A stretch of DNA of 64,000 nucleotides. Source: Flavimarina sp. Hel_I_48 (GTDB lineage: Bacteria > Bacteroidota > Bacteroidia > Flavobacteriales > Flavobacteriaceae). The position numbers were made by a program, and so were the translations under genes. Below the pieces are notes generated by a model. It did no database searches. It was not told where the DNA came from and was given only the letters and a program-made list of their open reading frames with translations. This document shows, one piece after another, positions 1-64,000 of this stretch. Position 1 is the stretch's first letter. Each line of letters starts with the position of its first letter. Where the stretch lies: positions 186,001 through 250,000 of the forward strand of contig NZ_JPOL01000003.1 in the NCBI RefSeq assembly GCF_000733945.1, in the 5' to 3' direction.

Positions 1-348
1 GATGAAACCATTCAGTTTCAATTGGGTTTCCCCAGTGGCATCGTGGCCTCTTGTCTTTCAACATACAACATGCGCTATTTAGACCGTTTTTACCTTGCCG
101 GTGATGAAGGTTTTGCCGAAATGCAGCCCTCTACCGGTTACGGTCCTATAGAGGGTCGCACCCACAAAGGCAAACTGACTCAGCCTCATACTACCCACCA
201 GACCTTACAAATGGACGGTATGGCAAGAATTATCTATGATAATGAGCAACCTATAGTTCCGGTTGATGGTGAGGAAGGCCTCAAGGATTTAAAAATCATT
301 GATGCGATTTATAAAGCGGTGGAAACAGGCGAAAAAGTGGAGCTTTAG
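1..348 (+). CDS. Gfo/Idh/MocA family oxidoreductase, C-terminal part
   Basis: This reading frame is open from the first base of the window, so the gene starts upstream and only its last 115 codons are seen. The visible part looks like the C-terminal alpha/beta domain of a Gfo/Idh/MocA NAD(P)-dependent sugar oxidoreductase, with a GYGP segment and a C-terminal helix of the type that precedes the stop in this family. The N-terminal Rossmann domain that binds the cofactor lies outside the window, so the substrate cannot be inferred. A strong hairpin follows the stop. The family call rests on general resemblance. Confidence 0.7.
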   Translation, partial: DETIQFQLGFPSGIVASCLSTYNMRYLDRFYLAGDEGFAEMQPSTGYGPIEGRTHKGKLTQPHTTHQTLQMDGMARIIYDNEQPIVPVDGEEGLKDLKIIDAIYKAVETGEKVEL

Positions 349-376
349 CCCTCAAAACTCCAGATTTTGATACAAA

Positions 377-410
377 AAAGGCAGATAACGTGATTGTTAT
401 CTGCCTTTTC
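377..410. terminator. Bidirectional intrinsic terminator
   Basis: A 13-bp inverted repeat (AAAGGCAGATAAC with its complement, 6-nt loop) lies between the convergent oxidoreductase and UPF0173 genes. It is flanked by A and T runs, so it can serve both strands. Confidence 0.85.
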
Positions 411-461
411 GCTTAAGTAAAATACTTGTGTATTATAATTGCTGTTTTACTTCCTGAAAAT

Positions 462-1139
462 TTAAACTTCTAAGGTTGCCCCTATTTCCACAAGATGAAG
501 TTGCTTGTTAGCTTTCTTGAATTTTTCCTTCACTTCCTTATGATCAATTTCTATAAAGGGCAGCGCATCGTAATGTACTCCCATAACACGATCGCATTGT
601 ACAAAATCACTTGCTATAATCGCGTCATCTGCTCCCATGGTCACAATATCGCCTATAGGTAAAATGGCAAGATCTATTTTTGCCCATTTAGGGATAAGCT
701 GCATGTCCATTGTCAATGCGGTGTCACCGGCAACGTAGATGTTTTTTTCACCCATAAATATAAAGCCGCTGGCAATCCCGCCATAACTTCCGTCAGGGAA
801 ACTGCTGGTATGAATGGCATTTACACATTTTACTTTTCCAAATTCAAACTCCCGCTGGCCGCCAGGGTTGAGTGGCATCGCCTTTAGGTCCTTGTCTGTA
901 TAATGCTGGTAAATCTCAAAATTTGCCACAATGGTCGCCCCTGTATTTTTTGCGATCGCCTCAGCATCGAGGGTATGATCAAAATGCGCATGGGTAAGGA
1001 AGATATAATCCGCCTCCAGCTGCATGATATCTATCTTATCTTTTGAGAGTTCGTTCTGGGTGATAAAAGGATCAACAAGTATTTTCTTCCCTCCCATTTC
1101 AAGGGTGAAACTGTTTTGTCCGTAATAAGTAATTTTCAT
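462..1139 (-). CDS. UPF0173 family metal-dependent hydrolase
   Basis: This is a 225-residue metallo-beta-lactamase-fold protein. The metal-binding motif H50-A-H52-F-D54-H55 is clear, and further metal ligands are likely in the AGDTAL segment and the MGVHYD segment near the C-terminus. Length and the opening MKITYYGQNSF match the UPF0173 (YtkL-like) family. These are cytoplasmic hydrolases of unknown physiological substrate. It is a single gene, convergent with the preceding oxidoreductase and ended by the shared terminator. The fold and metal site are secure; the substrate is unknown. Confidence 0.9.
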   Translation of the reverse strand: MKITYYGQNSFTLEMGGKKILVDPFITQNELSKDKIDIMQLEADYIFLTHAHFDHTLDAEAIAKNTGATIVANFEIYQHYTDKDLKAMPLNPGGQREFEFGKVKCVNAIHTSSFPDGSYGGIASGFIFMGEKNIYVAGDTALTMDMQLIPKWAKIDLAILPIGDIVTMGADDAIIASDFVQCDRVMGVHYDALPFIEIDHKEVKEKFKKANKQLHLVEIGATLEV

Positions 1140-1254
1140 AGTTTTTTATATTTCCACGAGTTTAAGGATTTAAGCTGATCTTCACTGTTAATGGACTATC
1201 AAAAAATGGAAAGGCCAAACCCTAAATGGAATAATTATAACTGTTTACAACTAC

Positions 1255-1740
1255 TTACCCCTCCAATGTTTCCGAAGGGATAAATTCAGGTCCGTTCAAT
1301 ATGTCAATCGCTGCTTCGGCCAGCTCTGGAGTAAGGCCAAGTGTGGCACTGGTCTGTACCAGCCTGGGCCGCAAGGATAAAGGCAAACTGTTCAATACTT
1401 TGTCATCGTCAATTATGACAAAACGTTTTTGCGTAGAATTTTGTGACAACCACCGCAGTACTTCCTCTTTTCTGTTTAAGCGGGTATCGTTAGGGGCCAA
1501 CTTTTGAATGGCCAATTCTGAAAAACCGCGTACCGCAAACATTTGTTCCCATTGTGCAATGGTGTAGTTGTCCTTATGCGAAGTGGTAAGCACGATGCCT
1601 GCGGCTGTTTCGCTTAAAATTTGCTGCAGGCTTTTTGCCGCCCGTGGACTGAATTTCGGAAAACCGTCCGACTCAAATTCAGGTCGTTTCCAGGTGCTTG
1701 CAGGAACCATTACGCCGTCTATATCCAGTAAAATTACCAT
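1255..1740 (-). CDS. HAD-like phosphatase-fold protein
   Basis: This 161-residue protein opens with LLDIDGVMVPA, which carries the D6-x-D8 nucleophile and acid pair of HAD-superfamily phosphohydrolases. A later FVIIDDDKVL segment fits the acidic motif IV. A Thr-Ser pair in the TTSHK segment could be motif II. Proteins of this size and arrangement are often annotated as HAD domain proteins related to the Swiss-army-knife RNA repair group. It lies 36 bp downstream of a ParB-like gene on the same strand, so the two probably form an operon. The substrate is unknown. Confidence 0.7.
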   Translation of the reverse strand: MVILLDIDGVMVPASTWKRPEFESDGFPKFSPRAAKSLQQILSETAAGIVLTTSHKDNYTIAQWEQMFAVRGFSELAIQKLAPNDTRLNRKEEVLRWLSQNSTQKRFVIIDDDKVLNSLPLSLRPRLVQTSATLGLTPELAEAAIDILNGPEFIPSETLEG

Positions 1741-1776
1741 GATTTTAAGCTATGGGTTTGCACTATTCTGTTTTGA

Positions 1777-2121
1777 TTATTTTTTGACATCGGTGGCTTT
1801 AAAATGTTCAACTTCTGCAGTGGTGTCCCAGTCCATGGTTTCTATGATCACTTCTTCCCAGGGATAATCTATGGCAGATCTCGCGATTTTCCATTCGGCT
1901 GTGCCTAAAGTAATATTGGTAAGGGCGGCACTCACATAGCGATGGTGACCATCTACAATACGATTGTCTTTAATATGTATCTCATCAAACTTCACGCCCG
2001 CTTTCATTTTAGCGCAAAGCCGTTGTAAAATGGGCAAACTCAGCTTTTCCTGTGTGGCAATAAGTTGCAAATTTCCTGAATTAAGTAGGTTTTCTATTGT
2101 TTTAAGGTCGATAATGGGCAT
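1777..2121 (-). CDS. Small ParB-like hypothetical protein
   Basis: This 114-residue protein contains a VDGHHRYVSA segment around residues 55-64. It resembles the DGxHRxxAA box of ParB/sulfiredoxin-fold proteins, which bind or hydrolyse nucleotides. No DNA-binding helix-turn-helix follows, so it is not a chromosome-partitioning ParB. It precedes the HAD-like gene with a 36-bp gap. The pairing of a ParB-fold protein with a HAD phosphatase hints at nucleotide or phosphate chemistry, but no function can be assigned. Confidence 0.6.
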   Translation of the reverse strand: MPIIDLKTIENLLNSGNLQLIATQEKLSLPILQRLCAKMKAGVKFDEIHIKDNRIVDGHHRYVSAALTNITLGTAEWKIARSAIDYPWEEVIIETMDWDTTAEVEHFKATDVKK

Positions 2122-2404
2122 TTTAAGATGATTTATATTGCTTATTTTTTAAATGAACTAAAATCTTGTTTATCACTACGGAACTAATTCCCGCCAAGAT
2201 TCAGCTAGTTTGGGAAAGATAAAACAGCACCCAACTAAAGGCAGTTTTACTAAAAGTTATACCTATTGTCAAAAATGACCGAAACTAGCGGAAAATAGCC
2301 TAAAAAAGGCTAAAAATCGCTCATTACTATTAAATTTTTACTAAAACATATTCATCCTTATTAGAATATCACAACCTTTGATACTCATTTTAAAAAACAA
2401 AATT

Positions 2405-2647
2405 ATGGCATCCAAGAACACAAAAACAGGATTATTAGCCTTGTTAGGTATTGCAGCAGGAAGCGTGGCTGCCTGGTGGGTATATAACAATGCAAGCCCA
2501 GAAGAAAAAGCACGTATCAAAAGTAAAATAAACGAAGCGGGCAACAAGATGAAAGATGCTTATGCCAGTGCGGAAGATGCAGTTGTTGAAAATTACGATA
2601 AAGCTAAAAATACTGTGGAGCGCGAAGCGCAAAAGGTTAATAGCTAA
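2405..2647 (+). CDS. YtxH domain-containing small membrane protein
   Basis: I chose the ATG at 2405, giving 80 residues; an upstream in-frame non-ATG start at 2378 adds nine residues with no support. The N-terminus has one membrane segment (about residues 8-23, LLALLGIAAGSVAAWWVY). A charged, Ala/Lys-rich amphipathic helix follows. This is the YtxH layout, found in general-stress and envelope proteins of unknown mechanism. The gene is monocistronic and is followed by a strong terminator. Confidence 0.8.
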   Translation: MASKNTKTGLLALLGIAAGSVAAWWVYNNASPEEKARIKSKINEAGNKMKDAYASAEDAVVENYDKAKNTVEREAQKVNS

Positions 2648-2692
2648 GCAGTATATACTACTTTGGCAGTCTCAGCCTGCCAGTAGAATACT

Positions 2693-2739
2693 AAAAACCT
2701 GTTTATGGATGCAAGACGCATCTGTAAACAGGTTTTTTT
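2693..2739 (+). terminator. Intrinsic terminator after the YtxH gene
   Basis: A long imperfect hairpin has arms AAAACCTGTTTA and TAAACAGGTTTT plus an inner GATGC/GCATC stem. A seven-T tract follows. Confidence 0.85.
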
Positions 2740-2846
2740 CATTTTCGTTTGATTGTTATTTTTCTGAACCTACTCAAAACCTTTTCAGTTTTTGAAGGCA
2801 TGAAAACAATCCAGATATCGTACATTTAAATAAAAATTGACATAAA

Positions 2847-3452
2847 ATGGACTCAGAAGAGCTCCGTGGACTCGTACTTGCCGGTGGGAAGTCGGAACGT
2901 ATGGGGGTAGACAAAGCTAATATTTGCTATCATCAACTCCCCCAGCAATTTCATACCGCCAGCCAATTAGAAGATTTAGGAATAAAAGCTTTTATATCCA
3001 TTCGGAAAGAGCAAGCGCAGAAAGCGGATTATAAGTACATTGTGGACCTGCATAAAAATATGGGCCCCATGACCGGTCTCCTGAGCGCTTTTGAAACTTA
3101 TGAATGTTCCTGGCTTTGTATGGGTTGCGATTATCCAATGATTTCAAAAGTTCATATTCAAAAATTGCTAAAAGAACGTGATAAAACGGTTTTTGCAACC
3201 GTTTTTCAGGATAAAAATACTGGTTTTTTGATCCCTACCCTGGCTATTTATGAGTGCTCTTTTTTTTTATTACTGAAAGAAAACGTGCTGAAAAAACAGT
3301 TTTCGCTTCAGAAAATACTTAAGAACAATCCGTGTCATATAATTCCTGTGGATGGGGACGCGTACACGAGTGCAGATACAAAGAATGACTATGAAAGAAT
3401 CACAAGAAAGCTCGGTTTTTCGGAAGGAAATCGTGAAGGTCAAAGCGAGTGA
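2847..3452 (+). CDS. MobA-like molybdenum cofactor guanylyltransferase
   Basis: This 201-residue protein opens with the nucleotidyltransferase signature LAGGKSERMGVDK (residues 11-23), the GTP-binding loop of MobA-type enzymes. A CDYP segment near residue 95 fits the metal-binding Asp. MobA attaches GMP to molybdopterin to make the bis-MGD cofactor of formate-dehydrogenase-type enzymes. The 3' end overlaps the start of fdhD by about 60 bp, and an FdhF-like molybdo-enzyme follows. This context supports MobA over MobA-like nicotine or xanthine pathway relatives. Confidence 0.8.
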   Translation: MDSEELRGLVLAGGKSERMGVDKANICYHQLPQQFHTASQLEDLGIKAFISIRKEQAQKADYKYIVDLHKNMGPMTGLLSAFETYECSWLCMGCDYPMISKVHIQKLLKERDKTVFATVFQDKNTGFLIPTLAIYECSFFLLLKENVLKKQFSLQKILKNNPCHIIPVDGDAYTSADTKNDYERITRKLGFSEGNREGQSE

Positions 3453-4248
3453 AATTCAATATACTACAGATACTCTTGCGGTGGAAGAACCTTTTGAGAT
3501 CAGCATCAGTGTATTAAAGGCCACACCGCCCATTTTCAATAAAAACATATCGATCACAATGCGCACCCCCGGTCACGATGCAGATCTGGCAGTGGGATTT
3601 TTATTCACCGAAGGCATCCTATCAACTCCCGAACAGGTGGAGCAAGTGCTCGTTAGTGAAAACAAGGTCAACGTATTTTTGAGAAATTCAGAAACGCTGG
3701 ACTTGAGCCAGTTGGAACGCCATTTTTACACCAGCAGCAGTTGCGGGGTATGTGGTAAATCCAGTATAGATGCGATCAAAACCGTGTGTCAGCTTGATTT
3801 GAACCCTAAACCGCTTAAGGTAGATCCTGAACTGATCAAAACCTTTCCCGCAATTTTAAGGGCACGTCAGGAGGTTTTTGATAAAACCGGAGGCTTACAC
3901 GCAGCCGTACTTTTTGATATCCACGGGAATTTGCTGGATTTGCGTGAAGATGTGGGCCGTCACAATGCGCTTGATAAGCTACTGGGCGCATCGTTTAAAG
4001 CAAACAACCTGCCCCTTGATGACAAATTGCTGTTGCTCAGTGGGAGGGCAAGTTTTGAACTGATTCAAAAAGCATCCATGGCAGGAATACAGGTGGTAAT
4101 GGCGGTGGGCGCGCCGTCCAGCCTGGCCGTAAAATTAGCAATGGAGTTCAACATGACCCTTATAGGTTTTCTATATGAGAACCGGTATAATATCTATTGC
4201 GGGCAGGAAAGGATTCTTGCAGAACACGCAGTTGAAATGGATCATTAA
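3391..4248 (+). CDS. fdhD: Formate dehydrogenase accessory sulfurtransferase FdhD
   Basis: The protein carries the FdhD signature SSCGVCGKSS with the paired cysteines C118 and C121 (numbered from the ATG at 3391). In the family these cysteines relay sulfur from a cysteine desulfurase to the Mo-bisMGD cofactor. A DVGRHNALDK segment and an SGRASFE segment, both conserved in FdhD, are present. The start could also be the ATG six bases upstream. The open frame extends to 3352, but that part lies deep inside the MobA-like gene and is unlikely to be used. It acts on the molybdo-enzyme encoded downstream. Confidence 0.93.
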   Translation: MKESQESSVFRKEIVKVKASEIQYTTDTLAVEEPFEISISVLKATPPIFNKNISITMRTPGHDADLAVGFLFTEGILSTPEQVEQVLVSENKVNVFLRNSETLDLSQLERHFYTSSSCGVCGKSSIDAIKTVCQLDLNPKPLKVDPELIKTFPAILRARQEVFDKTGGLHAAVLFDIHGNLLDLREDVGRHNALDKLLGASFKANNLPLDDKLLLLSGRASFELIQKASMAGIQVVMAVGAPSSLAVKLAMEFNMTLIGFLYENRYNIYCGQERILAEHAVEMDH

Positions 4249-4364
4249 TATAAATCACGCCGACTATTTTGTAGCGAAGTATTCAATAAATAACGGAATA
4301 TCCGGGTAAGATTTCAGCAGAAGACTTGGCTAAAAATCTTGTAAAAGGGATTAAAACAGATACC

Positions 4365-4739
4365 ATGAAAATTAGAATTAAACAAAATTCCATACGCTTT
4401 CGTTTAACCCGTTCTGAGGTCGAACAGGTTTGCAAACAGGGTCATTATGAAGAAGAAACCGATTTTAATTCAGGCCAGTTTCGCTATTCTGTTTGTACTA
4501 AAGAGGGAATAGAGAACTTAGAGGCATACTTTATTGAAAATAGGATAACCTTATATTTGCCAGATACTTATGCAACACAATGGTTGGATTCTGAGCAGGT
4601 TGGTTTTGAACATAATATGCCTTTAGAAAACGGAAAAGAATTATTGCTGCTACTGGAAAAAGACTTCGTGTGTATGGATGACAACCGGGAAGATCAATCT
4701 GACAATTACCCCAATCCCATGGCAGAAAAGTTGCGTTAA
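4365..4739 (+). CDS. DUF7009-like small protein of the fdh cluster
   Basis: The ATG at 4365 (MKIRIKQNS) gives 124 residues. The frame is open upstream to a TTG at 4326, but that part has no support. The protein is soluble and acidic toward the C-terminus, with no membrane segment and no recognisable catalytic motif. It sits between fdhD and the molybdo-oxidoreductase gene, ending 9 bp before the latter. Small proteins like this recur beside FdhD in Bacteroidota and are grouped as DUF7009 (from memory). A role in maturation or regulation of the molybdo-enzyme is only an inference. Confidence 0.7.
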   Translation: MKIRIKQNSIRFRLTRSEVEQVCKQGHYEEETDFNSGQFRYSVCTKEGIENLEAYFIENRITLYLPDTYATQWLDSEQVGFEHNMPLENGKELLLLLEKDFVCMDDNREDQSDNYPNPMAEKLR

Positions 4740-4748
4740 AAAAAAGAT

Positions 4749-7073
4749 ATGAAAAAAGAAGAAAAAGAATCCAGGGCGCTGACTTCAGAAGAGTTGACGG
4801 GTATTCATACCGGTACGCATAAAGAAACAGCAGCAGGCGCAAAAGCGGTATTGGTTTCCATGAAACATATACTTGACGCTATGGGACCTGTACGCGGTGG
4901 CAAAGCATTGCTCAACCTCAATCAAAAAGACGGTATAGACTGCCCCGGTTGCGCCTGGCCAGATCCCGATAATGAGCGTAGTAAAGTTGCAGAATACTGT
5001 GAAAACGGGGCAAAAGCAATCTCCGAAGAAGCCACGTCAAAAAAGGTTGAAGCTGATTTCTTTGCAAAGCACAGCGTTTACGATCTTTCGCTTCTTTCTG
5101 ATTATGAAATAGGGAAAAATGGACGTATTGCCCAACCTATGTACCTTCCGGAAGGAGGAACGCACTATGAAGAAATAAGTTGGGACGCTGCCTTTACCCT
5201 TATCGCGAAACATTTAAATACACTTGAAAGTCCCGATGAAGCAATATTTTATACTTCGGGCCGTACCAGCAACGAAGCTGCTTTTCTTTATCAGCTATTC
5301 GTTCGTGAATACGGTACAAACAATTTGCCAGATTGTAGCAATATGTGCCATGAAAGTACCAGTACCGCGCTTAGCGAAAGCATTGGTATAGGTAAGGGAA
5401 CGGTGAAATTAGAGGATTTTTATCAGGCAGAGGTCATTATGATCATGGGCCAGAATCCAGGTACCAACCATCCACGTATGCTCAGTGCGCTACAAAAAGG
5501 CAAACGCAATGGAGCGACTATCATTTCGGTAAATCCGATTGTAGAAACAGGGCTTATTTCCTTTAGCAACCCTCAGGAAGTCAAAGGGATGCTGGGCGCA
5601 AGCACAAAACTTACAGATGTTTACCTTCAGGTCAGGATAAACGGAGATCTGGCACTCTTGCAGGCGCTTGCCATATTAATGCTTGAAGAAGAAGATAAAA
5701 ATCCGGGCAGTGTCTTTGATCAGGACTTTATAAATGAGAAGACAGATGGTTCAATGGCGTACATTGAACATTTGCGCACCATAAACATCGCAGATTTGCT
5801 TCCTATTTGCGGAATTCCACTGGAGCAGTTACGGGAAACGGCCGCTATTTTGTGCAAAAAGAAGAAAATAATTATCTGTTGGGCCATGGGCCTCACGCAG
5901 CATAAGAACGCTGTGTACACGATAAAAGAGGTTGTGAATATTCTCCTATTAAAAGGAAGTATAGGCAAGTTAGGTGCAGGCGCTTGCCCCGTACGCGGCC
6001 ATAGCAATGTACAGGGAGATCGTACCGTAGGTATTTTTGACAGACCGTCAAAAGAATTGCTAGATAGCCTTGAAAAAGAGTTTGGCTTTAATCCGCCACG
6101 GGAAGATGGTTATGATGTCGTAAAAAGTGTAAAAGCAATGCACAAGGGCAAAGCGAAGGTATTCTTTGGAATGGGTGGTAATTTTAGTTTGGCTACACCA
6201 GATACTGCTTATACCGCAGAGGCATTGAGAAAATGTGATCTAACCGTTCAGGTTTCCACAAAATTAAACCGAAGTCATCTGGTACACGGTAAAGAAGCAC
6301 TTATCCTACCCTGCTACGGTAGGACGGATAAGGATTTTATAGATGACGAACTTCAATTTTTATCAGTGGAGAATTCTACGGGAGTGGTGCACAGTACACG
6401 TGGTAGCCTCACCCCTATTTCAGATAAATTGCTTAGCGAACCGTATATCGTTTGTAAAATGGCAAAAGCAACCTTAAAAGATTCTGTGGTAGACTGGGAT
6501 AGCTACTTAAATCATTATGACGCGATTAGGGAGAGCATTGCCGCCTGTATACCCGGATTTTCAGAATACAACAAAAAAGTACGCCAGCCGGGCGGATTCT
6601 ATTTACCGAATGGAGCACGGCACAATACCTATGAAACAGATACGGGCAAGGCGCATTTCAATGTTAGAAAAGTGGAAGCTCATCCCATTAAAGAGGATGA
6701 ATTCATGATGATGACCATACGTAGCCATGATCAATATAACACCACCATTTATGGTTTAAATGACCGCTATCGCGGTGTTTATAATGAACGTCGTGTAATC
6801 TTTATGAATGCCAAGGATATAGTGAAACTTGGTCTTAAGGAGAAAGATCTGGTAGATCTCTACAATTATAGTGACGGTAAGGAACGTATTGCTCCTAAGT
6901 TCGTCGTTGTTCCCTACAACATTCCACAGCAATCTGTAGCAACATATTTACCAGAGGCCAATGTACTTGTACCCATAGAATCCACTTCAGATAAGAGCAA
7001 TCAGCCTACCTCAAAATCTGTTGTAATCAAAATAGTAAAACATGTTCGTGCTCAAGGAGAGAAACACGAGTAG
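4749..7073 (+). CDS. FdhF/YdeP family molybdopterin oxidoreductase
   Basis: This 774-residue enzyme has the molybdopterin oxidoreductase core followed by a molydopterin dinucleotide-binding domain (about residues 650-760). Near the N-terminus is DCPGCAWPD (C65, C68) with a further Cys at 84, as in the YdeP subfamily rather than the full four-cysteine cluster of formate dehydrogenases. At the active-site region, residues 196-201 read CSNMCH, so a Cys rather than selenocysteine is present. Upstream MobA-like and FdhD genes would supply the cofactor. YdeP-type enzymes are linked to acid tolerance in Escherichia coli, but the substrate here is unknown. There is no signal peptide, so it is cytoplasmic. 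Confidence 0.88.
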   Translation: MKKEEKESRALTSEELTGIHTGTHKETAAGAKAVLVSMKHILDAMGPVRGGKALLNLNQKDGIDCPGCAWPDPDNERSKVAEYCENGAKAISEEATSKKVEADFFAKHSVYDLSLLSDYEIGKNGRIAQPMYLPEGGTHYEEISWDAAFTLIAKHLNTLESPDEAIFYTSGRTSNEAAFLYQLFVREYGTNNLPDCSNMCHESTSTALSESIGIGKGTVKLEDFYQAEVIMIMGQNPGTNHPRMLSALQKGKRNGATIISVNPIVETGLISFSNPQEVKGMLGASTKLTDVYLQVRINGDLALLQALAILMLEEEDKNPGSVFDQDFINEKTDGSMAYIEHLRTINIADLLPICGIPLEQLRETAAILCKKKKIIICWAMGLTQHKNAVYTIKEVVNILLLKGSIGKLGAGACPVRGHSNVQGDRTVGIFDRPSKELLDSLEKEFGFNPPREDGYDVVKSVKAMHKGKAKVFFGMGGNFSLATPDTAYTAEALRKCDLTVQVSTKLNRSHLVHGKEALILPCYGRTDKDFIDDELQFLSVENSTGVVHSTRGSLTPISDKLLSEPYIVCKMAKATLKDSVVDWDSYLNHYDAIRESIAACIPGFSEYNKKVRQPGGFYLPNGARHNTYETDTGKAHFNVRKVEAHPIKEDEFMMMTIRSHDQYNTTIYGLNDRYRGVYNERRVIFMNAKDIVKLGLKEKDLVDLYNYSDGKERIAPKFVVVPYNIPQQSVATYLPEANVLVPIESTSDKSNQPTSKSVVIKIVKHVRAQGEKHE

Positions 7074-7112
7074 CAGTTTTAACCGAATAGGCTTTTAAGA
7101 AAAGGGTATAAA

Positions 7113-7148
7113 AAAAGAAAGGCCGTCTTTACAGACGGCCTTTCTTTT
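7113..7148. terminator. Bidirectional intrinsic terminator
   Basis: The arms GAAAGGCCGTCT and its mirror AGACGGCCTTTC surround a short loop, with A and T runs on either side. It separates the convergent molybdo-oxidoreductase and cold-shock genes. Confidence 0.9.
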
Positions 7149-7166
7149 AACTCTATAAAAAGAGTA

Positions 7167-7361
7167 TTAGTCGATAAGTCTCACATTAACAGCGTTTAGG
7201 CCTTTTTTGCCCATTTCAGTCTCATATTCAACATGGTCATCCTCACGAATTTCGTCGATCAAACCAGTTGCATGTACAAAAATCTCTTCACCAGAATCAC
7301 TTGGCTTTATAAATCCGAAACCTTTTGCGTTATTAAAAAATTTAACTTTGCCTTCTTTCAT
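7167..7361 (-). CDS. Cold-shock domain protein (CspA family)
   Basis: The ATG at 7361 gives 64 residues, typical of a single cold-shock domain. RNP1 (KGFGFI) and RNP2 (EIFVHATGL) are both visible, so it should bind single-stranded RNA or DNA as a chaperone. An in-frame ATG at 7415 would add an 18-residue basic extension, but the canonical MKEGKVKFFN opening favours 7361. Flavobacteria usually carry several paralogues, so no specific letter is assigned. Confidence 0.92.
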   Translation of the reverse strand: MKEGKVKFFNNAKGFGFIKPSDSGEEIFVHATGLIDEIREDDHVEYETEMGKKGLNAVNVRLID

Positions 7362-7737
7362 TGTAATATTTTTATTATTGGTTAATTTATTTAAAAATTT
7401 GGTTATAAAACTCATTTATTCAGTCAATTAAAAAATTTAAAGATGTTGAGTATTGATTTTATCTAAAACTTTTTAAAACGTTAGAGCTTTCAATAAAATA
7501 CAAAATATCATTACCAAACCTTATTGTATTTACCGCAATATTACGGCAAATAATACAAACCACCTACAAATTAGTGTTAATCTATTCTTATGTTTAAAAG
7601 AATATTCAAATTGGAATACTTTTACCTAATGATCTATAGAAAAACGGAGATTTAAATTTATTTTAAAAATTTAATGACCACGAGATCAATAGATTCCCTT
7701 AAATAAAACTACTACGCTATTATAATTAATAAAAGTT
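7362..7737 (-). other. AT-rich upstream region of the cold-shock gene
   Basis: There is no convincing gene here. On the minus strand it holds the leader and promoter region of the cold-shock gene. A long AT-rich 5' leader is typical of cold-shock mRNAs, and several TTTG and TATTTG boxes occur around 7535-7565, but I cannot fix one promoter. Confidence 0.4.
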
Positions 7738-7770
7738 AAAAAAAAACTGCGGTGTATAATTACCGCAGTT
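7738..7770 (-). terminator. Intrinsic terminator of the lysozyme-like gene
   Basis: Perfect 9-bp arms AACTGCGGT/ACCGCAGTT are followed, read on the minus strand, by a run of T. It lies about 100 bp after the stop at 7873. Confidence 0.8.
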
Positions 7771-7872
7771 GAATACTATAGATTTTAATTCAAAATTAAA
7801 TTAGTTTGATCTGGATGGGAAATTAGTTGAACAAGTCGTTTAATCTCAGATCTTTTTGATCAACTTTCACAA

Positions 7873-8517
7873 TTAAATTTCGACTTTGGGATAATGATCT
7901 GCTTCTATGAAGGAAGTGTCATAACCGCCAAATTTTTTCATATAACTTTTTAGTGAAGTACCGAAAGCATCCCGAAATCCATCCACGCCGCCAGATCTTA
8001 AGTATCTTTTTACGCTGCCCGGTCCACCAAGATGGGCCGCTGCAAGAATACCAGATTCAGTAACCAGCACACCGTTGACCTCTTTACCGGCAAAACGCTT
8101 TATATCCTTGCGAAGCACCCACTTATTACGTGCTAAATTGGCTATAAATGCTTTATCCTGTAATACGGGATTGTTTATAAAATCTTCTGTATCGTTTATA
8201 CCTAGTAAAAGGAGTGTGCTCCTGCCGAACTGATATCTCCCCAAATAACCAAACTTATTGATACGGGAATAATCATTGCGGGATTCCTTAAAACCCAGAG
8301 CTTCTTTAAATCCTGCAAATGAAGTTCCTACATTTGCAAAATTGGTGACATCAAGGTCATGGGGTTCTACATCGTCCTCTACTGGAACGGTGTAAGAAAG
8401 ATCAAGACCATCCGTTGAATATTCTTTGAAATCCCCGGAATCCTTTACCGATAAACTCATGGACACAAGTCCAAATACGGAAGGTACTGCAGCTAATTTA
8501 AGTATATTTTTCGTCAT
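7873..8517 (-). CDS. Lysozyme-like / transglycosylase-fold exported protein
   Basis: This 214-residue protein has a hydrophobic N-terminal stretch (about residues 5-22) that could be a signal peptide or anchor. The middle segment GFKESRNDYSRIN followed by GYLGRYQFG resembles the lysozyme-like fold of lytic transglycosylases, in which the Glu of KES would be catalytic and the GxYQFG loop lines the cleft. The C-terminal half contains AAHLGGPGSVKRYL, seen in related phage-type and cell-wall enzymes. It is monocistronic with its own terminator. Peptidoglycan cleavage is likely but not proven by sequence alone. Confidence 0.65.
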   Translation of the reverse strand: MTKNILKLAAVPSVFGLVSMSLSVKDSGDFKEYSTDGLDLSYTVPVEDDVEPHDLDVTNFANVGTSFAGFKEALGFKESRNDYSRINKFGYLGRYQFGRSTLLLLGINDTEDFINNPVLQDKAFIANLARNKWVLRKDIKRFAGKEVNGVLVTESGILAAAHLGGPGSVKRYLRSGGVDGFRDAFGTSLKSYMKKFGGYDTSFIEADHYPKVEI

Positions 8518-8683
8518 AGATTTGTTTTCGGAAAGCCTGGCGATGCAAAATTGTTACCTTCCTATTTCACTATGCAAATATACTAAAAATTTTAAATATA
8601 TGATTTACAAACCTTTATAGGTAAATCATATGGTACTATATACTACCGCTATAACAAATTTAAAACCCTCATAAAACAATACT

Positions 8684-9727
8684 TTAACGGTTTACACCCT
8701 GGGCGTTGATCCACCGTATATATTGCTGTCGGTTTGCATTGTGCTGGCTTAGCGTTTTTGCAAACATATGGTAACCAGGTTTGGAAACATCTGCGACAAA
8801 ATAATAGAAATCGTGTTTTTCTGGGCTTAAAACGGCATTTATTGCAGAAAGATCTGGCATGGTAATGGGCCCAGGGGGCAAACCTTTGTACTTATAGGTA
8901 TTGTAAGGTGAATCTGTTTCCAGGTCCTTATAAAGTACACGTTTGATAATTTGATCAAAATTGGCTGCATTTCTTTTTACAGCGTAAATGACGGTGGGGT
9001 CTGCGTCCAGTTTCCAGCCATTGTTGAACCGGTTTAGATATACTCCAGCTACGCGTGGCCGTTCATCTGCCTTAACGGTTTCCTTCTGAACGATGGAAGC
9101 CAGGGTATACACTTCTGTAAGGGTCAAACCCACGGTCTTTGCCGCCGCTATTTTTTGAGTATTCCAAAAACGTTTGTGCTCCTGTACCATTTTATCCCGG
9201 AAACCTTCCGCATCTGTATTCCAGTAAAATTCATAGGTATTGGGAAGATAAAGCGTAAGTGCCGTATTTTCATTGAGCCCCTGCTGTCTCAGGAATGTAG
9301 AGTCCCGCAAGACCTTTACAAGTGACAAACTATCTGCTTCCAACTGTTCTGCAATGCGACCAGCCAGGTTTTCTATCCGTTCTTGATTGTTAAAAGAAAT
9401 GGTAATGGGAATATTACCACTGCGTATGGCATTTACGATCTCGTTGTTATTGCTCCCCTTTGTGATAATAAAATGACCTGCGGAAATATTATTTACATAC
9501 CCCTTACGGCTGGCCACCTCGTCAAAAGATTCCATATCTTCAAGCAGTGGTTTCAACGCGTTCCTTACATCGTTATACGTAGCATTGGTTTTTATAAAAA
9601 CATGCGCCTCGTCATTATTGAAGGTAGTGTTCGGAGAAAAAAGTGAGGTATAAATGGTATATGCAAAAATACCGGCACCCACTAATCCCAGTAAGGCAAC
9701 GGCCAGTAGTATTTTTTTAATGTACAT
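8684..9727 (-). CDS. mltG: Endolytic transglycosylase MltG
   Basis: This 347-residue protein has one N-terminal membrane anchor (about residues 5-28) and a YceG-type domain. The catalytic glutamate is E216 in the segment ASIVQKET, and the conserved ERPRVAGVYLNR and LDADPTVIYA blocks follow. MltG cuts nascent glycan strands at the inner membrane and so sets their length. It is the last gene of an operon with dapF and an acetyltransferase, overlapping the latter by 11 bp. Linkage of DAP synthesis with glycan cleavage fits a cell-wall operon. Confidence 0.93.
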   Translation of the reverse strand: MYIKKILLAVALLGLVGAGIFAYTIYTSLFSPNTTFNNDEAHVFIKTNATYNDVRNALKPLLEDMESFDEVASRKGYVNNISAGHFIITKGSNNNEIVNAIRSGNIPITISFNNQERIENLAGRIAEQLEADSLSLVKVLRDSTFLRQQGLNENTALTLYLPNTYEFYWNTDAEGFRDKMVQEHKRFWNTQKIAAAKTVGLTLTEVYTLASIVQKETVKADERPRVAGVYLNRFNNGWKLDADPTVIYAVKRNAANFDQIIKRVLYKDLETDSPYNTYKYKGLPPGPITMPDLSAINAVLSPEKHDFYYFVADVSKPGYHMFAKTLSQHNANRQQYIRWINAQGVNR

Positions 9728-10256
9728 CAGTATTTATCAATTGGTATAAATGTTCGTTTTTATAGCTTCCGCGTATGCGTTTCCAGTCCTTTAGGACTCC
9801 CACGGACTTAAAATTCATTTTTTCAAACAGTTTTATGCTGCGGTCATTGCCATCCAGGATATTGGCATACAGTTGATGCATATCCAGGTGTGTAAAGCTG
9901 TAGGTAGTGATAAGCTGCAAGGCCTCTGCACCATAGCCCCTGCCCCGTTCTGCGCTGCTGGTGATTATAATACCCACGCCCGCGCGATGGTGTTTGGGAT
10001 CATAATCATATAAATCAATCATACCCAGTACTTCCTGTGTATCAATCTTGCAAATGGCAAGGCGAAGTTGCTTGACTTCAAATATATCGCGATGCACATT
10101 TTTCAAATATTGTTTAATGATAAAACGGGAATACGGAGTAAGTGTAGTACTCAATTCCCATAGTTCTTCATCATTTTCGATCTGGTGTATAAACTCGAGA
10201 TCTTCAGGCTCGAGAGCGCGCAAATAAAGTTGTTTTCCTTTTAGTGTTATGGCCAT
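9717..10256 (-). CDS. GNAT family N-acetyltransferase (RimJ/RimL-like)
   Basis: This 179-residue protein has the GNAT fold. The acetyl-CoA loop is the RGRGYGAEAL segment at about residues 103-112, followed by a NDRSIKLFEKMNF block typical of the RimJ/RimL and SpeG group. It overlaps dapF by 10 bp upstream and mltG by 11 bp downstream, so the three genes are translationally coupled. The acceptor (ribosomal protein N-terminus, polyamine or a cell-wall precursor) cannot be told from sequence. Confidence 0.85.
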   Translation of the reverse strand: MAITLKGKQLYLRALEPEDLEFIHQIENDEELWELSTTLTPYSRFIIKQYLKNVHRDIFEVKQLRLAICKIDTQEVLGMIDLYDYDPKHHRAGVGIIITSSAERGRGYGAEALQLITTYSFTHLDMHQLYANILDGNDRSIKLFEKMNFKSVGVLKDWKRIRGSYKNEHLYQLINTDVH

Positions 10257-11017
10257 AATCCCTCAAATACAAAATTAGCGGCCCCTATAAGATAAATAGA
10301 ATCATACCCTGTGGTAGATTTATGGAAAGAAATGGTCAATTTTCCGCCCTCAGCGTTGATTTTTACCTCATTTTTGTCGGTTTTTCCCAGATGGTGCATT
10401 GCCAGCGCCACCGCGGTAACCCCTGTACCACAGCTCAGTGTTTCATCTTCAACACCGCGTTCATAGGTGCGCACATTAAATTCTGAACCCTGCTGGGCGA
10501 CAAAGTTTATATTACTACCGGCCTGACCATATAAGGAGGAATATCGAATCTCGCTTCCTTCTTTCTTTACATCCAGCGCACTAAGGTTCTCCCTAAATTC
10601 AATATGGTGTGGCGAACCCGTATTTATAAATATATAATTGTCCCGTTCTACTATCTGGTTTACATCATTCATTTTAAGGTGTACCTGCCCTTCTTTAATA
10701 AAGGCTTCATGCGGCCCATCTATGGCTTCAAAATGTGCCTTTTTTTCAATTATGCCAAGTTGGTGGGCGAAGGCGACTACACACCGGCCACCGTTGCCGC
10801 ACATAGAGCTGGTCCCATCTGCATTGTAATAAACCATGGTAAAATCAAGCTCTTCATGATTCTCCAAAAGGATCAGGCCGTCTGCCCCTATTCCAAATTT
10901 GCGATCACAAAGCTTTTGAACAAGTTTGGTATCATTTTTGGAAAAGGATTCCATACGGTTATCGATCATTATAAAATCGTTACCCGTACCTTGATATTTG
11001 TAGAAAGGTAATGGCAT
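10247..11017 (-). CDS. dapF: Diaminopimelate epimerase
   Basis: This 256-residue enzyme interconverts LL- and meso-diaminopimelate for lysine and peptidoglycan synthesis. Both catalytic cysteines are seen: C73 in the MCGNGGRC block and C196 in SCGTGVTAVA. The substrate-binding GTGNDF segment is at residues 10-15. It is first in the dapF-acetyltransferase-mltG operon and diverges from the HtrA gene. Length and motifs are fully typical. Confidence 0.96.
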   Translation of the reverse strand: MPLPFYKYQGTGNDFIMIDNRMESFSKNDTKLVQKLCDRKFGIGADGLILLENHEELDFTMVYYNADGTSSMCGNGGRCVVAFAHQLGIIEKKAHFEAIDGPHEAFIKEGQVHLKMNDVNQIVERDNYIFINTGSPHHIEFRENLSALDVKKEGSEIRYSSLYGQAGSNINFVAQQGSEFNVRTYERGVEDETLSCGTGVTAVALAMHHLGKTDKNEVKINAEGGKLTISFHKSTTGYDSIYLIGAANFVFEGLWP

Positions 11018-11155
11018 TTTTTTATTTTGAATGAATTGCGAAAATACAATTTTTAATGGGTTTTCTTATTCGTTAAATATGCGTTAATCCTGCAACACCC
11101 TACACGATATCAAGTCTTTTAACTGTTATACTAAATAGAAACAACAATTTAGACT

Positions 11156-12553
11156 ATGAAGAATTTTGCAAAAATGTTGTTCGTTGCCATTCTTGGCGGA
11201 GCAACTTCACTGGGCACCTATCATTATTTTGAAGATGGAAAAGTGCCTTTTACCACAATAGAATCCCAGCCCATTACAACCCTGCCCGTAACGTTTAAAG
11301 GCGGCCCCCTTAGCAGTACAAATGCAGATTTTACCGAAGCGGCAGACCGCACCGTACATGCCGTGGTACACGTAAAAAACGTTCAGGTAGCGCGCAGGCC
11401 CAGAAACATGCAGGAATATTTTCATGGTGGAGGGGAAATAGAAAAAGGATTGGCCGGTACTGGTAGCGGGGTTGTGATCTCCCAGGATGGTTATATTGTG
11501 ACCAATAATCACGTCATAGATGGTGCCAGCGAACTTGAGGTAACCATGAACGACAACCAAACCTATACAGCTAAAGTAATAGGTGCTGATCCAAAAGCGG
11601 ATATCGCATTACTTAAAATTGAGGCAGAAGAAGACCTACCCTACCTTCCCTTTGGCGATTCAGAAGCGACGCGCTTAGGCGAGTGGGTACTTGCAGTAGG
11701 AAATCCTTTTAATCTTACCAGTACGGTCACTGCGGGTATAATTTCCGCAAAAGCCAGGGATCTTGGTGAATTTAGCGGTAATCCATCATCTTTTATTCAA
11801 ACAGATGCCGCGATCAATCCCGGTAACAGCGGTGGCGCATTGGTAAATATTAATGGCGAACTTATAGGTATCAACACCGCGATTACATCGCAGACCGGTA
11901 GTTATGTAGGGTATGCCTTTGCCGTTCCTTCTAACCTGGCGCGTAAAATCGTTGAGGACATTATGGAATATGGTAATGTGCAACGCGGTATTCTTGGAGT
12001 TTCTGGTACACAATTGAATCCTACCGTTGCAGAGCAGATTGAAATTTCTGAAAGCCAGGGCTTTTATGTCGGTGGTGTAGAACCGGGAAGTGGCGCAGAA
12101 AAAGCAGGCTTAAAAAAAGGGGATATCATTAAGAAAGTAGATGAGAAACAAATTACCAAATTTGCTGATTTATCAGGTTACCTCAATACAAAGCGGCCTG
12201 ATGATAAGGTTCAGGTTGAATTTCTCCGCGATGGAAAATTGAAAACTTTACTAGTTACGCTTTATAAATTAAGCACATATAAAATAGAAAAACTGGGTGT
12301 TGAGGTCAAAGATATCGCACGCGAGCAACTTAAGGATTATGACGTTTCAAACGGCGTGGTGATCAATAATGTTACCCGCGAAGACCTGGCGCGTTATGAC
12401 TTGAAAGGCGTTCTTATTAGTGAAATAGATGGTGAGTCGGTTAAAAATATCGAGCAGATTCAAAGATTTTTAAAAGAAAAAAGTGATTCTGAACCTATAA
12501 GCATCACATTTGTTTGGCCAGGAGGCGAACAAAAACAGATTATATTTCAATAG
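11156..12553 (+). CDS. Periplasmic Do/HtrA family serine protease
   Basis: This 465-residue protein has an N-terminal hydrophobic segment for export or anchoring, then a trypsin-like domain with the triad H119 (TNNHV), D149 (ADIAL) and S225 (NPGNSGGA). Two PDZ domains follow, about residues 285-365 and 375-462. This is the DegP/DegQ layout, used for periplasmic protein quality control. It is monocistronic with a terminator behind it. A MucD/DegP-specific symbol is not justified because flavobacteria can carry several copies. Confidence 0.92.
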   Translation: MKNFAKMLFVAILGGATSLGTYHYFEDGKVPFTTIESQPITTLPVTFKGGPLSSTNADFTEAADRTVHAVVHVKNVQVARRPRNMQEYFHGGGEIEKGLAGTGSGVVISQDGYIVTNNHVIDGASELEVTMNDNQTYTAKVIGADPKADIALLKIEAEEDLPYLPFGDSEATRLGEWVLAVGNPFNLTSTVTAGIISAKARDLGEFSGNPSSFIQTDAAINPGNSGGALVNINGELIGINTAITSQTGSYVGYAFAVPSNLARKIVEDIMEYGNVQRGILGVSGTQLNPTVAEQIEISESQGFYVGGVEPGSGAEKAGLKKGDIIKKVDEKQITKFADLSGYLNTKRPDDKVQVEFLRDGKLKTLLVTLYKLSTYKIEKLGVEVKDIAREQLKDYDVSNGVVINNVTREDLARYDLKGVLISEIDGESVKNIEQIQRFLKEKSDSEPISITFVWPGGEQKQIIFQ

Positions 12554-12583
12554 AATAGAAATAGATTTCTCTGTTTATAAGAA

Positions 12584-12616
12584 AAACCACACTAATTCTT
12601 TAGCGTGGTTTTTTTT
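12584..12616 (+). terminator. Intrinsic terminator after the HtrA gene
   Basis: The stem AAACCAC(A)C pairs with GCGTGGTTT, followed by eight T. Confidence 0.8.
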
Positions 12617-12848
12617 GAATTTAATTGTTATGATCACGTTTTAGTTGATAACGATATAATACTATGCAATTCCGCAGAATCTCTTTAATATGACAAATGA
12701 TTATTACTCTTTTTATAGGAAAAATAGGACATTTAAGCCTATTTTTGGAACTTTAGAAGCATTTTCTGTTCCTTTAATTTGCGGAATAATTTTAACTTTA
12801 AGCATTGAGAAAATTGCTTTGCTAATTTTTTGATTATAAAATCTAAAT

Positions 12849-14054
12849 ATGTCAGCATCTACCTCTGAAGGATCTAGAAAACACCGCGGTGCAAAGAAAA
12901 AAAGATATATACTACCAGTGGTCATACTTATCCTGCTGGTAGCTTTCAGGTTTTATTTGCCTACGCTGGTTAAAAATTATGTCAATGACGTACTGGCAGA
13001 TATACCGGGATTCTATGGGCATGTGGATGATATTGATCTAGCCCTTTACCGTGGTGCTTATGTAATAAATGGGATGTACCTTAATAAAGTGAACGCATCT
13101 ACTGAAGTTCCTTTTCTGGATTTTCCAAAGACGGATATTTCAATAGAATGGAAATCGCTCTTTAAAGGAAAAATCGTGAGTGAGATTACCATGTTTGATC
13201 CAGAGATTACCTATATTTTTGAAGACCAACAGAAAGAAGCTGCAGAAGGGGATGCAGATACAGACGACTGGACGAAAGCGCTTACAGATCTTGTTCCCAT
13301 CAACATCAACCATTTTGAAATCCATAATGGAAAACTTGGTTTTGTAAAACTTCAGGAGGATCCCAATATCGATCTGTATCTCAACAATTTAGAGCTTTAC
13401 GCAGACAATTTGCGCAATGTAAAAGGCCAGAGCGACAAACTGCCCTCCCCTATTGAAGCTTCCGCAGTGAGTATAGGTAAAGGAGAATTTAGGCTTGATG
13501 GCGGTCTGGACCTTATCAAAGAAATCCCGGATATGGATATCAATTTTTCACTACAAAAAGCAGATATTACCGCAATTAATGACCTCACCCAGGCCTATGG
13601 CGGTATTGACTTTAAAGAAGGTGAACTTGATATATACGGTGAGATCGCTATTGCAGATGCCTATCTTAAGGGATATGTAAAACCCATGCTCAAGGACACT
13701 AAACTGATAAGTAAAGAAGATAGCTTTCTTAGCGTCATATGGGAAGGTTTTGTGGGAATGTTCAAGTTTATCCTTAAAAACCAGGGCACAGATACCTTAG
13801 CAACCCGCGTACCGCTTGAGGGTAATTTAGACAACGTGAATGCCGGGGTCTGGACGACCGTTTTTAAGATTTTTGAAAATGCATGGTTCAATGCCTTTCA
13901 GGGCAAGGTGGACCAGGATATAGATTTTGAAGATGCTAAACAAGAGGCCAATTTAGACGAAATGAGCGGTAAAGAAAAAAGGATGTACCGCAGGGCCAAA
14001 CGTGAAGCAGAAAAAGAAAAACGCAAGAAGGAAAATGATGATTCCCAACAGTAA
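12849..14054 (+). CDS. DUF748/AsmA-like membrane-anchored protein
   Basis: This 401-residue protein has a basic N-terminus, one membrane segment (about residues 21-37), a long periplasmic beta-rich region with repeated short blocks, and a highly charged Lys/Glu C-terminal tail. The architecture resembles DUF748/AsmA-type envelope proteins, some of which are thought to help move lipids or fold outer-membrane proteins. It stands alone downstream of the HtrA gene. The 12617-12848 gap holds only AT-rich DNA and one small hairpin near 12720-12747. The family is inferred from layout and general resemblance. Confidence 0.65.
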   Translation: MSASTSEGSRKHRGAKKKRYILPVVILILLVAFRFYLPTLVKNYVNDVLADIPGFYGHVDDIDLALYRGAYVINGMYLNKVNASTEVPFLDFPKTDISIEWKSLFKGKIVSEITMFDPEITYIFEDQQKEAAEGDADTDDWTKALTDLVPININHFEIHNGKLGFVKLQEDPNIDLYLNNLELYADNLRNVKGQSDKLPSPIEASAVSIGKGEFRLDGGLDLIKEIPDMDINFSLQKADITAINDLTQAYGGIDFKEGELDIYGEIAIADAYLKGYVKPMLKDTKLISKEDSFLSVIWEGFVGMFKFILKNQGTDTLATRVPLEGNLDNVNAGVWTTVFKIFENAWFNAFQGKVDQDIDFEDAKQEANLDEMSGKEKRMYRRAKREAEKEKRKKENDDSQQ

Positions 14055-14082
14055 TAAATAGCGCGGCTAAGCTATTATTTTG

Positions 14083-14090
14083 TAAATTTG
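14083..14090 (+). promoter_or_regulatory. Candidate -7 box for the 14160 gene
   Basis: TAAATTTG matches the Bacteroidota -7 consensus TAnnTTTG and is 70 bp before the ATG at 14160. I see no clear TTG at the expected -33 distance. Confidence 0.4.
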
Positions 14091-14159
14091 CCGCCTAATT
14101 TACAATACTGCCTTCAATGGGCCGTTTTTGCATCAAACGCAAAAAAAATTAAACATACT

Positions 14160-14759
14160 ATGCGCATAAAATCCCACTTACTGGCATTTGCCCTTTTAGG
14201 AGGCCTGCACCTTGCGACCGCCCAGGAAACTCCCGAAACGGAGCAAAAACCGAACACCATCAATCAGCAATTTGAGGATATGAAGGAGAGTTCCAACAAC
14301 TTTCAGGAATATAAAGTTGTTAAAAGAACCACCTTAGACCGCCTGCAAAGCAACACACAGGACAGCCTCAATGCATTTAAGGTTCAGGTAAGCACCTTTG
14401 ACGATCAGTTGGAAGAACGCAATAACAACATAGCTTCGCTAAAAAGCTCCCTGAAAGAAACCAAGAATACCCTTGAGGAAACACGTGCGAACGTTGCTTC
14501 CATAAGCTTTTTGGGAATCCAGATGAGCAAAGCGGGTTACAAGACCTTAATGTGGGCCATTGTAGGTATTCTTGCCCTGGCACTCGTGTTTTTTATAATT
14601 CGCTACCGCGGAAGTAATGCGCATACGATCGCTGCCCGCAAAAAACTTGGCGAAGTGGAATATGAGTACGATGATTTCAGAAAAAAATCCCTTGAAAAGG
14701 AGCAGCGTCTTGGAAGACAATTGCAGGATGAACGCAATAAAGGGATCAAAAAGCCTTAA
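14160..14759 (+). CDS. Exported coiled-coil membrane protein upstream of trmD
   Basis: The ATG at 14160 gives 199 residues with a clear signal peptide (MRIKSHLLAFALLGGLHLATAQ). A coiled-coil stretch of about 100 residues, one membrane helix (about residues 127-145) and a short charged tail follow. Homologues next to trmD are commonly labelled tRNA (guanine-N1)-methyltransferase in flavobacterial genomes. Nothing in this sequence supports a methyltransferase: there is no SAM-binding knot and it is exported. I regard that name as a positional misannotation. The function is unknown; a membrane-tethered spacer or scaffold is plausible. Confidence 0.8.
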   Translation: MRIKSHLLAFALLGGLHLATAQETPETEQKPNTINQQFEDMKESSNNFQEYKVVKRTTLDRLQSNTQDSLNAFKVQVSTFDDQLEERNNNIASLKSSLKETKNTLEETRANVASISFLGIQMSKAGYKTLMWAIVGILALALVFFIIRYRGSNAHTIAARKKLGEVEYEYDDFRKKSLEKEQRLGRQLQDERNKGIKKP

Positions 14760-14792
14760 AAACAAGCTTTTAGGAGCATAAAAAGAATACTT

Positions 14793-14819
14793 CCGTGGCT
14801 TTCGCTACGGTTTTTTTTT
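14793..14819 (+). terminator. Intrinsic terminator before trmD
   Basis: CCGTGGC and GCTACGG form a 7-bp stem with a 4-nt loop, then nine T. Confidence 0.85.
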
Positions 14820-14917
14820 GTGTACAGCAAACATCCGGAATACATGACGAACAATAATTGGCTACTTTTGCCGATAAATACTTCCGTGGCAACCCTTTTC
14901 AAAACATACACTTTCCT

Positions 14918-15592
14918 ATGCGCATAGATATCATAACCGTAGTTCCAGATCTTTTGACCAGTCCCTTTGAAGCCTCTATTATGAAACGCTCTATAGAAAA
15001 AGGGCTCGTGGATATTCAATTGCACAACTTACGCGATTATTCCCTGGGAAATTACAATCAGGTAGATGACTACCAGTATGGTGGTGGTGCAGGTATGGTG
15101 ATGATGATTGAACCCATAGATAAATGCATAAGCGCCCTAAAGGAGCAAAGGGATTATGATGAGGTAATTTATATGACGCCAGACGGTAAAACGCTGAATC
15201 AGGGAATGGCCAATCAAATTTCTACCCTTGAAAATATCATTATTTTATGTGGTCATTATAAAGGAGTAGATCAGCGCGTACGCGATCATTTTATCACGCG
15301 CGAAATTTCAATAGGTGATTATGTACTTAGCGGTGGCGAGCTGGGCGCTCTTATACTTTGTGATGCGATTATACGCCTCATTCCTGGTGTTTTAGGCAAT
15401 GAGACCTCTGCCCTTACTGATTCTTTTCAGGATAATTTGCTGGCTCCCCCTATTTATACAAGACCTGCCGAATACAAAGGTTGGGAAGTACCCGAAATCC
15501 TAACTTCGGGGAACACCCCTAAAATTGAAGAATGGCGTGAGGACCAGGCCTACAAACACACGCAGGAAAGAAGGCCAGATTTATTGGAATAA
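14918..15592 (+). CDS. trmD: tRNA (guanine(37)-N1)-methyltransferase
   Basis: This 224-residue SPOUT methyltransferase makes m1G37 in tRNA and so prevents frameshifting. The start at [11 protein letters not shown] is typical, and the open frame upstream to 14858 is not part of the gene. The knot motif [13 protein letters not shown] and the [12 protein letters not shown] block are clear. A TACTTTTG box at 14863-14870 could be its -7 element. It precedes rplS, as in many bacteria, but with a 217-bp gap and a separate promoter for rplS. Confidence 0.97.
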
Positions 15593-15708
15593 TGGCTGAT
15601 TTTTGTTCTTTTATAGTCAATTAATTGACTAAAAAGGAGCATTTTTTGGGTATTCTGAACTTCAATTTCTGTGAAAATAATCTGAATTAAAAAAAAATAA
15701 GCATCATG

Positions 15709-15738
15709 TTGTGTACTAGGGAATAATATGTATATTTG
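15709..15738 (+). promoter_or_regulatory. Bacteroidota-type promoter of rplS
   Basis: A TTG at 15709-15711 and TATATTTG at 15731-15738 are separated by 19 bp, matching the -33/-7 consensus of Bacteroidota sigma factors. Transcription would start near 15745. Confidence 0.75.
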
Positions 15739-15744
15739 CGCCCT

Positions 15745-15809
15745 TATAGAACCAACCTCTGGCGATAATCGCGAATGTTGCCTCTAGCAAACAATCAAAA
15801 TCCTGTAAA
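15745..15809 (+). promoter_or_regulatory. Candidate L19 ribosomal-protein leader
   Basis: Between the promoter and the rplS ATG lies a short leader with a hairpin-forming segment at 15761-15782 (GGC...GCC outer pairs, inner CGAT/ATCG). Direct CCTCT repeats flank it. An L19 leader motif has been described computationally in Flavobacteria, and position and size agree. I could not align to that motif, so autoregulation by L19 is inferred. Confidence 0.45.
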
Positions 15810-16166
15810 ATGGAAGATTTAATTAAGTTCGTCCAGGACGAATATGTTACTGAAAATTCAAAAGAATTTCCAGATTTTGGAGCTGGTGATACCATTACTG
15901 TGTATTACGAAATTAGTGAAGGTGAAAAAACACGTACCCAGTTTTTTAGGGGCGTTGTAATTCAATTGCGCGGTAGCGGTTCTACTAAAACCTTTACCAT
16001 TCGCAAAATGTCTGGTACCGTGGGTGTAGAACGTATATTCCCTATCAACCTACCTGCACTTCAAAAAATTGAGATCAATAAAAAAGGTAAAGTACGTAGA
16101 TCACGTATTTATTACTTTAGAGGCCTTACTGGTAAAAAAGCAAGGATCAAAGAAGTCAGAAAATAA
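15810..16166 (+). CDS. rplS: 50S ribosomal protein L19
   Basis: This 118-residue protein matches bacterial L19 in length and sequence, with the typical FRGVVIQLRGSG and conserved KARIKE C-terminus. L19 lies at the 30S-50S interface. It has its own promoter, a leader with a possible regulatory hairpin, and a strong terminator, so it can be expressed apart from trmD. Confidence 0.98.
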   Translation: MEDLIKFVQDEYVTENSKEFPDFGAGDTITVYYEISEGEKTRTQFFRGVVIQLRGSGSTKTFTIRKMSGTVGVERIFPINLPALQKIEINKKGKVRRSRIYYFRGLTGKKARIKEVRK

Positions 16167-16190
16167 GACTTTCGCAGAAGCGGAAATCAA

Positions 16191-16216
16191 AAACCTCTCC
16201 CTGGAGAGGTTTTTTT
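16191..16216 (+). terminator. Intrinsic terminator of rplS
   Basis: AACCTCTCC and GGAGAGGTT form a tight 9-bp stem followed by a T run. Confidence 0.9.
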
Positions 16217-16217
16217 A

Positions 16218-16595
16218 TGTCTTCTATCTAAGAATAGCCTTTTGAAAAAATTACAGTGCAAAACTTATACTTCTTCTAGAATCTATTGAATATTTACAAT
16301 AGAATATTTTAACAATTAATATTGTAGTTCTATTTAAAAGTACTCATATCAATTTTGTAATAACGTAATTCAACGTTATAAATAACTCCTTGTCGATTTT
16401 TTTTATTTTCATCAATTATATTCGCCCTAACAAGTTTGATCCCAGTGTGTTAAATATATTCTAAAATCATTGCAAACGTTTGCGTTAAGTTTTAATTTAG
16501 TCTTATAATTATTAGCAATACATAATTAACGTTCTGATATTCCTGTCTTGAATTTTATGTATATAAGATCAAACCAGGAATATGTATACTTGACT
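16218..16595. other. AT-rich intergenic DNA, no gene seen
   Basis: I find no open frame with coding character and no strong hairpin. Its 3' end probably contains the promoter of the RNA described next; a TATACTTG box at 16585-16592 is one mismatch from the -7 consensus. Confidence 0.4.
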
Positions 16596-16599
16596 TTTT

Positions 16600-16880
16600 G
16601 AAGAATCCACGTTCGTGGTAAAAAGCAACTTTTGATTTTTAATTTTAGTTAGGGGTCTTTCCTCTAGAAAACAATATAAAAATCAACCCATGTTACTTTC
16701 TTTCATAAAAGTCAAACTCAGGATGTTGCTGATCTTAAAAAAGTCAGTCATCCCAATGCTTTGATTTACGGTACGGGCAGTAATTTTCCCGTTTGAGAGA
16801 ACTTTAGGGGTTCGCCGGTAAAAAATCAAACCATTAGAAGCCATATCAACGTACTTTGTACAGTGATATGGCTTTTTTTA
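16600..16880 (+). ncRNA. Candidate structured non-coding RNA (possibly 6S-like)
   Basis: No protein is encoded here, yet a strong terminator ends the region. Inside, 16631-16640 pairs perfectly with 16821-16830 (TTTGATTTTT/AAAAATCAAA), closing about 180 nt. Nested within are a hairpin at 16649-16668, helices AAAGT/ACTTT (16708/16801) and CAAAC/GTTTG (16713/16791), a hairpin at 16721-16754 (GGATG/CATCC outer, CTGA/TCAG inner) and an ACGGG/CCCGT hairpin at about 16773-16792. The size and closing helix fit a 6S-type RNA, and a flavobacterial 6S class is known. No tmRNA tag, RNase P or SRP signature is seen. The 5' end is a guess. Confidence 0.55.
16840..16878 (+). terminator. Intrinsic terminator of the candidate ncRNA
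   Basis: GCCATATCA pairs with TGATATGGC, with an inner GTAC/GTAC stem, followed by seven T. It cannot belong to rplS, which already has its own terminator more than 600 bp upstream. Confidence 0.85.
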
Positions 16881-16971
16881 TGCATATAATAAAAATGCGT
16901 CGGTTTTATTGTAAAACGCACATAAACCGCATTAAGACTGCAAATTTACATCGAAATAACCTTAAAAATCC

Positions 16972-16979
16972 TATATTTG
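16972..16979 (+). promoter_or_regulatory. -7 box of the isocitrate dehydrogenase promoter
   Basis: TATATTTG matches TAnnTTTG exactly and lies 82 bp before the isocitrate dehydrogenase start. The -33 element is not clear. Confidence 0.5.
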
Positions 16980-16995
16980 CGATTCTGAATTAACA

Positions 16996-19283
<2,288 letters not shown>

Positions 19284-19313
19284 ATTATAAAGCAATAATA
19301 TTCAATTAGTGAC

Positions 19314-19348
19314 AAACCGCCTGCACCACAGGCGGTTTTTGTTTTTTT
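19314..19348 (+). terminator. Intrinsic terminator of isocitrate dehydrogenase
   Basis: AAACCGCCTG and CAGGCGGTTT form a 10-bp stem with a short loop, then T-rich sequence. Confidence 0.9.
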
Positions 19349-19415
19349 ATATCCCTGATATTATCAGACTAGGTTTAATATCTTTATATCAAATTATTTC
19401 TAAGCTTTACGTCAA

Positions 19416-20450
19416 ATGCAAACAAGAAAAATAGAAGTTTCCAGTATAAATCTCCTAAAAACACTGGTATTGCTTTCCCTTATCTGGGTAATCTTTTATT
19501 ATGGAGCCACGTTGCTTTTGCCGCTGCTGGTTTCGGCGATGGTTGCGACATTGCTTGACAGACCAAAAAAAAAGTTGATGAGTTGGGGATTTCCAAATTG
19601 GCTGGCCATCACGGTATGTCTATTATTGCTGATCATTACTATTTTATTATTGAGCTGGTTGATCTCCTCTCAAATCAGCAATATGGCAAACGATTGGTCT
19701 ACGATCAAAACAAGGGGAATGGAAAAATATACCCTCTTTAGCAGTTGGATGGAAGATACTTTTGGGATCAACCCAGGAAAAATGGCCGACGAGAATTTTG
19801 ATTTTATGAACAAATTAAAAAGTGCAGCTACCGTTTTTATATCCTCCCTTTCCAACCTGCTTTCCCAATCCTTTATCATTTTAGTATATATCATTTTGTT
19901 CTTGATGCAGAAAAAAATGTTTATCGGTTTTTTTCAGAAATTGGGGAGTGATGCATACGCTTCAGGAACAATATTGAAAGAATCTTCGCAAATCATTACA
20001 GACTACCTCTTTGGTAAGAGCAAGATCATGTTCTTTTTGTTCGTTATTTATTATGTGGGCTTTCTTATAGGAAAAGTGCCTTATGCCCTATTCCTAGCAC
20101 TCTTTGCTTCGTTATTTTCAATAATACCTTATGTGGGGAATTTAATAGGTGGCGGTGTTGCCATAGTGCTTGCGTATTTATACGAAGGTACTACCCCGGC
20201 ACTCATTGTTATTGGCGTGATCAGCGCTGCCCAACTTATAGAAAACTACATATTGACCCCCTGGATTATTGGCGATGAAATAGATCTTAATCCTTTTATC
20301 ACAGTTTTTGGTGTAATTGTACTTTCGGTGCTGGGTGGGATTGTGGGCGCTATTATTGCCCTCCCGGTTCTGGGTGTGCTCAAGGTTTTCTTTGAACATA
20401 CAAAAGGAATGGAAGCTTATGCCTTTCTCCTAAAAAAACATTCGGATTAG
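19416..20450 (+). CDS. AI-2E family transporter (PerM-like permease)
   Basis: This 344-residue inner-membrane protein has the layout of the AI-2E exporter/PerM family. Two N-terminal hydrophobic regions are followed by a soluble stretch (about residues 90-140), and then several membrane helices. The PYVGNLIGG and ENYILTPWIIGDEIDLNP blocks are diagnostic of the family. Some members export AI-2, others act as sodium/proton antiporters, so the substrate is open. It has its own short intergenic region and no partner gene. Confidence 0.88.
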   Translation: MQTRKIEVSSINLLKTLVLLSLIWVIFYYGATLLLPLLVSAMVATLLDRPKKKLMSWGFPNWLAITVCLLLLIITILLLSWLISSQISNMANDWSTIKTRGMEKYTLFSSWMEDTFGINPGKMADENFDFMNKLKSAATVFISSLSNLLSQSFIILVYIILFLMQKKMFIGFFQKLGSDAYASGTILKESSQIITDYLFGKSKIMFFLFVIYYVGFLIGKVPYALFLALFASLFSIIPYVGNLIGGGVAIVLAYLYEGTTPALIVIGVISAAQLIENYILTPWIIGDEIDLNPFITVFGVIVLSVLGGIVGAIIALPVLGVLKVFFEHTKGMEAYAFLLKKHSD

Positions 20451-20644
20451 AACTGTAGGTTAAATACTGGAAATTTTGCCTGTCGATATGGTTTTTAGGG
20501 TATTATCTTGGTAAATTATAAAATTTTCGCTGCGCTCAAAGATGAATTATCTACTGAGAAAACATCATAAACAGGCTAAAAATGGGTCGAAAATTGCCAT
20601 CTTTATACCCTAAAAAGTAGTTTTTTAACCGTAATTTTTTTATC

Positions 20645-21664
20645 CTACACTCCTTTGAAATTATGGTGCTGGGTCGCGGTAAAATAATCCCTGAAAATTT
20701 GGTTCAACTGGTTGTTTGTAGAACTTCCCTTTATACCCAGAAGCGGATAAATTTTAATAAGAGCCATCGAAATTCCCCTCAAACATTCAACTCCTGACTG
20801 ATGTACTTCTTCTTGAAACGAGTCCGAGATTTGTGATTCGTTAAGGAGCAGGGTATCTACCTTTTCGGTAAAGTTGGTTATGTAGGAGTTGGCTTGTAAA
20901 ACCTTTCTCTTCAGTTCAGCCAGTTGTTCTTTAGATAACATGGAAGTGGTAGCCTCGATAAAATGTTCGGCCATACCAATATAGTTTACCCAAAGCGTCA
21001 AATCTGCGAAAAGCTTAAATGGAATTTTGTAAATAGGATACGCAAGATGCTGCTCATTATAGCTGAAACTGAATCTTTTATCAATACGTACCTCCTCTAT
21101 CGCAAATGAATTGGTCGAAGAAGCCCGAAGACCCATGCTGTCCCAATCTTTGATCAACGTTACCTTTTCCTGAGGAATGATAAAGGACCGTATTACAGGA
21201 GAACCATCGCTATTTGTGAGTGGTTTTTTATTCTCAAAAAGGCGCGCGTTTAAAGTATAATGCGTAAGGTAAGCAGCACCCGTAGCGTAAGGCCAGCGTC
21301 CCGAAACAATATAAAACTCACCTTCTTTAGAAGCGGTCCCACCTACCGCCCCGCTCCCACCCATACAGGTAGCTTCTTCTGTGTCAATAAAAAGTTCATG
21401 TGCCACCTCATGCTCCAGGTTACCTATAAAATAATTGGCCCCACTGCACAAAGTCACCGTCCAGCCCAGACTGCCATCTATTTTTGCCAATTTTCGTAAA
21501 GTATCCAGTCCTTCCGAAAGGGTCTGTTCTTTGCCTCCGTAAGCTTTGGGTACCCAGATATTCCACAAGTTCTTACTTGCTATCCACTCCAGGATTTCGA
21601 TGGGAAATATTTCGGCATTAAAACATTTTTCCCTAAGCTCTTTTAAGTCGTTTGCTGTGGTCAT
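20645..21664 (-). CDS. Acyl-CoA dehydrogenase-like flavoprotein in the TPP operon
   Basis: This 339-residue protein has the acyl-CoA dehydrogenase fold: an N-terminal helical part with VPKAYGG, a middle beta domain (YIVSGRWPYATGA, residues around 117-130), and a C-terminal helical bundle ending TQHHNF. It is shorter than classic dehydrogenases (about 380) and more like the flavin-dependent monooxygenase branch (HpaH/HsaA/DszC type). No catalytic-base Glu can be assigned. It overlaps the upstream PnuC-family gene by 32 bp, which places it under the TPP riboswitch. An oxidative step on a thiamine-related compound is possible, but this is inference. Confidence 0.8.
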   Translation of the reverse strand: MTTANDLKELREKCFNAEIFPIEILEWIASKNLWNIWVPKAYGGKEQTLSEGLDTLRKLAKIDGSLGWTVTLCSGANYFIGNLEHEVAHELFIDTEEATCMGGSGAVGGTASKEGEFYIVSGRWPYATGAAYLTHYTLNARLFENKKPLTNSDGSPVIRSFIIPQEKVTLIKDWDSMGLRASSTNSFAIEEVRIDKRFSFSYNEQHLAYPIYKIPFKLFADLTLWVNYIGMAEHFIEATTSMLSKEQLAELKRKVLQANSYITNFTEKVDTLLLNESQISDSFQEEVHQSGVECLRGISMALIKIYPLLGIKGSSTNNQLNQIFRDYFTATQHHNFKGV

Positions 21665-22220
21665 CTTTTAATAGTTTTTTCCATTTAAAAAAGCCCGATG
21701 TCCCTACGAGAAACAAAAACACAGTCAGGCCCGCATAGATATAAAGTTCTTTGTGAATCAATAAAGGGATCGAAATGAGGTTACTTATATTAAGATAGAT
21801 CCAGTTTTCTATCTTCCGCTTGGCCATTAGCCACATTCCCGCCCATGCAAAGGCGCTCACGGCTGCATCCCATACGGCCACGTCAGAATCGGTATGGTAT
21901 AGAAGCCAGTAGCTCATCATAAGGAAGCAGGAGAATACTATGGCGGCCGCTTTGAAATGTTCGTTTTTACCTGACCAGGATATGGTTGCCTCTTTTTTAT
22001 CTCCGCCAAAATTCCAATAGTACCAACCATAAATGCTCATCACCAGATAATAAAGATGGAGCAAAATATCTGCGTACAAACGGGACTGATAAAGAACCCA
22101 CATACCTATCAAAATTGAAACAATACCGAAGAGGTAATTGTGGACACTATTTTTGCGCGAAAGTAATACCTGCGCGACGCCAAAGATGGTCCCTATAATT
22201 TGTAACCAAGTAAAATGCAT
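21633..22220 (-). CDS. PnuC family transporter, likely thiamine (PnuT-like)
   Basis: The ATG at 22220 follows a GAAAGAGG ribosome-binding-like sequence; the open frame further upstream runs into the leader and is not used. The 195-residue protein has about seven hydrophobic helices and the PnuC layout (SWEE-like small transporter). The TPP riboswitch 90 bp upstream argues for thiamine rather than nicotinamide riboside, as in PnuT of Bacteroidota. A phosphorylating kinase is not in the window. It is followed directly by the flavoprotein gene. Confidence 0.88.
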   Translation of the reverse strand: MHFTWLQIIGTIFGVAQVLLSRKNSVHNYLFGIVSILIGMWVLYQSRLYADILLHLYYLVMSIYGWYYWNFGGDKKEATISWSGKNEHFKAAAIVFSCFLMMSYWLLYHTDSDVAVWDAAVSAFAWAGMWLMAKRKIENWIYLNISNLISIPLLIHKELYIYAGLTVFLFLVGTSGFFKWKKLLKDDHSKRLKRA

Positions 22221-22307
22221 AGAAAAACCTCTTTCACAATTATTAAAACCAGGTGAAATGAGGAGAACACTATCGCAAAAGAAATTGCAAAGGATCGTGG
22301 TAATCAT

Positions 22308-22396
22308 ATCCCTACGCCAGCATTATCTGGATCAGGTCTAGAACTTGACAGCTCTTGGGTATTATCTCAGCCTGCCCTTTGTGGCAAGCACCCCAT
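22308..22396 (-). promoter_or_regulatory. TPP riboswitch (THI element)
   Basis: On the minus strand the hallmark TPP aptamer sequences are present in order: GGGGTGC, GGCTGAGA, TACCC, ACCTGATCCAGATAATGCTGG and CGTAGGGA, spaced as usual. When TPP is abundant it should repress the downstream transporter and flavoprotein genes. The expression platform lies in the 88 bp before the PnuC-family start, but I cannot say whether it acts on transcription or translation. Confidence 0.97.
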
Positions 22397-22631
22397 TTCA
22401 AGAGTAAATCTATAACATAATAGAGATGTTGACAAGTTTACTAACGTTAATTGAATACTATTTTTAATTATAATCCCTAGAACATAGATTTCCGCGCAAA
22501 CTCAATTTAGGTAAAAGAGTTCAGAAATTAGGAATACACTTACCGGAATTGTATACGATTGGTTTTGACTAAAAAATCTGTATTTGCGCTAATTCTCTCT
22601 TAAATGATTTTCTACGGTAACCTGAAAACAA

Positions 22632-23048
22632 TTAATCGAAAAACATGAAAGGGCCTAAAAGTCGCTCAATTTTATCATTTGTGGTTGAAAGGGAGTGCTT
22701 TTTTAGGTATTTACGTATATGTTCTAAATCAATATTTGTCGTAGGTGTCAAAAATGTCGAACTGTATTCTGTAAAAACAGGTTTTGAAGAAGGCTTATTA
22801 AATACTTCAAATACATCGTAATGCCTTGGGTCTTGTTTTATACGATCATATAGTAAATTGATCTGTTCTTTTTCTCCTTCAAGTACCTGAAAGAAATTAC
22901 CAAAAGAATGTAGAAGAACGCCATTGATACCGCGTTTGCTATTGGCTTTAAGAGTACTTGCGAGCAAGTCGTCAATAGATTCTTCTGTAAGCGTTGATAT
23001 GGATCTGCTTTTATAGCATATAGTATGTAAAGATGGTATAGTATTCAT
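22632..23048 (-). CDS. BLUF domain blue-light sensor, stand-alone
   Basis: The ATG at 23048 gives 138 residues; an upstream TTG would add ten. The flavin-site residues have exactly the spacing known for AppA: Y12, N36 and Q54 (24 and 18 residues apart), within LHTICYKS, NSKRGINGVLL and FFQVLEGE. The region that in other BLUF proteins reads W-S-M has Y95-S-S97 instead, so the usual Trp and Met are missing. No output domain is attached, so it must signal through a partner. It lies near a rhodopsin gene, giving two photoreceptor-type proteins within 4 kb. Confidence 0.93.
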   Translation of the reverse strand: MNTIPSLHTICYKSRSISTLTEESIDDLLASTLKANSKRGINGVLLHSFGNFFQVLEGEKEQINLLYDRIKQDPRHYDVFEVFNKPSSKPVFTEYSSTFLTPTTNIDLEHIRKYLKKHSLSTTNDKIERLLGPFMFFD

Positions 23049-23196
23049 TAAAATAGCGCTCTTTCTTGATTTATTCAAAGCTTAAGAATATCCAATACCT
23101 ACTTATTTGAAAAAGGAAAAAGACATGTTTAAACTATATTATGTTTTAGGTTCTTATTATTCAAACTTATGAATGCATAGTATCATAAGAAATAAT

Positions 23197-23319
23197 TTAA
23201 GAAACAGAGACCATATATGTGCCTGTAAAACCGAAGTAGGGTAAAGTAATCAGTATACCAAATACGGTAATCAAAGTATGTAGGTTATAAAATTTCTTTG
23301 ATACGAATAGCCGTCTCAT
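23197..23319 (-). CDS. Possible 40-residue membrane protein
   Basis: An ATG at 23319 follows an AGAAAGG sequence at a suitable distance. The frame encodes a basic N-terminus (MRRLFVSKKFYNLH) and then one hydrophobic helix rich in Ile, Leu and Phe. It could be a genuine small membrane protein. There is no homologue I recognise, and the surrounding AT-rich DNA yields short frames by chance. Confidence 0.35.
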   Translation of the reverse strand: MRRLFVSKKFYNLHTLITVFGILITLPYFGFTGTYMVSVS

Positions 23320-23715
23320 TTCATACCTTTCTTAAATAAAACAAAAATCTATAAAACTGATTTAATTATTGGGCGTTTTTAATGATAGAATGTGCGTTTT
23401 TACCTTATACATGTGTAAGAGTGTGCAAATTTGAATGTCATAAGCTTATTTAATCTGGACAAGTGCCCAACGTTAAGACCTTTTCAGCTTAGAACGAAAA
23501 TAGTAAAATACTGAAGATACCTTTTTAATTATTTGTATTTGATTCGTTTGACCAAATCAAATAACTGGGCAAATTGCTCAAAATCGCTTTTTTGAAATAT
23601 TTATTATTTTATAACATACTAAATTATTGCTAAACCAATATTCATTCTTCAATAGACATGGTAAATTGCAGGTATATTACAGGGTATTGCCCTTTATTAA
23701 TTTAAAATAGATATT
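23320..23715. other. AT-rich intergenic DNA, no gene seen
   Basis: I see no coding frame, tRNA or strong hairpin in this stretch. It should contain the promoter for the small genes that follow. Confidence 0.4.
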
Positions 23716-23817
23716 ATGAAAAAAAAGACACGCAAAGTAATAAGTAGAATTTTTACAGTAACAACAATAGCTCAGGTGGCATTTTACACCTACACGTATC
23801 TTACTAAAAAAAAGTAA
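23716..23817 (+). CDS. Small 33-residue membrane peptide
   Basis: The frame starts MKKKTRKVISRIFTV, contains a short moderately hydrophobic stretch and ends YLTKKK. This basic-hydrophobic-basic pattern suggests a small membrane-associated peptide. It precedes the DUF421 gene by 34 bp on the same strand and may share its transcript. Homology is unknown. Confidence 0.4.
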   Translation: MKKKTRKVISRIFTVTTIAQVAFYTYTYLTKKK

Positions 23818-23851
23818 ATCAATTTTAATAACCAACTACTAAAATAATTTT

Positions 23852-24373
23852 ATGGAAAATTGGATCTATGCGGCTTTTCCTATTCTCGTCAAGGTACTTG
23901 TATCCATTCTGGTCATATTTTCTATTATTATAATTATAACCCGTATTTCAGGACTGAGAACTTTTGCTAAAATGTCAAGTTTTGATTTCGCTTCTACAAT
24001 AGCTATTGGATCAATACTTGCTGCGGTAGTAATGAACACAGGGCAATCTATGGTAAAGGGAGCTATTGCTTTAGGAGGCATTGTAGCCTTTCAATCGATA
24101 TTTTCACTGGCCATACGAAAGTCTGAAAAATTGAAGCAGCTTTTTACGAATACGCCAATGCTTCTAATGAAGGATGGAGTAATTATTTATAAAAACCTTG
24201 AGAAAACGAACGTAGGGGAAGATGACCTGATCGCAAAGTTAAGAGAGGCGAATGTAACCGATTTTAGTCAGGTGCTTGCAGTGGTTCTCGAATCAACGGG
24301 AGATATGTCAGTATTGCATTCTGACAGTGAGAAACTTATGCCCAAAATATTACAGGGCGTAAGAGAAGAATAA
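23852..24373 (+). CDS. DUF421 (YetF-like) membrane protein
   Basis: This 173-residue protein has three N-terminal membrane helices (about residues 8-30, 45-62, 68-88) and a cytosolic domain. The motif RISGLRTFAKMSSFDFASTIAIGS is shared with YetF/DUF421 proteins, and PMLLMKDGVIIYKNLEK begins the soluble YetF C-terminal domain. Family members appear in spore and stress membranes, with unknown activity. It is slightly shorter than the usual 200-230 residues at the C-terminus. A DUF1328 gene follows. Confidence 0.88.
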   Translation: MENWIYAAFPILVKVLVSILVIFSIIIIITRISGLRTFAKMSSFDFASTIAIGSILAAVVMNTGQSMVKGAIALGGIVAFQSIFSLAIRKSEKLKQLFTNTPMLLMKDGVIIYKNLEKTNVGEDDLIAKLREANVTDFSQVLAVVLESTGDMSVLHSDSEKLMPKILQGVREE

Positions 24374-24523
24374 AGGGAACTTAGTTTCTATATATTCTTA
24401 GCGTTTTCCCGGTTACGATATACAATTGAAAATACAGAAGCATCTATACTTTTATGCTATAAGTTGATCTCTTTGAAACCAATACATTTTTAAACAATAA
24501 CCTTTCACTTTAAAACTACAACT

Positions 24524-24685
24524 ATGTTAAAATGGACTATTATTTTTGTAATTATTGCTATAGTAGCGGCAATTTTTGGCTTTGGTGGCATCTCTGATGC
24601 AGCCGCTGGTATCGCCAAAGTTATCTTTTTTATATTTATAGTACTTATCATTATCTCTTTGGTAATGGCTAAGAAAATATTTTAA
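24524..24685 (+). CDS. DUF1328 (YtjA-like) small membrane protein
   Basis: This 53-residue protein has two hydrophobic helices separated by the [14 protein letters not shown] motif that defines the YtjA/DUF1328 family. Members are small inner-membrane proteins often induced by stress. It is 150 bp downstream of the DUF421 gene and followed by a terminator. Confidence 0.88.
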
Positions 24686-24748
24686 ATATATCCAGAGTTA
24701 ACTAAAACTCTGATTACAATCACAAGAAATTGTTATTTCCATATTAAA

Positions 24749-24778
24749 AAAAAGCCTGCATTTAGTGCAGGCTTTTTG
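24749..24778. terminator. Bidirectional intrinsic terminator
   Basis: AAAAGCCTGCA and TGCAGGCTTTT form an 11-bp stem with A and T runs outside, between the convergent DUF1328 and DUF2254 genes. Confidence 0.9.
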
Positions 24779-24815
24779 TATTTAAACAGGACTAAACGTT
24801 CGATTTGTTATGGAA

Positions 24816-25970
24816 TTAATCGATCTTTTTACCTTCGGAATAAGAATCAATCTCACGTGAATGGCCATTTATAATATCTTGCATGCGCTTTAAATATTCC
24901 ACAAGCATAGGATCTTCCTTCAAGTAATTTTCCAACTCCATAAAGCAATAATGGTATAATGTATCAAAGGCAACGATCTTAAAAAAGAATCGATGCTTCC
25001 CTACCCCATAAGAATTGAAGTCAGCAATTTGTTTTCTTTCCAGAAAAAGTTGTGTTAGATAATCCAAAGCCGTGAGTGCTGTTCCAGGATCGTTAATCGC
25101 CGGGGACATCGCCTTGACCGCTATCTCAACAAGATGTTTGAAGCCTGTTTCCGGGACTTCCAGGGGTACGTTATGATCTACTGGTAAAATAGTCCTTAAA
25201 CGTAAAGGAGTAGCTTTATCAAATGATCCCCACACTAATGCAAGCGCCTCCCCTTTTAAAACAAAAGTGCCTGGAAGCTTTAATAATTTGACGGATACTT
25301 CCTTTTTTAGACAAAAATGATTGATCTGATTGAGATTCGGCATTTTTAGATAACCCGCTTTGTCAGCCCTTACTATATTCGCCTTTGAAGCATCAGGGTC
25401 TTCCATTACTTTAAGGGCATTCTGCTTCTTTTTTAGATCATCAAGAATCCCCATAGATTCTATAAAAGCCTCTTTTACGATATAATTGATATGTATACTT
25501 TGTGAAACGCTGTGAATAAAGTAGATAAAAAGTATTACGCATACAATGCCGAAAATAATTCCCAGAGGTGCTCCTATTCCCGGAAAATAGTCAAGTTTTT
25601 CCGCATTAATACCTATAGAAAGTACCATACAATAAATGATGGTACCACTGGTAATCCCAAGGATCAGCTGATGGTGCTTTTCCCCCAGGATCATAGGGAT
25701 CAACCGCGGCGAATAATTATTTATGTTCCGGTTGAGAACGTTCATTACCATCGTATAACTAAAAACGGTCAGCGTGAACACGCCACCTATCAGGAAAGCG
25801 AGTACGGACTGCACGTCTTCTTTAGTGCTAAAACTTATCTTTTCAAGAACAGGTGCGTTTTCAAAATCAATTCCACAATACAATAGAATTATAGCAAGGA
25901 GCAAAAAAGATAGCGCCAGTACCGAAGGTACCAGCGCTATACTGTTTAAAATGCGTTTAATGTATTTCAT
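24816..25970 (-). CDS. DUF2254 membrane protein coupled to the rhodopsin
   Basis: This 384-residue protein has four N-terminal membrane helices (roughly residues 10-32, 55-76, 103-123, 132-153) and a soluble C-terminal half. The KAMSPAINDPGTALTALDYL segment near residue 290 is characteristic of DUF2254. Its ATG shares an A with the rhodopsin stop (TAATG), so the two proteins are translationally coupled and probably made in proportion. The function of the family is unknown. Coupling to a light-driven chloride pump suggests a role in ion movement or in sensing the resulting gradient, which is inference. Confidence 0.87.
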   Translation of the reverse strand: MKYIKRILNSIALVPSVLALSFLLLAIILLYCGIDFENAPVLEKISFSTKEDVQSVLAFLIGGVFTLTVFSYTMVMNVLNRNINNYSPRLIPMILGEKHHQLILGITSGTIIYCMVLSIGINAEKLDYFPGIGAPLGIIFGIVCVILFIYFIHSVSQSIHINYIVKEAFIESMGILDDLKKKQNALKVMEDPDASKANIVRADKAGYLKMPNLNQINHFCLKKEVSVKLLKLPGTFVLKGEALALVWGSFDKATPLRLRTILPVDHNVPLEVPETGFKHLVEIAVKAMSPAINDPGTALTALDYLTQLFLERKQIADFNSYGVGKHRFFFKIVAFDTLYHYCFMELENYLKEDPMLVEYLKRMQDIINGHSREIDSYSEGKKID

Positions 25971-26797
25971 TAAATTTCACTCTCTACTACCGTGGCGATA
26001 GGTGCACGTCCCAGTACTTTTAAAGCTGGTAAATGACCTGCATTGGCACTTTGGTCTAATGCAATATAAGTTATCATGAGTCCGTAGATCACTTTACTTG
26101 AAATATCTGCGATGGTAAAAAGAAGTTGACGTAATACAACGCCGTCTGCGGAATTCATAAATACGGGAACAAGGTAGGCAATAGGATATAGCGTCCATGC
26201 AAACATCATCAACCAGAACACTTTCATAATTGTCTTTGGTCCTTTGCCGGTCATTGTTTTTTTACCTTCAGCAATAGATTTTCCCACGATAAAGTTCATG
26301 ATAACGAAGAAAACGGTACTAATTGCGCCCCATAGCATAAGATTGCCGGTATCGCTAACTTCATAAAGTTGGCCCACATATCCTGTAAGGATCATTCCCC
26401 ATGCTGAAAGTATAAGCCATACCGCTTTAGATTTCAAAACACTACTCGATAAGTTAAGCACAATAAGAAGTTGTACTAAAAGACATGGTATGGTAACCAT
26501 CCAATTGACGTAGCGATAGCCATTGCTAAAAGTCAGCTTCTCCAGACTGTAAACTGTGCCATTAAATTTAAATGCATCTGTCCACATACCTGCCTGGCTT
26601 ACCAGTATAAGACCGGCAGAAACCATTACGATGCAAGAAAGAGCTGTTGCAACCCGATATTTAGGAGCGACAAATTGGGACATTACAAGGAAGAAGACCA
26701 GCGCCGCTAAATGGGCACCCACCCCCATTGTTAATAAATGATCGATGGCCTCAAACTGGCCAACGGTGTAATCAAATAAATTCTCGATATTTTTCAT
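25970..26797 (-). CDS. Light-driven chloride pump rhodopsin (NTQ type)
   Basis: The ATG at 26797 gives 275 residues with seven membrane helices. Helix C reads RYVNWMVTIPCLLVQ, giving the motif N98, T102, Q109; helix G holds D231 and the retinal Schiff-base lysine K235 (DISSKVIYG). These numbers equal those I recall for the Nonlabens marinus chloride pump (NM-R3). Sodium pumps have NDQ and proton pumps have D-T-E, so inward chloride transport is the best call. L106, at the spectral-tuning site, suggests green rather than blue absorption. Retinal synthesis genes are not in the window. A DUF2254 gene overlaps its stop. Confidence 0.95.
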   Translation of the reverse strand: MKNIENLFDYTVGQFEAIDHLLTMGVGAHLAALVFFLVMSQFVAPKYRVATALSCIVMVSAGLILVSQAGMWTDAFKFNGTVYSLEKLTFSNGYRYVNWMVTIPCLLVQLLIVLNLSSSVLKSKAVWLILSAWGMILTGYVGQLYEVSDTGNLMLWGAISTVFFVIMNFIVGKSIAEGKKTMTGKGPKTIMKVFWLMMFAWTLYPIAYLVPVFMNSADGVVLRQLLFTIADISSKVIYGLMITYIALDQSANAGHLPALKVLGRAPIATVVESEI

Positions 26798-26818
26798 AGT
26801 TTTGTTAGTTAGAATTGT

Positions 26819-26846
26819 TAAATATATTTCTTTAAACACCGTCCAA
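26819..26846 (-). promoter_or_regulatory. Candidate promoter of the rhodopsin operon
   Basis: On the minus strand, TTG (26846-26844) and TATATTTA (26826-26819) are 17 bp apart, one base off the -7 consensus. The start codon is 22 bp further down. Confidence 0.5.
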
Positions 26847-27161
26847 TTGTTAATGACTTCTGAATTGGGATTTTATTTAGTTCTACGTCATAAAATATGA
26901 AAGATAATTAACATTTATAATTTTTTTTAAATTGTAAATCTCTGAAAATAGGTTACTTAAGATATGATTTAAAACCAAAGATTCAAGTATCAAATCAGGG
27001 GGTTTTTAAATTTAATAACCGGATTGGGTGCCTTTTACAGCGGTTTATTACTCCTAAAAGAATGGTAAATTGCTTAATTGCTACAAACACAATTAGGAAG
27101 AAATTCCGCTTTTCTATCGTAAATTTAGGTAATCGAAAAAGGTGCGATATATTATCTTATG
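26847..27161. other. AT-rich intergenic DNA, no gene seen
   Basis: This lies between the rhodopsin promoter and the 3' end of the GIY-YIG gene. I see no open frame of note and no clear terminator. Confidence 0.4.
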
Positions 27162-28490
27162 TTAGTCGAGATCATATTTCACAATTCCTCTTTTATTTAG
27201 ATATTGCGAAATACTTCTATTTGTGAAATAGGTATTCTCCTTTCTTTCAAGAAACGCTTCAAAATCTTCTACGGAAGTAACGGGATATTCCATTGGGATA
27301 AATCCAAATCCCATATAAATTCCGTCCCGTACGAGTACAAATGCCTCTTCTGAACTGGCGCGCCCTTTCAGTTTTATAAAATAGGATTCCTTTTTAGCCT
27401 GAATAGAGTCAAAAGCTTTCTGTGAACGTTCATTATAAGTATCCTTATTTTCCAATCCCCGGCATACTCCCCTGCACAATACACTGGAACATGCGCCGGA
27501 AGTTCGCTCTAATCCCGCATATCTGTGGCAAAGACTAAATTGGAGGGAAAGGTTTTTTAGTTTGGAAAGAACCGAATCACGATTAAAAGCGATGCTATGC
27601 ATGTTGTCTGAATAGTTCTTTTCAATAGGGAATAACCTAAAAATACCAGAACCGTCCTTTCGCGCCTCAATGGTCCATTGACTGATATTATCTAGTTGCT
27701 GCGTATTGAATTTCGGCTGAAGGCGTGAGATATCCGCAGACTCCAGAAGCAGGGAAATAAGTTCATTGCCCGTTTCTTTATATTCAACAGAAAAGGTTGC
27801 GCTGCAAAGGTCATATTCAAAGGGTGCTTTACTGGCAAAATGTGATTTTACCCGCTCTTTGATCCTGACCGCTTTACCTACGTAAATAACCTCATTTTCT
27901 TTTCCTATAAAATAATAAACCCCGGGGGAATCTGGCAGGGAGTCTATACCTTCAACAGATAGCACACTATCTGTCACAGGATTTGAACGGTCCGGAAAAT
28001 CAAACGGTTGACCGTGTAGAAGGGATTGATATACCTTTGCTATAGCCTGGGCGTCTTTTCCGAATCCTTCACAGGTGACGTCCATATTAAAATCCTTTAC
28101 CAGCGCTTGCAGATCTTTTTTTACCGCGATCAATTTTTGTTGCAAAAGCATTTCTTGAAGTATGGTTCCTTTCGGGATACGCAGCCCTATCTCGCGGAGC
28201 GATTTACGCCAAATCATCTCTGAAAATTTATCGTAAAAAATAACCTCCATACCCTCTAAAACTTCGATGATTTCGGGAAGATGCTCTGCCAAACAAGGCT
28301 GATCTCTTAAAACTTCATTTGTTACCCCACAGAAAATTTCTTCCCTTGGGCTTAAGATTTCCGAAGGTTTAACGAGGATTTTGAGTGCTTTTATGAGGTT
28401 TTCATCATCAAAAACGGCAATGGAAACACTGATTATATTGGCTATTTTGTAATTATTGGAACTTGCCTGTACGTCCAGAAATGCTTTCAT
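27162..28490 (-). CDS. Exonuclease-like/GIY-YIG nuclease fusion protein
   Basis: Residues 1-160 resemble the DnaQ/epsilon 3'-5' exonuclease fold. The first motif reads FLDVQAS (D6 but Q8 in place of the usual Glu), and the usual His of motif III is not found although D146 is, so this domain may be inactive. Residues 185-265 form a GIY-YIG domain like that of UvrC and Cho (G190-V-Y, Y203-V-G, R209 or R213, E250). A cysteine cluster lies near residues 325-352. The gene diverges from a UvrD-type helicase with about 60 bp between them. A role in nucleotide excision or repair is likely. Confidence 0.85.
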   Translation of the reverse strand: MKAFLDVQASSNNYKIANIISVSIAVFDDENLIKALKILVKPSEILSPREEIFCGVTNEVLRDQPCLAEHLPEIIEVLEGMEVIFYDKFSEMIWRKSLREIGLRIPKGTILQEMLLQQKLIAVKKDLQALVKDFNMDVTCEGFGKDAQAIAKVYQSLLHGQPFDFPDRSNPVTDSVLSVEGIDSLPDSPGVYYFIGKENEVIYVGKAVRIKERVKSHFASKAPFEYDLCSATFSVEYKETGNELISLLLESADISRLQPKFNTQQLDNISQWTIEARKDGSGIFRLFPIEKNYSDNMHSIAFNRDSVLSKLKNLSLQFSLCHRYAGLERTSGACSSVLCRGVCRGLENKDTYNERSQKAFDSIQAKKESYFIKLKGRASSEEAFVLVRDGIYMGFGFIPMEYPVTSVEDFEAFLERKENTYFTNRSISQYLNKRGIVKYDLD

Positions 28491-28537
28491 TATATATGCT
28501 ATCTATCGGAAAAATTCCAAATTTATGAATTAATTCC

Positions 28538-28545
28538 TACATTTG
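28538..28545 (+). promoter_or_regulatory. -7 box just upstream of the helicase start
   Basis: TACATTTG fits TAnnTTTG and ends four bases before the GTG start at 28550. If used, the transcript would be leaderless or nearly so. No convincing -33 TTG is seen. Confidence 0.35.
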
Positions 28546-28549
28546 CGGT

Positions 28550-30613
28550 GTGATTGAGGAAAGCAAAAATTTAAGCGGGTATAATAAAAAACAGCAGGAA
28601 GCAATAACTTTTTCCGGCAGGCATTTATTATTGCTAGCCGGTGCCGGCACCGGAAAGACAAAAACCATTGTGGGCCGCGCAGAATACCTACTTCGCAACG
28701 GTTCCCATCCTGATAAAATCCAGATACTTACCTTTACAAAAAGGGCGGCAAGCGAGATTGTAGAGCGTGTAAAAGCCGGGATAAATGGACAGGATGTGCG
28801 TTCACTTAACGGTTCGACCTTTCACAGCTGGTGCAATCAGCTTATTGTTAAATTCCCGAACCTTTTTGGAGCCGCAAATTATACGGTAATTGATCCTGAC
28901 GATCAATTAAGCCTTATGAAAATGGCTTGTGGAACCGCAAGCGAAGACTATGGTAAGACAAGGCTTAAACCCCAACAGATTCTTGATATTTTCTCATTTG
29001 CCCGCAATACCCGCATCAGTCTTACCGAAACCATTCGCAAAGTTATCTATAAAGGAAAACATGATGCGCAAACTGATGAGGATATAGCTCTTATAAATCC
29101 CCAGGTTGCGCTGCTCATCAAAGAATATCAGGCACAAAAATCACGGCAGCAGTATTTGGATTATGATGATCTTCTTTTAGTTGTTGCCAATAGGCTCAAC
29201 AAGGACGAAGAAGCCAGAAAAATCCTTAGTAAATCTTATGATCATATCTTAATAGATGAAATGCAGGATACAAATCCCCTGCAATGGTATTTGTTACAAC
29301 CTTTTGAGAACATATGCAGTTTATTTTGTGTGGGCGATGATGCGCAGTCCATCTACAGTTTTAGGGGTGCAGATTTTAAGAACGTCCATCTTTTTTCAGA
29401 GCGTGTAGCAAATGCCGAGGTTAAAGTGCTGGATAAAAATTACAGATCTACACAAGAAATCCTTGATGTTTCAAATTGGTTACTGGACACCTCCCCTATC
29501 CAGTACAATAAAAAATTAACAGCGAGCAGAGGTACGGGAAAAGTACCGACTATCTTAAATGTTGCGAACCAATTTGAAGAAGCCAACTACATTGCAAATA
29601 CAATTTTGGAAGGTTTTTCCGAAGGTGGCAATTCCTTTTCAGATTTCTTGATATTGAGCAGGTCCCAATACTACACCAGACCATTACAGGCGGTGTTTTT
29701 ACAGAAAAAGATTCCGTATCAAACCTTCGGCGGAAGAAAATTTCTGGAGGCGGCGCATATAAAAGACCTGGTATCTATTTTGCGCGTGATCAACAATCCA
29801 CTTGACGAGATCGCATGGATTCGTTTTTTTACCTTTATTCACGGTATAGGTGCGGTACGGGCAACAAATTATATGTCAGAAGTCATGCGTATGGCTCCGT
29901 TAGATGAGGAACCTCTGGATCTTACCAGCATAATACCGGGAAAAGAAGGTATTAAAGCTAAAAGTTATTATGATGCTGCGTACCAAAACCGGGGCAGTGT
30001 GAAACACGCCGTTCAGGACCTCTATAAAACCATGGAGTTTGATCTTGCCATGAAATACAGTAAAGACTGGTACGAAAAGCGAAAAGGCGACTTTCCCGTT
30101 CTGGAGATCCTATCTGAAAATTATGGCACGCTTGGCGAATTTATTTCAGAAGGTATACTTGACAATTCAGCGAATGTCGCGGGAAGCAATACCCTGGGCG
30201 GTTCTAAGATAAATACTTCAGAATTAAAAGATCATGTTACCATTTCTACCGTACATTCTGCTAAAGGCCTGGAAGCTGACGTTTGCTTTGTACTCAATGT
30301 TTCTCCTAAAACCTATCCCTCAGCGTATAGTCTGGGCAATATTGATGAAATAGAGGAAGATCGCCGTGTGCTTTATGTGGCGCTTACCCGTGCGAAAAAT
30401 GACCTGATTATTACCCGTTCTAAAGAGTCTATTAATGCGTACCACCAGCCAAAAAACGAAAGTGATTCCGGCGATGGAGGAAGTGCGTATTTTTTAGAAG
30501 GTTTACCAGAAGACCTGGCAGTGCAGAAATCTCCCAGGTCATTTTCGGCAAATGTTCAGGATGCCAAAACCGCAAATAAAATTGACCTGGATCTGGGTAT
30601 GGATTTTAGTTAA
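28550..30613 (+). CDS. UvrD/Rep family ATP-dependent DNA helicase
   Basis: This 687-residue superfamily 1A helicase has the full motif set: Q-motif (NKKQQEAI), Walker A AGAGTGKT (residues 30-37), Walker B LIDEMQD, motif III GDDAQSIYSFRGAD, motif IV NYRST, motif V TVHSAKGLEAD and motif VI VALTRAK. The start is a GTG, with no ATG before Walker A. It unwinds DNA 3'-5' in repair or replication restart; which of UvrD, Rep or PcrA it equals is not clear. The divergent GIY-YIG gene supports repair. Confidence 0.95.
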   Translation: MIEESKNLSGYNKKQQEAITFSGRHLLLLAGAGTGKTKTIVGRAEYLLRNGSHPDKIQILTFTKRAASEIVERVKAGINGQDVRSLNGSTFHSWCNQLIVKFPNLFGAANYTVIDPDDQLSLMKMACGTASEDYGKTRLKPQQILDIFSFARNTRISLTETIRKVIYKGKHDAQTDEDIALINPQVALLIKEYQAQKSRQQYLDYDDLLLVVANRLNKDEEARKILSKSYDHILIDEMQDTNPLQWYLLQPFENICSLFCVGDDAQSIYSFRGADFKNVHLFSERVANAEVKVLDKNYRSTQEILDVSNWLLDTSPIQYNKKLTASRGTGKVPTILNVANQFEEANYIANTILEGFSEGGNSFSDFLILSRSQYYTRPLQAVFLQKKIPYQTFGGRKFLEAAHIKDLVSILRVINNPLDEIAWIRFFTFIHGIGAVRATNYMSEVMRMAPLDEEPLDLTSIIPGKEGIKAKSYYDAAYQNRGSVKHAVQDLYKTMEFDLAMKYSKDWYEKRKGDFPVLEILSENYGTLGEFISEGILDNSANVAGSNTLGGSKINTSELKDHVTISTVHSAKGLEADVCFVLNVSPKTYPSAYSLGNIDEIEEDRRVLYVALTRAKNDLIITRSKESINAYHQPKNESDSGDGGSAYFLEGLPEDLAVQKSPRSFSANVQDAKTANKIDLDLGMDFS

Positions 30614-30703
30614 TATTCTACTGAAATGTAGTTTTTAATTTTTTCAGGGCGAAACTAATCTTACGTGCTGAAAGAAAATTGACCCATCGTACCGAGCATT
30701 AAT

Positions 30704-30965
30704 CTGCTAGGAATATTTAATGGTAACTTATCAAAACATTTTGATGAATCTCAGTTAAGGTTACCAACCGTAAAAAACCTTTCAGACGTTTTGAATATTT
30801 CGCCAAAAGATTTGAGTAATTTGCTGCTTACGATTACAGTTCAACATACGAGACAGCGTAATCATGCTAAACTCACCCAAAAAGCAGTGGAATATTTAAT
30901 GACCACTTCAAAATCTATCTGAGAAATTGAGTTTTATGGCATACAGCCGATAGTCCATTTCTATA
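30704..30965 (+). pseudogene. Remnant of an AraC-family transcriptional regulator
   Basis: The frame reads LPTVKNLSDVLNISPKDLSN, clearly like the first helix-turn-helix of flavobacterial AraC regulators. Degraded sequence and KAVEYLMTTSKSI follow, then a TGA where a Ser codon belongs, and EIEFYGIQ beyond it echoes SEIAYELGF of the second helix-turn-helix. A stop lies just upstream at 30680 and there is no start codon. The sensor domain is gone. It is a decayed gene, not functional. Confidence 0.6.
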
Positions 30966-30981
30966 AAAGTCACTAAAACAA

Positions 30982-31016
30982 AAAACCCTGTAAATCATAG
31001 CGTTTACAGGGTTTTG
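30982..31016. terminator. Intrinsic terminator downstream of tRNA-Arg
   Basis: AAAACCCTGTAAA and TTTACAGGGTTTT form a 13-bp stem with A and T runs outside. It serves the minus-strand tRNA and possibly the remnant gene. Confidence 0.85.
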
Positions 31017-31039
31017 ATATCATTTGAACAATGAATTTG

Positions 31040-31113
<74 letters not shown>

Positions 31114-31305
31114 TTTTGACTTTATGCAGCAAAAATAAATGGTTTCTACCTTATTTTTGCGGCTGCAAATATACATTTTTTAATAAAAATCCGGTGGTTT
31201 ATACTGAAAAATGACCGTTTTTAATGCAAAATCGCAACTCTACACTTTTTAACACCTATAACTTTCTAGCAATTATCCATTTACGGTTAAAACACATGTC
31301 ATGGG

Positions 31306-32688
31306 TTAATTCTGATCGATAAGTTTTAAATCGTTAAAATAGTTGCGCGCCCGCTGCATAACTTTTGGTGCTAACCATAAGGTCGCGGTCATTGTGGGAA
31401 TTGCCATTAGTGCGAAAAAGGTATCTATAAGGTTGATCATCGCACTCAAGGATGTTGTTGCACCTATAAGGATACTGGCGATATAAAAATAATTGTAGTA
31501 ATGTTTGTTCTTTGCTCCCAGTAAAAAAGAAAGGCATTTCGTACCATAATAAGAATAGGAAAACAACGATGATACCCCAAAAATAACGATGCACAGCAGT
31601 AACACATAAGGTCCTATAACGGGAATGGCGTCTGCAAAAGCGGCAGCGGTCAATGTGACACCATCCGCATCGCTGGTCTTCCAAACACCGGTAACCAAAA
31701 TAGTCAGCGCGGTAAGTGTACAAACGATTATTGTATCTATAAAAGGCCCCAGCATTGCAACAAGTCCTTCGCGAATAGGTTCACCAGTTTTTGCCGCACC
31801 GTGGGCCATTGGTGCTGTTCCCACACCTGCTTCATTGGAAAAAGCACCCCTACGGATTCCCAAGATGATCAGTCCCCCCACTACTCCACCTAAAAACGGA
31901 TCTCCCAGATAATAGTTTGCAGAGAACGCTTCGGTGAAAATGAGCTTGAAATATATGGGCACCTGAGATGCGTTGACAAATAATATGATGACTACGGAAA
32001 TAAAATAAAGCAGTACCATCGCTGGTACAAGCCGGGAAGCGGTTTTGCTTATGCGATTGAGGCCGCCCAGAATAACAACACCGGTCACCAATGCCAGAAA
32101 AATTCCTATGCCCAGGTTAGATGCAAAACCAACTTCAACGCCGTTGGGCTCAAGCAGAATATCAGAGATGGCCTGAGTGAGTTGGTTTACGTTGAATACG
32201 GGAAGTGCCCCTATCAATCCAGCAATACTGAATAAAATAGCGAGCGGCTTCCAGCTTTTGCCCAGTCCTTCCATAATGAAGTACATAGGTCCACCCTGTA
32301 TCTCCCCAGCGGTATCTTTACCGCGGTACATTATGGCTAGCGAACAGGTAAAAAATTTAGTTCCCATGCCTACAAGCGCACTTATCCACATCCAGAATAC
32401 AGCGCCCGGTCCTCCTATGGCGATCGCTACTGCCACCCCGGCAATATTTCCCATCCCCACGGTAGCACTTAATGCAGTGGTCAATGCCTGAAAATGGCTT
32501 ATTTCGCCGGGATCATCTGGATTATCATATTTACCACGCAATACGTTGATGGCGTGCCCCAGGTACCTAAATGGTAAAAAACGAGAGTAAATAAGAAGGT
32601 AGAGTCCGCCGCCTATAAGTAAAATCAAAAGTGGCAATCCCCAAACAAATGAAGCCAAATCAGCCAAAAAGGTATCAATAGTATGCAT
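31306..32688 (-). CDS. Alanine or glycine:cation symporter (AGCS family)
   Basis: This 460-residue protein has about ten membrane helices and the AGCS signatures, including TALSATVGMGNIAGVA (around residues 67-82) and RGAFSNEAGVGTAPMAH (around 280-296). It imports alanine or glycine with sodium. It is monocistronic. The family is secure; the preferred amino acid is not. Confidence 0.93.
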   Translation of the reverse strand: MHTIDTFLADLASFVWGLPLLILLIGGGLYLLIYSRFLPFRYLGHAINVLRGKYDNPDDPGEISHFQALTTALSATVGMGNIAGVAVAIAIGGPGAVFWMWISALVGMGTKFFTCSLAIMYRGKDTAGEIQGGPMYFIMEGLGKSWKPLAILFSIAGLIGALPVFNVNQLTQAISDILLEPNGVEVGFASNLGIGIFLALVTGVVILGGLNRISKTASRLVPAMVLLYFISVVIILFVNASQVPIYFKLIFTEAFSANYYLGDPFLGGVVGGLIILGIRRGAFSNEAGVGTAPMAHGAAKTGEPIREGLVAMLGPFIDTIIVCTLTALTILVTGVWKTSDADGVTLTAAAFADAIPVIGPYVLLLCIVIFGVSSLFSYSYYGTKCLSFLLGAKNKHYYNYFYIASILIGATTSLSAMINLIDTFFALMAIPTMTATLWLAPKVMQRARNYFNDLKLIDQN

Positions 32689-32754
32689 CCAGGGATTTTG
32701 CTAGTTTGAGAATGTATATAAAGTTTTAAGTGTGTAATTCTGAATTTAAAAAAC

Positions 32755-32797
32755 TAAAAAAACCACTGATTTTTGACTTAAAATCAACGGTTTTTTA
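32755..32797 (-). terminator. Intrinsic terminator of purC
   Basis: AAAAAACC..TGATTTT pairs with AAAATCA..GGTTTTTT, overlapping the last codons of purC and followed on the minus strand by an A/T-rich run. Confidence 0.7.
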
Positions 32798-33734
32798 GCC
32801 AGTTTAGGACATTTTCCTCGATACGCAATTCAATATTTTCTGTTTCTGATTTTTTAAAAGCGCTGTCGGTTATATGTTCAAAAAGCTCAATATAGCGATC
32901 AGATACCGTACCTATGTAATCATCGCTCATTTGAGGTACTTTCTGGCCTGGCTTTCCTTGAAAACCTTCTGCGATTAGCCACTGTCGTACAAACTCTTTA
33001 GAAAGCTGCTTTTGCTGCTCTCCCTTTTTCTGACGTTCTTCGTAGCCTTCCGCATAGAAATAACGGGAAGAATCTGGTGTATGAATTTCATCTATAAGTA
33101 GAATGTTGCCCTCCTTATCTTTTCCAAATTCATATTTCGTATCTACGAGTATAAGTCCGCGTTCTTTTGCTATTTCACTGCCTCGCGCGAATAGCTTTTG
33201 CGTATATTCTTCAAGTACCGCATAATCTTCGGCAGAGACAATGTTTTTTGAAATTATATCTTCTTTGGAAATATCTTCATCGTGATCACCCATTTCCGCT
33301 TTAGTGGCCGGGGTGATGATAGGTTCGGGAAATTTATCATTTTCCTGCATGCCTTCGGGCATCTGTACACCGCAGAGTGTTCTTTTTCCTTCTTTATATT
33401 CCCGTGCTGCATGCCCTGCCAAGTATCCCCGAATGACCATTTCCACTTTAAAGGGTTCGCACTTTTTGCCTACCGCAACATTAGGATCTGGAGTGGCCAG
33501 AAGCCAGTTAGGGACCAAATCCTGCGTATCGTGCATCATTTTGGTAGCGATCTGGTTGAGTATTTGACCTTTGTAGGGAATTCCTTTAGGCATAACGACA
33601 TCAAACGCACTCAGACGGTCTGTAGCGATCATAACAAGGAGGTCGTCTTGAAGGGTATAAACTTCCCGTACTTTGCCTTTGTAAACCTGTTGCTGACCGG
33701 GAAAATTATAATTGGTTTCGGTTATGGTATGCAT
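32784..33734 (-). CDS. purC: SAICAR synthetase
   Basis: This 316-residue enzyme joins CAIR and aspartate in purine synthesis. KGKVREVY at the N-terminus, the [11 protein letters not shown] block, [15 protein letters not shown] VIRGYLAG and the [12 protein letters not shown] segment are typical. Its length matches the longer (about 300-residue) PurC variant rather than the 240-residue form. It is upstream of the AGCS gene but separated by a terminator. Confidence 0.96.
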
Positions 33735-33862
33735 AATATGATGGGTTTATAACATCCCATTGGTATGGAATTATTATATGTATTTTTATAAGAATGATTT
33801 CTGCTTAATTAGACTTGAAAATTCAGTTTCAGAATAAAAGAATTTTGAATTATAAAAAATTC

Positions 33863-34816
33863 TTAGTTCTGATTTTCAATTCCTCTATAGGCGGCGATCA
33901 CTTCTTTGACCAGTTTATGACGTATCACATCTTTATCATCCAGATACACCATGCCGACACCTTTCACATCTTTGAGGATGAGAATAGCTTCTTTGAGTCC
34001 GCTGATGCTTCTTCGCGGAAGGTCTACCTGACCTGGATCACCGGTAATTAGGAATTTGGCATTTTTACCCATACGCGTCAGGAACATTTTCATCTGCGCA
34101 TGCGTGGTATTCTGGGCTTCATCAAGAATAACAAAGGCATTATCCAGCGTGCGGCCACGCATAAAGGCCATAGGTGCTATTTGAATCACACCTTTCTCTA
34201 TATATGATTCCAGCTTTTCATGAGGTATCATATCCCTTAGACCGTCGTACAGCGGCTGCATATAAGGATCTAATTTTTCTTTGAGATCTCCCGGAAGAAA
34301 ACCCAGGTTTTCACCGGCTTCTACTGCGGGACGGGTAAGGATGATGCGCTTAACTTCTTTGTCTTTAAGTGCTTTTACGGCCAGGGCAACACCTGTGTAG
34401 GTTTTACCTGTTCCGGCAGGTCCTACCACAAAGACCATATCGTTTTTACGGGCAAGGTCAACGATCTTGCGCTGGTTTGCCGTCTGGGCTTTTATTAATT
34501 TACCGCTCACTCCATGTACAAGCACGTCACCACTGGTTGCAGACGTTTCATATTCGTTCCTGTCCACACTGGTAAGTACGCGCTCTATGGAATTCTCATC
34601 AAGTTTGTTGTATTTGCTAAAATGTTCGAGCAACATGGCCATTCTACGGTCAAATTCCTCTAACATATCTTCATCGCCGTACGCCTTAATGTAATTGCCA
34701 CGCGCAACGATTTTCAGTTTGGGGTAATATTTTTTGATTAGTTCAATGTTCACATTGCGCTGCCCAAAGAATTCCCTTGGGGTTATTTCAGAAAGCTCCA
34801 GGATAAGTTCGTTCAA
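33863..34816 (-). CDS. PhoH family ATPase
   Basis: This 317-residue protein has a small N-terminal KH-like region and a PhoH ATPase domain. Walker A is GPAGTGKT (residues 132-139), Walker B is VILDEAQN, and MRGRTL and LITGDPGQVDLP are further family blocks. PhoH/PhoL proteins are linked with RNA metabolism and often sit next to ybeY. Here its divergent neighbour is the SAM hydroxide adenosyltransferase gene. Confidence 0.94.
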   Translation of the reverse strand: MNELILELSEITPREFFGQRNVNIELIKKYYPKLKIVARGNYIKAYGDEDMLEEFDRRMAMLLEHFSKYNKLDENSIERVLTSVDRNEYETSATSGDVLVHGVSGKLIKAQTANQRKIVDLARKNDMVFVVGPAGTGKTYTGVALAVKALKDKEVKRIILTRPAVEAGENLGFLPGDLKEKLDPYMQPLYDGLRDMIPHEKLESYIEKGVIQIAPMAFMRGRTLDNAFVILDEAQNTTHAQMKMFLTRMGKNAKFLITGDPGQVDLPRRSISGLKEAILILKDVKGVGMVYLDDKDVIRHKLVKEVIAAYRGIENQN

Positions 34817-34926
34817 AAGCCGATAGATTTTATAGTAGTAACTATTTAATTATATTTAATTTTGTCCCTAACAAATGTAACTATTTTAAATTACCTACCT
34901 TCCAAAAAGTAGCAACAAAACCCCGA

Positions 34927-35757
34927 ATGGCGATTATCACTCTTACAACAGACTTTGGCCTGAAAGATCACTTTACGGGCGCGGTAAAAGGCGCCATTCT
35001 CAGTGAGCTTGAAAATGCCCGGATTGTGGATATTTCGCACAATGTTTCCCCCTTTCATATTACTGAAGCCGCGTATATAATACAGAATGCTTATGAAAGC
35101 TTTCCAAAAGGAACCATCCATATCATTGGTATTGATTCTGAACGCCATGCCGAAAATGAACATATTGCCGTGAAACTTGATGGTCACTTTTTTATCTGTG
35201 CAAATAATGGCATCATCTCTATGATGACCCGTAACATGGTGCCCGAAGAAATGGTGAAAATCAATATTCACGATCGGCTGAGCACTAATTTTACGGTACT
35301 CGACGTCTTTGTAAAAGTGGCCTGTCATATCGCTCGTGGCGGTACATTGGGAGTTATAGGCAAAAGCATTTCTGAAATAAAGGAAATTACCGGTATCATG
35401 CCCGTAATACATAACGATGGACGGCAGATTATGGGCAATGTAATTTATGTTGACAATTATGGCAATGTCATCACGAATATTACCCGAAAATTGTTTGAAA
35501 GCGTCGCTAAAGGCAGGGCTTTTAAGATCGCGGCACGCACGGCTACCTTTACTAAAATTTACAACCGCTACAGCGAAGCGATTAATTTCAACGTAGAGAA
35601 GGAAAAACGCGATGAAGATGGCAAAAAGCTGGCGCTTTTCAATTCTTCGGGGTATTTAGAGCTTGCCATTTATAAAAGCAATCCCAGCACGGTGGGCAGT
35701 GCCTCTACCCTATTTGGCCTTGATTATAGGGATGCCGTAAGTGTTTATTTTGAATAA
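34927..35757 (+). CDS. SAM hydroxide adenosyltransferase (DUF62)
   Basis: This 276-residue protein belongs to the SAM-dependent halogenase/hydroxide adenosyltransferase family. The TLTTDFGLKDHFTGAVKG opening matches the family, and the two-domain length is normal. Members convert SAM and water to adenosine and methionine; a few fluorinases or chlorinases are exceptions. The 110-bp gap to the divergent phoH gene should hold both promoters. A small ABM-domain gene follows. Confidence 0.9.
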   Translation: MAIITLTTDFGLKDHFTGAVKGAILSELENARIVDISHNVSPFHITEAAYIIQNAYESFPKGTIHIIGIDSERHAENEHIAVKLDGHFFICANNGIISMMTRNMVPEEMVKINIHDRLSTNFTVLDVFVKVACHIARGGTLGVIGKSISEIKEITGIMPVIHNDGRQIMGNVIYVDNYGNVITNITRKLFESVAKGRAFKIAARTATFTKIYNRYSEAINFNVEKEKRDEDGKKLALFNSSGYLELAIYKSNPSTVGSASTLFGLDYRDAVSVYFE

Positions 35758-35784
35758 AGATTATTGACAAACCTTGTTTTTTTT

Positions 35785-36081
35785 ATGCTTATAAGAATCG
35801 TTAAAATGGAATTTGAGGAAGACAAAATAGAGGATTTCAAAGCTTTGTTCGCTCTGGCTGCGCCAAAAATAAAGGCTTCTGAAGGTTGTCACTTTGTTGA
35901 ATTATATCAGGATAAAACAAAACCAAATATATTCTTCACTTATAGCCAATGGAATGATGCAGATGCGCTCGAAAACTATCGGCATAGCGACTTTTTCAAA
36001 ACTACCTGGAAAAACACGAAACAATTATTCAGCAATAAACCCGAAGCCTGGAGCGTTGACAAAGTCAATTCAGCACATTAG
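35785..36081 (+). CDS. Antibiotic biosynthesis monooxygenase (ABM) domain protein
   Basis: The ATG at 35785 (MLIRIVKMEF) gives 98 residues. The sequence fits the dimeric ferredoxin-like ABM fold, with ASEGCHFVELYQD and NIFFTYSQWND as typical strands and HSDFFKTTW near the end. Members include quinol monooxygenases and haem-degrading enzymes. It lies 27 bp after the DUF62 gene and 30 bp before gldF, so it may be in one transcript with either. Confidence 0.85.
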   Translation: MLIRIVKMEFEEDKIEDFKALFALAAPKIKASEGCHFVELYQDKTKPNIFFTYSQWNDADALENYRHSDFFKTTWKNTKQLFSNKPEAWSVDKVNSAH

Positions 36082-36111
36082 TTCTCAAATTCTAACCACA
36101 ACCCATCTCCA

Positions 36112-36819
36112 TTGCTTGCTATTTTTAAAAAAGAAATAAACAGTTTTTTTGCAACCCTAACAGGCTACCTGGTCATTGGTGTTTTTTTACTGATGACGGG
36201 GCTCTTTTTATGGGTTTTTGAAGGGGAATTCAACGTTTTTGATTATGGTTATGCTGATCTAACGCCGTTTTTTCAGCTTTGCCCGTGGATTTTTATGTTT
36301 CTGATCCCAGCGGTTACCATGCGCAGCCTTAGTGACGAGCGCCGTTCTGGCACATTGGAACTGCTGCTAACAAAGCCGCTGGGCGAGACCGCGCTGGTAA
36401 TGGGTAAATTTCTTGCGGCTTCTGTCCTTTTGTGTATCGCGCTCCTTCCCACACTTGTTTATGTCTATGCAATTGATCAGTTAGGGAATCCTGTTGGCAA
36501 TTATGATGCAGGGGTTGTCCTGGGTTCTTATGTGGGACTTCTTTTTCTGGCCATGGCGTATACGGCTATCGGCATTTTTGCCTCCTCCCTTGCACAGAAT
36601 CAGATCGTCGCCTTTATTATTGCGGTTTTGATCAGTTTTATGCTCTATTATGGTTTGGCCCTTTTGGGAAATTTCGAAATTCTTCAACAATGGAGCTTGC
36701 GCGGTCATTTTGATAGCGTTGCCCGTGGGGTCCTGGACACGCGCGATCTGCTCTATTTTATAAGTATAACAGCACTCTTTCTATTTTTTACCGTGCTCCA
36801 GTTAAAATCCAGAAGATAA
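36112..36819 (+). CDS. gldF: Gliding motility ABC transporter permease GldF
   Basis: This 235-residue permease of the ABC-2 type has about six membrane helices and opens AIFKKEINSFFATLTGYLVI, close to known GldF proteins. With GldA and GldG it forms an ABC transporter required for gliding in flavobacteria. No ATG is available, so TTG is the likely start. It is followed without a gap by gldG. GldA, the ATPase, is not in the window. Confidence 0.93.
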   Translation: MLAIFKKEINSFFATLTGYLVIGVFLLMTGLFLWVFEGEFNVFDYGYADLTPFFQLCPWIFMFLIPAVTMRSLSDERRSGTLELLLTKPLGETALVMGKFLAASVLLCIALLPTLVYVYAIDQLGNPVGNYDAGVVLGSYVGLLFLAMAYTAIGIFASSLAQNQIVAFIIAVLISFMLYYGLALLGNFEILQQWSLRGHFDSVARGVLDTRDLLYFISITALFLFFTVLQLKSRR

Positions 36820-38502
36820 TTGAAAGCACCGCAAAACATAAAAGCACTTGCATTAGGCCTAATACTATTTGTGGGCATCAACTGGCTTGCCAGCTATTTT
36901 TATACACGCTGGGACCTTACGCAAGATGGGCGCTATACCCTTTCGGAAACTTCTGAAAATATCCTCAAAAAGGCCGAAAAACCACTGATTATCGACGTTT
37001 TTCTTGCCGGTGAATTCCCACCTGCATTTAGAAAATTACAATCCGAAACCCGTCAATTGCTCGAAGAATACGCTGCCGTTAATCCTAATGTGCGGTTTGA
37101 GTTTATAGATCCCGTTCCAGAAAATACTTCAGCAGAAAAGGTTGCGCAGCAATTCAATCAACGCGGTATGCGGCCAGAGCAGGTGCAGGTGCGGGAAAAT
37201 GGAAAAGTATCCCAGGAACTGGTATTTCCATGGGCAACCGCTTCCTATGAAGGTAAGTCGGTTAAAATTCCGTTATTAAAAAAAGCACTTGGCGCTTCGC
37301 CTGACGAACTCGTGAGCCGCTCTACCCAAAATCTTGAATACGAGCTCAGCAATGCCTTCTATAAGTTATTGAACCCAAAGAGCAAACGCATCGCCGTATT
37401 AAAAGGCAATGGAGAACTGGACGACCGTTATATAGCTGATTTTTTTTCCACTTTGCGGGAGCGTTATTTCTTAGCGCCCTTTCCTTTGGATTCCATTGAA
37501 AGCGCACCTGATGATACCTTTAAGGCGCTGCAAAAATTTGATCTTGTCGTGGTCGCAAAACCTACAGAAGCCTTTACCGATGTGCAGAAATACGCGCTGG
37601 ACCAGTATACCATGAGTGGCGGCAAAAGCTTATGGTTGCTGGATAATGTCGCTATGGAAACGGATAGTCTTTATAAAAACAATGGTACCGCAGTGGCACT
37701 CAACCGTAATCTCAACCTGAGCGATATGTTCTTTAAGTATGGGATTCGTATAAATCCCGTACTGGTTGAAGATCTTTATGCTGCACCTATCGTATTGGCA
37801 ACCGGCGATGGTAATAATTCCAATTATCAGCAATTGCCCTGGTTTTATTTTCCGCTGGTTACCAGTGATGAGCAGCATCCCATCAATTCAAATCTTGATA
37901 ATCCCATTCGTTTTGAATACGCAAATCAGATTGATCTTCTTGATAATGGAATTGCTAAAACGGTCCTGCTACACAGCTCGAACTTAACAAAGTTAAAAGG
38001 TACGCCAACGCCCATTTCCTTAGAGGAAGTCAGTCTGGAACCCAACCCTGCCGAATATACTGCCGGACCACAAAATATGGCCGTTTTGCTGGAAGGGAAT
38101 TTTGTTTCCGCATTTCAAAACCGCGTGCTTCCACTTGAAATAAATGGGGAACCTTTCCGCGAAAGCGCTGCAAAACGCACCAAAATGATCATTATCGCAG
38201 ACGGTGATCTTATAAAAAATGACCTGGACCAGCAAGGGCGGCCGCTTGAGTTGGGCTTTAACAAATTCACCTACGATACGTATGGCAATAAAGAATTTTT
38301 GCTGAATGCTGCCAACTATCTTCTGGACGATAATGGGCTTATTAACATTAGGAGCAAAACGGTTCTCCTTCCCGCGCTTGATATGCAACGGGCAATCAAT
38401 GAGCGTAGCACGTGGCAGGTGTTGGTTTTAGTGCTTCCGCTGGTAATTTTAGGGCTTTTTGCAGCGGTTTTCCTGTTCCTTAGAAAACGTAGCTACCGCT
38501 AG
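36820..38502 (+). CDS. gldG: Gliding motility ABC transporter component GldG
   Basis: This 560-residue protein has one N-terminal and one C-terminal membrane helix and a large periplasmic domain of the Gld/ABC_transp_aux type (YTLSETSENILKKAEKPL, VRFEFIDPVPE). Its TTG start codon begins at the base after the gldF stop, so the pair is translationally linked. It works with GldF and GldA. Both genes using TTG may lower their expression. Confidence 0.93.
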   Translation: MKAPQNIKALALGLILFVGINWLASYFYTRWDLTQDGRYTLSETSENILKKAEKPLIIDVFLAGEFPPAFRKLQSETRQLLEEYAAVNPNVRFEFIDPVPENTSAEKVAQQFNQRGMRPEQVQVRENGKVSQELVFPWATASYEGKSVKIPLLKKALGASPDELVSRSTQNLEYELSNAFYKLLNPKSKRIAVLKGNGELDDRYIADFFSTLRERYFLAPFPLDSIESAPDDTFKALQKFDLVVVAKPTEAFTDVQKYALDQYTMSGGKSLWLLDNVAMETDSLYKNNGTAVALNRNLNLSDMFFKYGIRINPVLVEDLYAAPIVLATGDGNNSNYQQLPWFYFPLVTSDEQHPINSNLDNPIRFEYANQIDLLDNGIAKTVLLHSSNLTKLKGTPTPISLEEVSLEPNPAEYTAGPQNMAVLLEGNFVSAFQNRVLPLEINGEPFRESAAKRTKMIIIADGDLIKNDLDQQGRPLELGFNKFTYDTYGNKEFLLNAANYLLDDNGLINIRSKTVLLPALDMQRAINERSTWQVLVLVLPLVILGLFAAVFLFLRKRSYR

Positions 38503-38544
38503 AAGATGTTGATAAGTTTGTTTCTGCGCCTAGGGGCTAAACAA

Positions 38545-38552
38545 TATCTTTG
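38545..38552 (+). promoter_or_regulatory. Candidate -7 box upstream of dnaN
   Basis: TATCTTTG matches TAnnTTTG and lies about 140 bp before dnaN. The nearest TTG upstream is 24 bp away, wider than usual. A 21-codon frame at 38611-38676 lies between it and dnaN. Confidence 0.35.
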
Positions 38553-38691
38553 TGCACCCGTGATTTTTCGGGTATAATTGTATATTTTTAACCCTGAATA
38601 ACGCATTTATATGGATAATTACCACGGCGTTATCCTTGTTGATTTAGACTATTATAAGTTGGCAACCTACATTTAAAAACCTTACCATCTG

Positions 38692-39810
38692 ATGAAATTT
38701 ATCGTATCAAGTTCATACCTTCTTAAGCAATTACAAGTATTGGGCGGCGTGTTTTCCAATAGCAATACACTACCTATCCTGGATAACTTCCTTTTTGAAC
38801 TGGAAGGTAACCAGCTTAAGGTTTCGGTTTCGGACCTGGAGACCACGATGATCGCAACCCTGGACGTAGAATCTGAGGACAGCGGCAATATCGCGGTACC
38901 GGGACGTTTGCTTCTGGACACGTTAAAGACTTTCCCAGAGCAACCGCTTACTTTTGTTGCAGAAGACAACAACACGGTAGAGATAAGTTCTAATCATGGT
39001 AAATATGCTCTTGCTTATGCCAGTGGTGAAGAATTTCCCAGTGCAGTAGAGCTTGAAGATCCCAGTAAAGTAACTATCCCGGCCGCTGTGCTCGCTACCG
39101 CGGTGAGCAACACCATTTTTGCCGCTGGTAATGATGATCTGCGTCCCGTAATGAGCGGTGTGTTCTTTCAATTTGATACAGAAGGATTGACTTTTGTGGC
39201 AACAGACGCCCATAAACTGGTCAAATATTCAAGAACCGATGTGCAGGCTTCGCAAACTGCTGAATTCATTATGCCGAAGAAACCTTTAAATCTTCTAAAG
39301 GGAATCCTTGCTGCAAGCGATGATGATATTCTTGTAGAATACAACGAATCCAATGCAAAATTCTCTTTTGACAACGTACAATTGCTTTGTAGGTTAATCG
39401 ATGGGAAATATCCTAATTATGAAGCGGTAATTCCTAAGGAGAATCCTAACGAACTCACGATAGACCGCAACCAGTTTTTAAATTCTGTTCGCAGGGTATC
39501 CATATTTTCAAACAAAACCACGCACCAGATTCGATTAAAGGTAGCGGGGGCAGAACTTAATATTTCTGCAGAAGATGTAGATTACAGCAACAAAGCAGAA
39601 GAGCGTCTTACCTGTGATTATCAAGGGGACGACATGCAAATAGGTTTCAACTCCCGCTTTCTGGTAGAAATGCTGAATAATCTGAATGCGAATGATGTTT
39701 CCTTAAAAATGTCATTGCCTAACCGTGCAGGTATCCTTACCCCGGTTGACGGTCAGGATGAGGGCGAACAAGTTATGATGCTGGTTATGCCCGTTATGCT
39801 TAATAATTAA
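38692..39810 (+). CDS. dnaN: DNA polymerase III beta subunit (sliding clamp)
   Basis: This 372-residue protein matches the beta clamp in length and three-domain layout, with the MKFIVSSSYLLKQLQVLGGV opening and the C-terminal VMPVMLNN (usual VMPM(R)L). It tethers polymerase to DNA. It is not next to dnaA here, which is normal in Bacteroidota. It ends at a strong terminator. Confidence 0.97.
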   Translation: MKFIVSSSYLLKQLQVLGGVFSNSNTLPILDNFLFELEGNQLKVSVSDLETTMIATLDVESEDSGNIAVPGRLLLDTLKTFPEQPLTFVAEDNNTVEISSNHGKYALAYASGEEFPSAVELEDPSKVTIPAAVLATAVSNTIFAAGNDDLRPVMSGVFFQFDTEGLTFVATDAHKLVKYSRTDVQASQTAEFIMPKKPLNLLKGILAASDDDILVEYNESNAKFSFDNVQLLCRLIDGKYPNYEAVIPKENPNELTIDRNQFLNSVRRVSIFSNKTTHQIRLKVAGAELNISAEDVDYSNKAEERLTCDYQGDDMQIGFNSRFLVEMLNNLNANDVSLKMSLPNRAGILTPVDGQDEGEQVMMLVMPVMLNN

Positions 39811-39835
39811 GCAGAAAACCCGATAAAACTTTAAA

Positions 39836-39873
39836 AAAATGGTCATTTTTCAACGAAAAATGACCATTTTTTT
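39836..39873 (+). terminator. Intrinsic terminator of dnaN
   Basis: AAATGGTCATTTTT and its complement form a 14-bp stem, followed by eight T. Confidence 0.9.
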
Positions 39874-40248
39874 TGGATTATAGTTACTTTATTCGAAGGA
39901 TGGAATAACTATTTTAAAATATAGTTGATATTCCTATATTTAAACATCTTCCTTTAAATTCAAATAGACAAAATCAAATCGTGTATTGATTGATTTTTAA
40001 ATCTTTTATACTACATAAATTAAACCAACTCTTTGTTGAATCATATGAAATACTAGATTACACTTCGAAAAAAAAGGATCAATAAGTAGGAAAAAAGCTT
40101 CGTATACATGTAGATATCTTAATGATACATCCAAATTGGCGTTTTTAAACGTTAAAATCAGTTAAAATTTGGTTGTAAGGAGTAAATTCATTAGGTTAAC
40201 GAAAATTTAAGAAAACTTTTTTATCGTAGAACCCCAAATTTCAAATTT
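39874..40248. other. AT-rich intergenic DNA, no gene seen
   Basis: No coding frame or strong structure is visible. It must carry the promoter of the following serine hydrolase gene. Confidence 0.4.
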
Positions 40249-41538
40249 ATGCATCGTTTAAAATTTTTACTAGGTACTGTATTCCTACTTATAGTGCTTA
40301 CCTTTTCAATAGCTGGTGCCGTTAAGCCGGAACCAGCTACTTTACACCATAGTGAAGCCATTGAAATTAAACCTAAAGTACCTACTAAAGAAGATCGCAT
40401 TTTTGCGATAAAGAAAAAAGAAGTTGAAAAAGCAATAACTTCTTATTTTAATAACGCTATGAGAAATGATGTTATTTCTGGTGCAGGTGTAAGTATTGTA
40501 AAGGGGGATTCCATTCTTTTTTCAAACGGCTTTGGCAAACGGAAGGCAAAATTAAAAGACAGTATAAATGCAGAGACCGTTTTTAGATTGGGCTCGCTCT
40601 CCAAAGGTTTTACAGGAGTTCTCGCCGGACTATTCGTTAAAGATGGTTTGTTGGAATGGGATTCTAAGGTTGAAGATTATATAGACGATTTTCAATTGGG
40701 CCCCATTGCAAACACTTCAAAAGTAACATTTGCAAACCTACTCTCCCATACCTCTGGCGCTTCCTATCACAGCTATACTAATCTTGTTGAAGCTGGCCTG
40801 GACCTTGAGGATATTTCTAAGCGCTTCAAAAATATCAATCCCATTGCGCAGCCTGGTGAGCTATACAGTTATCAAAACGCTATTTTTGCATTATCGGGTA
40901 CCATGATGGAAAAAGCTGCTGGAAAGTCAATAAACACGTTATTTAAAGAGCATCTTTTTCTTCCATTGGGAATGAAAAATACGTCCACAGATTATAAAAC
41001 CTTTTCAGAGAATAAGAATATCGCTTTTCCACACAGGAAATTAAAATATGGATGGACGTCAAAGTCGATCAATCAAAAATACTACAACGCGGTAACTGCC
41101 GGTGGAATAAATGCCAGCGCTCAAGATATGTCAAAATGGATGCGTTTCCTTTTAGGTCATAATTCAGAAATTGCCAATAAAGCGGTTTTAAATGCCATTT
41201 TTAAGTTAGAAATTGAGATCAAGGGATCCGCTAAATATTATCAGCGCTGGCCCGGTCATATTTCTTCGCATTATGCACATGGCTGGCGTTTGCATGAATA
41301 CCGGGACAAGGCAACTGGCGAAACTGAAATTATGAGACATCACGGTGGTGCAGTAAGTGGATTTAGAAATGAGATCGCACTATATCCCACAGAAGATCTA
41401 GGTATTTGTGTACTCTTTAATACGAACACGCCCCTTGCAAAAACGGTAATTCCAGAATTGCATAAACTTGTACAGGAAATTCTGGCTAAACCCATAACTA
41501 TTCCAGATACGAACTTAATTGCCAGCACCAATCACTAA
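40249..41538 (+). CDS. Class C beta-lactamase-like serine hydrolase
   Basis: This 429-residue protein has a signal-like N-terminus (residues 1-25) and a penicillin-binding/beta-lactamase fold. S116-L-S-K119 is the SxxK motif and Y208-Q-N210 the YxN motif. HHGGAVSGF near residue 365 takes the place of KTG. These features fit the serine hydrolase family that includes AmpC, D-aminopeptidases and esterases. The family often lacks real beta-lactamase activity, so a resistance role should not be assumed. It is monocistronic. Confidence 0.88.
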   Translation: MHRLKFLLGTVFLLIVLTFSIAGAVKPEPATLHHSEAIEIKPKVPTKEDRIFAIKKKEVEKAITSYFNNAMRNDVISGAGVSIVKGDSILFSNGFGKRKAKLKDSINAETVFRLGSLSKGFTGVLAGLFVKDGLLEWDSKVEDYIDDFQLGPIANTSKVTFANLLSHTSGASYHSYTNLVEAGLDLEDISKRFKNINPIAQPGELYSYQNAIFALSGTMMEKAAGKSINTLFKEHLFLPLGMKNTSTDYKTFSENKNIAFPHRKLKYGWTSKSINQKYYNAVTAGGINASAQDMSKWMRFLLGHNSEIANKAVLNAIFKLEIEIKGSAKYYQRWPGHISSHYAHGWRLHEYRDKATGETEIMRHHGGAVSGFRNEIALYPTEDLGICVLFNTNTPLAKTVIPELHKLVQEILAKPITIPDTNLIASTNH

Positions 41539-41632
41539 AATTAACCGAATAGATTCTTGTTTTAATTTGTAATTATAGGAGAGCTTTCAATGAATTACGT
41601 TTTGATACGTTTGTGATTAAAAAGAAAAATAA

Positions 41633-41677
41633 AAGCATAAAAAAAGCGATGAAATTATCATCGCTTTTTTTATGCTT
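41633..41677. terminator. Strong bidirectional terminator
   Basis: A perfect 20-bp inverted repeat (41633-41652 with 41658-41677, core AGCGATGA) separates the convergent hydrolase and gltD genes. Confidence 0.92.
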
Positions 41678-41687
41678 TACTTATTGA

Positions 41688-43154
41688 TTATACCCTTGGA
41701 AGGTCTCCATCACCTTTAAGCGGCAAATTAGAGCTTCCCATAAGATAGGCATCAATATGGTGTGCTGCCTGTCTACCTTCAGAAATTGCCCATACGATAA
41801 GCGATTGTCCCCTACGGGTATCACCAGCGGCAAATACTCCGGGTACGTTAGTCATATAATTCTGATTGTCTGCTTTGATATTGGTTCGTGCGTCCATCTG
41901 TAATCCCAATTGATCTGCGATCGTGGGCTCGCTACCTGTAAATCCTAGCGCCAAAAGTACCATATCACAGTCCCAGGTTTTTTCGGTACCGGGAACTTCA
42001 GAAAGTTGTGGGCGCTCCCCTGGCTTATTGGTCCATTCTACTTCCGCAGTAACAAGGCCTGTAAGATTTCCGTTATCATCCCCCACAAACTTCTTTGTGG
42101 ATATAGCAAAGTGACGCTCCGCCCCTTCTTTGTGTGACGAACTCGTACGCAAGCGCATAGGCCAGTAAGGCCATGGTTGATGTTCGGGACGGTCTTCGGT
42201 ACCTTTTGACATAATTTCAAAATTAACCACGCTTTCGGCACCTTGCCGTATAGAAGTACCTATACAATCACTTCCGGTGTCCCCACCTCCTATTACGATT
42301 ACCTTTTTATCCGTTGCCTTGATATCGTCACCGTTATACTTCAAACCATCTACGCGCCTGTTATTCTGCGGAAGGAAATCCATCGCCTGAAACACCCCAT
42401 GAAGATCAGATCCATCAATATTCAGGTTACGTCTCAGCGTTGCCCCACCACATAAAACAATGGCATCATGTTCTTTCTGAACCTCTTGTACAGGTATTGT
42501 GGTTCCCACATGAGCATTTGTCTTAAATGTGATGCCTTCTTCCTCTAAAATGGCCAGTCTACGGTCAATAACCGACTTTTCCATCTTAAAATCAGGAATG
42601 CCGTAACGCAGGAGTCCGCCAATTTTTTCATCCCGTTCAAATACCGTCACTTCATGCCCGGCGCGATTAAGCTGTTGCGCAGCTGCCATTCCCGCGGGTC
42701 CAGAACCTACAACGGCGACTTTTTTACCGGTTCTGTGCTTAGGTGGATTGGCTTTGACCCATCCGTTGTCAAAAGCTCTTTCGGCGATGTTTTTTTCGAT
42801 ATTCTCGATCGTTACGGGATCTTCGTTTATTCCCAGAACACAAGCTTCTTCACAGGGAGCAGGACATAAACGCCCGGTAAATTCAGGGAAATTATTGGTT
42901 CCGTGCAAAATACGGGCTGCATCTTCCCATCGCCCTTTATATACCGCATCATTAAAATCTGGTATAAGGTTGCCCAGTGGGCAGCCACTGTGGCAAAACG
43001 GTATACCGCAATCCATACAGCGCGCGCCTTGCGTTTTTATATCTTTTTCCTCAAGCGGAACCGTAAATTCTTCGTATTTCTTTATGCGTTCTTCTACGGG
43101 TTTATACGATTCGTCTTTTCTTTTATATTCTAAAAATCCGGTTGTTTTACCCAT
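41688..43154 (-). CDS. gltD: Glutamate synthase small subunit
   Basis: This 488-residue flavoprotein passes electrons from NADPH to the large subunit. The N-terminal cysteines (CMDCGIPFCHSGCPLGN) bind 4Fe-4S clusters, GSGPAGMAAA binds FAD, and GGGDTGSDC binds NADPH. It begins one base after the gltB stop. The pair makes glutamate from glutamine and 2-oxoglutarate. Confidence 0.97.
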   Translation of the reverse strand: MGKTTGFLEYKRKDESYKPVEERIKKYEEFTVPLEEKDIKTQGARCMDCGIPFCHSGCPLGNLIPDFNDAVYKGRWEDAARILHGTNNFPEFTGRLCPAPCEEACVLGINEDPVTIENIEKNIAERAFDNGWVKANPPKHRTGKKVAVVGSGPAGMAAAQQLNRAGHEVTVFERDEKIGGLLRYGIPDFKMEKSVIDRRLAILEEEGITFKTNAHVGTTIPVQEVQKEHDAIVLCGGATLRRNLNIDGSDLHGVFQAMDFLPQNNRRVDGLKYNGDDIKATDKKVIVIGGGDTGSDCIGTSIRQGAESVVNFEIMSKGTEDRPEHQPWPYWPMRLRTSSSHKEGAERHFAISTKKFVGDDNGNLTGLVTAEVEWTNKPGERPQLSEVPGTEKTWDCDMVLLALGFTGSEPTIADQLGLQMDARTNIKADNQNYMTNVPGVFAAGDTRRGQSLIVWAISEGRQAAHHIDAYLMGSSNLPLKGDGDLPRV

Positions 43155-43155
43155 T

Positions 43156-46100
43156 TTATTCTGTTAAATCTGTTAATTTTTCTTCTTCTTCAAGGCGTAT
43201 TAAAGCCTTACGGTATTCTTCTGGAAGCACTTTGATAAACTTGGGCAGGTGCTCTTCCCATTTCTCAAGGATACTTTGTGCCAGTTGACTCTGCGTATAA
43301 TTGTAATGATTGGTAATAAGCGTTTGCAGTTGCTCTTTATCTTCAGCTTCTGTAACCGGATCGAGATTAAGATCCAGCGAATTGCAATTTTTACGGAAAG
43401 TACCTGCATCATCATAAATATATGCGATACCACCGCTCATACCAGCCCCAAAATTCCTTCCGGTAGCACCTAGGATTACGGCTACACCGCCGGTCATATA
43501 CTCACAACCGTGATCACCTATTCCTTCTACAACCGCGTGCGCTCCACTATTTCTAACACAGAAACGTTCACCGGCAATACCGTTGAAATAAGCTTCTCCG
43601 GTGGTCGCACCATAAAGCGCTACGTTACCAATGATAACATTTTTATGCGCTTCAAAGGTTGATTCTTCCGGTACTTTTACGATAAGACGTGCTCCAGAAA
43701 GCCCTTTACCTATATAATCATTTGCATTTCCATCAATCTTAAGCGTAAGGCCTCGCGTGGCGAAAGCACCAAAACTTTGTCCGGCAGATCCCTTAAAGTT
43801 CACCTTTAACGTATTGTCCGGTAAGCCCTGTTCCCCATAAATTTTAGAGATTTCATTGCTCAAAATTGCACCTACTGCACGATCTGTATTGTGAATTTCC
43901 ATATCAAGCACCGTCTTTTCTTTACGGAAAAGTGCGGTATGGGCCAATTCTATAATTTCAAAATCAATTGATTTCTCTAAATGATGGTTTTGCGTTGCGG
44001 TATTATAAACCTCCACACCTTCTGGCCTCGCAATGGAATGCAGAATTGGTGAAAGATCGATTCCATTGGATTTGAAATGCTCAATAGCTTTATTCCTATC
44101 CAGTTTCTGTACTTGTCCCACCATCTCATCTACGGTCCTAAATCCTAGTTTTGCCATGATTTCCCGAAGTTCTTCGGCGATGAAATACATGTAGTTCACC
44201 ACATGTTCTGGTTTTCCCTTAAATTTTTTCCGAAGTTCAGGATTTTGTGTTGCAATCCCTACGGGACAGGTATTTAAGTGACAAACCCGCATCATGATAC
44301 AACCGGAAGCGACTAATGGCGCGGTTGCAAAACCAAATTCTTCTGCACCCAGCAAACAGGCTACGGCAACATCCCGACCCGTTTTGAGCTGGCCATCACA
44401 TTCTAAACGTATCCTGCTACGCAGGTCATTCATGACCAGTGTTTGCTGGGCTTCGGCGATACCTAATTCCCACGGCAAACCGCAGTGACGCAACGATGTT
44501 AAAGGTGAAGCACCGGTTCCCCCGTCATATCCAGAGATCAAAATCACATCTGCTTTCGCTTTTGCCACACCGGCAGCCACTGTACCTACACCAACTTCTG
44601 AAACCAATTTTACATTGATTTTTGCTTCGCGGTTCGCAGATTTTAAATCGTATATAAGTTGGGCTAAATCTTCAATAGAATAAATATCGTGATGCGGTGG
44701 CGGCGAAATCAAACCTACATAAGGTGTGCTGTTTCGGGTTTTAGCAATGAATTTATTCACTTTTTCACCCGGTAGTTGGCCTCCTTCCCCAGGTTTTGCG
44801 CCCTGAGCCATTTTAATCTGAATTTCTGCGGCACTGGTCAGGTAATTACTGGTAACGCCAAAACGTCCCGAAGCTACCTGTTTTATGGCAGAATTGCGCC
44901 AGTCCCCGTTGGCACTCTTATAAAAACGATCAGAGTCCTCTCCCCCTTCACCACTGTTACTCTTACCGCCTATACGGTTCATCGCGACGGCAAGGTTTTC
45001 ATGCGCCTCTTTACTGATGGAACCATAAGACATGGCGCCGGTTTTAAAACGCTTGACGATTTCCGTCCACGGTTCTACATCTTCTAGAGGAATGGGATCG
45101 TAATTGGAAAATTCAAAAAGGCCACGAATCGTCATTAGTTGTCTAGACTGCTCGTTTACCAGTTCTGCATATTCTTTATAGGTGTTGGGATTGTTGTTCC
45201 TAACAGATTCCTGAAGTTTTGCGATACTTAAGGGATTAAACATATGTTTTTCCCCGTTTCTGCGCCAGCGGTATTCACCACCCACTTCCATATCAAGATT
45301 GCCATCAATGTCCTGCTTTTTGAATGTACGGATGTGTCGTTTTGAAACTTCCTGTTCTACTTCGTACAATCCAATACCCTCGATTCTACTTGGCGTATTC
45401 GGAAAATACTTGTCAATTAATTTTGAGTTAAGCCCCAGGGCTTCAAATAATTGAGAACCCCTATATGAATTCAAGGTTGAAATACCAATTTTGTTCATTA
45501 CCTTGACTACTCCTTTAGCCACGGCTTTATTATAGTTCTCTACACCTTCTTTAAAAGTGATGCCTTCCAGATTGCCCATGGTAATCTGTTGCTGTATGAT
45601 CTCATTGACCATATATGGATTTATGGCACTGGCACCATAACCAAAGAGTAATGCAAAATGATGCACTTCCCGTGGTTCTGCAGATTCAATGATAAAACTC
45701 ATCTTAGACCGTTGTCCAGATTTGAATAAGCCGCTGTTTAAATAAGAACAAGCCAGTAATGCCGGTATAGGCGCCATTTGCTCATCTACATTCCTATCTG
45801 AAAGGATGAGGATCGTATACCCTTCATCTATAGCCTTAGAGGCAAGTGCAATCATTTCTTCAAGGGCAGCCTCGAGGCCGTTAAGACCGCGCTTCGCCTC
45901 ATAAAGCATGGGAATTGTCGTTACCTTGAAGTGGTCATAATCATTATTTTTTATTTTATCAAGATCCTCTTTGGAAATTACTGGATTCTGAATCCGGATT
46001 TTTTTACAGTAATCTGGCGTGATTTTCATCAGGTTGACATCCCCACCTAAAGTAAGGCTCAAGTCTGTGATCAATTCTTCACGAATTCCATCTAACGGAG

Positions 46101-47667
46101 GATTCGTAACCTGAGCAAAAAGCTGCTTGAAGTAATTGTACATTAATTGTGGTCTGCCTGAAAAGATCGCCAGTGGCGTATCTGTACCCATAGATCCCAA
46201 AGGCTCTTTGGCTTTGCCCACCATAGGAAGAATGATGGTATCAATATCTTCCCTGGTGTATCCAAAAACGTTTATACGCAGGTCAAGGGGCGTAGTATCA
46301 TAATCTACCTTGATATCCCGGTACGGAATATCGCGCAGATGAACCCGATTCTCTTCAAGCCATTTTCCGTACGTGTTTCGTGTAACGATTTCCTCTTTGA
46401 TTTCCGCATCGTTGACGATACGGCCCGCTTTCATATCCACCAGGAACATCCTTCCCGGTTCCAGACGACCGTGATACGAGACATTGGCCGGGTCAATTTC
46501 CAAAACACCGGTTTCAGAAGACATGATCACAAATCCATTTTTTGTCACAGAATAGCGTGAAGGTCTTAAACCATTACGGTCTAAAATAGCACCTATGTAG
46601 TCACCATCAGTAAATGGAATGGATGCTGGCCCGTCCCAGGGCTCCATAATACAGCTATTGAACTCATAGAACGCTTTTTTCTCTGCGCTCATATCCTGGT
46701 GTTTTTCCCAGGCTTCAGGAACAAGCATCATCATAATCTCGGGCAGTGACCTGCCAGACATCAGCAAAAGTTCCACAACCATATCCATAGAAGCGGAATC
46801 TGACTTTCCTTTTAAAATTATAGGAAAAAGTTCTTTTATATCATCTGGAAACAAATCGCTCTGCAACAACTCTTCACGACTGCGCATACGACGAATGTTT
46901 CCGCGAAGTGTATTTATTTCCCCATTGTGGCACATATATCTGAATGGTTGCGCCAAATCCCATGTGGGAAATGTGTTTGTTGAAAACCGCTGGTGTACCA
47001 GGGCAAGTCTCGTAGTCAAGGTAGGATCAAGAAGGTCTGTATAATAGAACTTAATATCCTCAGGCATTAGAAGCCCTTTAAAAATCAATGTTTTAGTAGA
47101 AAGACTGGGTAGATAAAAGTAATTGCGCTCTGAAAGTTTGCTGCTCAACAAATTATGCTCGGCCACTTTACGTGCGGCAAAAAGCTTAACCTGAAATTGA
47201 CGGTCATCCATTCCGCCTTCTGGTTTCCCTATAAATAATTGCTCTATGTGAGGTTCAACGTCTGCTGCGATAGCACCAAGAAAACCAGCATCAACAGGAA
47301 CTTTTCTCCATCCCAGTAAACGTAGGCCTTTTTCAATGATCTGCTCCTCAAGTACGGCTTTGCAGTATTCCCGCTGGTTCTGCTTTCTTGGTAAAAAGAC
47401 ATTGCCCATGGCATATTCCCGAGCTTCGGGAAGCTCAAATTCACACTTTTCCACAAAGAAATCGTGGGGTATATCAATAAGTATACCTGCACCATCCCCT
47501 GTTTTACCATCGCTGCTTACCGCCCCACGATGTTCTAATTTTTCAAGGATCTCAAGCGCATTATGAATAATATCATTTGACTTTTTCCCTTCCAGGCTAC
47601 ATATAAATCCTGCACCGCAATTCTCATGTTCAAAATCGGGCGAGTATAATCCATTTTTTTCCATCAT
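43156..47667 (-). CDS. gltB: Glutamate synthase large subunit
   Basis: This 1503-residue protein has the normal GOGAT order: amidotransferase domain with Cys near residue 17 (ENCGAGF), central domain, FMN-binding synthase domain with the GGTGASP segment, and the GXGXG beta-helix repeat domain at the C-terminus. The N-terminal Cys is expected to be exposed by processing. Its upstream region is shared with the divergent porin-PII-amt operon, and two palindromes there may coordinate both. Confidence 0.97.
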   Translation of the reverse strand: MMEKNGLYSPDFEHENCGAGFICSLEGKKSNDIIHNALEILEKLEHRGAVSSDGKTGDGAGILIDIPHDFFVEKCEFELPEAREYAMGNVFLPRKQNQREYCKAVLEEQIIEKGLRLLGWRKVPVDAGFLGAIAADVEPHIEQLFIGKPEGGMDDRQFQVKLFAARKVAEHNLLSSKLSERNYFYLPSLSTKTLIFKGLLMPEDIKFYYTDLLDPTLTTRLALVHQRFSTNTFPTWDLAQPFRYMCHNGEINTLRGNIRRMRSREELLQSDLFPDDIKELFPIILKGKSDSASMDMVVELLLMSGRSLPEIMMMLVPEAWEKHQDMSAEKKAFYEFNSCIMEPWDGPASIPFTDGDYIGAILDRNGLRPSRYSVTKNGFVIMSSETGVLEIDPANVSYHGRLEPGRMFLVDMKAGRIVNDAEIKEEIVTRNTYGKWLEENRVHLRDIPYRDIKVDYDTTPLDLRINVFGYTREDIDTIILPMVGKAKEPLGSMGTDTPLAIFSGRPQLMYNYFKQLFAQVTNPPLDGIREELITDLSLTLGGDVNLMKITPDYCKKIRIQNPVISKEDLDKIKNNDYDHFKVTTIPMLYEAKRGLNGLEAALEEMIALASKAIDEGYTILILSDRNVDEQMAPIPALLACSYLNSGLFKSGQRSKMSFIIESAEPREVHHFALLFGYGASAINPYMVNEIIQQQITMGNLEGITFKEGVENYNKAVAKGVVKVMNKIGISTLNSYRGSQLFEALGLNSKLIDKYFPNTPSRIEGIGLYEVEQEVSKRHIRTFKKQDIDGNLDMEVGGEYRWRRNGEKHMFNPLSIAKLQESVRNNNPNTYKEYAELVNEQSRQLMTIRGLFEFSNYDPIPLEDVEPWTEIVKRFKTGAMSYGSISKEAHENLAVAMNRIGGKSNSGEGGEDSDRFYKSANGDWRNSAIKQVASGRFGVTSNYLTSAAEIQIKMAQGAKPGEGGQLPGEKVNKFIAKTRNSTPYVGLISPPPHHDIYSIEDLAQLIYDLKSANREAKINVKLVSEVGVGTVAAGVAKAKADVILISGYDGGTGASPLTSLRHCGLPWELGIAEAQQTLVMNDLRSRIRLECDGQLKTGRDVAVACLLGAEEFGFATAPLVASGCIMMRVCHLNTCPVGIATQNPELRKKFKGKPEHVVNYMYFIAEELREIMAKLGFRTVDEMVGQVQKLDRNKAIEHFKSNGIDLSPILHSIARPEGVEVYNTATQNHHLEKSIDFEIIELAHTALFRKEKTVLDMEIHNTDRAVGAILSNEISKIYGEQGLPDNTLKVNFKGSAGQSFGAFATRGLTLKIDGNANDYIGKGLSGARLIVKVPEESTFEAHKNVIIGNVALYGATTGEAYFNGIAGERFCVRNSGAHAVVEGIGDHGCEYMTGGVAVILGATGRNFGAGMSGGIAYIYDDAGTFRKNCNSLDLNLDPVTEAEDKEQLQTLITNHYNYTQSQLAQSILEKWEEHLPKFIKVLPEEYRKALIRLEEEEKLTDLTE

Positions 47668-48010
47668 AATTAACCAATTTGTGGTTTCAACTACCTATAA
47701 AGCTATTCATAAATCTCAGATAGACTACTAAAAAATTTAAGTGTTTTTTATTATTTCATTTTTATTAGAAATTGTAATAAAATTTAAAATTTATATAAAA
47801 TATAGGTTGAAATATTATCAAATCGTTAGCTGATTTTTTCGAATTAAAGGGATATACAGCACTTTTGTGTAAAGTAATCATAATGTGATCTGTTAAAAAA
47901 ATAAGTATTTAGGTACATTTTTACCCTTTATTAATTAATAAATGATCAATTAAGCAAAATAAGCACCTTTGATATCATAATTTTAAGGTTTAATTATACT
48001 TTTAAAATAT
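47668..48010. other. AT-rich divergent promoter region
   Basis: This stretch between gltB and the first palindrome holds no gene. It presumably contains the gltB promoter and leader on the minus strand. Confidence 0.4.
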
Positions 48011-48035
48011 ATACCCCCTAAAATTTAGGGGGTAT
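48011..48035. promoter_or_regulatory. Palindromic operator 1 in the nitrogen intergenic region
   Basis: This is a perfect inverted repeat with arms ATACCCCCTAAA and TTTAGGGGGTAT around a single central A. It looks like a site for a dimeric regulator. A short T run follows, so it could also form a hairpin in RNA, but no gene lies immediately upstream that would need terminating. Confidence 0.65.
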
Positions 48036-48062
48036 TTTTATATTAAACATAAAAATTATCAC

Positions 48063-48087
48063 ATACCCCCATGAAGTTTAAGGGTAT
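48063..48087. promoter_or_regulatory. Palindromic operator 2 in the nitrogen intergenic region
   Basis: This second 25-bp copy is imperfect: it starts ATACCCCC and ends AGGGTAT. Its centre is 52 bp from that of copy 1, five helical turns, and it ends 55 bp before the porin ATG. No T run follows it, which favours a protein-binding site over a terminator. Confidence 0.65.
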
Positions 48088-48142
48088 ATTAATTAAATGT
48101 TTAGTTTAGCAATTCTTTATTAAACCAATTAAAATTTTACAT

Positions 48143-49279
48143 ATGAGAAAAATTACCTCACTATTTTTCATGTTTTGCTCCGCAGTATTATTTGCGCAGG
48201 AAGATGAAGTACCATCCTGGTTCTCGAAGCTCAGTTTTTCAGGATCGGTTGACGCTTATTATCGAACGAATATTAACTCCATTAATAAATTCTCTGATCC
48301 AGATGGAGAAGGGCTCTATATGGCGCCGGGAAGTTCTTTTGCAAACCGCCCCGGTTTTGCCCTGGGTATGGCCAATACGGTTTTCAGCTATGAAGGTGAA
48401 AAAGTGGGCGCCGTGGCAGACCTCGTTTTTGGTCCACGTGGCGAGGATGCCGTTTTCAATTCCACAGGGAATTCTTCCATCGTAAACCAACTTTATGTCT
48501 ATTGGAATGTTTCAGACAACGTCACACTTACCTTCGGAAACTGGAACACATTTTTAGGGTATGAGGTGATTTCACCAACGGCCAACTTCAACTACTCTAC
48601 CTCCTATATGTTTTCTTACGGGCCTTTTTCACATACCGGTATAAAAGCAGATTTTGCAATTGATGATAATTGGAGCGCGATGCTTGCGGTAATGAATGCC
48701 ACAGATTTTACCGAGTTCAATCCTAACGGCAGTTATAGTTTTGGAGGTCAGTTGGGCTACACCTCTGGTTCAGGCAGTACTTTTCTAAACGTCCTTGTAG
48801 GCGATCAGGATGGCAATTATGAAGATGAAGGTTTAGGAGAAAACAATGGAACGCTATTTCAAGTGGACCTTACCACCGGTTATGACCTGACTGATACGTT
48901 TTATCTGGGATTCAATACTACTTATAATACAACCTCTTATGCTAATGATGGTGATTATAATGATTATGGCTTTTACGGCTTCGCACTTTATGCACAGTTG
49001 GCATTGAGCGATACCTTTAGTTTAGGGGTGAGACCAGAATACTTTAGTGAATTTGGAGAATATGGAGCAATTAACCAAATCCCTAACACTACATTTTACG
49101 ATGAAGGAGATGCCGATGTCTTTGCGGTTACGCTTTCTGGAAATGTAAAAATAGGTGAGCTCACCCTAATTCCTGAACTAAGGATGGATACGGCCAGTGA
49201 AGATGCCTTTTTTGATCGGGATCTAGAATCACAGAAAAGTCTTGGGTCTTTTGTGCTTGCAGCCGTATATTCGTTTTAA
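48143..49279 (+). CDS. Outer-membrane beta-barrel porin of the nitrogen operon
   Basis: This 378-residue protein has a signal peptide (MRKITSLFFMFCSAVLFAQ) and alternating aromatic beta strands ending in YSF, typical of an outer-membrane barrel (bbp2/OmpL-like group). It is 24 bp upstream of a PII gene and an ammonium transporter gene. A role in admitting ammonium or small nitrogen compounds is inferred from this context. Selectivity is unknown. Confidence 0.85.
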   Translation: MRKITSLFFMFCSAVLFAQEDEVPSWFSKLSFSGSVDAYYRTNINSINKFSDPDGEGLYMAPGSSFANRPGFALGMANTVFSYEGEKVGAVADLVFGPRGEDAVFNSTGNSSIVNQLYVYWNVSDNVTLTFGNWNTFLGYEVISPTANFNYSTSYMFSYGPFSHTGIKADFAIDDNWSAMLAVMNATDFTEFNPNGSYSFGGQLGYTSGSGSTFLNVLVGDQDGNYEDEGLGENNGTLFQVDLTTGYDLTDTFYLGFNTTYNTTSYANDGDYNDYGFYGFALYAQLALSDTFSLGVRPEYFSEFGEYGAINQIPNTTFYDEGDADVFAVTLSGNVKIGELTLIPELRMDTASEDAFFDRDLESQKSLGSFVLAAVYSF

Positions 49280-49303
49280 TTTTAACAAAAACACATATTT
49301 ATT

Positions 49304-49642
49304 ATGAAAAAAATTGAAGCAATTATCCGTAAATCCAAATTCACCGCTGTAAAAAAAGCATTACATGAAAAAGGAGTAAACTTTTTCTCATACTGGGATG
49401 TAACGGGTCTGGGCAATGAGAAAGAAGGTAGTGTTTATCGTGGGGTGAGTTACAGTACTAGCGATATACAGCGCAGATATCTTTCCATAGTCGTCAACGA
49501 TGATTTTGAAAAAGAAACAATAGACGCCATCCTTTCTGCCGGTCGTACCGGTGAAGTGGGTGATGGTAAAATATTCGTATCTGATATTAATGAAGCATAC
49601 CGTATCCGTACCGGAAATAAAGGCGGAGATACACTCAAATAA
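49304..49642 (+). CDS. PII family nitrogen regulatory protein
   Basis: This 112-residue protein has the PII fold, with the B-loop TGEVGDGKIFV (residues 82-92) and the C-loop RIRTG (100-104). The T-loop is unusual: Y45-R-G-V-S-Y50 keeps the modified Tyr position, but the usual FLPKxKIE stretch is replaced by STSDIQRRYLS. As its gene precedes amt, it is most likely GlnK-like and blocks or opens the channel according to 2-oxoglutarate and ATP/ADP. Whether Y50 is uridylylated is unknown. Confidence 0.93.
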   Translation: MKKIEAIIRKSKFTAVKKALHEKGVNFFSYWDVTGLGNEKEGSVYRGVSYSTSDIQRRYLSIVVNDDFEKETIDAILSAGRTGEVGDGKIFVSDINEAYRIRTGNKGGDTLK

Positions 49643-49665
49643 CTAACCAACAAATTAACAATTAT

Positions 49666-50922
49666 ATGGAAGCAGGATTATTTACAGCAAATAATGTATG
49701 GATGATGATCTGTACAGGTCTTGTATTTTTTATGCACCTGGGTTTTTCCCTATTGGAAATAGGACTTACGCGTGAGAAAAATACAATCAACATACTTTTC
49801 AAAAATGTTTTTATCATCTGTGTGGGTCTTTTAATGTACTACATAGGTGGTTTTAATCTAATGTATCCCGGTTTTGCAGAAGGTTCTGCTGGTATTCTGG
49901 ATTTTGCAGGTTTTGGTATTGCACCACCTGAAAATGGCATGACCCCAGAATATGCAGATGGAGGATATACCTGGTGGACAGATTTCCTTTTTCAGGGAAT
50001 GTTTGCCGCAACCGCAGCTACAATCGTATCAGGAGCTGTTGCAGAACGGGTGAAATTAGGTGCATTTATGATCTTTACTATTATTTATGTAGGTATTGTT
50101 TATCCTATAGCAGGTTCCTGGCAATGGGGGGGCGGTTTTCTCTCTACCATGTCTTATGGCACTGCTGAAGGATTTTATGACTTTGCTGGTTCTACCCTGG
50201 TACATTCCGTAGGTGGATGGGCCGCATTGATCGCTATATATTTGTTAGGCGCGCGCATTGGCAAATTCAATGAGCATGGAAAACCAAGGGCAATTCCGGG
50301 TCATAACATTCCGTTTGCGGCAGCTGGTGTACTTATCCTGTGGTTGGGTTGGTTCGGTTTTAACGGTGGTTCTGTACTTTCCGCAGACCCTGCAACAACA
50401 TCACTTGTGCTTGTCACCACGTCTTTAGCGGCAGCTGCCGGTGGGGTTTCCTGCTTTATTGTTTCAACAATATGTTATAAGAATTATGACCTTACCATGT
50501 TCCTTAATGGTATTCTTGGTGGTCTCGTAGGTATTACAGCCGGTGCAGATCAAATGTCTCCCAATGATGCCGTTTTTATCGGAGTCATTGCGGGTGCTGT
50601 TATCGTAGGAGGCGTTGCCTTAGTTGATAAACTAAAATTGGACGACCCCGTTGGTGCGGTTGCCGTGCATTTGATCTGTGGTATCTGGGGTACACTGGCC
50701 GTTGGAATATTCGGTAGTCTTGCAGGTTTTGATCAGTTTTTAGTTCAATTGGCAGGCGTGGGTATTGTAGGTGCTTTTTGCTCCATATGCGCATTTATTA
50801 TACTTGGTATACTCAAAGCAACCATAGGATTGCGTGTTTCTGAAAAAGAGGAACTTGAAGGTCTTGATAGACATGAACATGGTATGGATGCTTATCCTGA
50901 TTTTGGACTCAATGAGCACTAA
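49666..50922 (+). CDS. amt: Ammonium transporter (Amt family)
   Basis: This 418-residue protein has eleven expected membrane helices. The conserved twin pore histidines are H180 (STLVHSVGG) and H335 (AVAVHLICG). The Amt signature block WLGWFGFNGGS is at residues 226-236. The start follows the PII stop by 23 bp. The protein is shorter at the N-terminus than forms with a cleaved signal peptide. A terminator follows. Confidence 0.96.
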   Translation: MEAGLFTANNVWMMICTGLVFFMHLGFSLLEIGLTREKNTINILFKNVFIICVGLLMYYIGGFNLMYPGFAEGSAGILDFAGFGIAPPENGMTPEYADGGYTWWTDFLFQGMFAATAATIVSGAVAERVKLGAFMIFTIIYVGIVYPIAGSWQWGGGFLSTMSYGTAEGFYDFAGSTLVHSVGGWAALIAIYLLGARIGKFNEHGKPRAIPGHNIPFAAAGVLILWLGWFGFNGGSVLSADPATTSLVLVTTSLAAAAGGVSCFIVSTICYKNYDLTMFLNGILGGLVGITAGADQMSPNDAVFIGVIAGAVIVGGVALVDKLKLDDPVGAVAVHLICGIWGTLAVGIFGSLAGFDQFLVQLAGVGIVGAFCSICAFIILGILKATIGLRVSEKEELEGLDRHEHGMDAYPDFGLNEH

Positions 50923-50942
50923 AACAATCTAATTTTACATAG

Positions 50943-50979
50943 AAAAGCCCCGATAATTGACTTTATCGGGGCTTTTTTT
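50943..50979. terminator. Intrinsic terminator of the porin-PII-amt operon
   Basis: AAAAGCCCCGATAA and TTATCGGGGCTTTT form a 14-bp stem followed by a T run, between convergent genes. Confidence 0.92.
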
Positions 50980-51013
50980 ATCAGTAAATATCAGTATTTG
51001 ACATTTCTGAATC

Positions 51014-51358
51014 TTATTTAAAAAATACAATACTAAGTGGGTAATGAGGGATTTCTCCATTAGAAACTTTTATAGCATTAATTATGGGAAAGATAAATCC
51101 TAAAAAACCAACTACCATCAATCCCAAAAGACCTAAACCAAAAAGTAACATCAGCGGTATACAGAGTATTCCATATATAAAAAGACTTACCTGAAAATTG
51201 AGTATTTCTTTGCCCTGGCTATCCATGTTTATAATTTTTTCTTTTTGTGTCAGCCATAGAAAAAGTGGAACGATAAAGCCCCCTATTCCGGTAACCAGAT
51301 CCAGCAATTGACTTAAGTGCGTTGCTACAAGTAGTGTTCTATCTTCATGTCGTATCAT
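51014..51358 (-). CDS. DUF4870 (YrrS/Tic20-like) membrane protein
   Basis: This 114-residue protein has three membrane helices (about residues 22-36, 52-72, 75-95) and the pattern of DUF4870: a polar ATHLSQLLDL start, PLFLWLTQKE and a KEILNFQVSLFIYG middle. Members are small inner-membrane proteins of unknown role. It is monocistronic and convergent with the amt operon. Confidence 0.85.
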   Translation of the reverse strand: MIRHEDRTLLVATHLSQLLDLVTGIGGFIVPLFLWLTQKEKIINMDSQGKEILNFQVSLFIYGILCIPLMLLFGLGLLGLMVVGFLGFIFPIINAIKVSNGEIPHYPLSIVFFK

Positions 51359-51592
51359 ATGTTGTGATTGAGTGGATTAATAGCTACTTATAAGACGATT
51401 GATGGGCTAATTTGTTACTAATCAGAACGTATTACACTCAAAATTCAAATAATTATTCATTTTCTATTTAGGAATCTCATTAAATTAAATGCTTTAAACC
51501 ATTTAAGTATTTGATATTCAATTTCTTATAATTATGGCATGGAGATTGATTTCGTACAGGAGAAGTGATCTAAGGATTGCTATTCATTTAAA

Positions 51593-52774
51593 ATGGACGT
51601 TATGAAAAATCTACTCTTCTTTTTTATTACAGTTTTTACATTTACATCGCAGGCCTCAATGGCTTCGGTAAACCATTCAGATAACCCGTATTCTCGATAC
51701 AACGGTCAGCGTTATTTATTTAATGAAGGCGGTATAGAATTTTCGGTCTACCCTGATGGCGAATTCGACTTTGTGGTTCCTCAGGCGGTAAACAATTTAC
51801 AGCTAAACCTGAACAACAGCGCGTTGAATATTAGTTACAATACAGGATTTAACTATGATGCCTTTGTTCAATATGATACTTACGGTGCTGTTATTCAGAT
51901 TGCAGATGTTCCTATTTATTATGACAACTGGGGCCGTATTTCACAGGCTGGCAATATCGTAATCAATTACGTAAACAATCATATTGTACGTGTAGGTAAT
52001 TTGCAGGTTTTTTATCAGGGCAATGCGTTTGCATATACACGCGGCTATATCAACCCCTATAACAGACGTATTCAGTATTATGCCTATACTGATTATTTCT
52101 ACAGACCTTACGTAGATCGTTGCCTGGTTTACAACGCACCTTATAGAAGGTCTTACGCTCCCCAACGCTATTCTTATGCATACCATAGAAATCAATACCT
52201 TCATGGCTTTAACGATGGTTATGCAAATGCCTACAGGGATTTTAGGCGACCAGAGGGAGTTCTTGCGCACAATAATGCAAGGGCTGGTTCTTACCGCGAC
52301 GCGCGGGTCGCAACTTCCAGATCAATAAGCCAAAGAAGTACTCCTGCAAACACGCGTGTTAACCGAGGTTCTAGAAACGCTACTTCCAGGGTTGCCCCTA
52401 CTTCTCGTATGGATCGAAGTTCAAGAAGTGCTGCTTCAGGAGTGGCCCCTGTTTCCAGGAATGCACAAGATAGTCGTAACTCAAGGACCGCGCCTCAACC
52501 GAGGTCAAATGCAAACTATGGAAACAGAACGGTAAACAATACAGCTGCCAGATCATCTTCCACCTCAAACAGCAATAGAATTTCAAAATCCACTTCTCGA
52601 AGTGCGCCCGCGATATCTACAAGAAGAACTACGGCGTCATCGAAAACGAATACGCAGGCCAGATCATCCAATGTTGCACGCTCCAGCGGAAATTCCAGAA
52701 GTTCAAATAGAGCAGCATCGACGACAAGTTCAAGAGCATCAAGATCTTCCTCATCTAGATCTGGAGGTAAGTAA
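51593..52774 (+). CDS. Exported protein with a Ser/Arg-rich C-terminus
   Basis: This 393-residue protein has a signal peptide (start MKNLLFFFITVFTFTSQASMA at 51602 or the ATG at 51593). A folded-looking region (about residues 30-190) rich in Tyr, Asn and Gly follows. The C-terminal 170 residues are low in complexity and made of Ser, Arg, Ala, Thr and Asn. The tail is strongly basic and likely disordered, so it could bind nucleic acid, polysaccharide or the anionic cell surface. No homologous family is recognised. Confidence 0.75.
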   Translation: MDVMKNLLFFFITVFTFTSQASMASVNHSDNPYSRYNGQRYLFNEGGIEFSVYPDGEFDFVVPQAVNNLQLNLNNSALNISYNTGFNYDAFVQYDTYGAVIQIADVPIYYDNWGRISQAGNIVINYVNNHIVRVGNLQVFYQGNAFAYTRGYINPYNRRIQYYAYTDYFYRPYVDRCLVYNAPYRRSYAPQRYSYAYHRNQYLHGFNDGYANAYRDFRRPEGVLAHNNARAGSYRDARVATSRSISQRSTPANTRVNRGSRNATSRVAPTSRMDRSSRSAASGVAPVSRNAQDSRNSRTAPQPRSNANYGNRTVNNTAARSSSTSNSNRISKSTSRSAPAISTRRTTASSKTNTQARSSNVARSSGNSRSSNRAASTTSSRASRSSSSRSGGK

Positions 52775-52804
52775 AAAAGTTTTTTTGGTTGGTTAGTTAG
52801 TTAG

Positions 52805-52842
52805 GAAATCCCGTTACAGATCAGTCTGGACGGGATTTCTTT
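52805..52842. terminator. Bidirectional intrinsic terminator
   Basis: GAAATCCCGT pairs with ACGGGATTTC, with inner CAGA/TCTG, and overlaps the 3' end of the flippase gene. Confidence 0.85.
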
Positions 52843-54287
52843 TTGACTATACTATTTATAAAACCCACTATTTCTTCGGAAGGTTTGGCAAAATAAACGA
52901 TCAGGAGATAGACCGTGGAGATAAGCAAAGATTTTATTGCGATACTGATCACAGGATAAAAATCAAAATCCCAAAAATAGAAAGCAACCACAAAGCAAAG
53001 AAGCATCACGGCCACCCACATTGATCTATTGGAAAAAGGTTGTAGATTAAATTTCTTATAAACCAATACAATTTTGGCGGCCGCATATCCCACCGAAGCA
53101 ATAAATGTTGCGATTGCCGCCCCATTAATACCCAGGCGCGGAATAAAATATAAATTTAGGGTGATCGCGATAGCAACCAGAACAACCCCTAAGAGCAGTA
53201 CGAGACGGTAGTAATCACTGTTATAAATGATCGCATTGTTATTGCCCATTAGGTTATCGAGCAATTTTGCCGAAGAGATAAGCAACACTACCGCAAGACC
53301 ATCAGCGTAGGCCGGGTCAATTAGTAAGTAGAGCTGCTTTATGTTACAAACGATCAGAACAAAAATCAATCCCGAAATTACAAAAAGGGTCAGCGAACTC
53401 TTTTGATATAAAACCCGCAGTTCTTTAAAATCCCTTTTGTTGAGCAGCGCGGCGGTAAGTGGATAGGTAATTTGATGCATGGCTCGGGCTGGTACGGCAA
53501 TAACCGCGGCAATATAAATAGCCACGGAATAATAGGCCACATTTTCAATGGGCACCATTTTCCCTATCATAAACATATCAATTTCCAGTATCATAACCGC
53601 TATGGAACCGGCAATTATAATCAATACACTGTACTTAACTATGGGACTAATTCCTGATAATTTCGGACGGGTGAACACAGGTTTTCGCAGTTTAAACGCA
53701 TACAACATCATAATCAGCATACGCAAAGTGTACACGCCACACAGACCGTACATGAAGAAATGCGTATCAATAATTTCAAAGGCAACCAGGAGCAGTAGAG
53801 CCATTACTCCCAGACGGTGAAACACCTCATTCATAAAATTACCAAATACACTTTGTAATTGTACTTTTGCCCAGGAATAAAATATCTCAAAATAGGCCAT
53901 AACCAGCGCTATAATGAACATAAGCGGAATGTAAGGCGCTACGATGGGATTTTCCGAAGTAAGAAATTCAACGATTAAAGAATATCCCGCGATAGTGGCA
54001 AGAATTGCCGGTAGAATAGGTATAAAAGGCAATAAAAGCATTAAAAAGAGGAAGGAATCCTGCTCTTTTCTATCGAATTTTGAATAAAATTTTACAAGGG
54101 TATTTTGCGTCCCAAAGGCCATAATGGGCATTAGGATGGTAGCTGTACTCAATAAAAAACCTACCAACCCATAATATTCCTGACTAAAAAAGTTGACGTA
54201 TAAAAAAAGCGTATTCACTGCACCAATCGCAAAACCTACATACGTGGTGATCAAATTTTTAAATGATTGTACAGCAACTACGCCCAC
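52821..54287 (-). CDS. Polysaccharide flippase (Wzx-like, MVF superfamily)
   Basis: This 488-residue protein has twelve to fourteen membrane helices and the layout of oligosaccharide-lipid flippases. The N-terminal YVGFAIGAVNTLFLY and C-terminal PRLGINGAAIATFIASVGYA segments are typical. It moves lipid-linked sugars to the periplasmic side for capsule, O-antigen or exopolysaccharide synthesis. The next gene on the same strand is a glycosyltransferase, 59 bp upstream. Confidence 0.87.
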   Translation of the reverse strand: MGVVAVQSFKNLITTYVGFAIGAVNTLFLYVNFFSQEYYGLVGFLLSTATILMPIMAFGTQNTLVKFYSKFDRKEQDSFLFLMLLLPFIPILPAILATIAGYSLIVEFLTSENPIVAPYIPLMFIIALVMAYFEIFYSWAKVQLQSVFGNFMNEVFHRLGVMALLLLVAFEIIDTHFFMYGLCGVYTLRMLIMMLYAFKLRKPVFTRPKLSGISPIVKYSVLIIIAGSIAVMILEIDMFMIGKMVPIENVAYYSVAIYIAAVIAVPARAMHQITYPLTAALLNKRDFKELRVLYQKSSLTLFVISGLIFVLIVCNIKQLYLLIDPAYADGLAVVLLISSAKLLDNLMGNNNAIIYNSDYYRLVLLLGVVLVAIAITLNLYFIPRLGINGAAIATFIASVGYAAAKIVLVYKKFNLQPFSNRSMWVAVMLLCFVVAFYFWDFDFYPVISIAIKSLLISTVYLLIVYFAKPSEEIVGFINSIVKKKSRPD

Positions 54288-54346
54288 GGTTCACTACTTA
54301 GAAGTTTTGCACTATTTGCCAAAGCACAAACTTGCATAAATTAAAG

Positions 54347-55696
54347 TTATGCCTCAAGTACTTTATCAATTAAATGCGCAAGCTGTCCCGTCAGGTTTTT
54401 ACGTGAATATGCAGAAATATCCGTGTCATTATCAAGGAGACCCGTTTTATTATAGATCTGATACCACTTTAAAATCTGGCTTTTCAACGCCTCTTCATCA
54501 TTATAGTTAAAACATTCACCAGATGACGTCTCCTTTATAATTTCAAAGAAATCGGCATTTTCTGGTCCTATGGCAAGTATGGGTCTCCTGGCGGCAAGAT
54601 ATTCAAAAACCTTCCCGGGGATAATAGCTTTTGTTTCTTCGGAATCTACTTCAATGAGCAGTAAAATCTGTGATTCCCGCTGAAGTTTCAAAGCATCTTT
54701 GTGACCTACGTAACCCAATATTTCAAGGTTTTCCCCTAAATGATGGTCCCTGATGCTTCTCACGACGTCCTCGCTTACACTGCCGGCCAACTTGATCTTT
54801 AACACGTTGCCAAAGTTCATATTGGCTTTCTTTAAATCTCCCAGCACTTTCCAGAGCAACAGCGGATTTCTTTTTTCAAGTAATGAACCTATATGTGCGA
54901 GGCTAAATGCACGATCGTGATCAATATCGAGATCGCCTTCCTGATCATAACCATTGGTAATGCACGTAACGGGTGTATCTGCGATCTGTTCAAAGTCTTT
55001 TTTTGTTGTGGGGCTTGTGGTTATTACCTGATCGCAATTTTCCAGCACCCTTTTTTCCAACTGTTTATGCTCCAGTTGGACCGCTTTGGTAAGTTTCAGT
55101 TTGTCGTGATATCCTATAGTAGTCCAGGGATCGCGGAAATCTGCTATCCACGTTAAACCGGTTTTTTGTTTGAGTTCCAGGCCTATGAGGTGCAGGCTGT
55201 GCGGCGGTCCCGTGGTGATGATCGCATCAACTTTATTTTCTGAAAGATACGTTTCAAGAAAATCCACGGAAGGTTTGATCCAAAATTTACGCGCGTCGGG
55301 AACGAAAAAATTTCCGCGGATGTAGAGCATGAATTTTTGAACCAGGGTCTGCCGCTTTTCTTCGGAAATAATGCCCGAACTTATGGTTTCCGTATTTTTT
55401 TTTGAGATGATATTTGCCCAGGTATAAGGCTCAATAATTGAATTTTTCAGGATTTCCAGCTTCTCCGGGACATCGGCAAGAAGGCTTTCATCCAGAATGG
55501 GGTACGTAGGATTTTCAGGAATATAAACCACTGGTTTTATACCAAAATCTGGTAAATACGTGGCAAATTTTAACCAGCGCTGAACGCCCGGGCCGCCAGC
55601 CGGAGGCCAGTAATAAGATATGATAAGTACTTTTTTCAAGGGGGATTTTATACTTTTACTGCCAGAAAATTGGCAATTCGAGGTTATTTTCGGCAC
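54347..55696 (-). CDS. Glycosyltransferase family 4-like protein
   Basis: This 449-residue (ATG start) GT-B fold glycosyltransferase has VLIISYYWPPAGGPGVQRW near the N-terminus and a C-terminal nucleotide-sugar domain (VFEYLAARRPILAIG, around residue 370). A TTG at 55639 may be the true start, because the first 19 residues are unlike the family. It is followed by the flippase gene and so is likely part of one surface-polysaccharide pathway. Its sugar donor is unknown. Confidence 0.85.
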   Translation of the reverse strand: MPKITSNCQFSGSKSIKSPLKKVLIISYYWPPAGGPGVQRWLKFATYLPDFGIKPVVYIPENPTYPILDESLLADVPEKLEILKNSIIEPYTWANIISKKNTETISSGIISEEKRQTLVQKFMLYIRGNFFVPDARKFWIKPSVDFLETYLSENKVDAIITTGPPHSLHLIGLELKQKTGLTWIADFRDPWTTIGYHDKLKLTKAVQLEHKQLEKRVLENCDQVITTSPTTKKDFEQIADTPVTCITNGYDQEGDLDIDHDRAFSLAHIGSLLEKRNPLLLWKVLGDLKKANMNFGNVLKIKLAGSVSEDVVRSIRDHHLGENLEILGYVGHKDALKLQRESQILLLIEVDSEETKAIIPGKVFEYLAARRPILAIGPENADFFEIIKETSSGECFNYNDEEALKSQILKWYQIYNKTGLLDNDTDISAYSRKNLTGQLAHLIDKVLEA

Positions 55697-55798
55697 AAAA
55701 AGAAGAAAAAATAATCCATTTTCAGCATAATTTGGATTGTATTAACTATAAATTCCGTAGTTAAAAAATTTAAACTTCATTGTAGGATCTAATCCAAT

Positions 55799-58252
55799 CT
55801 AATCTTCGATTTTTTCTTTGTTTTCATTATCTCTTTTTTGCTTAAAAGCATAAAAAAGTCCGCCCAGAATTATAAGTACGAGAATGATATTGCTGGTTAG
55901 GATTATAGCGCTACCCGTTGCAATGACCTTAGGTTCAAACTTGAATTCAATGGTGTGTTTACCTGCGGGCACCATCATCGCCCTCAGCAAATAATCTGCC
56001 CTAAAATGAGTGGCTTCCTTACCATCTATATAAGCATTCCAGCCCCATGGGTAGTAGGCTTCGCTAAAAATTGCAAGTTGCTCACGGCTGCTTGTACTAT
56101 TATATTTTAAATATTGTGGGTTATGTTCTGTAAGGGTAATACTTGCAGAGGGATCCACTGGAAATACCTTCGTGGTTAACTCCTTTTCAAATTCGGCATT
56201 TACGATTGCGGTCTGTTTTGTATTGAGGCTATCTAGAGCCAGTATTGCCGCGTTTGCATCTGGAACAATTTTGACGTTTTGCACAAACCAGGCATTTCCA
56301 TTCGCTGCCGGATTTTCCTGAACGATCTCCTTCCCTTCCCGTTGACTGATGATATATTTTACATTAAGCAAATTGAAAGGCGTTATTTTTCCCTGATATA
56401 AATAGAAGTCGGCCAGATCTGCCAGCCTGCCCGGCTTTGCACCGTGATAGCCTCCTATGCTGTTGTGAAAATAACTGGTTCGCGCGCCATTCAACCCTAT
56501 ACTTTCCTCGTAAACGCGGTATCGTGTGGTATCACGTAAAATCTGTGTGTCTGCCGGAGTTGCCTGAAAAGGTTGCTCCACTACCCTGGCGGCCACAAAG
56601 TCGTCGCTGTTTACATAGCGTTTGTCAACCTGTACCAGGTCAAAAAGGATAAGTACTGCAAAAGCGGCAATCACAGCAGTTTCCGATAGCTTTTTCTTAA
56701 TAAAAAACCAGATCAAACCGGCCGAAATCAGGACTAAAATCAAGCTTTTTAGTGCGTCCTGGGTATAAATTGCCCGGCGATCGTCACGAATGGCAGTTAT
56801 GAATTCCATCCCAAAATTCTCTATTAAGTACGCATCGTTGCCACCGGCAAAATCAAAGAACACCCCTTTGAGCAGAAGTAGGACTGCGGCAAGGCCACCG
56901 GTAATACCAGTAGCCCATTTTAGGGCATTTAGCTTTTCGGAATCCTTGTCAAAATGTTGTAGCGCTTTCATCAGGGCAACTATTCCCAGAGCCGGGATGC
57001 AGAGTTCCGCGATTACCTGTATGGAACTTACCGCCCTAAAACGATCGTAAAGTGGAACATAATCAATCCACAAATCAGTAAACCAGGAAAGGTTTTTGCC
57101 GTAACTCAATAACAGGGAAAGTACAGTTCCCCCTGCCAGCCACCATTTTAAGCGTCCTTTTACCAGAAAAAGGCCTAAAACGAACAGAAAAATGACTACC
57201 GCCCCCACATATGCCGGGCCAGAAACTATGGGCTGTGCGCCCCAGTAATATAAACCAAATTGTCCCGCGATCTGTTCAATTTGCCCTGGCGGAACTTGCT
57301 GCTGTCTCAAAAGCTGGGCAAAGTTACTATCCTTGTCAAAAGGCTCATTATTAGAACCACCAAAAATACCCGCAACAAACAGGTTTAACGTCTCACTAAT
57401 GCCATAACTGTATTGATTGATATATTCCTTGTCAAGCCCTGTGGCATCTTCTTTTGCTGAACCGTCCGGGTTTATGGTAAGTTCGCTTTTCCCACGGGTA
57501 CTAAAATCGCTGTATTCTTTAGTCGCCATCAAGTTTGTAGCGTTGCTTCCTACAGCAAGTAGCGCGGCCACTGCGAGGATAGCAAGGCTTTTAAAATAAT
57601 GAGGCAATTCTTTCCGCCTAACGGCATCAATAAAATAGGAAATACCCAGTACAACGGTAAGCAGGAGCAAATAATAGGTCATTTGCACGTGGTTCGTAAC
57701 GATCTCCAGTGCAAGTGCGATTGCCGTTACGATAAATCCCAGGATATATTTTCTTCGGAAAACAAGTAGAATTCCGCTCAAAACAAGTGGAAAATAGGCA
57801 ATTGCATGTGCTTTTGCATTGTGGCCCACACCAAGTATTACGATAAGATATGTTGAAAAACCAAAAGCCAATGCACCCAGCGCAGCATAGCGCCAGTCAA
57901 GTTTTAGCACGAGCAGCAGGCAGTAAAAACCAATAAAATAAAGAAAAAGATAATCGGCTGGTCGTGGTAAAAACCGAATGCCAAGATCAAGCTGTTTTAT
58001 CCAGTTGTTAGGATATTTGGCGCCCAGTTGATAGGTAGGCATTCCGCCAAAAGCTGAATCTGTCCAGTACGTTTCTTCACCAGCTTCGGCACGATAGTCC
58101 ATCAACTCATGCGCCATCCCGCGATATTGCTGAATGTCGCTCTGAAAAAGTCTTTTACCCTGAAGCAGCGGGCTAAAATACAGTAAAGAGACTATGATAA
58201 AGAAGACAGCCGCACCCAGGTGAGGAAGCAGTTTCTTGAAGGAGAAGGTCAT
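55799..58252 (-). CDS. YfhO family membrane protein
   Basis: This 817-residue protein has about a dozen membrane helices, with two soluble periplasmic segments, and matches the YfhO/GT-C type membrane proteins. YfhO in Bacillus helps glycosylate lipoteichoic acid. In Bacteroidota the acceptor is unknown. It lies 100 bp upstream of the glycosyltransferase gene on the same strand, and DUF4834 follows divergently in function, so an envelope glycan role is plausible. Confidence 0.88.
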   Translation of the reverse strand: MTFSFKKLLPHLGAAVFFIIVSLLYFSPLLQGKRLFQSDIQQYRGMAHELMDYRAEAGEETYWTDSAFGGMPTYQLGAKYPNNWIKQLDLGIRFLPRPADYLFLYFIGFYCLLLVLKLDWRYAALGALAFGFSTYLIVILGVGHNAKAHAIAYFPLVLSGILLVFRRKYILGFIVTAIALALEIVTNHVQMTYYLLLLTVVLGISYFIDAVRRKELPHYFKSLAILAVAALLAVGSNATNLMATKEYSDFSTRGKSELTINPDGSAKEDATGLDKEYINQYSYGISETLNLFVAGIFGGSNNEPFDKDSNFAQLLRQQQVPPGQIEQIAGQFGLYYWGAQPIVSGPAYVGAVVIFLFVLGLFLVKGRLKWWLAGGTVLSLLLSYGKNLSWFTDLWIDYVPLYDRFRAVSSIQVIAELCIPALGIVALMKALQHFDKDSEKLNALKWATGITGGLAAVLLLLKGVFFDFAGGNDAYLIENFGMEFITAIRDDRRAIYTQDALKSLILVLISAGLIWFFIKKKLSETAVIAAFAVLILFDLVQVDKRYVNSDDFVAARVVEQPFQATPADTQILRDTTRYRVYEESIGLNGARTSYFHNSIGGYHGAKPGRLADLADFYLYQGKITPFNLLNVKYIISQREGKEIVQENPAANGNAWFVQNVKIVPDANAAILALDSLNTKQTAIVNAEFEKELTTKVFPVDPSASITLTEHNPQYLKYNSTSSREQLAIFSEAYYPWGWNAYIDGKEATHFRADYLLRAMMVPAGKHTIEFKFEPKVIATGSAIILTSNIILVLIILGGLFYAFKQKRDNENKEKIED

Positions 58253-58282
58253 AAATTTCGGTATAAAAACAAAACCCGAAAA

Positions 58283-58543
58283 TTAGTCAATTTCTTCGTA
58301 ATCGATATATTCACCCACGTTTTTCTTGACCTTGTGCTCGTTTTGGGATTTATTTAAAATCGTGGTAGTGCCTTCAGGCTGTTTGGGTCTGGCCTGACCA
58401 CTAAACTTACCAGCCATATCCTGAAATTTTTCACCGGCCTTTCTGGTCAGATATTTAAATAAATAGGGTTTTGAAAATCTCCATATAATACGTACCGCAA
58501 AAAAGACAAGCAGTACGATTAAAATAGTCTTGATAAAATCCAT
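58283..58543 (-). CDS. DUF4834 family small membrane protein
   Basis: The ATG at 58543 (MDFIKTIL) gives 86 residues; a second ATG is one codon upstream. There is one N-terminal membrane helix (residues 4-20) and a polar tail rich in Lys and Gln, ending in acidic residues. This matches DUF4834, a small family of Bacteroidota. It precedes yfhO by 30 bp on the same strand, so the two are probably co-transcribed. Confidence 0.85.
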   Translation of the reverse strand: MDFIKTILIVLLVFFAVRIIWRFSKPYLFKYLTRKAGEKFQDMAGKFSGQARPKQPEGTTTILNKSQNEHKVKKNVGEYIDYEEID

Positions 58544-58727
58544 CATTAAAAACACACGTTTAGAGCGGTAAAATTAATATATAGGGACTGGTTATAGCCT
58601 AAAAAAATAATAAAATGCTTTTTATGCCCAGGCACGCGATGCCACAAGGATATATTTAGGCTATGTTTTATTTTTACAGTATGTTTGTCTGATGCCCAGT
58701 TGGAACATTTTTAAACCATAAATTTTC

Positions 58728-59615
58728 ATGTTTTTTAAATCCTTTTTGCCAGTAATTACGGCGCTGCTCAGCGTTCATTTACTTTCGGCGCAATATACCG
58801 AGACCATAAATTCTAACCGACCGGGACAAAGTCAGGGTGCGTTTTCTGTAGGTACCGGTGTTTATCAGGCAGAACTGGGTGGTTTTTACAATGATGAATC
58901 GCATAGTCTTCGGTTTACCGAAACCACGGGTATGGGCGTTGATTTTGCACTAAGGGGTGGGTTCTGGAGAGAGCAGTTTGAAGTCAATATTAGTGGAACG
59001 TACCTCTATGAAGAGATCACACCTACCGCTGGTAACGCCGCGACTTATGACCAGAGCGGATTTCCAATTCTTACGGGAGGTATAAAATATCTGGTTTACG
59101 ATCCTTATAAAAACGCGAAGGACGAGGTAAATTTATATAGTTATCATGCCAATAACAGGTTTAAGTGGAGATCTTTGATACCCGCTGTTTCCCTTTATGG
59201 AGGTGCCAACTATATTTACGGAAGTGACAATCCTTTTGTACCGAGCTCTCAAACCGGGCTTACCCCAAAAGCGATTGTTATAACACAACACAACTGGGGC
59301 CCATTTGTATGGGTCAATAACTTTATTGCAGATCAGTTTTTAACTGATTATCCCACTTATGCCTGGATCACAACGTTGACACACTCCTTCAATGAACGTA
59401 TTGCCGCATTCGCGGAATATCAAATGTTGAACAGCGATATTTATGCAGATGACCTTTTTCGTTTTGGTGGTGCTTATTTATTGACCAAGGATTTGCAGAT
59501 AGATGTCAACGCGCTGGTCAATTTTAAAGACACCCCGCAACGTTTGCAAGTGGGATTAGGTATTTCTTACCGTCTGGATAAACATCTGGTTGATGAGCAA
59601 ATACCCGTTGAATAA
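58728..59615 (+). CDS. Outer-membrane transporter (MetA-pathway type barrel)
   Basis: This 295-residue protein has a signal peptide (MFFKSFLPVITALLSVHLLSAQ), then TINSNRPGQSQGAFSVGTGV, a block typical of transporter proteins in the phenol-degradation MetA family. The rest alternates aromatic strands as expected for a beta barrel. It probably forms a pore or channel in the outer membrane. Substrate is unknown. An acetyltransferase gene follows 29 bp later. Confidence 0.82.
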   Translation: MFFKSFLPVITALLSVHLLSAQYTETINSNRPGQSQGAFSVGTGVYQAELGGFYNDESHSLRFTETTGMGVDFALRGGFWREQFEVNISGTYLYEEITPTAGNAATYDQSGFPILTGGIKYLVYDPYKNAKDEVNLYSYHANNRFKWRSLIPAVSLYGGANYIYGSDNPFVPSSQTGLTPKAIVITQHNWGPFVWVNNFIADQFLTDYPTYAWITTLTHSFNERIAAFAEYQMLNSDIYADDLFRFGGAYLLTKDLQIDVNALVNFKDTPQRLQVGLGISYRLDKHLVDEQIPVE

Positions 59616-59644
59616 ATAATTTTTTAAGTAAGCGAATTAAGATC

Positions 59645-60775
59645 ATGATTACCATTAAAGAGATGACGTCTAAAAGGGACATGAAAGCTTTTGTAAAGTT
59701 TCCCTTTAGGCTATATGAAAATGAGGAGCACTGGGTGCCACCGCTTACTAATGATGAGCTTGAAAGCATGGATAGGGAAAAGAACCCTGTATTTAGGAAT
59801 GCCCGGGCATGGTTTTTTCTTGCGTATCAAGATAACAAAGAAGTTGGTAGAATCGCTGTCATTATCAACGATATTGAAGTCAATGATCAGCAAAAGCCGA
59901 AAGTCCGTTTTGGGTGGTTTGATGTTGTGGATGATATTGAAGTTACTAAAGCACTACTAAAAAAAGTGGAAGAAATAGGTAAGTCTGAAAACCTGGAATG
60001 GATGGAAGGTCCTGTAGGTTTTAGTAATATGGAGCGTGCCGGTATGCTCATTCAGGGATTTGAATATCTCAACACCATGATTACTTCATACAACTATCCC
60101 TATTATCAGGAGCATTTTGAAAAGCTTGGCTTTGAAAAAGCATCAGAATGGGTCGAATTTAAAATTAAGATTCCACCCGCTTCAGAATCCCGACAGAAGG
60201 TCGAAAAATTCGCGCAGATCATTAAAGAACGCTATAAACTCAGCGTTATACATTTTTCAAAAAGTAAGGATATTATCCCTTTTGTGGATGACATGTTTGG
60301 CCTGTTGAACAAAACCTATAACAATCTGAGCACTTTTGTTCCCATCCAACAGTATCAAATTGATCATTACAAAGAGAAATACATAAAGTTCATCAATCCC
60401 AACTATATTAAGTGTATCGAGGACGCAGATGGTAAACTCATTGCTTTTTCGGTAATTATGCCATCTTTTAACGAAGCGCTGAAAAAAGCCAATGGCAGTC
60501 TTTTTCCTTTCGGATTTTATCATTTGTTAAAAGCACGCACTAAAAATGACAAGGCAGCTTTTTACCTCATAGGGATTGATCCTGAATATCAGAATAAAGG
60601 ACTTACCGCCCTCATTTTTAAAGAAATGCAGGATCTTTTCAACAAAAATGGCATTCTTGAAGTGGAAACCAATCCAGAACTGGAAGAAAACAAGGCCATT
60701 CAGCAATTGTGGAAAAACTACGATCACGAACTGCACAAACGCAGACGCACGTATAAAAAAGATTTGAGTATCTAA
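59645..60775 (+). CDS. GNAT-fold acetyltransferase-like protein
   Basis: This 376-residue protein has two GNAT-like halves. The C-terminal one contains YLIGIDPEYQNKGLTALIF (around residues 305-323), the acetyl-CoA loop position. The N-terminal half begins MITIKEMTSKRDMKAFVKFP, seen in a group of long GNAT proteins of Bacteroidota. The acceptor is unknown. It may be co-transcribed with the upstream outer-membrane gene. Confidence 0.85.
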   Translation: MITIKEMTSKRDMKAFVKFPFRLYENEEHWVPPLTNDELESMDREKNPVFRNARAWFFLAYQDNKEVGRIAVIINDIEVNDQQKPKVRFGWFDVVDDIEVTKALLKKVEEIGKSENLEWMEGPVGFSNMERAGMLIQGFEYLNTMITSYNYPYYQEHFEKLGFEKASEWVEFKIKIPPASESRQKVEKFAQIIKERYKLSVIHFSKSKDIIPFVDDMFGLLNKTYNNLSTFVPIQQYQIDHYKEKYIKFINPNYIKCIEDADGKLIAFSVIMPSFNEALKKANGSLFPFGFYHLLKARTKNDKAAFYLIGIDPEYQNKGLTALIFKEMQDLFNKNGILEVETNPELEENKAIQQLWKNYDHELHKRRRTYKKDLSI

Positions 60776-60807
60776 TCGTATTTCGGGGAATATTAAAAAA
60801 GAAGCTC

Positions 60808-61722
60808 TTAATCCATTTCAAAGTTGAACACTTTGCCGTCATCGGCCAGCTCAACATTGTCAAAGATTTCTTTGGCTTCATCGCCAAAAAGATTTAAATC
60901 GGGATATCTAGTGGAATAATGGCCTAAAATAAGCGTTTTTACCCCTGCTTCAAGCGCCATTTGTCCTGCTTGTTTAGCGGTAGAATGTCCTGTAGGACCA
61001 GCAAGTTCAGCATGTTTTTCAATAAAGGTCGCCTCGTGGTAAAGCACGGTGACCCCTTTTAATTGCGGTATATTATCGGGTTTGTAAATGGTGTCACTGC
61101 AAAACGCATAACTCATGGTAGGATCTGGGTCAAAGGTGAGTTCTTCATTCGGCACTACCCTCCCATCTTCCAGCGTTACATCTTTACCGGCCTTAATCAT
61201 TTTGTAATACGCCAGATCAATTCCCAATTTTTGCACGGCATTTATGTTCAGCTTGCGTTCTTTGGGTTTTTCCCGAAATAAAAATCCATTTGCGTAAATA
61301 CGATGCTTTAAGGGAATAGTATCCACGGTTAATTTATCGTCTTCATAAATACGTACGGGTACTTTTTCCTCCAGTTCGTGAAAATAAAGCGGATAATTGG
61401 TCCAGCTGTTGGAAAGTTTCAATTGTAAAGTAATGGCTTCCTTGATACCTTTAGGACCGTAAACATGAAGTTCATTCTGCCTGTTGAGCAATCTAAAAGT
61501 TGCTATAAGTCCCACCAGACCAAAAAAGTGATCCCCGTGCAAATGGGAAATAAACACATGTTTTATTTTAGAAAATTTGATTTTATTGCGCCGCAATTCT
61601 ACCTGTGTACCCTCGCCGCAGTCTATGAGAAAAAGTTCATTTCTCATTTCGAGCACCTGTGATGTAGGATTTGTAAAAGAACGTGGTGTGGCGGCGTAAC
61701 AGCCCAATATTGTGAGCTTCAT
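60808..61722 (-). CDS. rnz: Ribonuclease Z
   Basis: This 304-residue enzyme trims the 3' end of tRNA precursors. Metal-binding H60-L-H62-G-D64-H65 is clear, as is the upstream DCGEGTQ (residues 34-40) and the HSTAKQAG motif near residue 248. The length is normal for the short form. It is the last of a same-strand block with pyrB and pyrR. Confidence 0.96.
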   Translation of the reverse strand: MKLTILGCYAATPRSFTNPTSQVLEMRNELFLIDCGEGTQVELRRNKIKFSKIKHVFISHLHGDHFFGLVGLIATFRLLNRQNELHVYGPKGIKEAITLQLKLSNSWTNYPLYFHELEEKVPVRIYEDDKLTVDTIPLKHRIYANGFLFREKPKERKLNINAVQKLGIDLAYYKMIKAGKDVTLEDGRVVPNEELTFDPDPTMSYAFCSDTIYKPDNIPQLKGVTVLYHEATFIEKHAELAGPTGHSTAKQAGQMALEAGVKTLILGHYSTRYPDLNLFGDEAKEIFDNVELADDGKVFNFEMD

Positions 61723-61802
61723 CGTATATATTTAATCGGGATCATTTGTTGAATTTAGTCTAAAATTGCCTAAAAATAGGTTCAAAATGAGTGATTTTTG
61801 GC

Positions 61803-62138
61803 TCAAAAACCGAGATCTCGTTGAATTTCTTCAAGGTCTATAACATCTTTTGCTTCTTCTAAAGTAGGTACCACCATAATTTCTTCAGGAACATGCTCAA
61901 TACCCACGGCTTTATTTACAAGTACAAATGACTTTTTTGCCGCCCGTTGTTTATTTGATAGAATCAAAAAGGAAAGCAACTCTTCAAGGGTCATCGTCTC
62001 ATATTTTAGAAGATCAATGACCAGATTATCTTTTTTGTAGGCTTTAGGTACAATGAACTCCAGAAAAGAAGCAAACTGCTTCAAATCATCTTCATCATCT
62101 CCCAGTATGGTAAAATTCTCTCTTTTATCTACTTGCAT
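61803..62138 (-). CDS. STAS-like small protein between pyrB and rnz
   Basis: This 111-residue protein ends with VVPTLEEAKDVIDLEEI, which resembles the final strand and helix of STAS anti-sigma antagonist domains. LSNKQRAAKKSFVLVN could be the phosphorylation-loop region, but the usual DSSG loop is not seen. It overlaps the pyrB 3' end by 14 bp. Orthologues are often labelled ribonuclease Z because of the neighbour; that label is wrong, since there are no metal ligands. Confidence 0.75.
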   Translation of the reverse strand: MQVDKRENFTILGDDEDDLKQFASFLEFIVPKAYKKDNLVIDLLKYETMTLEELLSFLILSNKQRAAKKSFVLVNKAVGIEHVPEEIMVVPTLEEAKDVIDLEEIQRDLGF

Positions 62139-63066
62139 TGTGTTTAATCTTTGAAGCCAGTAAATATATAACAGCCATTCTGACCGCGACTCCGTTTTCT
62201 ACTTGATTTAAAATGATGGCCTGTTCAGAATCTGCCACATCACTGGTAATTTCAACCCCTCTGTTTATGGGTCCCGGGTGCATGATGACTATTTTCTTGT
62301 CAAGATTATCCAGTATTTCTTTATTAAGGCCATATTGCTGTGTGTATTCCCGTGTTGACGGAAAATAACTGATATCCATTCGCTCGTTCTGCACACGAAG
62401 CATATTGGCGACGTCGCACCATTGCAGCGCTTTTTGCAGGTTGAGTTCTACAGTTACACCCAGCGATTCAATATATCGTGGCATCAACGTTTTGGGTCCG
62501 CACACTTTAACTTCCGCGCCAAGCATACGTAGCGCAAAAATATTGGAAAGCGCTACCCTACTATGCAAAATGTCACCCACGATAAGTACTTTTTTTCCGC
62601 CCACATCGCCCAGTTGCCTCCGTATGGAATAACAATCCAGCAATGCCTGCGTGGGATGCTCGTGTGCCCCATCACCGGCATTGATAATACTTGCTTTGAT
62701 ATTTTTTGAAAGGAAAACCCCGGCCCCGGGATTGGGATGGCGCATGACCACCATATCCACTTTCATGGCCAGGATGTTGTTTACGGTATCTATAAGCGTT
62801 TCCCCTTTTTTTACAGAAGATGCCGCAGCTGAGAAATTGATCACATCTGCACTAAGCCGTTTTTCGGCGAGTTCAAAGGAAAGCTTGGTACGCGTACTGT
62901 TCTCAAAAAAAAGATTGGCGATGGTGATATCCCGAAGCGACGGTACCTTTTTAATAGGTCTGTTGATGACTTCTTTAAAATGATCTGCCGTCTCAAAGAT
63001 CAGATCAATATCTGCCTTTGTTATATACTTTATACCCAATAAGTGGTTTACACTTAATTCGCTCAT
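62125..63066 (-). CDS. pyrB: Aspartate carbamoyltransferase catalytic subunit
   Basis: This 313-residue enzyme makes carbamoyl aspartate, the second step of pyrimidine synthesis. S57-T-R-T60 and HPTQALLD are the carbamoyl-phosphate sites. No pyrI regulatory subunit lies nearby, so it may act alone, with regulation through PyrR. It follows pyrR by 124 bp on the same strand. Confidence 0.97.
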   Translation of the reverse strand: MSELSVNHLLGIKYITKADIDLIFETADHFKEVINRPIKKVPSLRDITIANLFFENSTRTKLSFELAEKRLSADVINFSAAASSVKKGETLIDTVNNILAMKVDMVVMRHPNPGAGVFLSKNIKASIINAGDGAHEHPTQALLDCYSIRRQLGDVGGKKVLIVGDILHSRVALSNIFALRMLGAEVKVCGPKTLMPRYIESLGVTVELNLQKALQWCDVANMLRVQNERMDISYFPSTREYTQQYGLNKEILDNLDKKIVIMHPGPINRGVEITSDVADSEQAIILNQVENGVAVRMAVIYLLASKIKHNASR

Positions 63067-63190
63067 TGCTCTGTTTATATTCCTGTTTTATGGCCTAAAA
63101 CTGCCATTTCAGTCTATTTTCAGTTTTCAATCAAAAAAACTGTATTTGAACTCTCTAGTGAAACTAATTTGAACCCCTAAAAACTACTTC

Positions 63191-63736
63191 TTAATCTTCA
63201 TTCTTTACCAGATATACAACATCTTCCCCGCCATTATCCGTCCAGCTTACTTTTACTTTTTCCCCTGGGATCGCATCTACCTGCCTCCCTCTATAATTGG
63301 GCTGAATAGGCAAATGCCGACTGAACCTACGGTCTATTAGTGTCAATAATTCTACTTCACTGGGCCTACCAAAACTTTGTATTGCGGTTAAGGCCGCGTT
63401 GATGCTGCGACCCGTATAGAGTACGTCATCTATAAAAACGACTTTCTTGTCTTCAACGATGAAATCTATCTTCGTTGAATTGGCTCCCAATGTTTTCTCA
63501 CCACGACGAAAATCGTCCCTGAAAAAAGTAATATCCAGATAGCCCAACTTGATTTCTGGCACCTCATAACTTTCCTCCAGCAGTTTTTTAATGCGCTCTG
63601 CCAGAAAAATGCCACGCGGCTGCAGTCCTATAAGGGCTGTATTTTTAAAATCGGTGTGGTTTTCAATAAGTTGACAGGCGAGTCTATTGAGGATAATGTG
63701 GATTTCTTTTGCGCTAAGCAATACTTTCTGACTCAT
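63191..63736 (-). CDS. pyrR: Bifunctional PyrR (uracil phosphoribosyltransferase/regulator)
   Basis: This 181-residue protein has the PRPP-binding motif VVFIDDVLYTGRSINAAL near residue 98 and matches PyrR throughout. In Gram-positive bacteria PyrR binds leader RNA to attenuate pyr genes; whether it does so here is untested. I do not see an obvious PyrR anti-terminator in the 124 bp before pyrB. Confidence 0.93.
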   Translation of the reverse strand: MSQKVLLSAKEIHIILNRLACQLIENHTDFKNTALIGLQPRGIFLAERIKKLLEESYEVPEIKLGYLDITFFRDDFRRGEKTLGANSTKIDFIVEDKKVVFIDDVLYTGRSINAALTAIQSFGRPSEVELLTLIDRRFSRHLPIQPNYRGRQVDAIPGEKVKVSWTDNGGEDVVYLVKNED

Positions 63737-63868
63737 AAGTAGGGTTGCTGTCGTCGTTCTACGACCGTAAAGATAGGGATTTTTTTAAATTAGACCATCA
63801 GGTTTTTCCATCCTCTTTACAGGTAAAAGCGAAATAGAAAGGAGAAAAAACTGAATTTTCTGAGCGTC

Positions 63869-64000
63869 CTACTCCTCGTCTTTCTTCTTTCCGAAGAAAT
63901 TAAAACCTAAAGGGATGGCAAGGAACAAAAAAAGAAATTTACCTGTTACCAGACCAATGATCGTAATCACGGCAAGCACTACCATAAGCCATTTCGAATT
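63869..64000 (-). CDS. Partial small membrane protein
   Basis: The minus-strand frame is open from the window edge and ends FFGKKDEE at 63869. The visible 43 residues contain SKWLMVVLAVITIIGLVTGK and another hydrophobic run, so this is the C-terminal end of a membrane protein. The N-terminus lies beyond the window. It is upstream of pyrR on the same strand. The product is unknown. Confidence 0.6.
   Translation of the reverse strand, partial: NSKWLMVVLAVITIIGLVTGKFLFLFLAIPLGFNFFGKKKDEE

Follow-up and report, generated by a model that had tools for sequence, protein, structure and literature searches.

A short DUF2254 membrane protein gene follows the chloride-pump rhodopsin gene in two Bacteroidota classes and carries a conserved predicted hairpin in flavobacteria

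The closest described system is the chloride pump NM-R3 of N. marinus (PDB 5fjg, 5b2n), which has the NTQ motif, is represented by many solved structures in the PDB and is clearly related to the chloride-pump rhodopsin (ClR) of the locus studied here. In the open-licence literature, we found no paper that mentions a DUF2254 partner of NM-R3; in genome G312, which encodes a protein 100% identical to the N. marinus ClR (272 aa), a short DUF2254 gene lies 1 nt downstream. Conserved gene partners exist elsewhere among rhodopsins: heliorhodopsin is reportedly paired with glutamine synthetase. Flotillin-associated rhodopsins likewise have a conserved partner (PMC10308929, partial text); both cases concern other rhodopsin families and other partners.

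As to DUF2254, one salmonellosis paper is said to name it. The family is in part a predicted knot (PMC11184937, partial text). Within the open-licence literature, no paper title gives a function for COG4325, PF10011 or DUF2254 and no paper brings DUF2254 together with a rhodopsin, so the pair is apparently unreported.

The gene blh has been described next to ClR in two strains, including N. spongiae (PMC5932025, partial text); in genome G323, which encodes the same DUF2254 protein as the N. spongiae entry, this gene sits between ClR and blh. The ClR gene neighbourhood was not found in the available part of PMC4831467. Our loci resemble rhodopsin-blh operons in that blh/BCD, the gene of the retinal-making beta-carotene dioxygenase, comes next after DUF2254 in 9 of 18 ClR loci (Pfam-confirmed in three), and differ from them in the unrelated membrane protein that is encoded between. 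New here is the predicted intragenic hairpin.

The window, that is, the whole stretch of 64,000 nucleotides analysed from Flavimarina sp. Hel_I_48, holds the following features:

25970..26797, minus strand: predicted chloride-pump rhodopsin ClR, 275 aa (PF01036, NTQ motif, PDB match)
24816..25970, minus strand: short-form DUF2254, 384 aa (PF10011, hydropathy, short clade in the tree)
25968..25972, minus strand: TAATG, overlap of the ClR stop and the DUF2254 start
25910..25940, minus strand: predicted RNA hairpin within DUF2254 (CDS nt 31-61), 14-bp stem, loop of 3 as scanned
25903..25908, minus strand: run of six U 3' of the DUF2254 hairpin
24749..24777, minus strand: terminator-like hairpin and T run 3' of DUF2254 (consensus scan)

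The stop codon TAA of ClR (25972-25970) and the ATG of DUF2254 (25970-25968) have one base in common on the minus strand. A preliminary description of this DNA had reported this overlap, the extent of the DUF2254 gene and a chloride pump upstream of it; the first two are correct and the third is borne out by the NTQ motif and the structural match. The rhodopsin is a Bac_rhodopsin (PF01036, E 4.5e-49 with Pfam), its third-helix motif reads N98-T102-Q109, the retinal-binding lysine is K235, and the PDB entry that it matches best is 5fjg, a chloride-pumping rhodopsin (E 2.8e-128); we predict an inward light-driven chloride pump. The second protein matches PF10011 with E 2.6e-66 over profile positions 2-362 of 368, scoring 224.3 bits against a cut-off of 28.8. 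Its hydropathy profile displays four hydrophobic segments followed by a C-terminal part of about 220 residues, and the alignment places conserved polar residues in and after the second segment and around the fourth. The hairpin at 24749..24777 is the probable end of the ClR-DUF2254 transcription unit. A blh remnant was looked for in the window and none was found. The source genome (4.14 Mb, 4 contigs) has one rhodopsin, and a second, longer DUF2254 elsewhere.

Short-form DUF2254 lies directly downstream of ClR, on the same strand, in 17 of 18 ClR genomes from Flavobacteriaceae and Saprospirales; these genomes are related and the counts not independent, so a Fisher value of 1e-15 overstates independence. 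Besides the window's own, nine came from a ClR search of named genomes (L063-L071: Pricia, two Nonlabens, Aequorivita, two Saprospiraceae MAGs, two Neolewinella and one Lewinella), six Nonlabens and one Neolewinella from whole-genus searches, and one of the window's own genus (G719) from a DUF2254-led search. This last route favours the pair; leaving G719 out, the count is 16/17, window included. The G719 ClR shares 99.3% identity with a protein from Leeuwenhoekiella, which is therefore probably the genus of G719 and of the window. Only Neolewinella maritima (L068) departs from the pattern: besides ClR it has long-form DUF2254 and is without the short form.

Gaps between the two genes are -1 nt in three pairs, 0 in one, +1 in six, +3 in one, +6 in four, +7 in one and 74 nt in one (L066), which puts 16 of the 17 pairs between -1 and +7 nt. 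The one-base overlap occurs in three (TAATG in the window and L107, TAGTG in L102), and the conserved feature is tight same-strand spacing, not the overlap as such. Short stop-start overlaps are common in bacteria, so the overlap alone is weak evidence; the evidence is the recurrence. The pair spans two Bacteroidota classes, one of them Saprospiria, and at least five genera, between which the flanking genes differ. It is therefore no peculiarity of this one genome, and the pairing is not chance.

Gene content agrees with gene order. Among 23 Nonlabens genomes, short DUF2254 is present in exactly the 8 that have ClR; in the Neolewinella genus, 4 of the 5 genomes with ClR have it and none of the 16 without. 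In a protein collection, 41 of the 112 ClR clusters that state a contig size match a short-DUF2254 cluster by exactly equal size, against 0.3 with shifted sizes; this is a lower bound, for the best 120 of each list were compared and 119 short-DUF2254 clusters state a size. The collection adds Psychroserpens and Gangjinia, where ClR and short DUF2254 share a contig (adjacency not seen). Between ClR distances and DUF2254 distances the correlation is r 0.88 over 49 pairs and 0.63 in 34 close pairs; controlling for the long paralogue leaves a partial correlation of 0.79 (nine genomes).

A random family sample is a poor test of such a pair: the ClR profile matched 1 of 397 Flavobacteriaceae genomes, the window's own, 2 of 248 in the Saprospiraceae sample and 1 of 28 in the Aequorivita genus. 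The first contig scan of named genomes was itself incomplete, recovering 2 of the 8 Nonlabens ClRs seen later. Viral contigs yielded no ClR relatives and plasmids two remote rhodopsins only; upstream of ClR, a search for promoter motifs gave nothing consistent.

It could be that the pair formed once and was kept by common inheritance or joint transfer, with no functional need. The relatedness of the genomes, the fast evolution of DUF2254 (32-47% identical to the window copy, against 61-80% for ClR) and its missing short form in N. maritima are in keeping with this. We nevertheless consider it very unlikely, as the pair outlasted the loss of every other common neighbour across two classes, co-occurs near-exactly in two genera and is under codon-level constraint at the join, described below.

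The preliminary description had asked whether the partner goes with ClR and not with other pumps, and in the loci examined it does. Against 17 of 18 for ClR, DUF2254 is beside none of 15 sodium pumps (NaR, NDQ) and none of 39 proton-pump (DTE) loci, with about 1.5 kb on each side covered for most loci and less at contig ends; the single DTK rhodopsin locus is also without an adjacent DUF2254. L065 has a NaR gene on the opposite strand, 2.4 kb away from its ClR-linked DUF2254, which was not scored as adjacency. Two Neolewinella loci have NaR followed directly by BCD, with no DUF2254 between, from which we take tight coupling to be usual in rhodopsin operons, DUF2254 occurring only at ClR. Typing of the 30 best rhodopsin loci in the 299-genome family sample gave 1 NTQ, 3 NDQ and 26 DTE; in that sample both families are present in 16 genomes, where one pair is adjacent and the next nearest is about 18 kb apart (G176). 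The latter is a DUF2254 fragment (G176:C10:236260-236610, L073) at that distance from a sodium-pump gene, and no ClR was found in G176.

Short DUF2254 also exists apart from ClR. Seven genomes have it with no adjacent ClR (G144, G172, G236, G274, G289, G605, G722); two of these, G605 and G722, belong to the window's own genus, and G605 is without any ClR. The preliminary description had named orthologues mostly unlinked to rhodopsins as part of what would refute a partnership, and in the 299-genome sample this is indeed the case: full-length short DUF2254 is found in 6 genomes, with only the window's copy beside a rhodopsin. The implication runs one way: ClR nearly always comes with short DUF2254, and the presence of short DUF2254 does not entail ClR.

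A quick tree separates the short form, as a single clade, from the long form with 100% SH-aLRT support; row L033 is on a very long branch. Most unlinked short copies form a subclade (support 80), and those of G144 and G605 nest among the linked ones, a position as after ClR loss. ClR remnants were looked for beside unlinked short DUF2254 (L076-L079, L169-L171) and none were found, nor was there a common context among nine proteins, mostly neighbours of unlinked DUF2254. The long form has the same Pfam domain along its length and is present in all 18 ClR genomes; it is longer (424-477 aa versus 375-404 aa) and was not seen downstream of ClR. In G323 (L107, L166), ClR stands between both forms, the short one downstream and the long one divergently upstream. 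Long DUF2254 adjoins a LETM1-like gene, so called from a Pfam run for one protein, in eight genomes of the window's genus and in another one from the family (L147-L152, L048, L156, L043); within the stretch covered, this is not shown for the window's genome. Such a neighbour gives a weak hint at ion homeostasis for the long paralogue.

A terminator scan found the window hairpin, a 14-bp stem and U run inside DUF2254. Folded in context, it reaches -29.4 kcal/mol (z -5.1; z -5.6 against synonymous shuffles). A strong hairpin is present at the same codons (~10-22), encoding S-[IV]-A-L-[LV]-P-x-x-[IL]-A-L-x-F, in 12 of 12 flavobacterial pairs, with z from -2.75 to -8.3 versus synonymous shuffles, at most 2 of 200 of which are as low, and a T-rich tail follows 3' in 11 of the 12. 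It has the form of an intrinsic terminator: G+C-rich stem, short loop, U run. The ten outer stem pairs are formed in 95% of the cells scored, against 10-54% for slid registers. Among 310 windows, the one at codons 11-23 shows the strongest synonymous conservation, with 0.758 where the median is 0.41 (based on 11 of the 12 sequences), and both alanine codons are GCG in 24 of 24 instances, GCG making up 14.5-21% of alanine codons nearby. Within the first 45 codons, a dG of -16 kcal/mol or lower is found in 11 of 12 pairs versus 19 of 335 other genes, and together with a T-rich tail in 10 of 12 versus 4 of 335; among these four are the ClR gene of G323 and L078, an unlinked DUF2254 with a start that was probably placed too far upstream.

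In G144 and G605, the unlinked copies encode SIALIPSVLALCF at this place, nearly the same peptide as the linked pairs, and are without the hairpin. A covariance model run over 732,816 bases gave 62-76 bits to the 12 training pairs and 27-31 bits to the G144 and G605 homologues; remaining matches were weaker, e.g. reverse strands of the same sites. Rfam had no match at the DUF2254 hairpin, its sub-threshold matches all being at the downstream terminator. The element is not universal, as no hairpin stands out in the four Lewinellaceae pairs. The 74-nt gap of L066, a Saprospiraceae MAG, holds an unrelated 17-bp terminator-like hairpin with U run (L066:10830-10870; -24.1 kcal/mol, z -3.2).

Instead of an RNA hairpin, what is conserved might be a signal for codon speed or a DNA site, in which two AGCGCT palindromes lie 21 bp apart. 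Both hexamers are intact in 8 of the 12 pairs, GCG is a minority codon, and two-sided covariation is weak (one pair, 3 cells, equalled in 431 of 500 shuffles). For a DNA site, one would have to accept that four pairs (those of the window, L063, L067 and L142) have an altered hexamer and keep the stem all the same, partly via G-U pairs, that the T-rich tail 3' of the stem is present in 11 of 12, and that the L066 gap has an unrelated hairpin with its U run. We judge this explanation quite unlikely, and the element looks like an attenuator that would make DUF2254 scarcer than ClR. Internal-operon terminators (PMC10450193, partial text) and the hairpins of the puf operon (PMC7509114, partial text) are known to set unequal expression within an operon; the present hairpin differs from them in being predicted only, and in lying within the downstream coding sequence.

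This bears on the amounts of the two proteins, which the preliminary description had expected to be matched. That expectation is not borne out: with the terminator-like hairpin in 12 of 12 flavobacterial pairs and a GTG or TTG start inferred for DUF2254 in 8 of 17 (starts as called, not measured), less DUF2254 than ClR would be made. Matched production is what one would want if DUF2254 were needed in stoichiometric amounts for ClR to assemble, fold or form oligomers. The tight spacing in 16 of 17 pairs and the correlated distances suit that role, to which we assign a low probability in view of the suggested unequal amounts and of the many PDB entries of crystallised N. marinus ClR, present there as a rhodopsin chain. 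Those crystal proteins were reportedly made in E. coli without the partner.

We now propose a two-gene operon in which an inward ClR is joined to a dedicated, low-copy effector, the short DUF2254, kept scarce by the hairpin; we put the probability of this reading at about 0.6. Many transcripts would end, or gain stability, at the hairpin just within DUF2254, giving much ClR and little DUF2254. A ribosome finishing ClR may re-initiate at the overlapping start and soon cover or melt the hairpin, which begins 30 nt (about ten codons) downstream. With its start at or next to the ClR stop, DUF2254 production would depend on ongoing translation of ClR and stay at a lower ratio.

In each photocycle a pump moves about one ion, and a channel passes many; for this reason, a low-dose partner would more readily be a channel, a gate or a regulator than a 1:1 subunit. 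The version of the effector that we deem most likely is a path or gate that would release or balance the charge built up by the pump. One channel could serve very many slow pumps, which would account for the low dose, and the four hydrophobic segments with their conserved polar residues are compatible with a transport path. The full proposal, that short DUF2254 is a charge-balancing channel or chloride-release gate whose small dose is set by an attenuator in its own coding sequence, opened by ribosomes coming from ClR, is tentative and on the whole unlikely. A profile search of the PDB with DUF2254 gave a best E of 0.058, set aside as noise, and no credible relative among PDB entries.

A non-conducting DUF2254 could instead sense chloride, turgor or membrane potential and tune ClR or signal its output. 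We allow this a modest chance: roughly 220 residues come after the hydrophobic segments, a low dose suits a regulator and the long paralogue occurs without ClR, but neither Pfam nor the PDB profile reveals a known sensor or output domain in DUF2254.

No reason for inward chloride pumping in marine bacteria is known to be settled. A membrane partner that is near-obligate and specific to ClR offers a direct handle on this question, and the well-studied pump beside it gives DUF2254, a family without assigned role, its first functional anchor. The intragenic hairpin is a concrete predicted dosage switch, and predicts a partner working at low copy number. If the channel or gate reading were true, DUF2254 would add a new family of channels, with members in both bacteria and archaea.

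Other genes recur around these loci. A BLUF blue-light sensor gene (PF04940; 22632-23060, minus strand) is near the window ClR. In 5 of 18 loci (the window, L065 of the L063 series, L163, L164 and L165) the distance between ClR and a BLUF relative is at most about 10 kb, and such relatives also stand beside NaR in several Nonlabens. A gene for a YetF-type DUF421 membrane protein (23852-24373, plus strand in the window) is near the pair in 3 of 18 loci (the window, L063 and L065). The Aequorivita ClR gene (L067:10001-10140) has a frameshift at a T run, from decay or sequencing error. Finally, two proteins of the ClR clade, P0199 and P0205, have NTE in place of NTQ.
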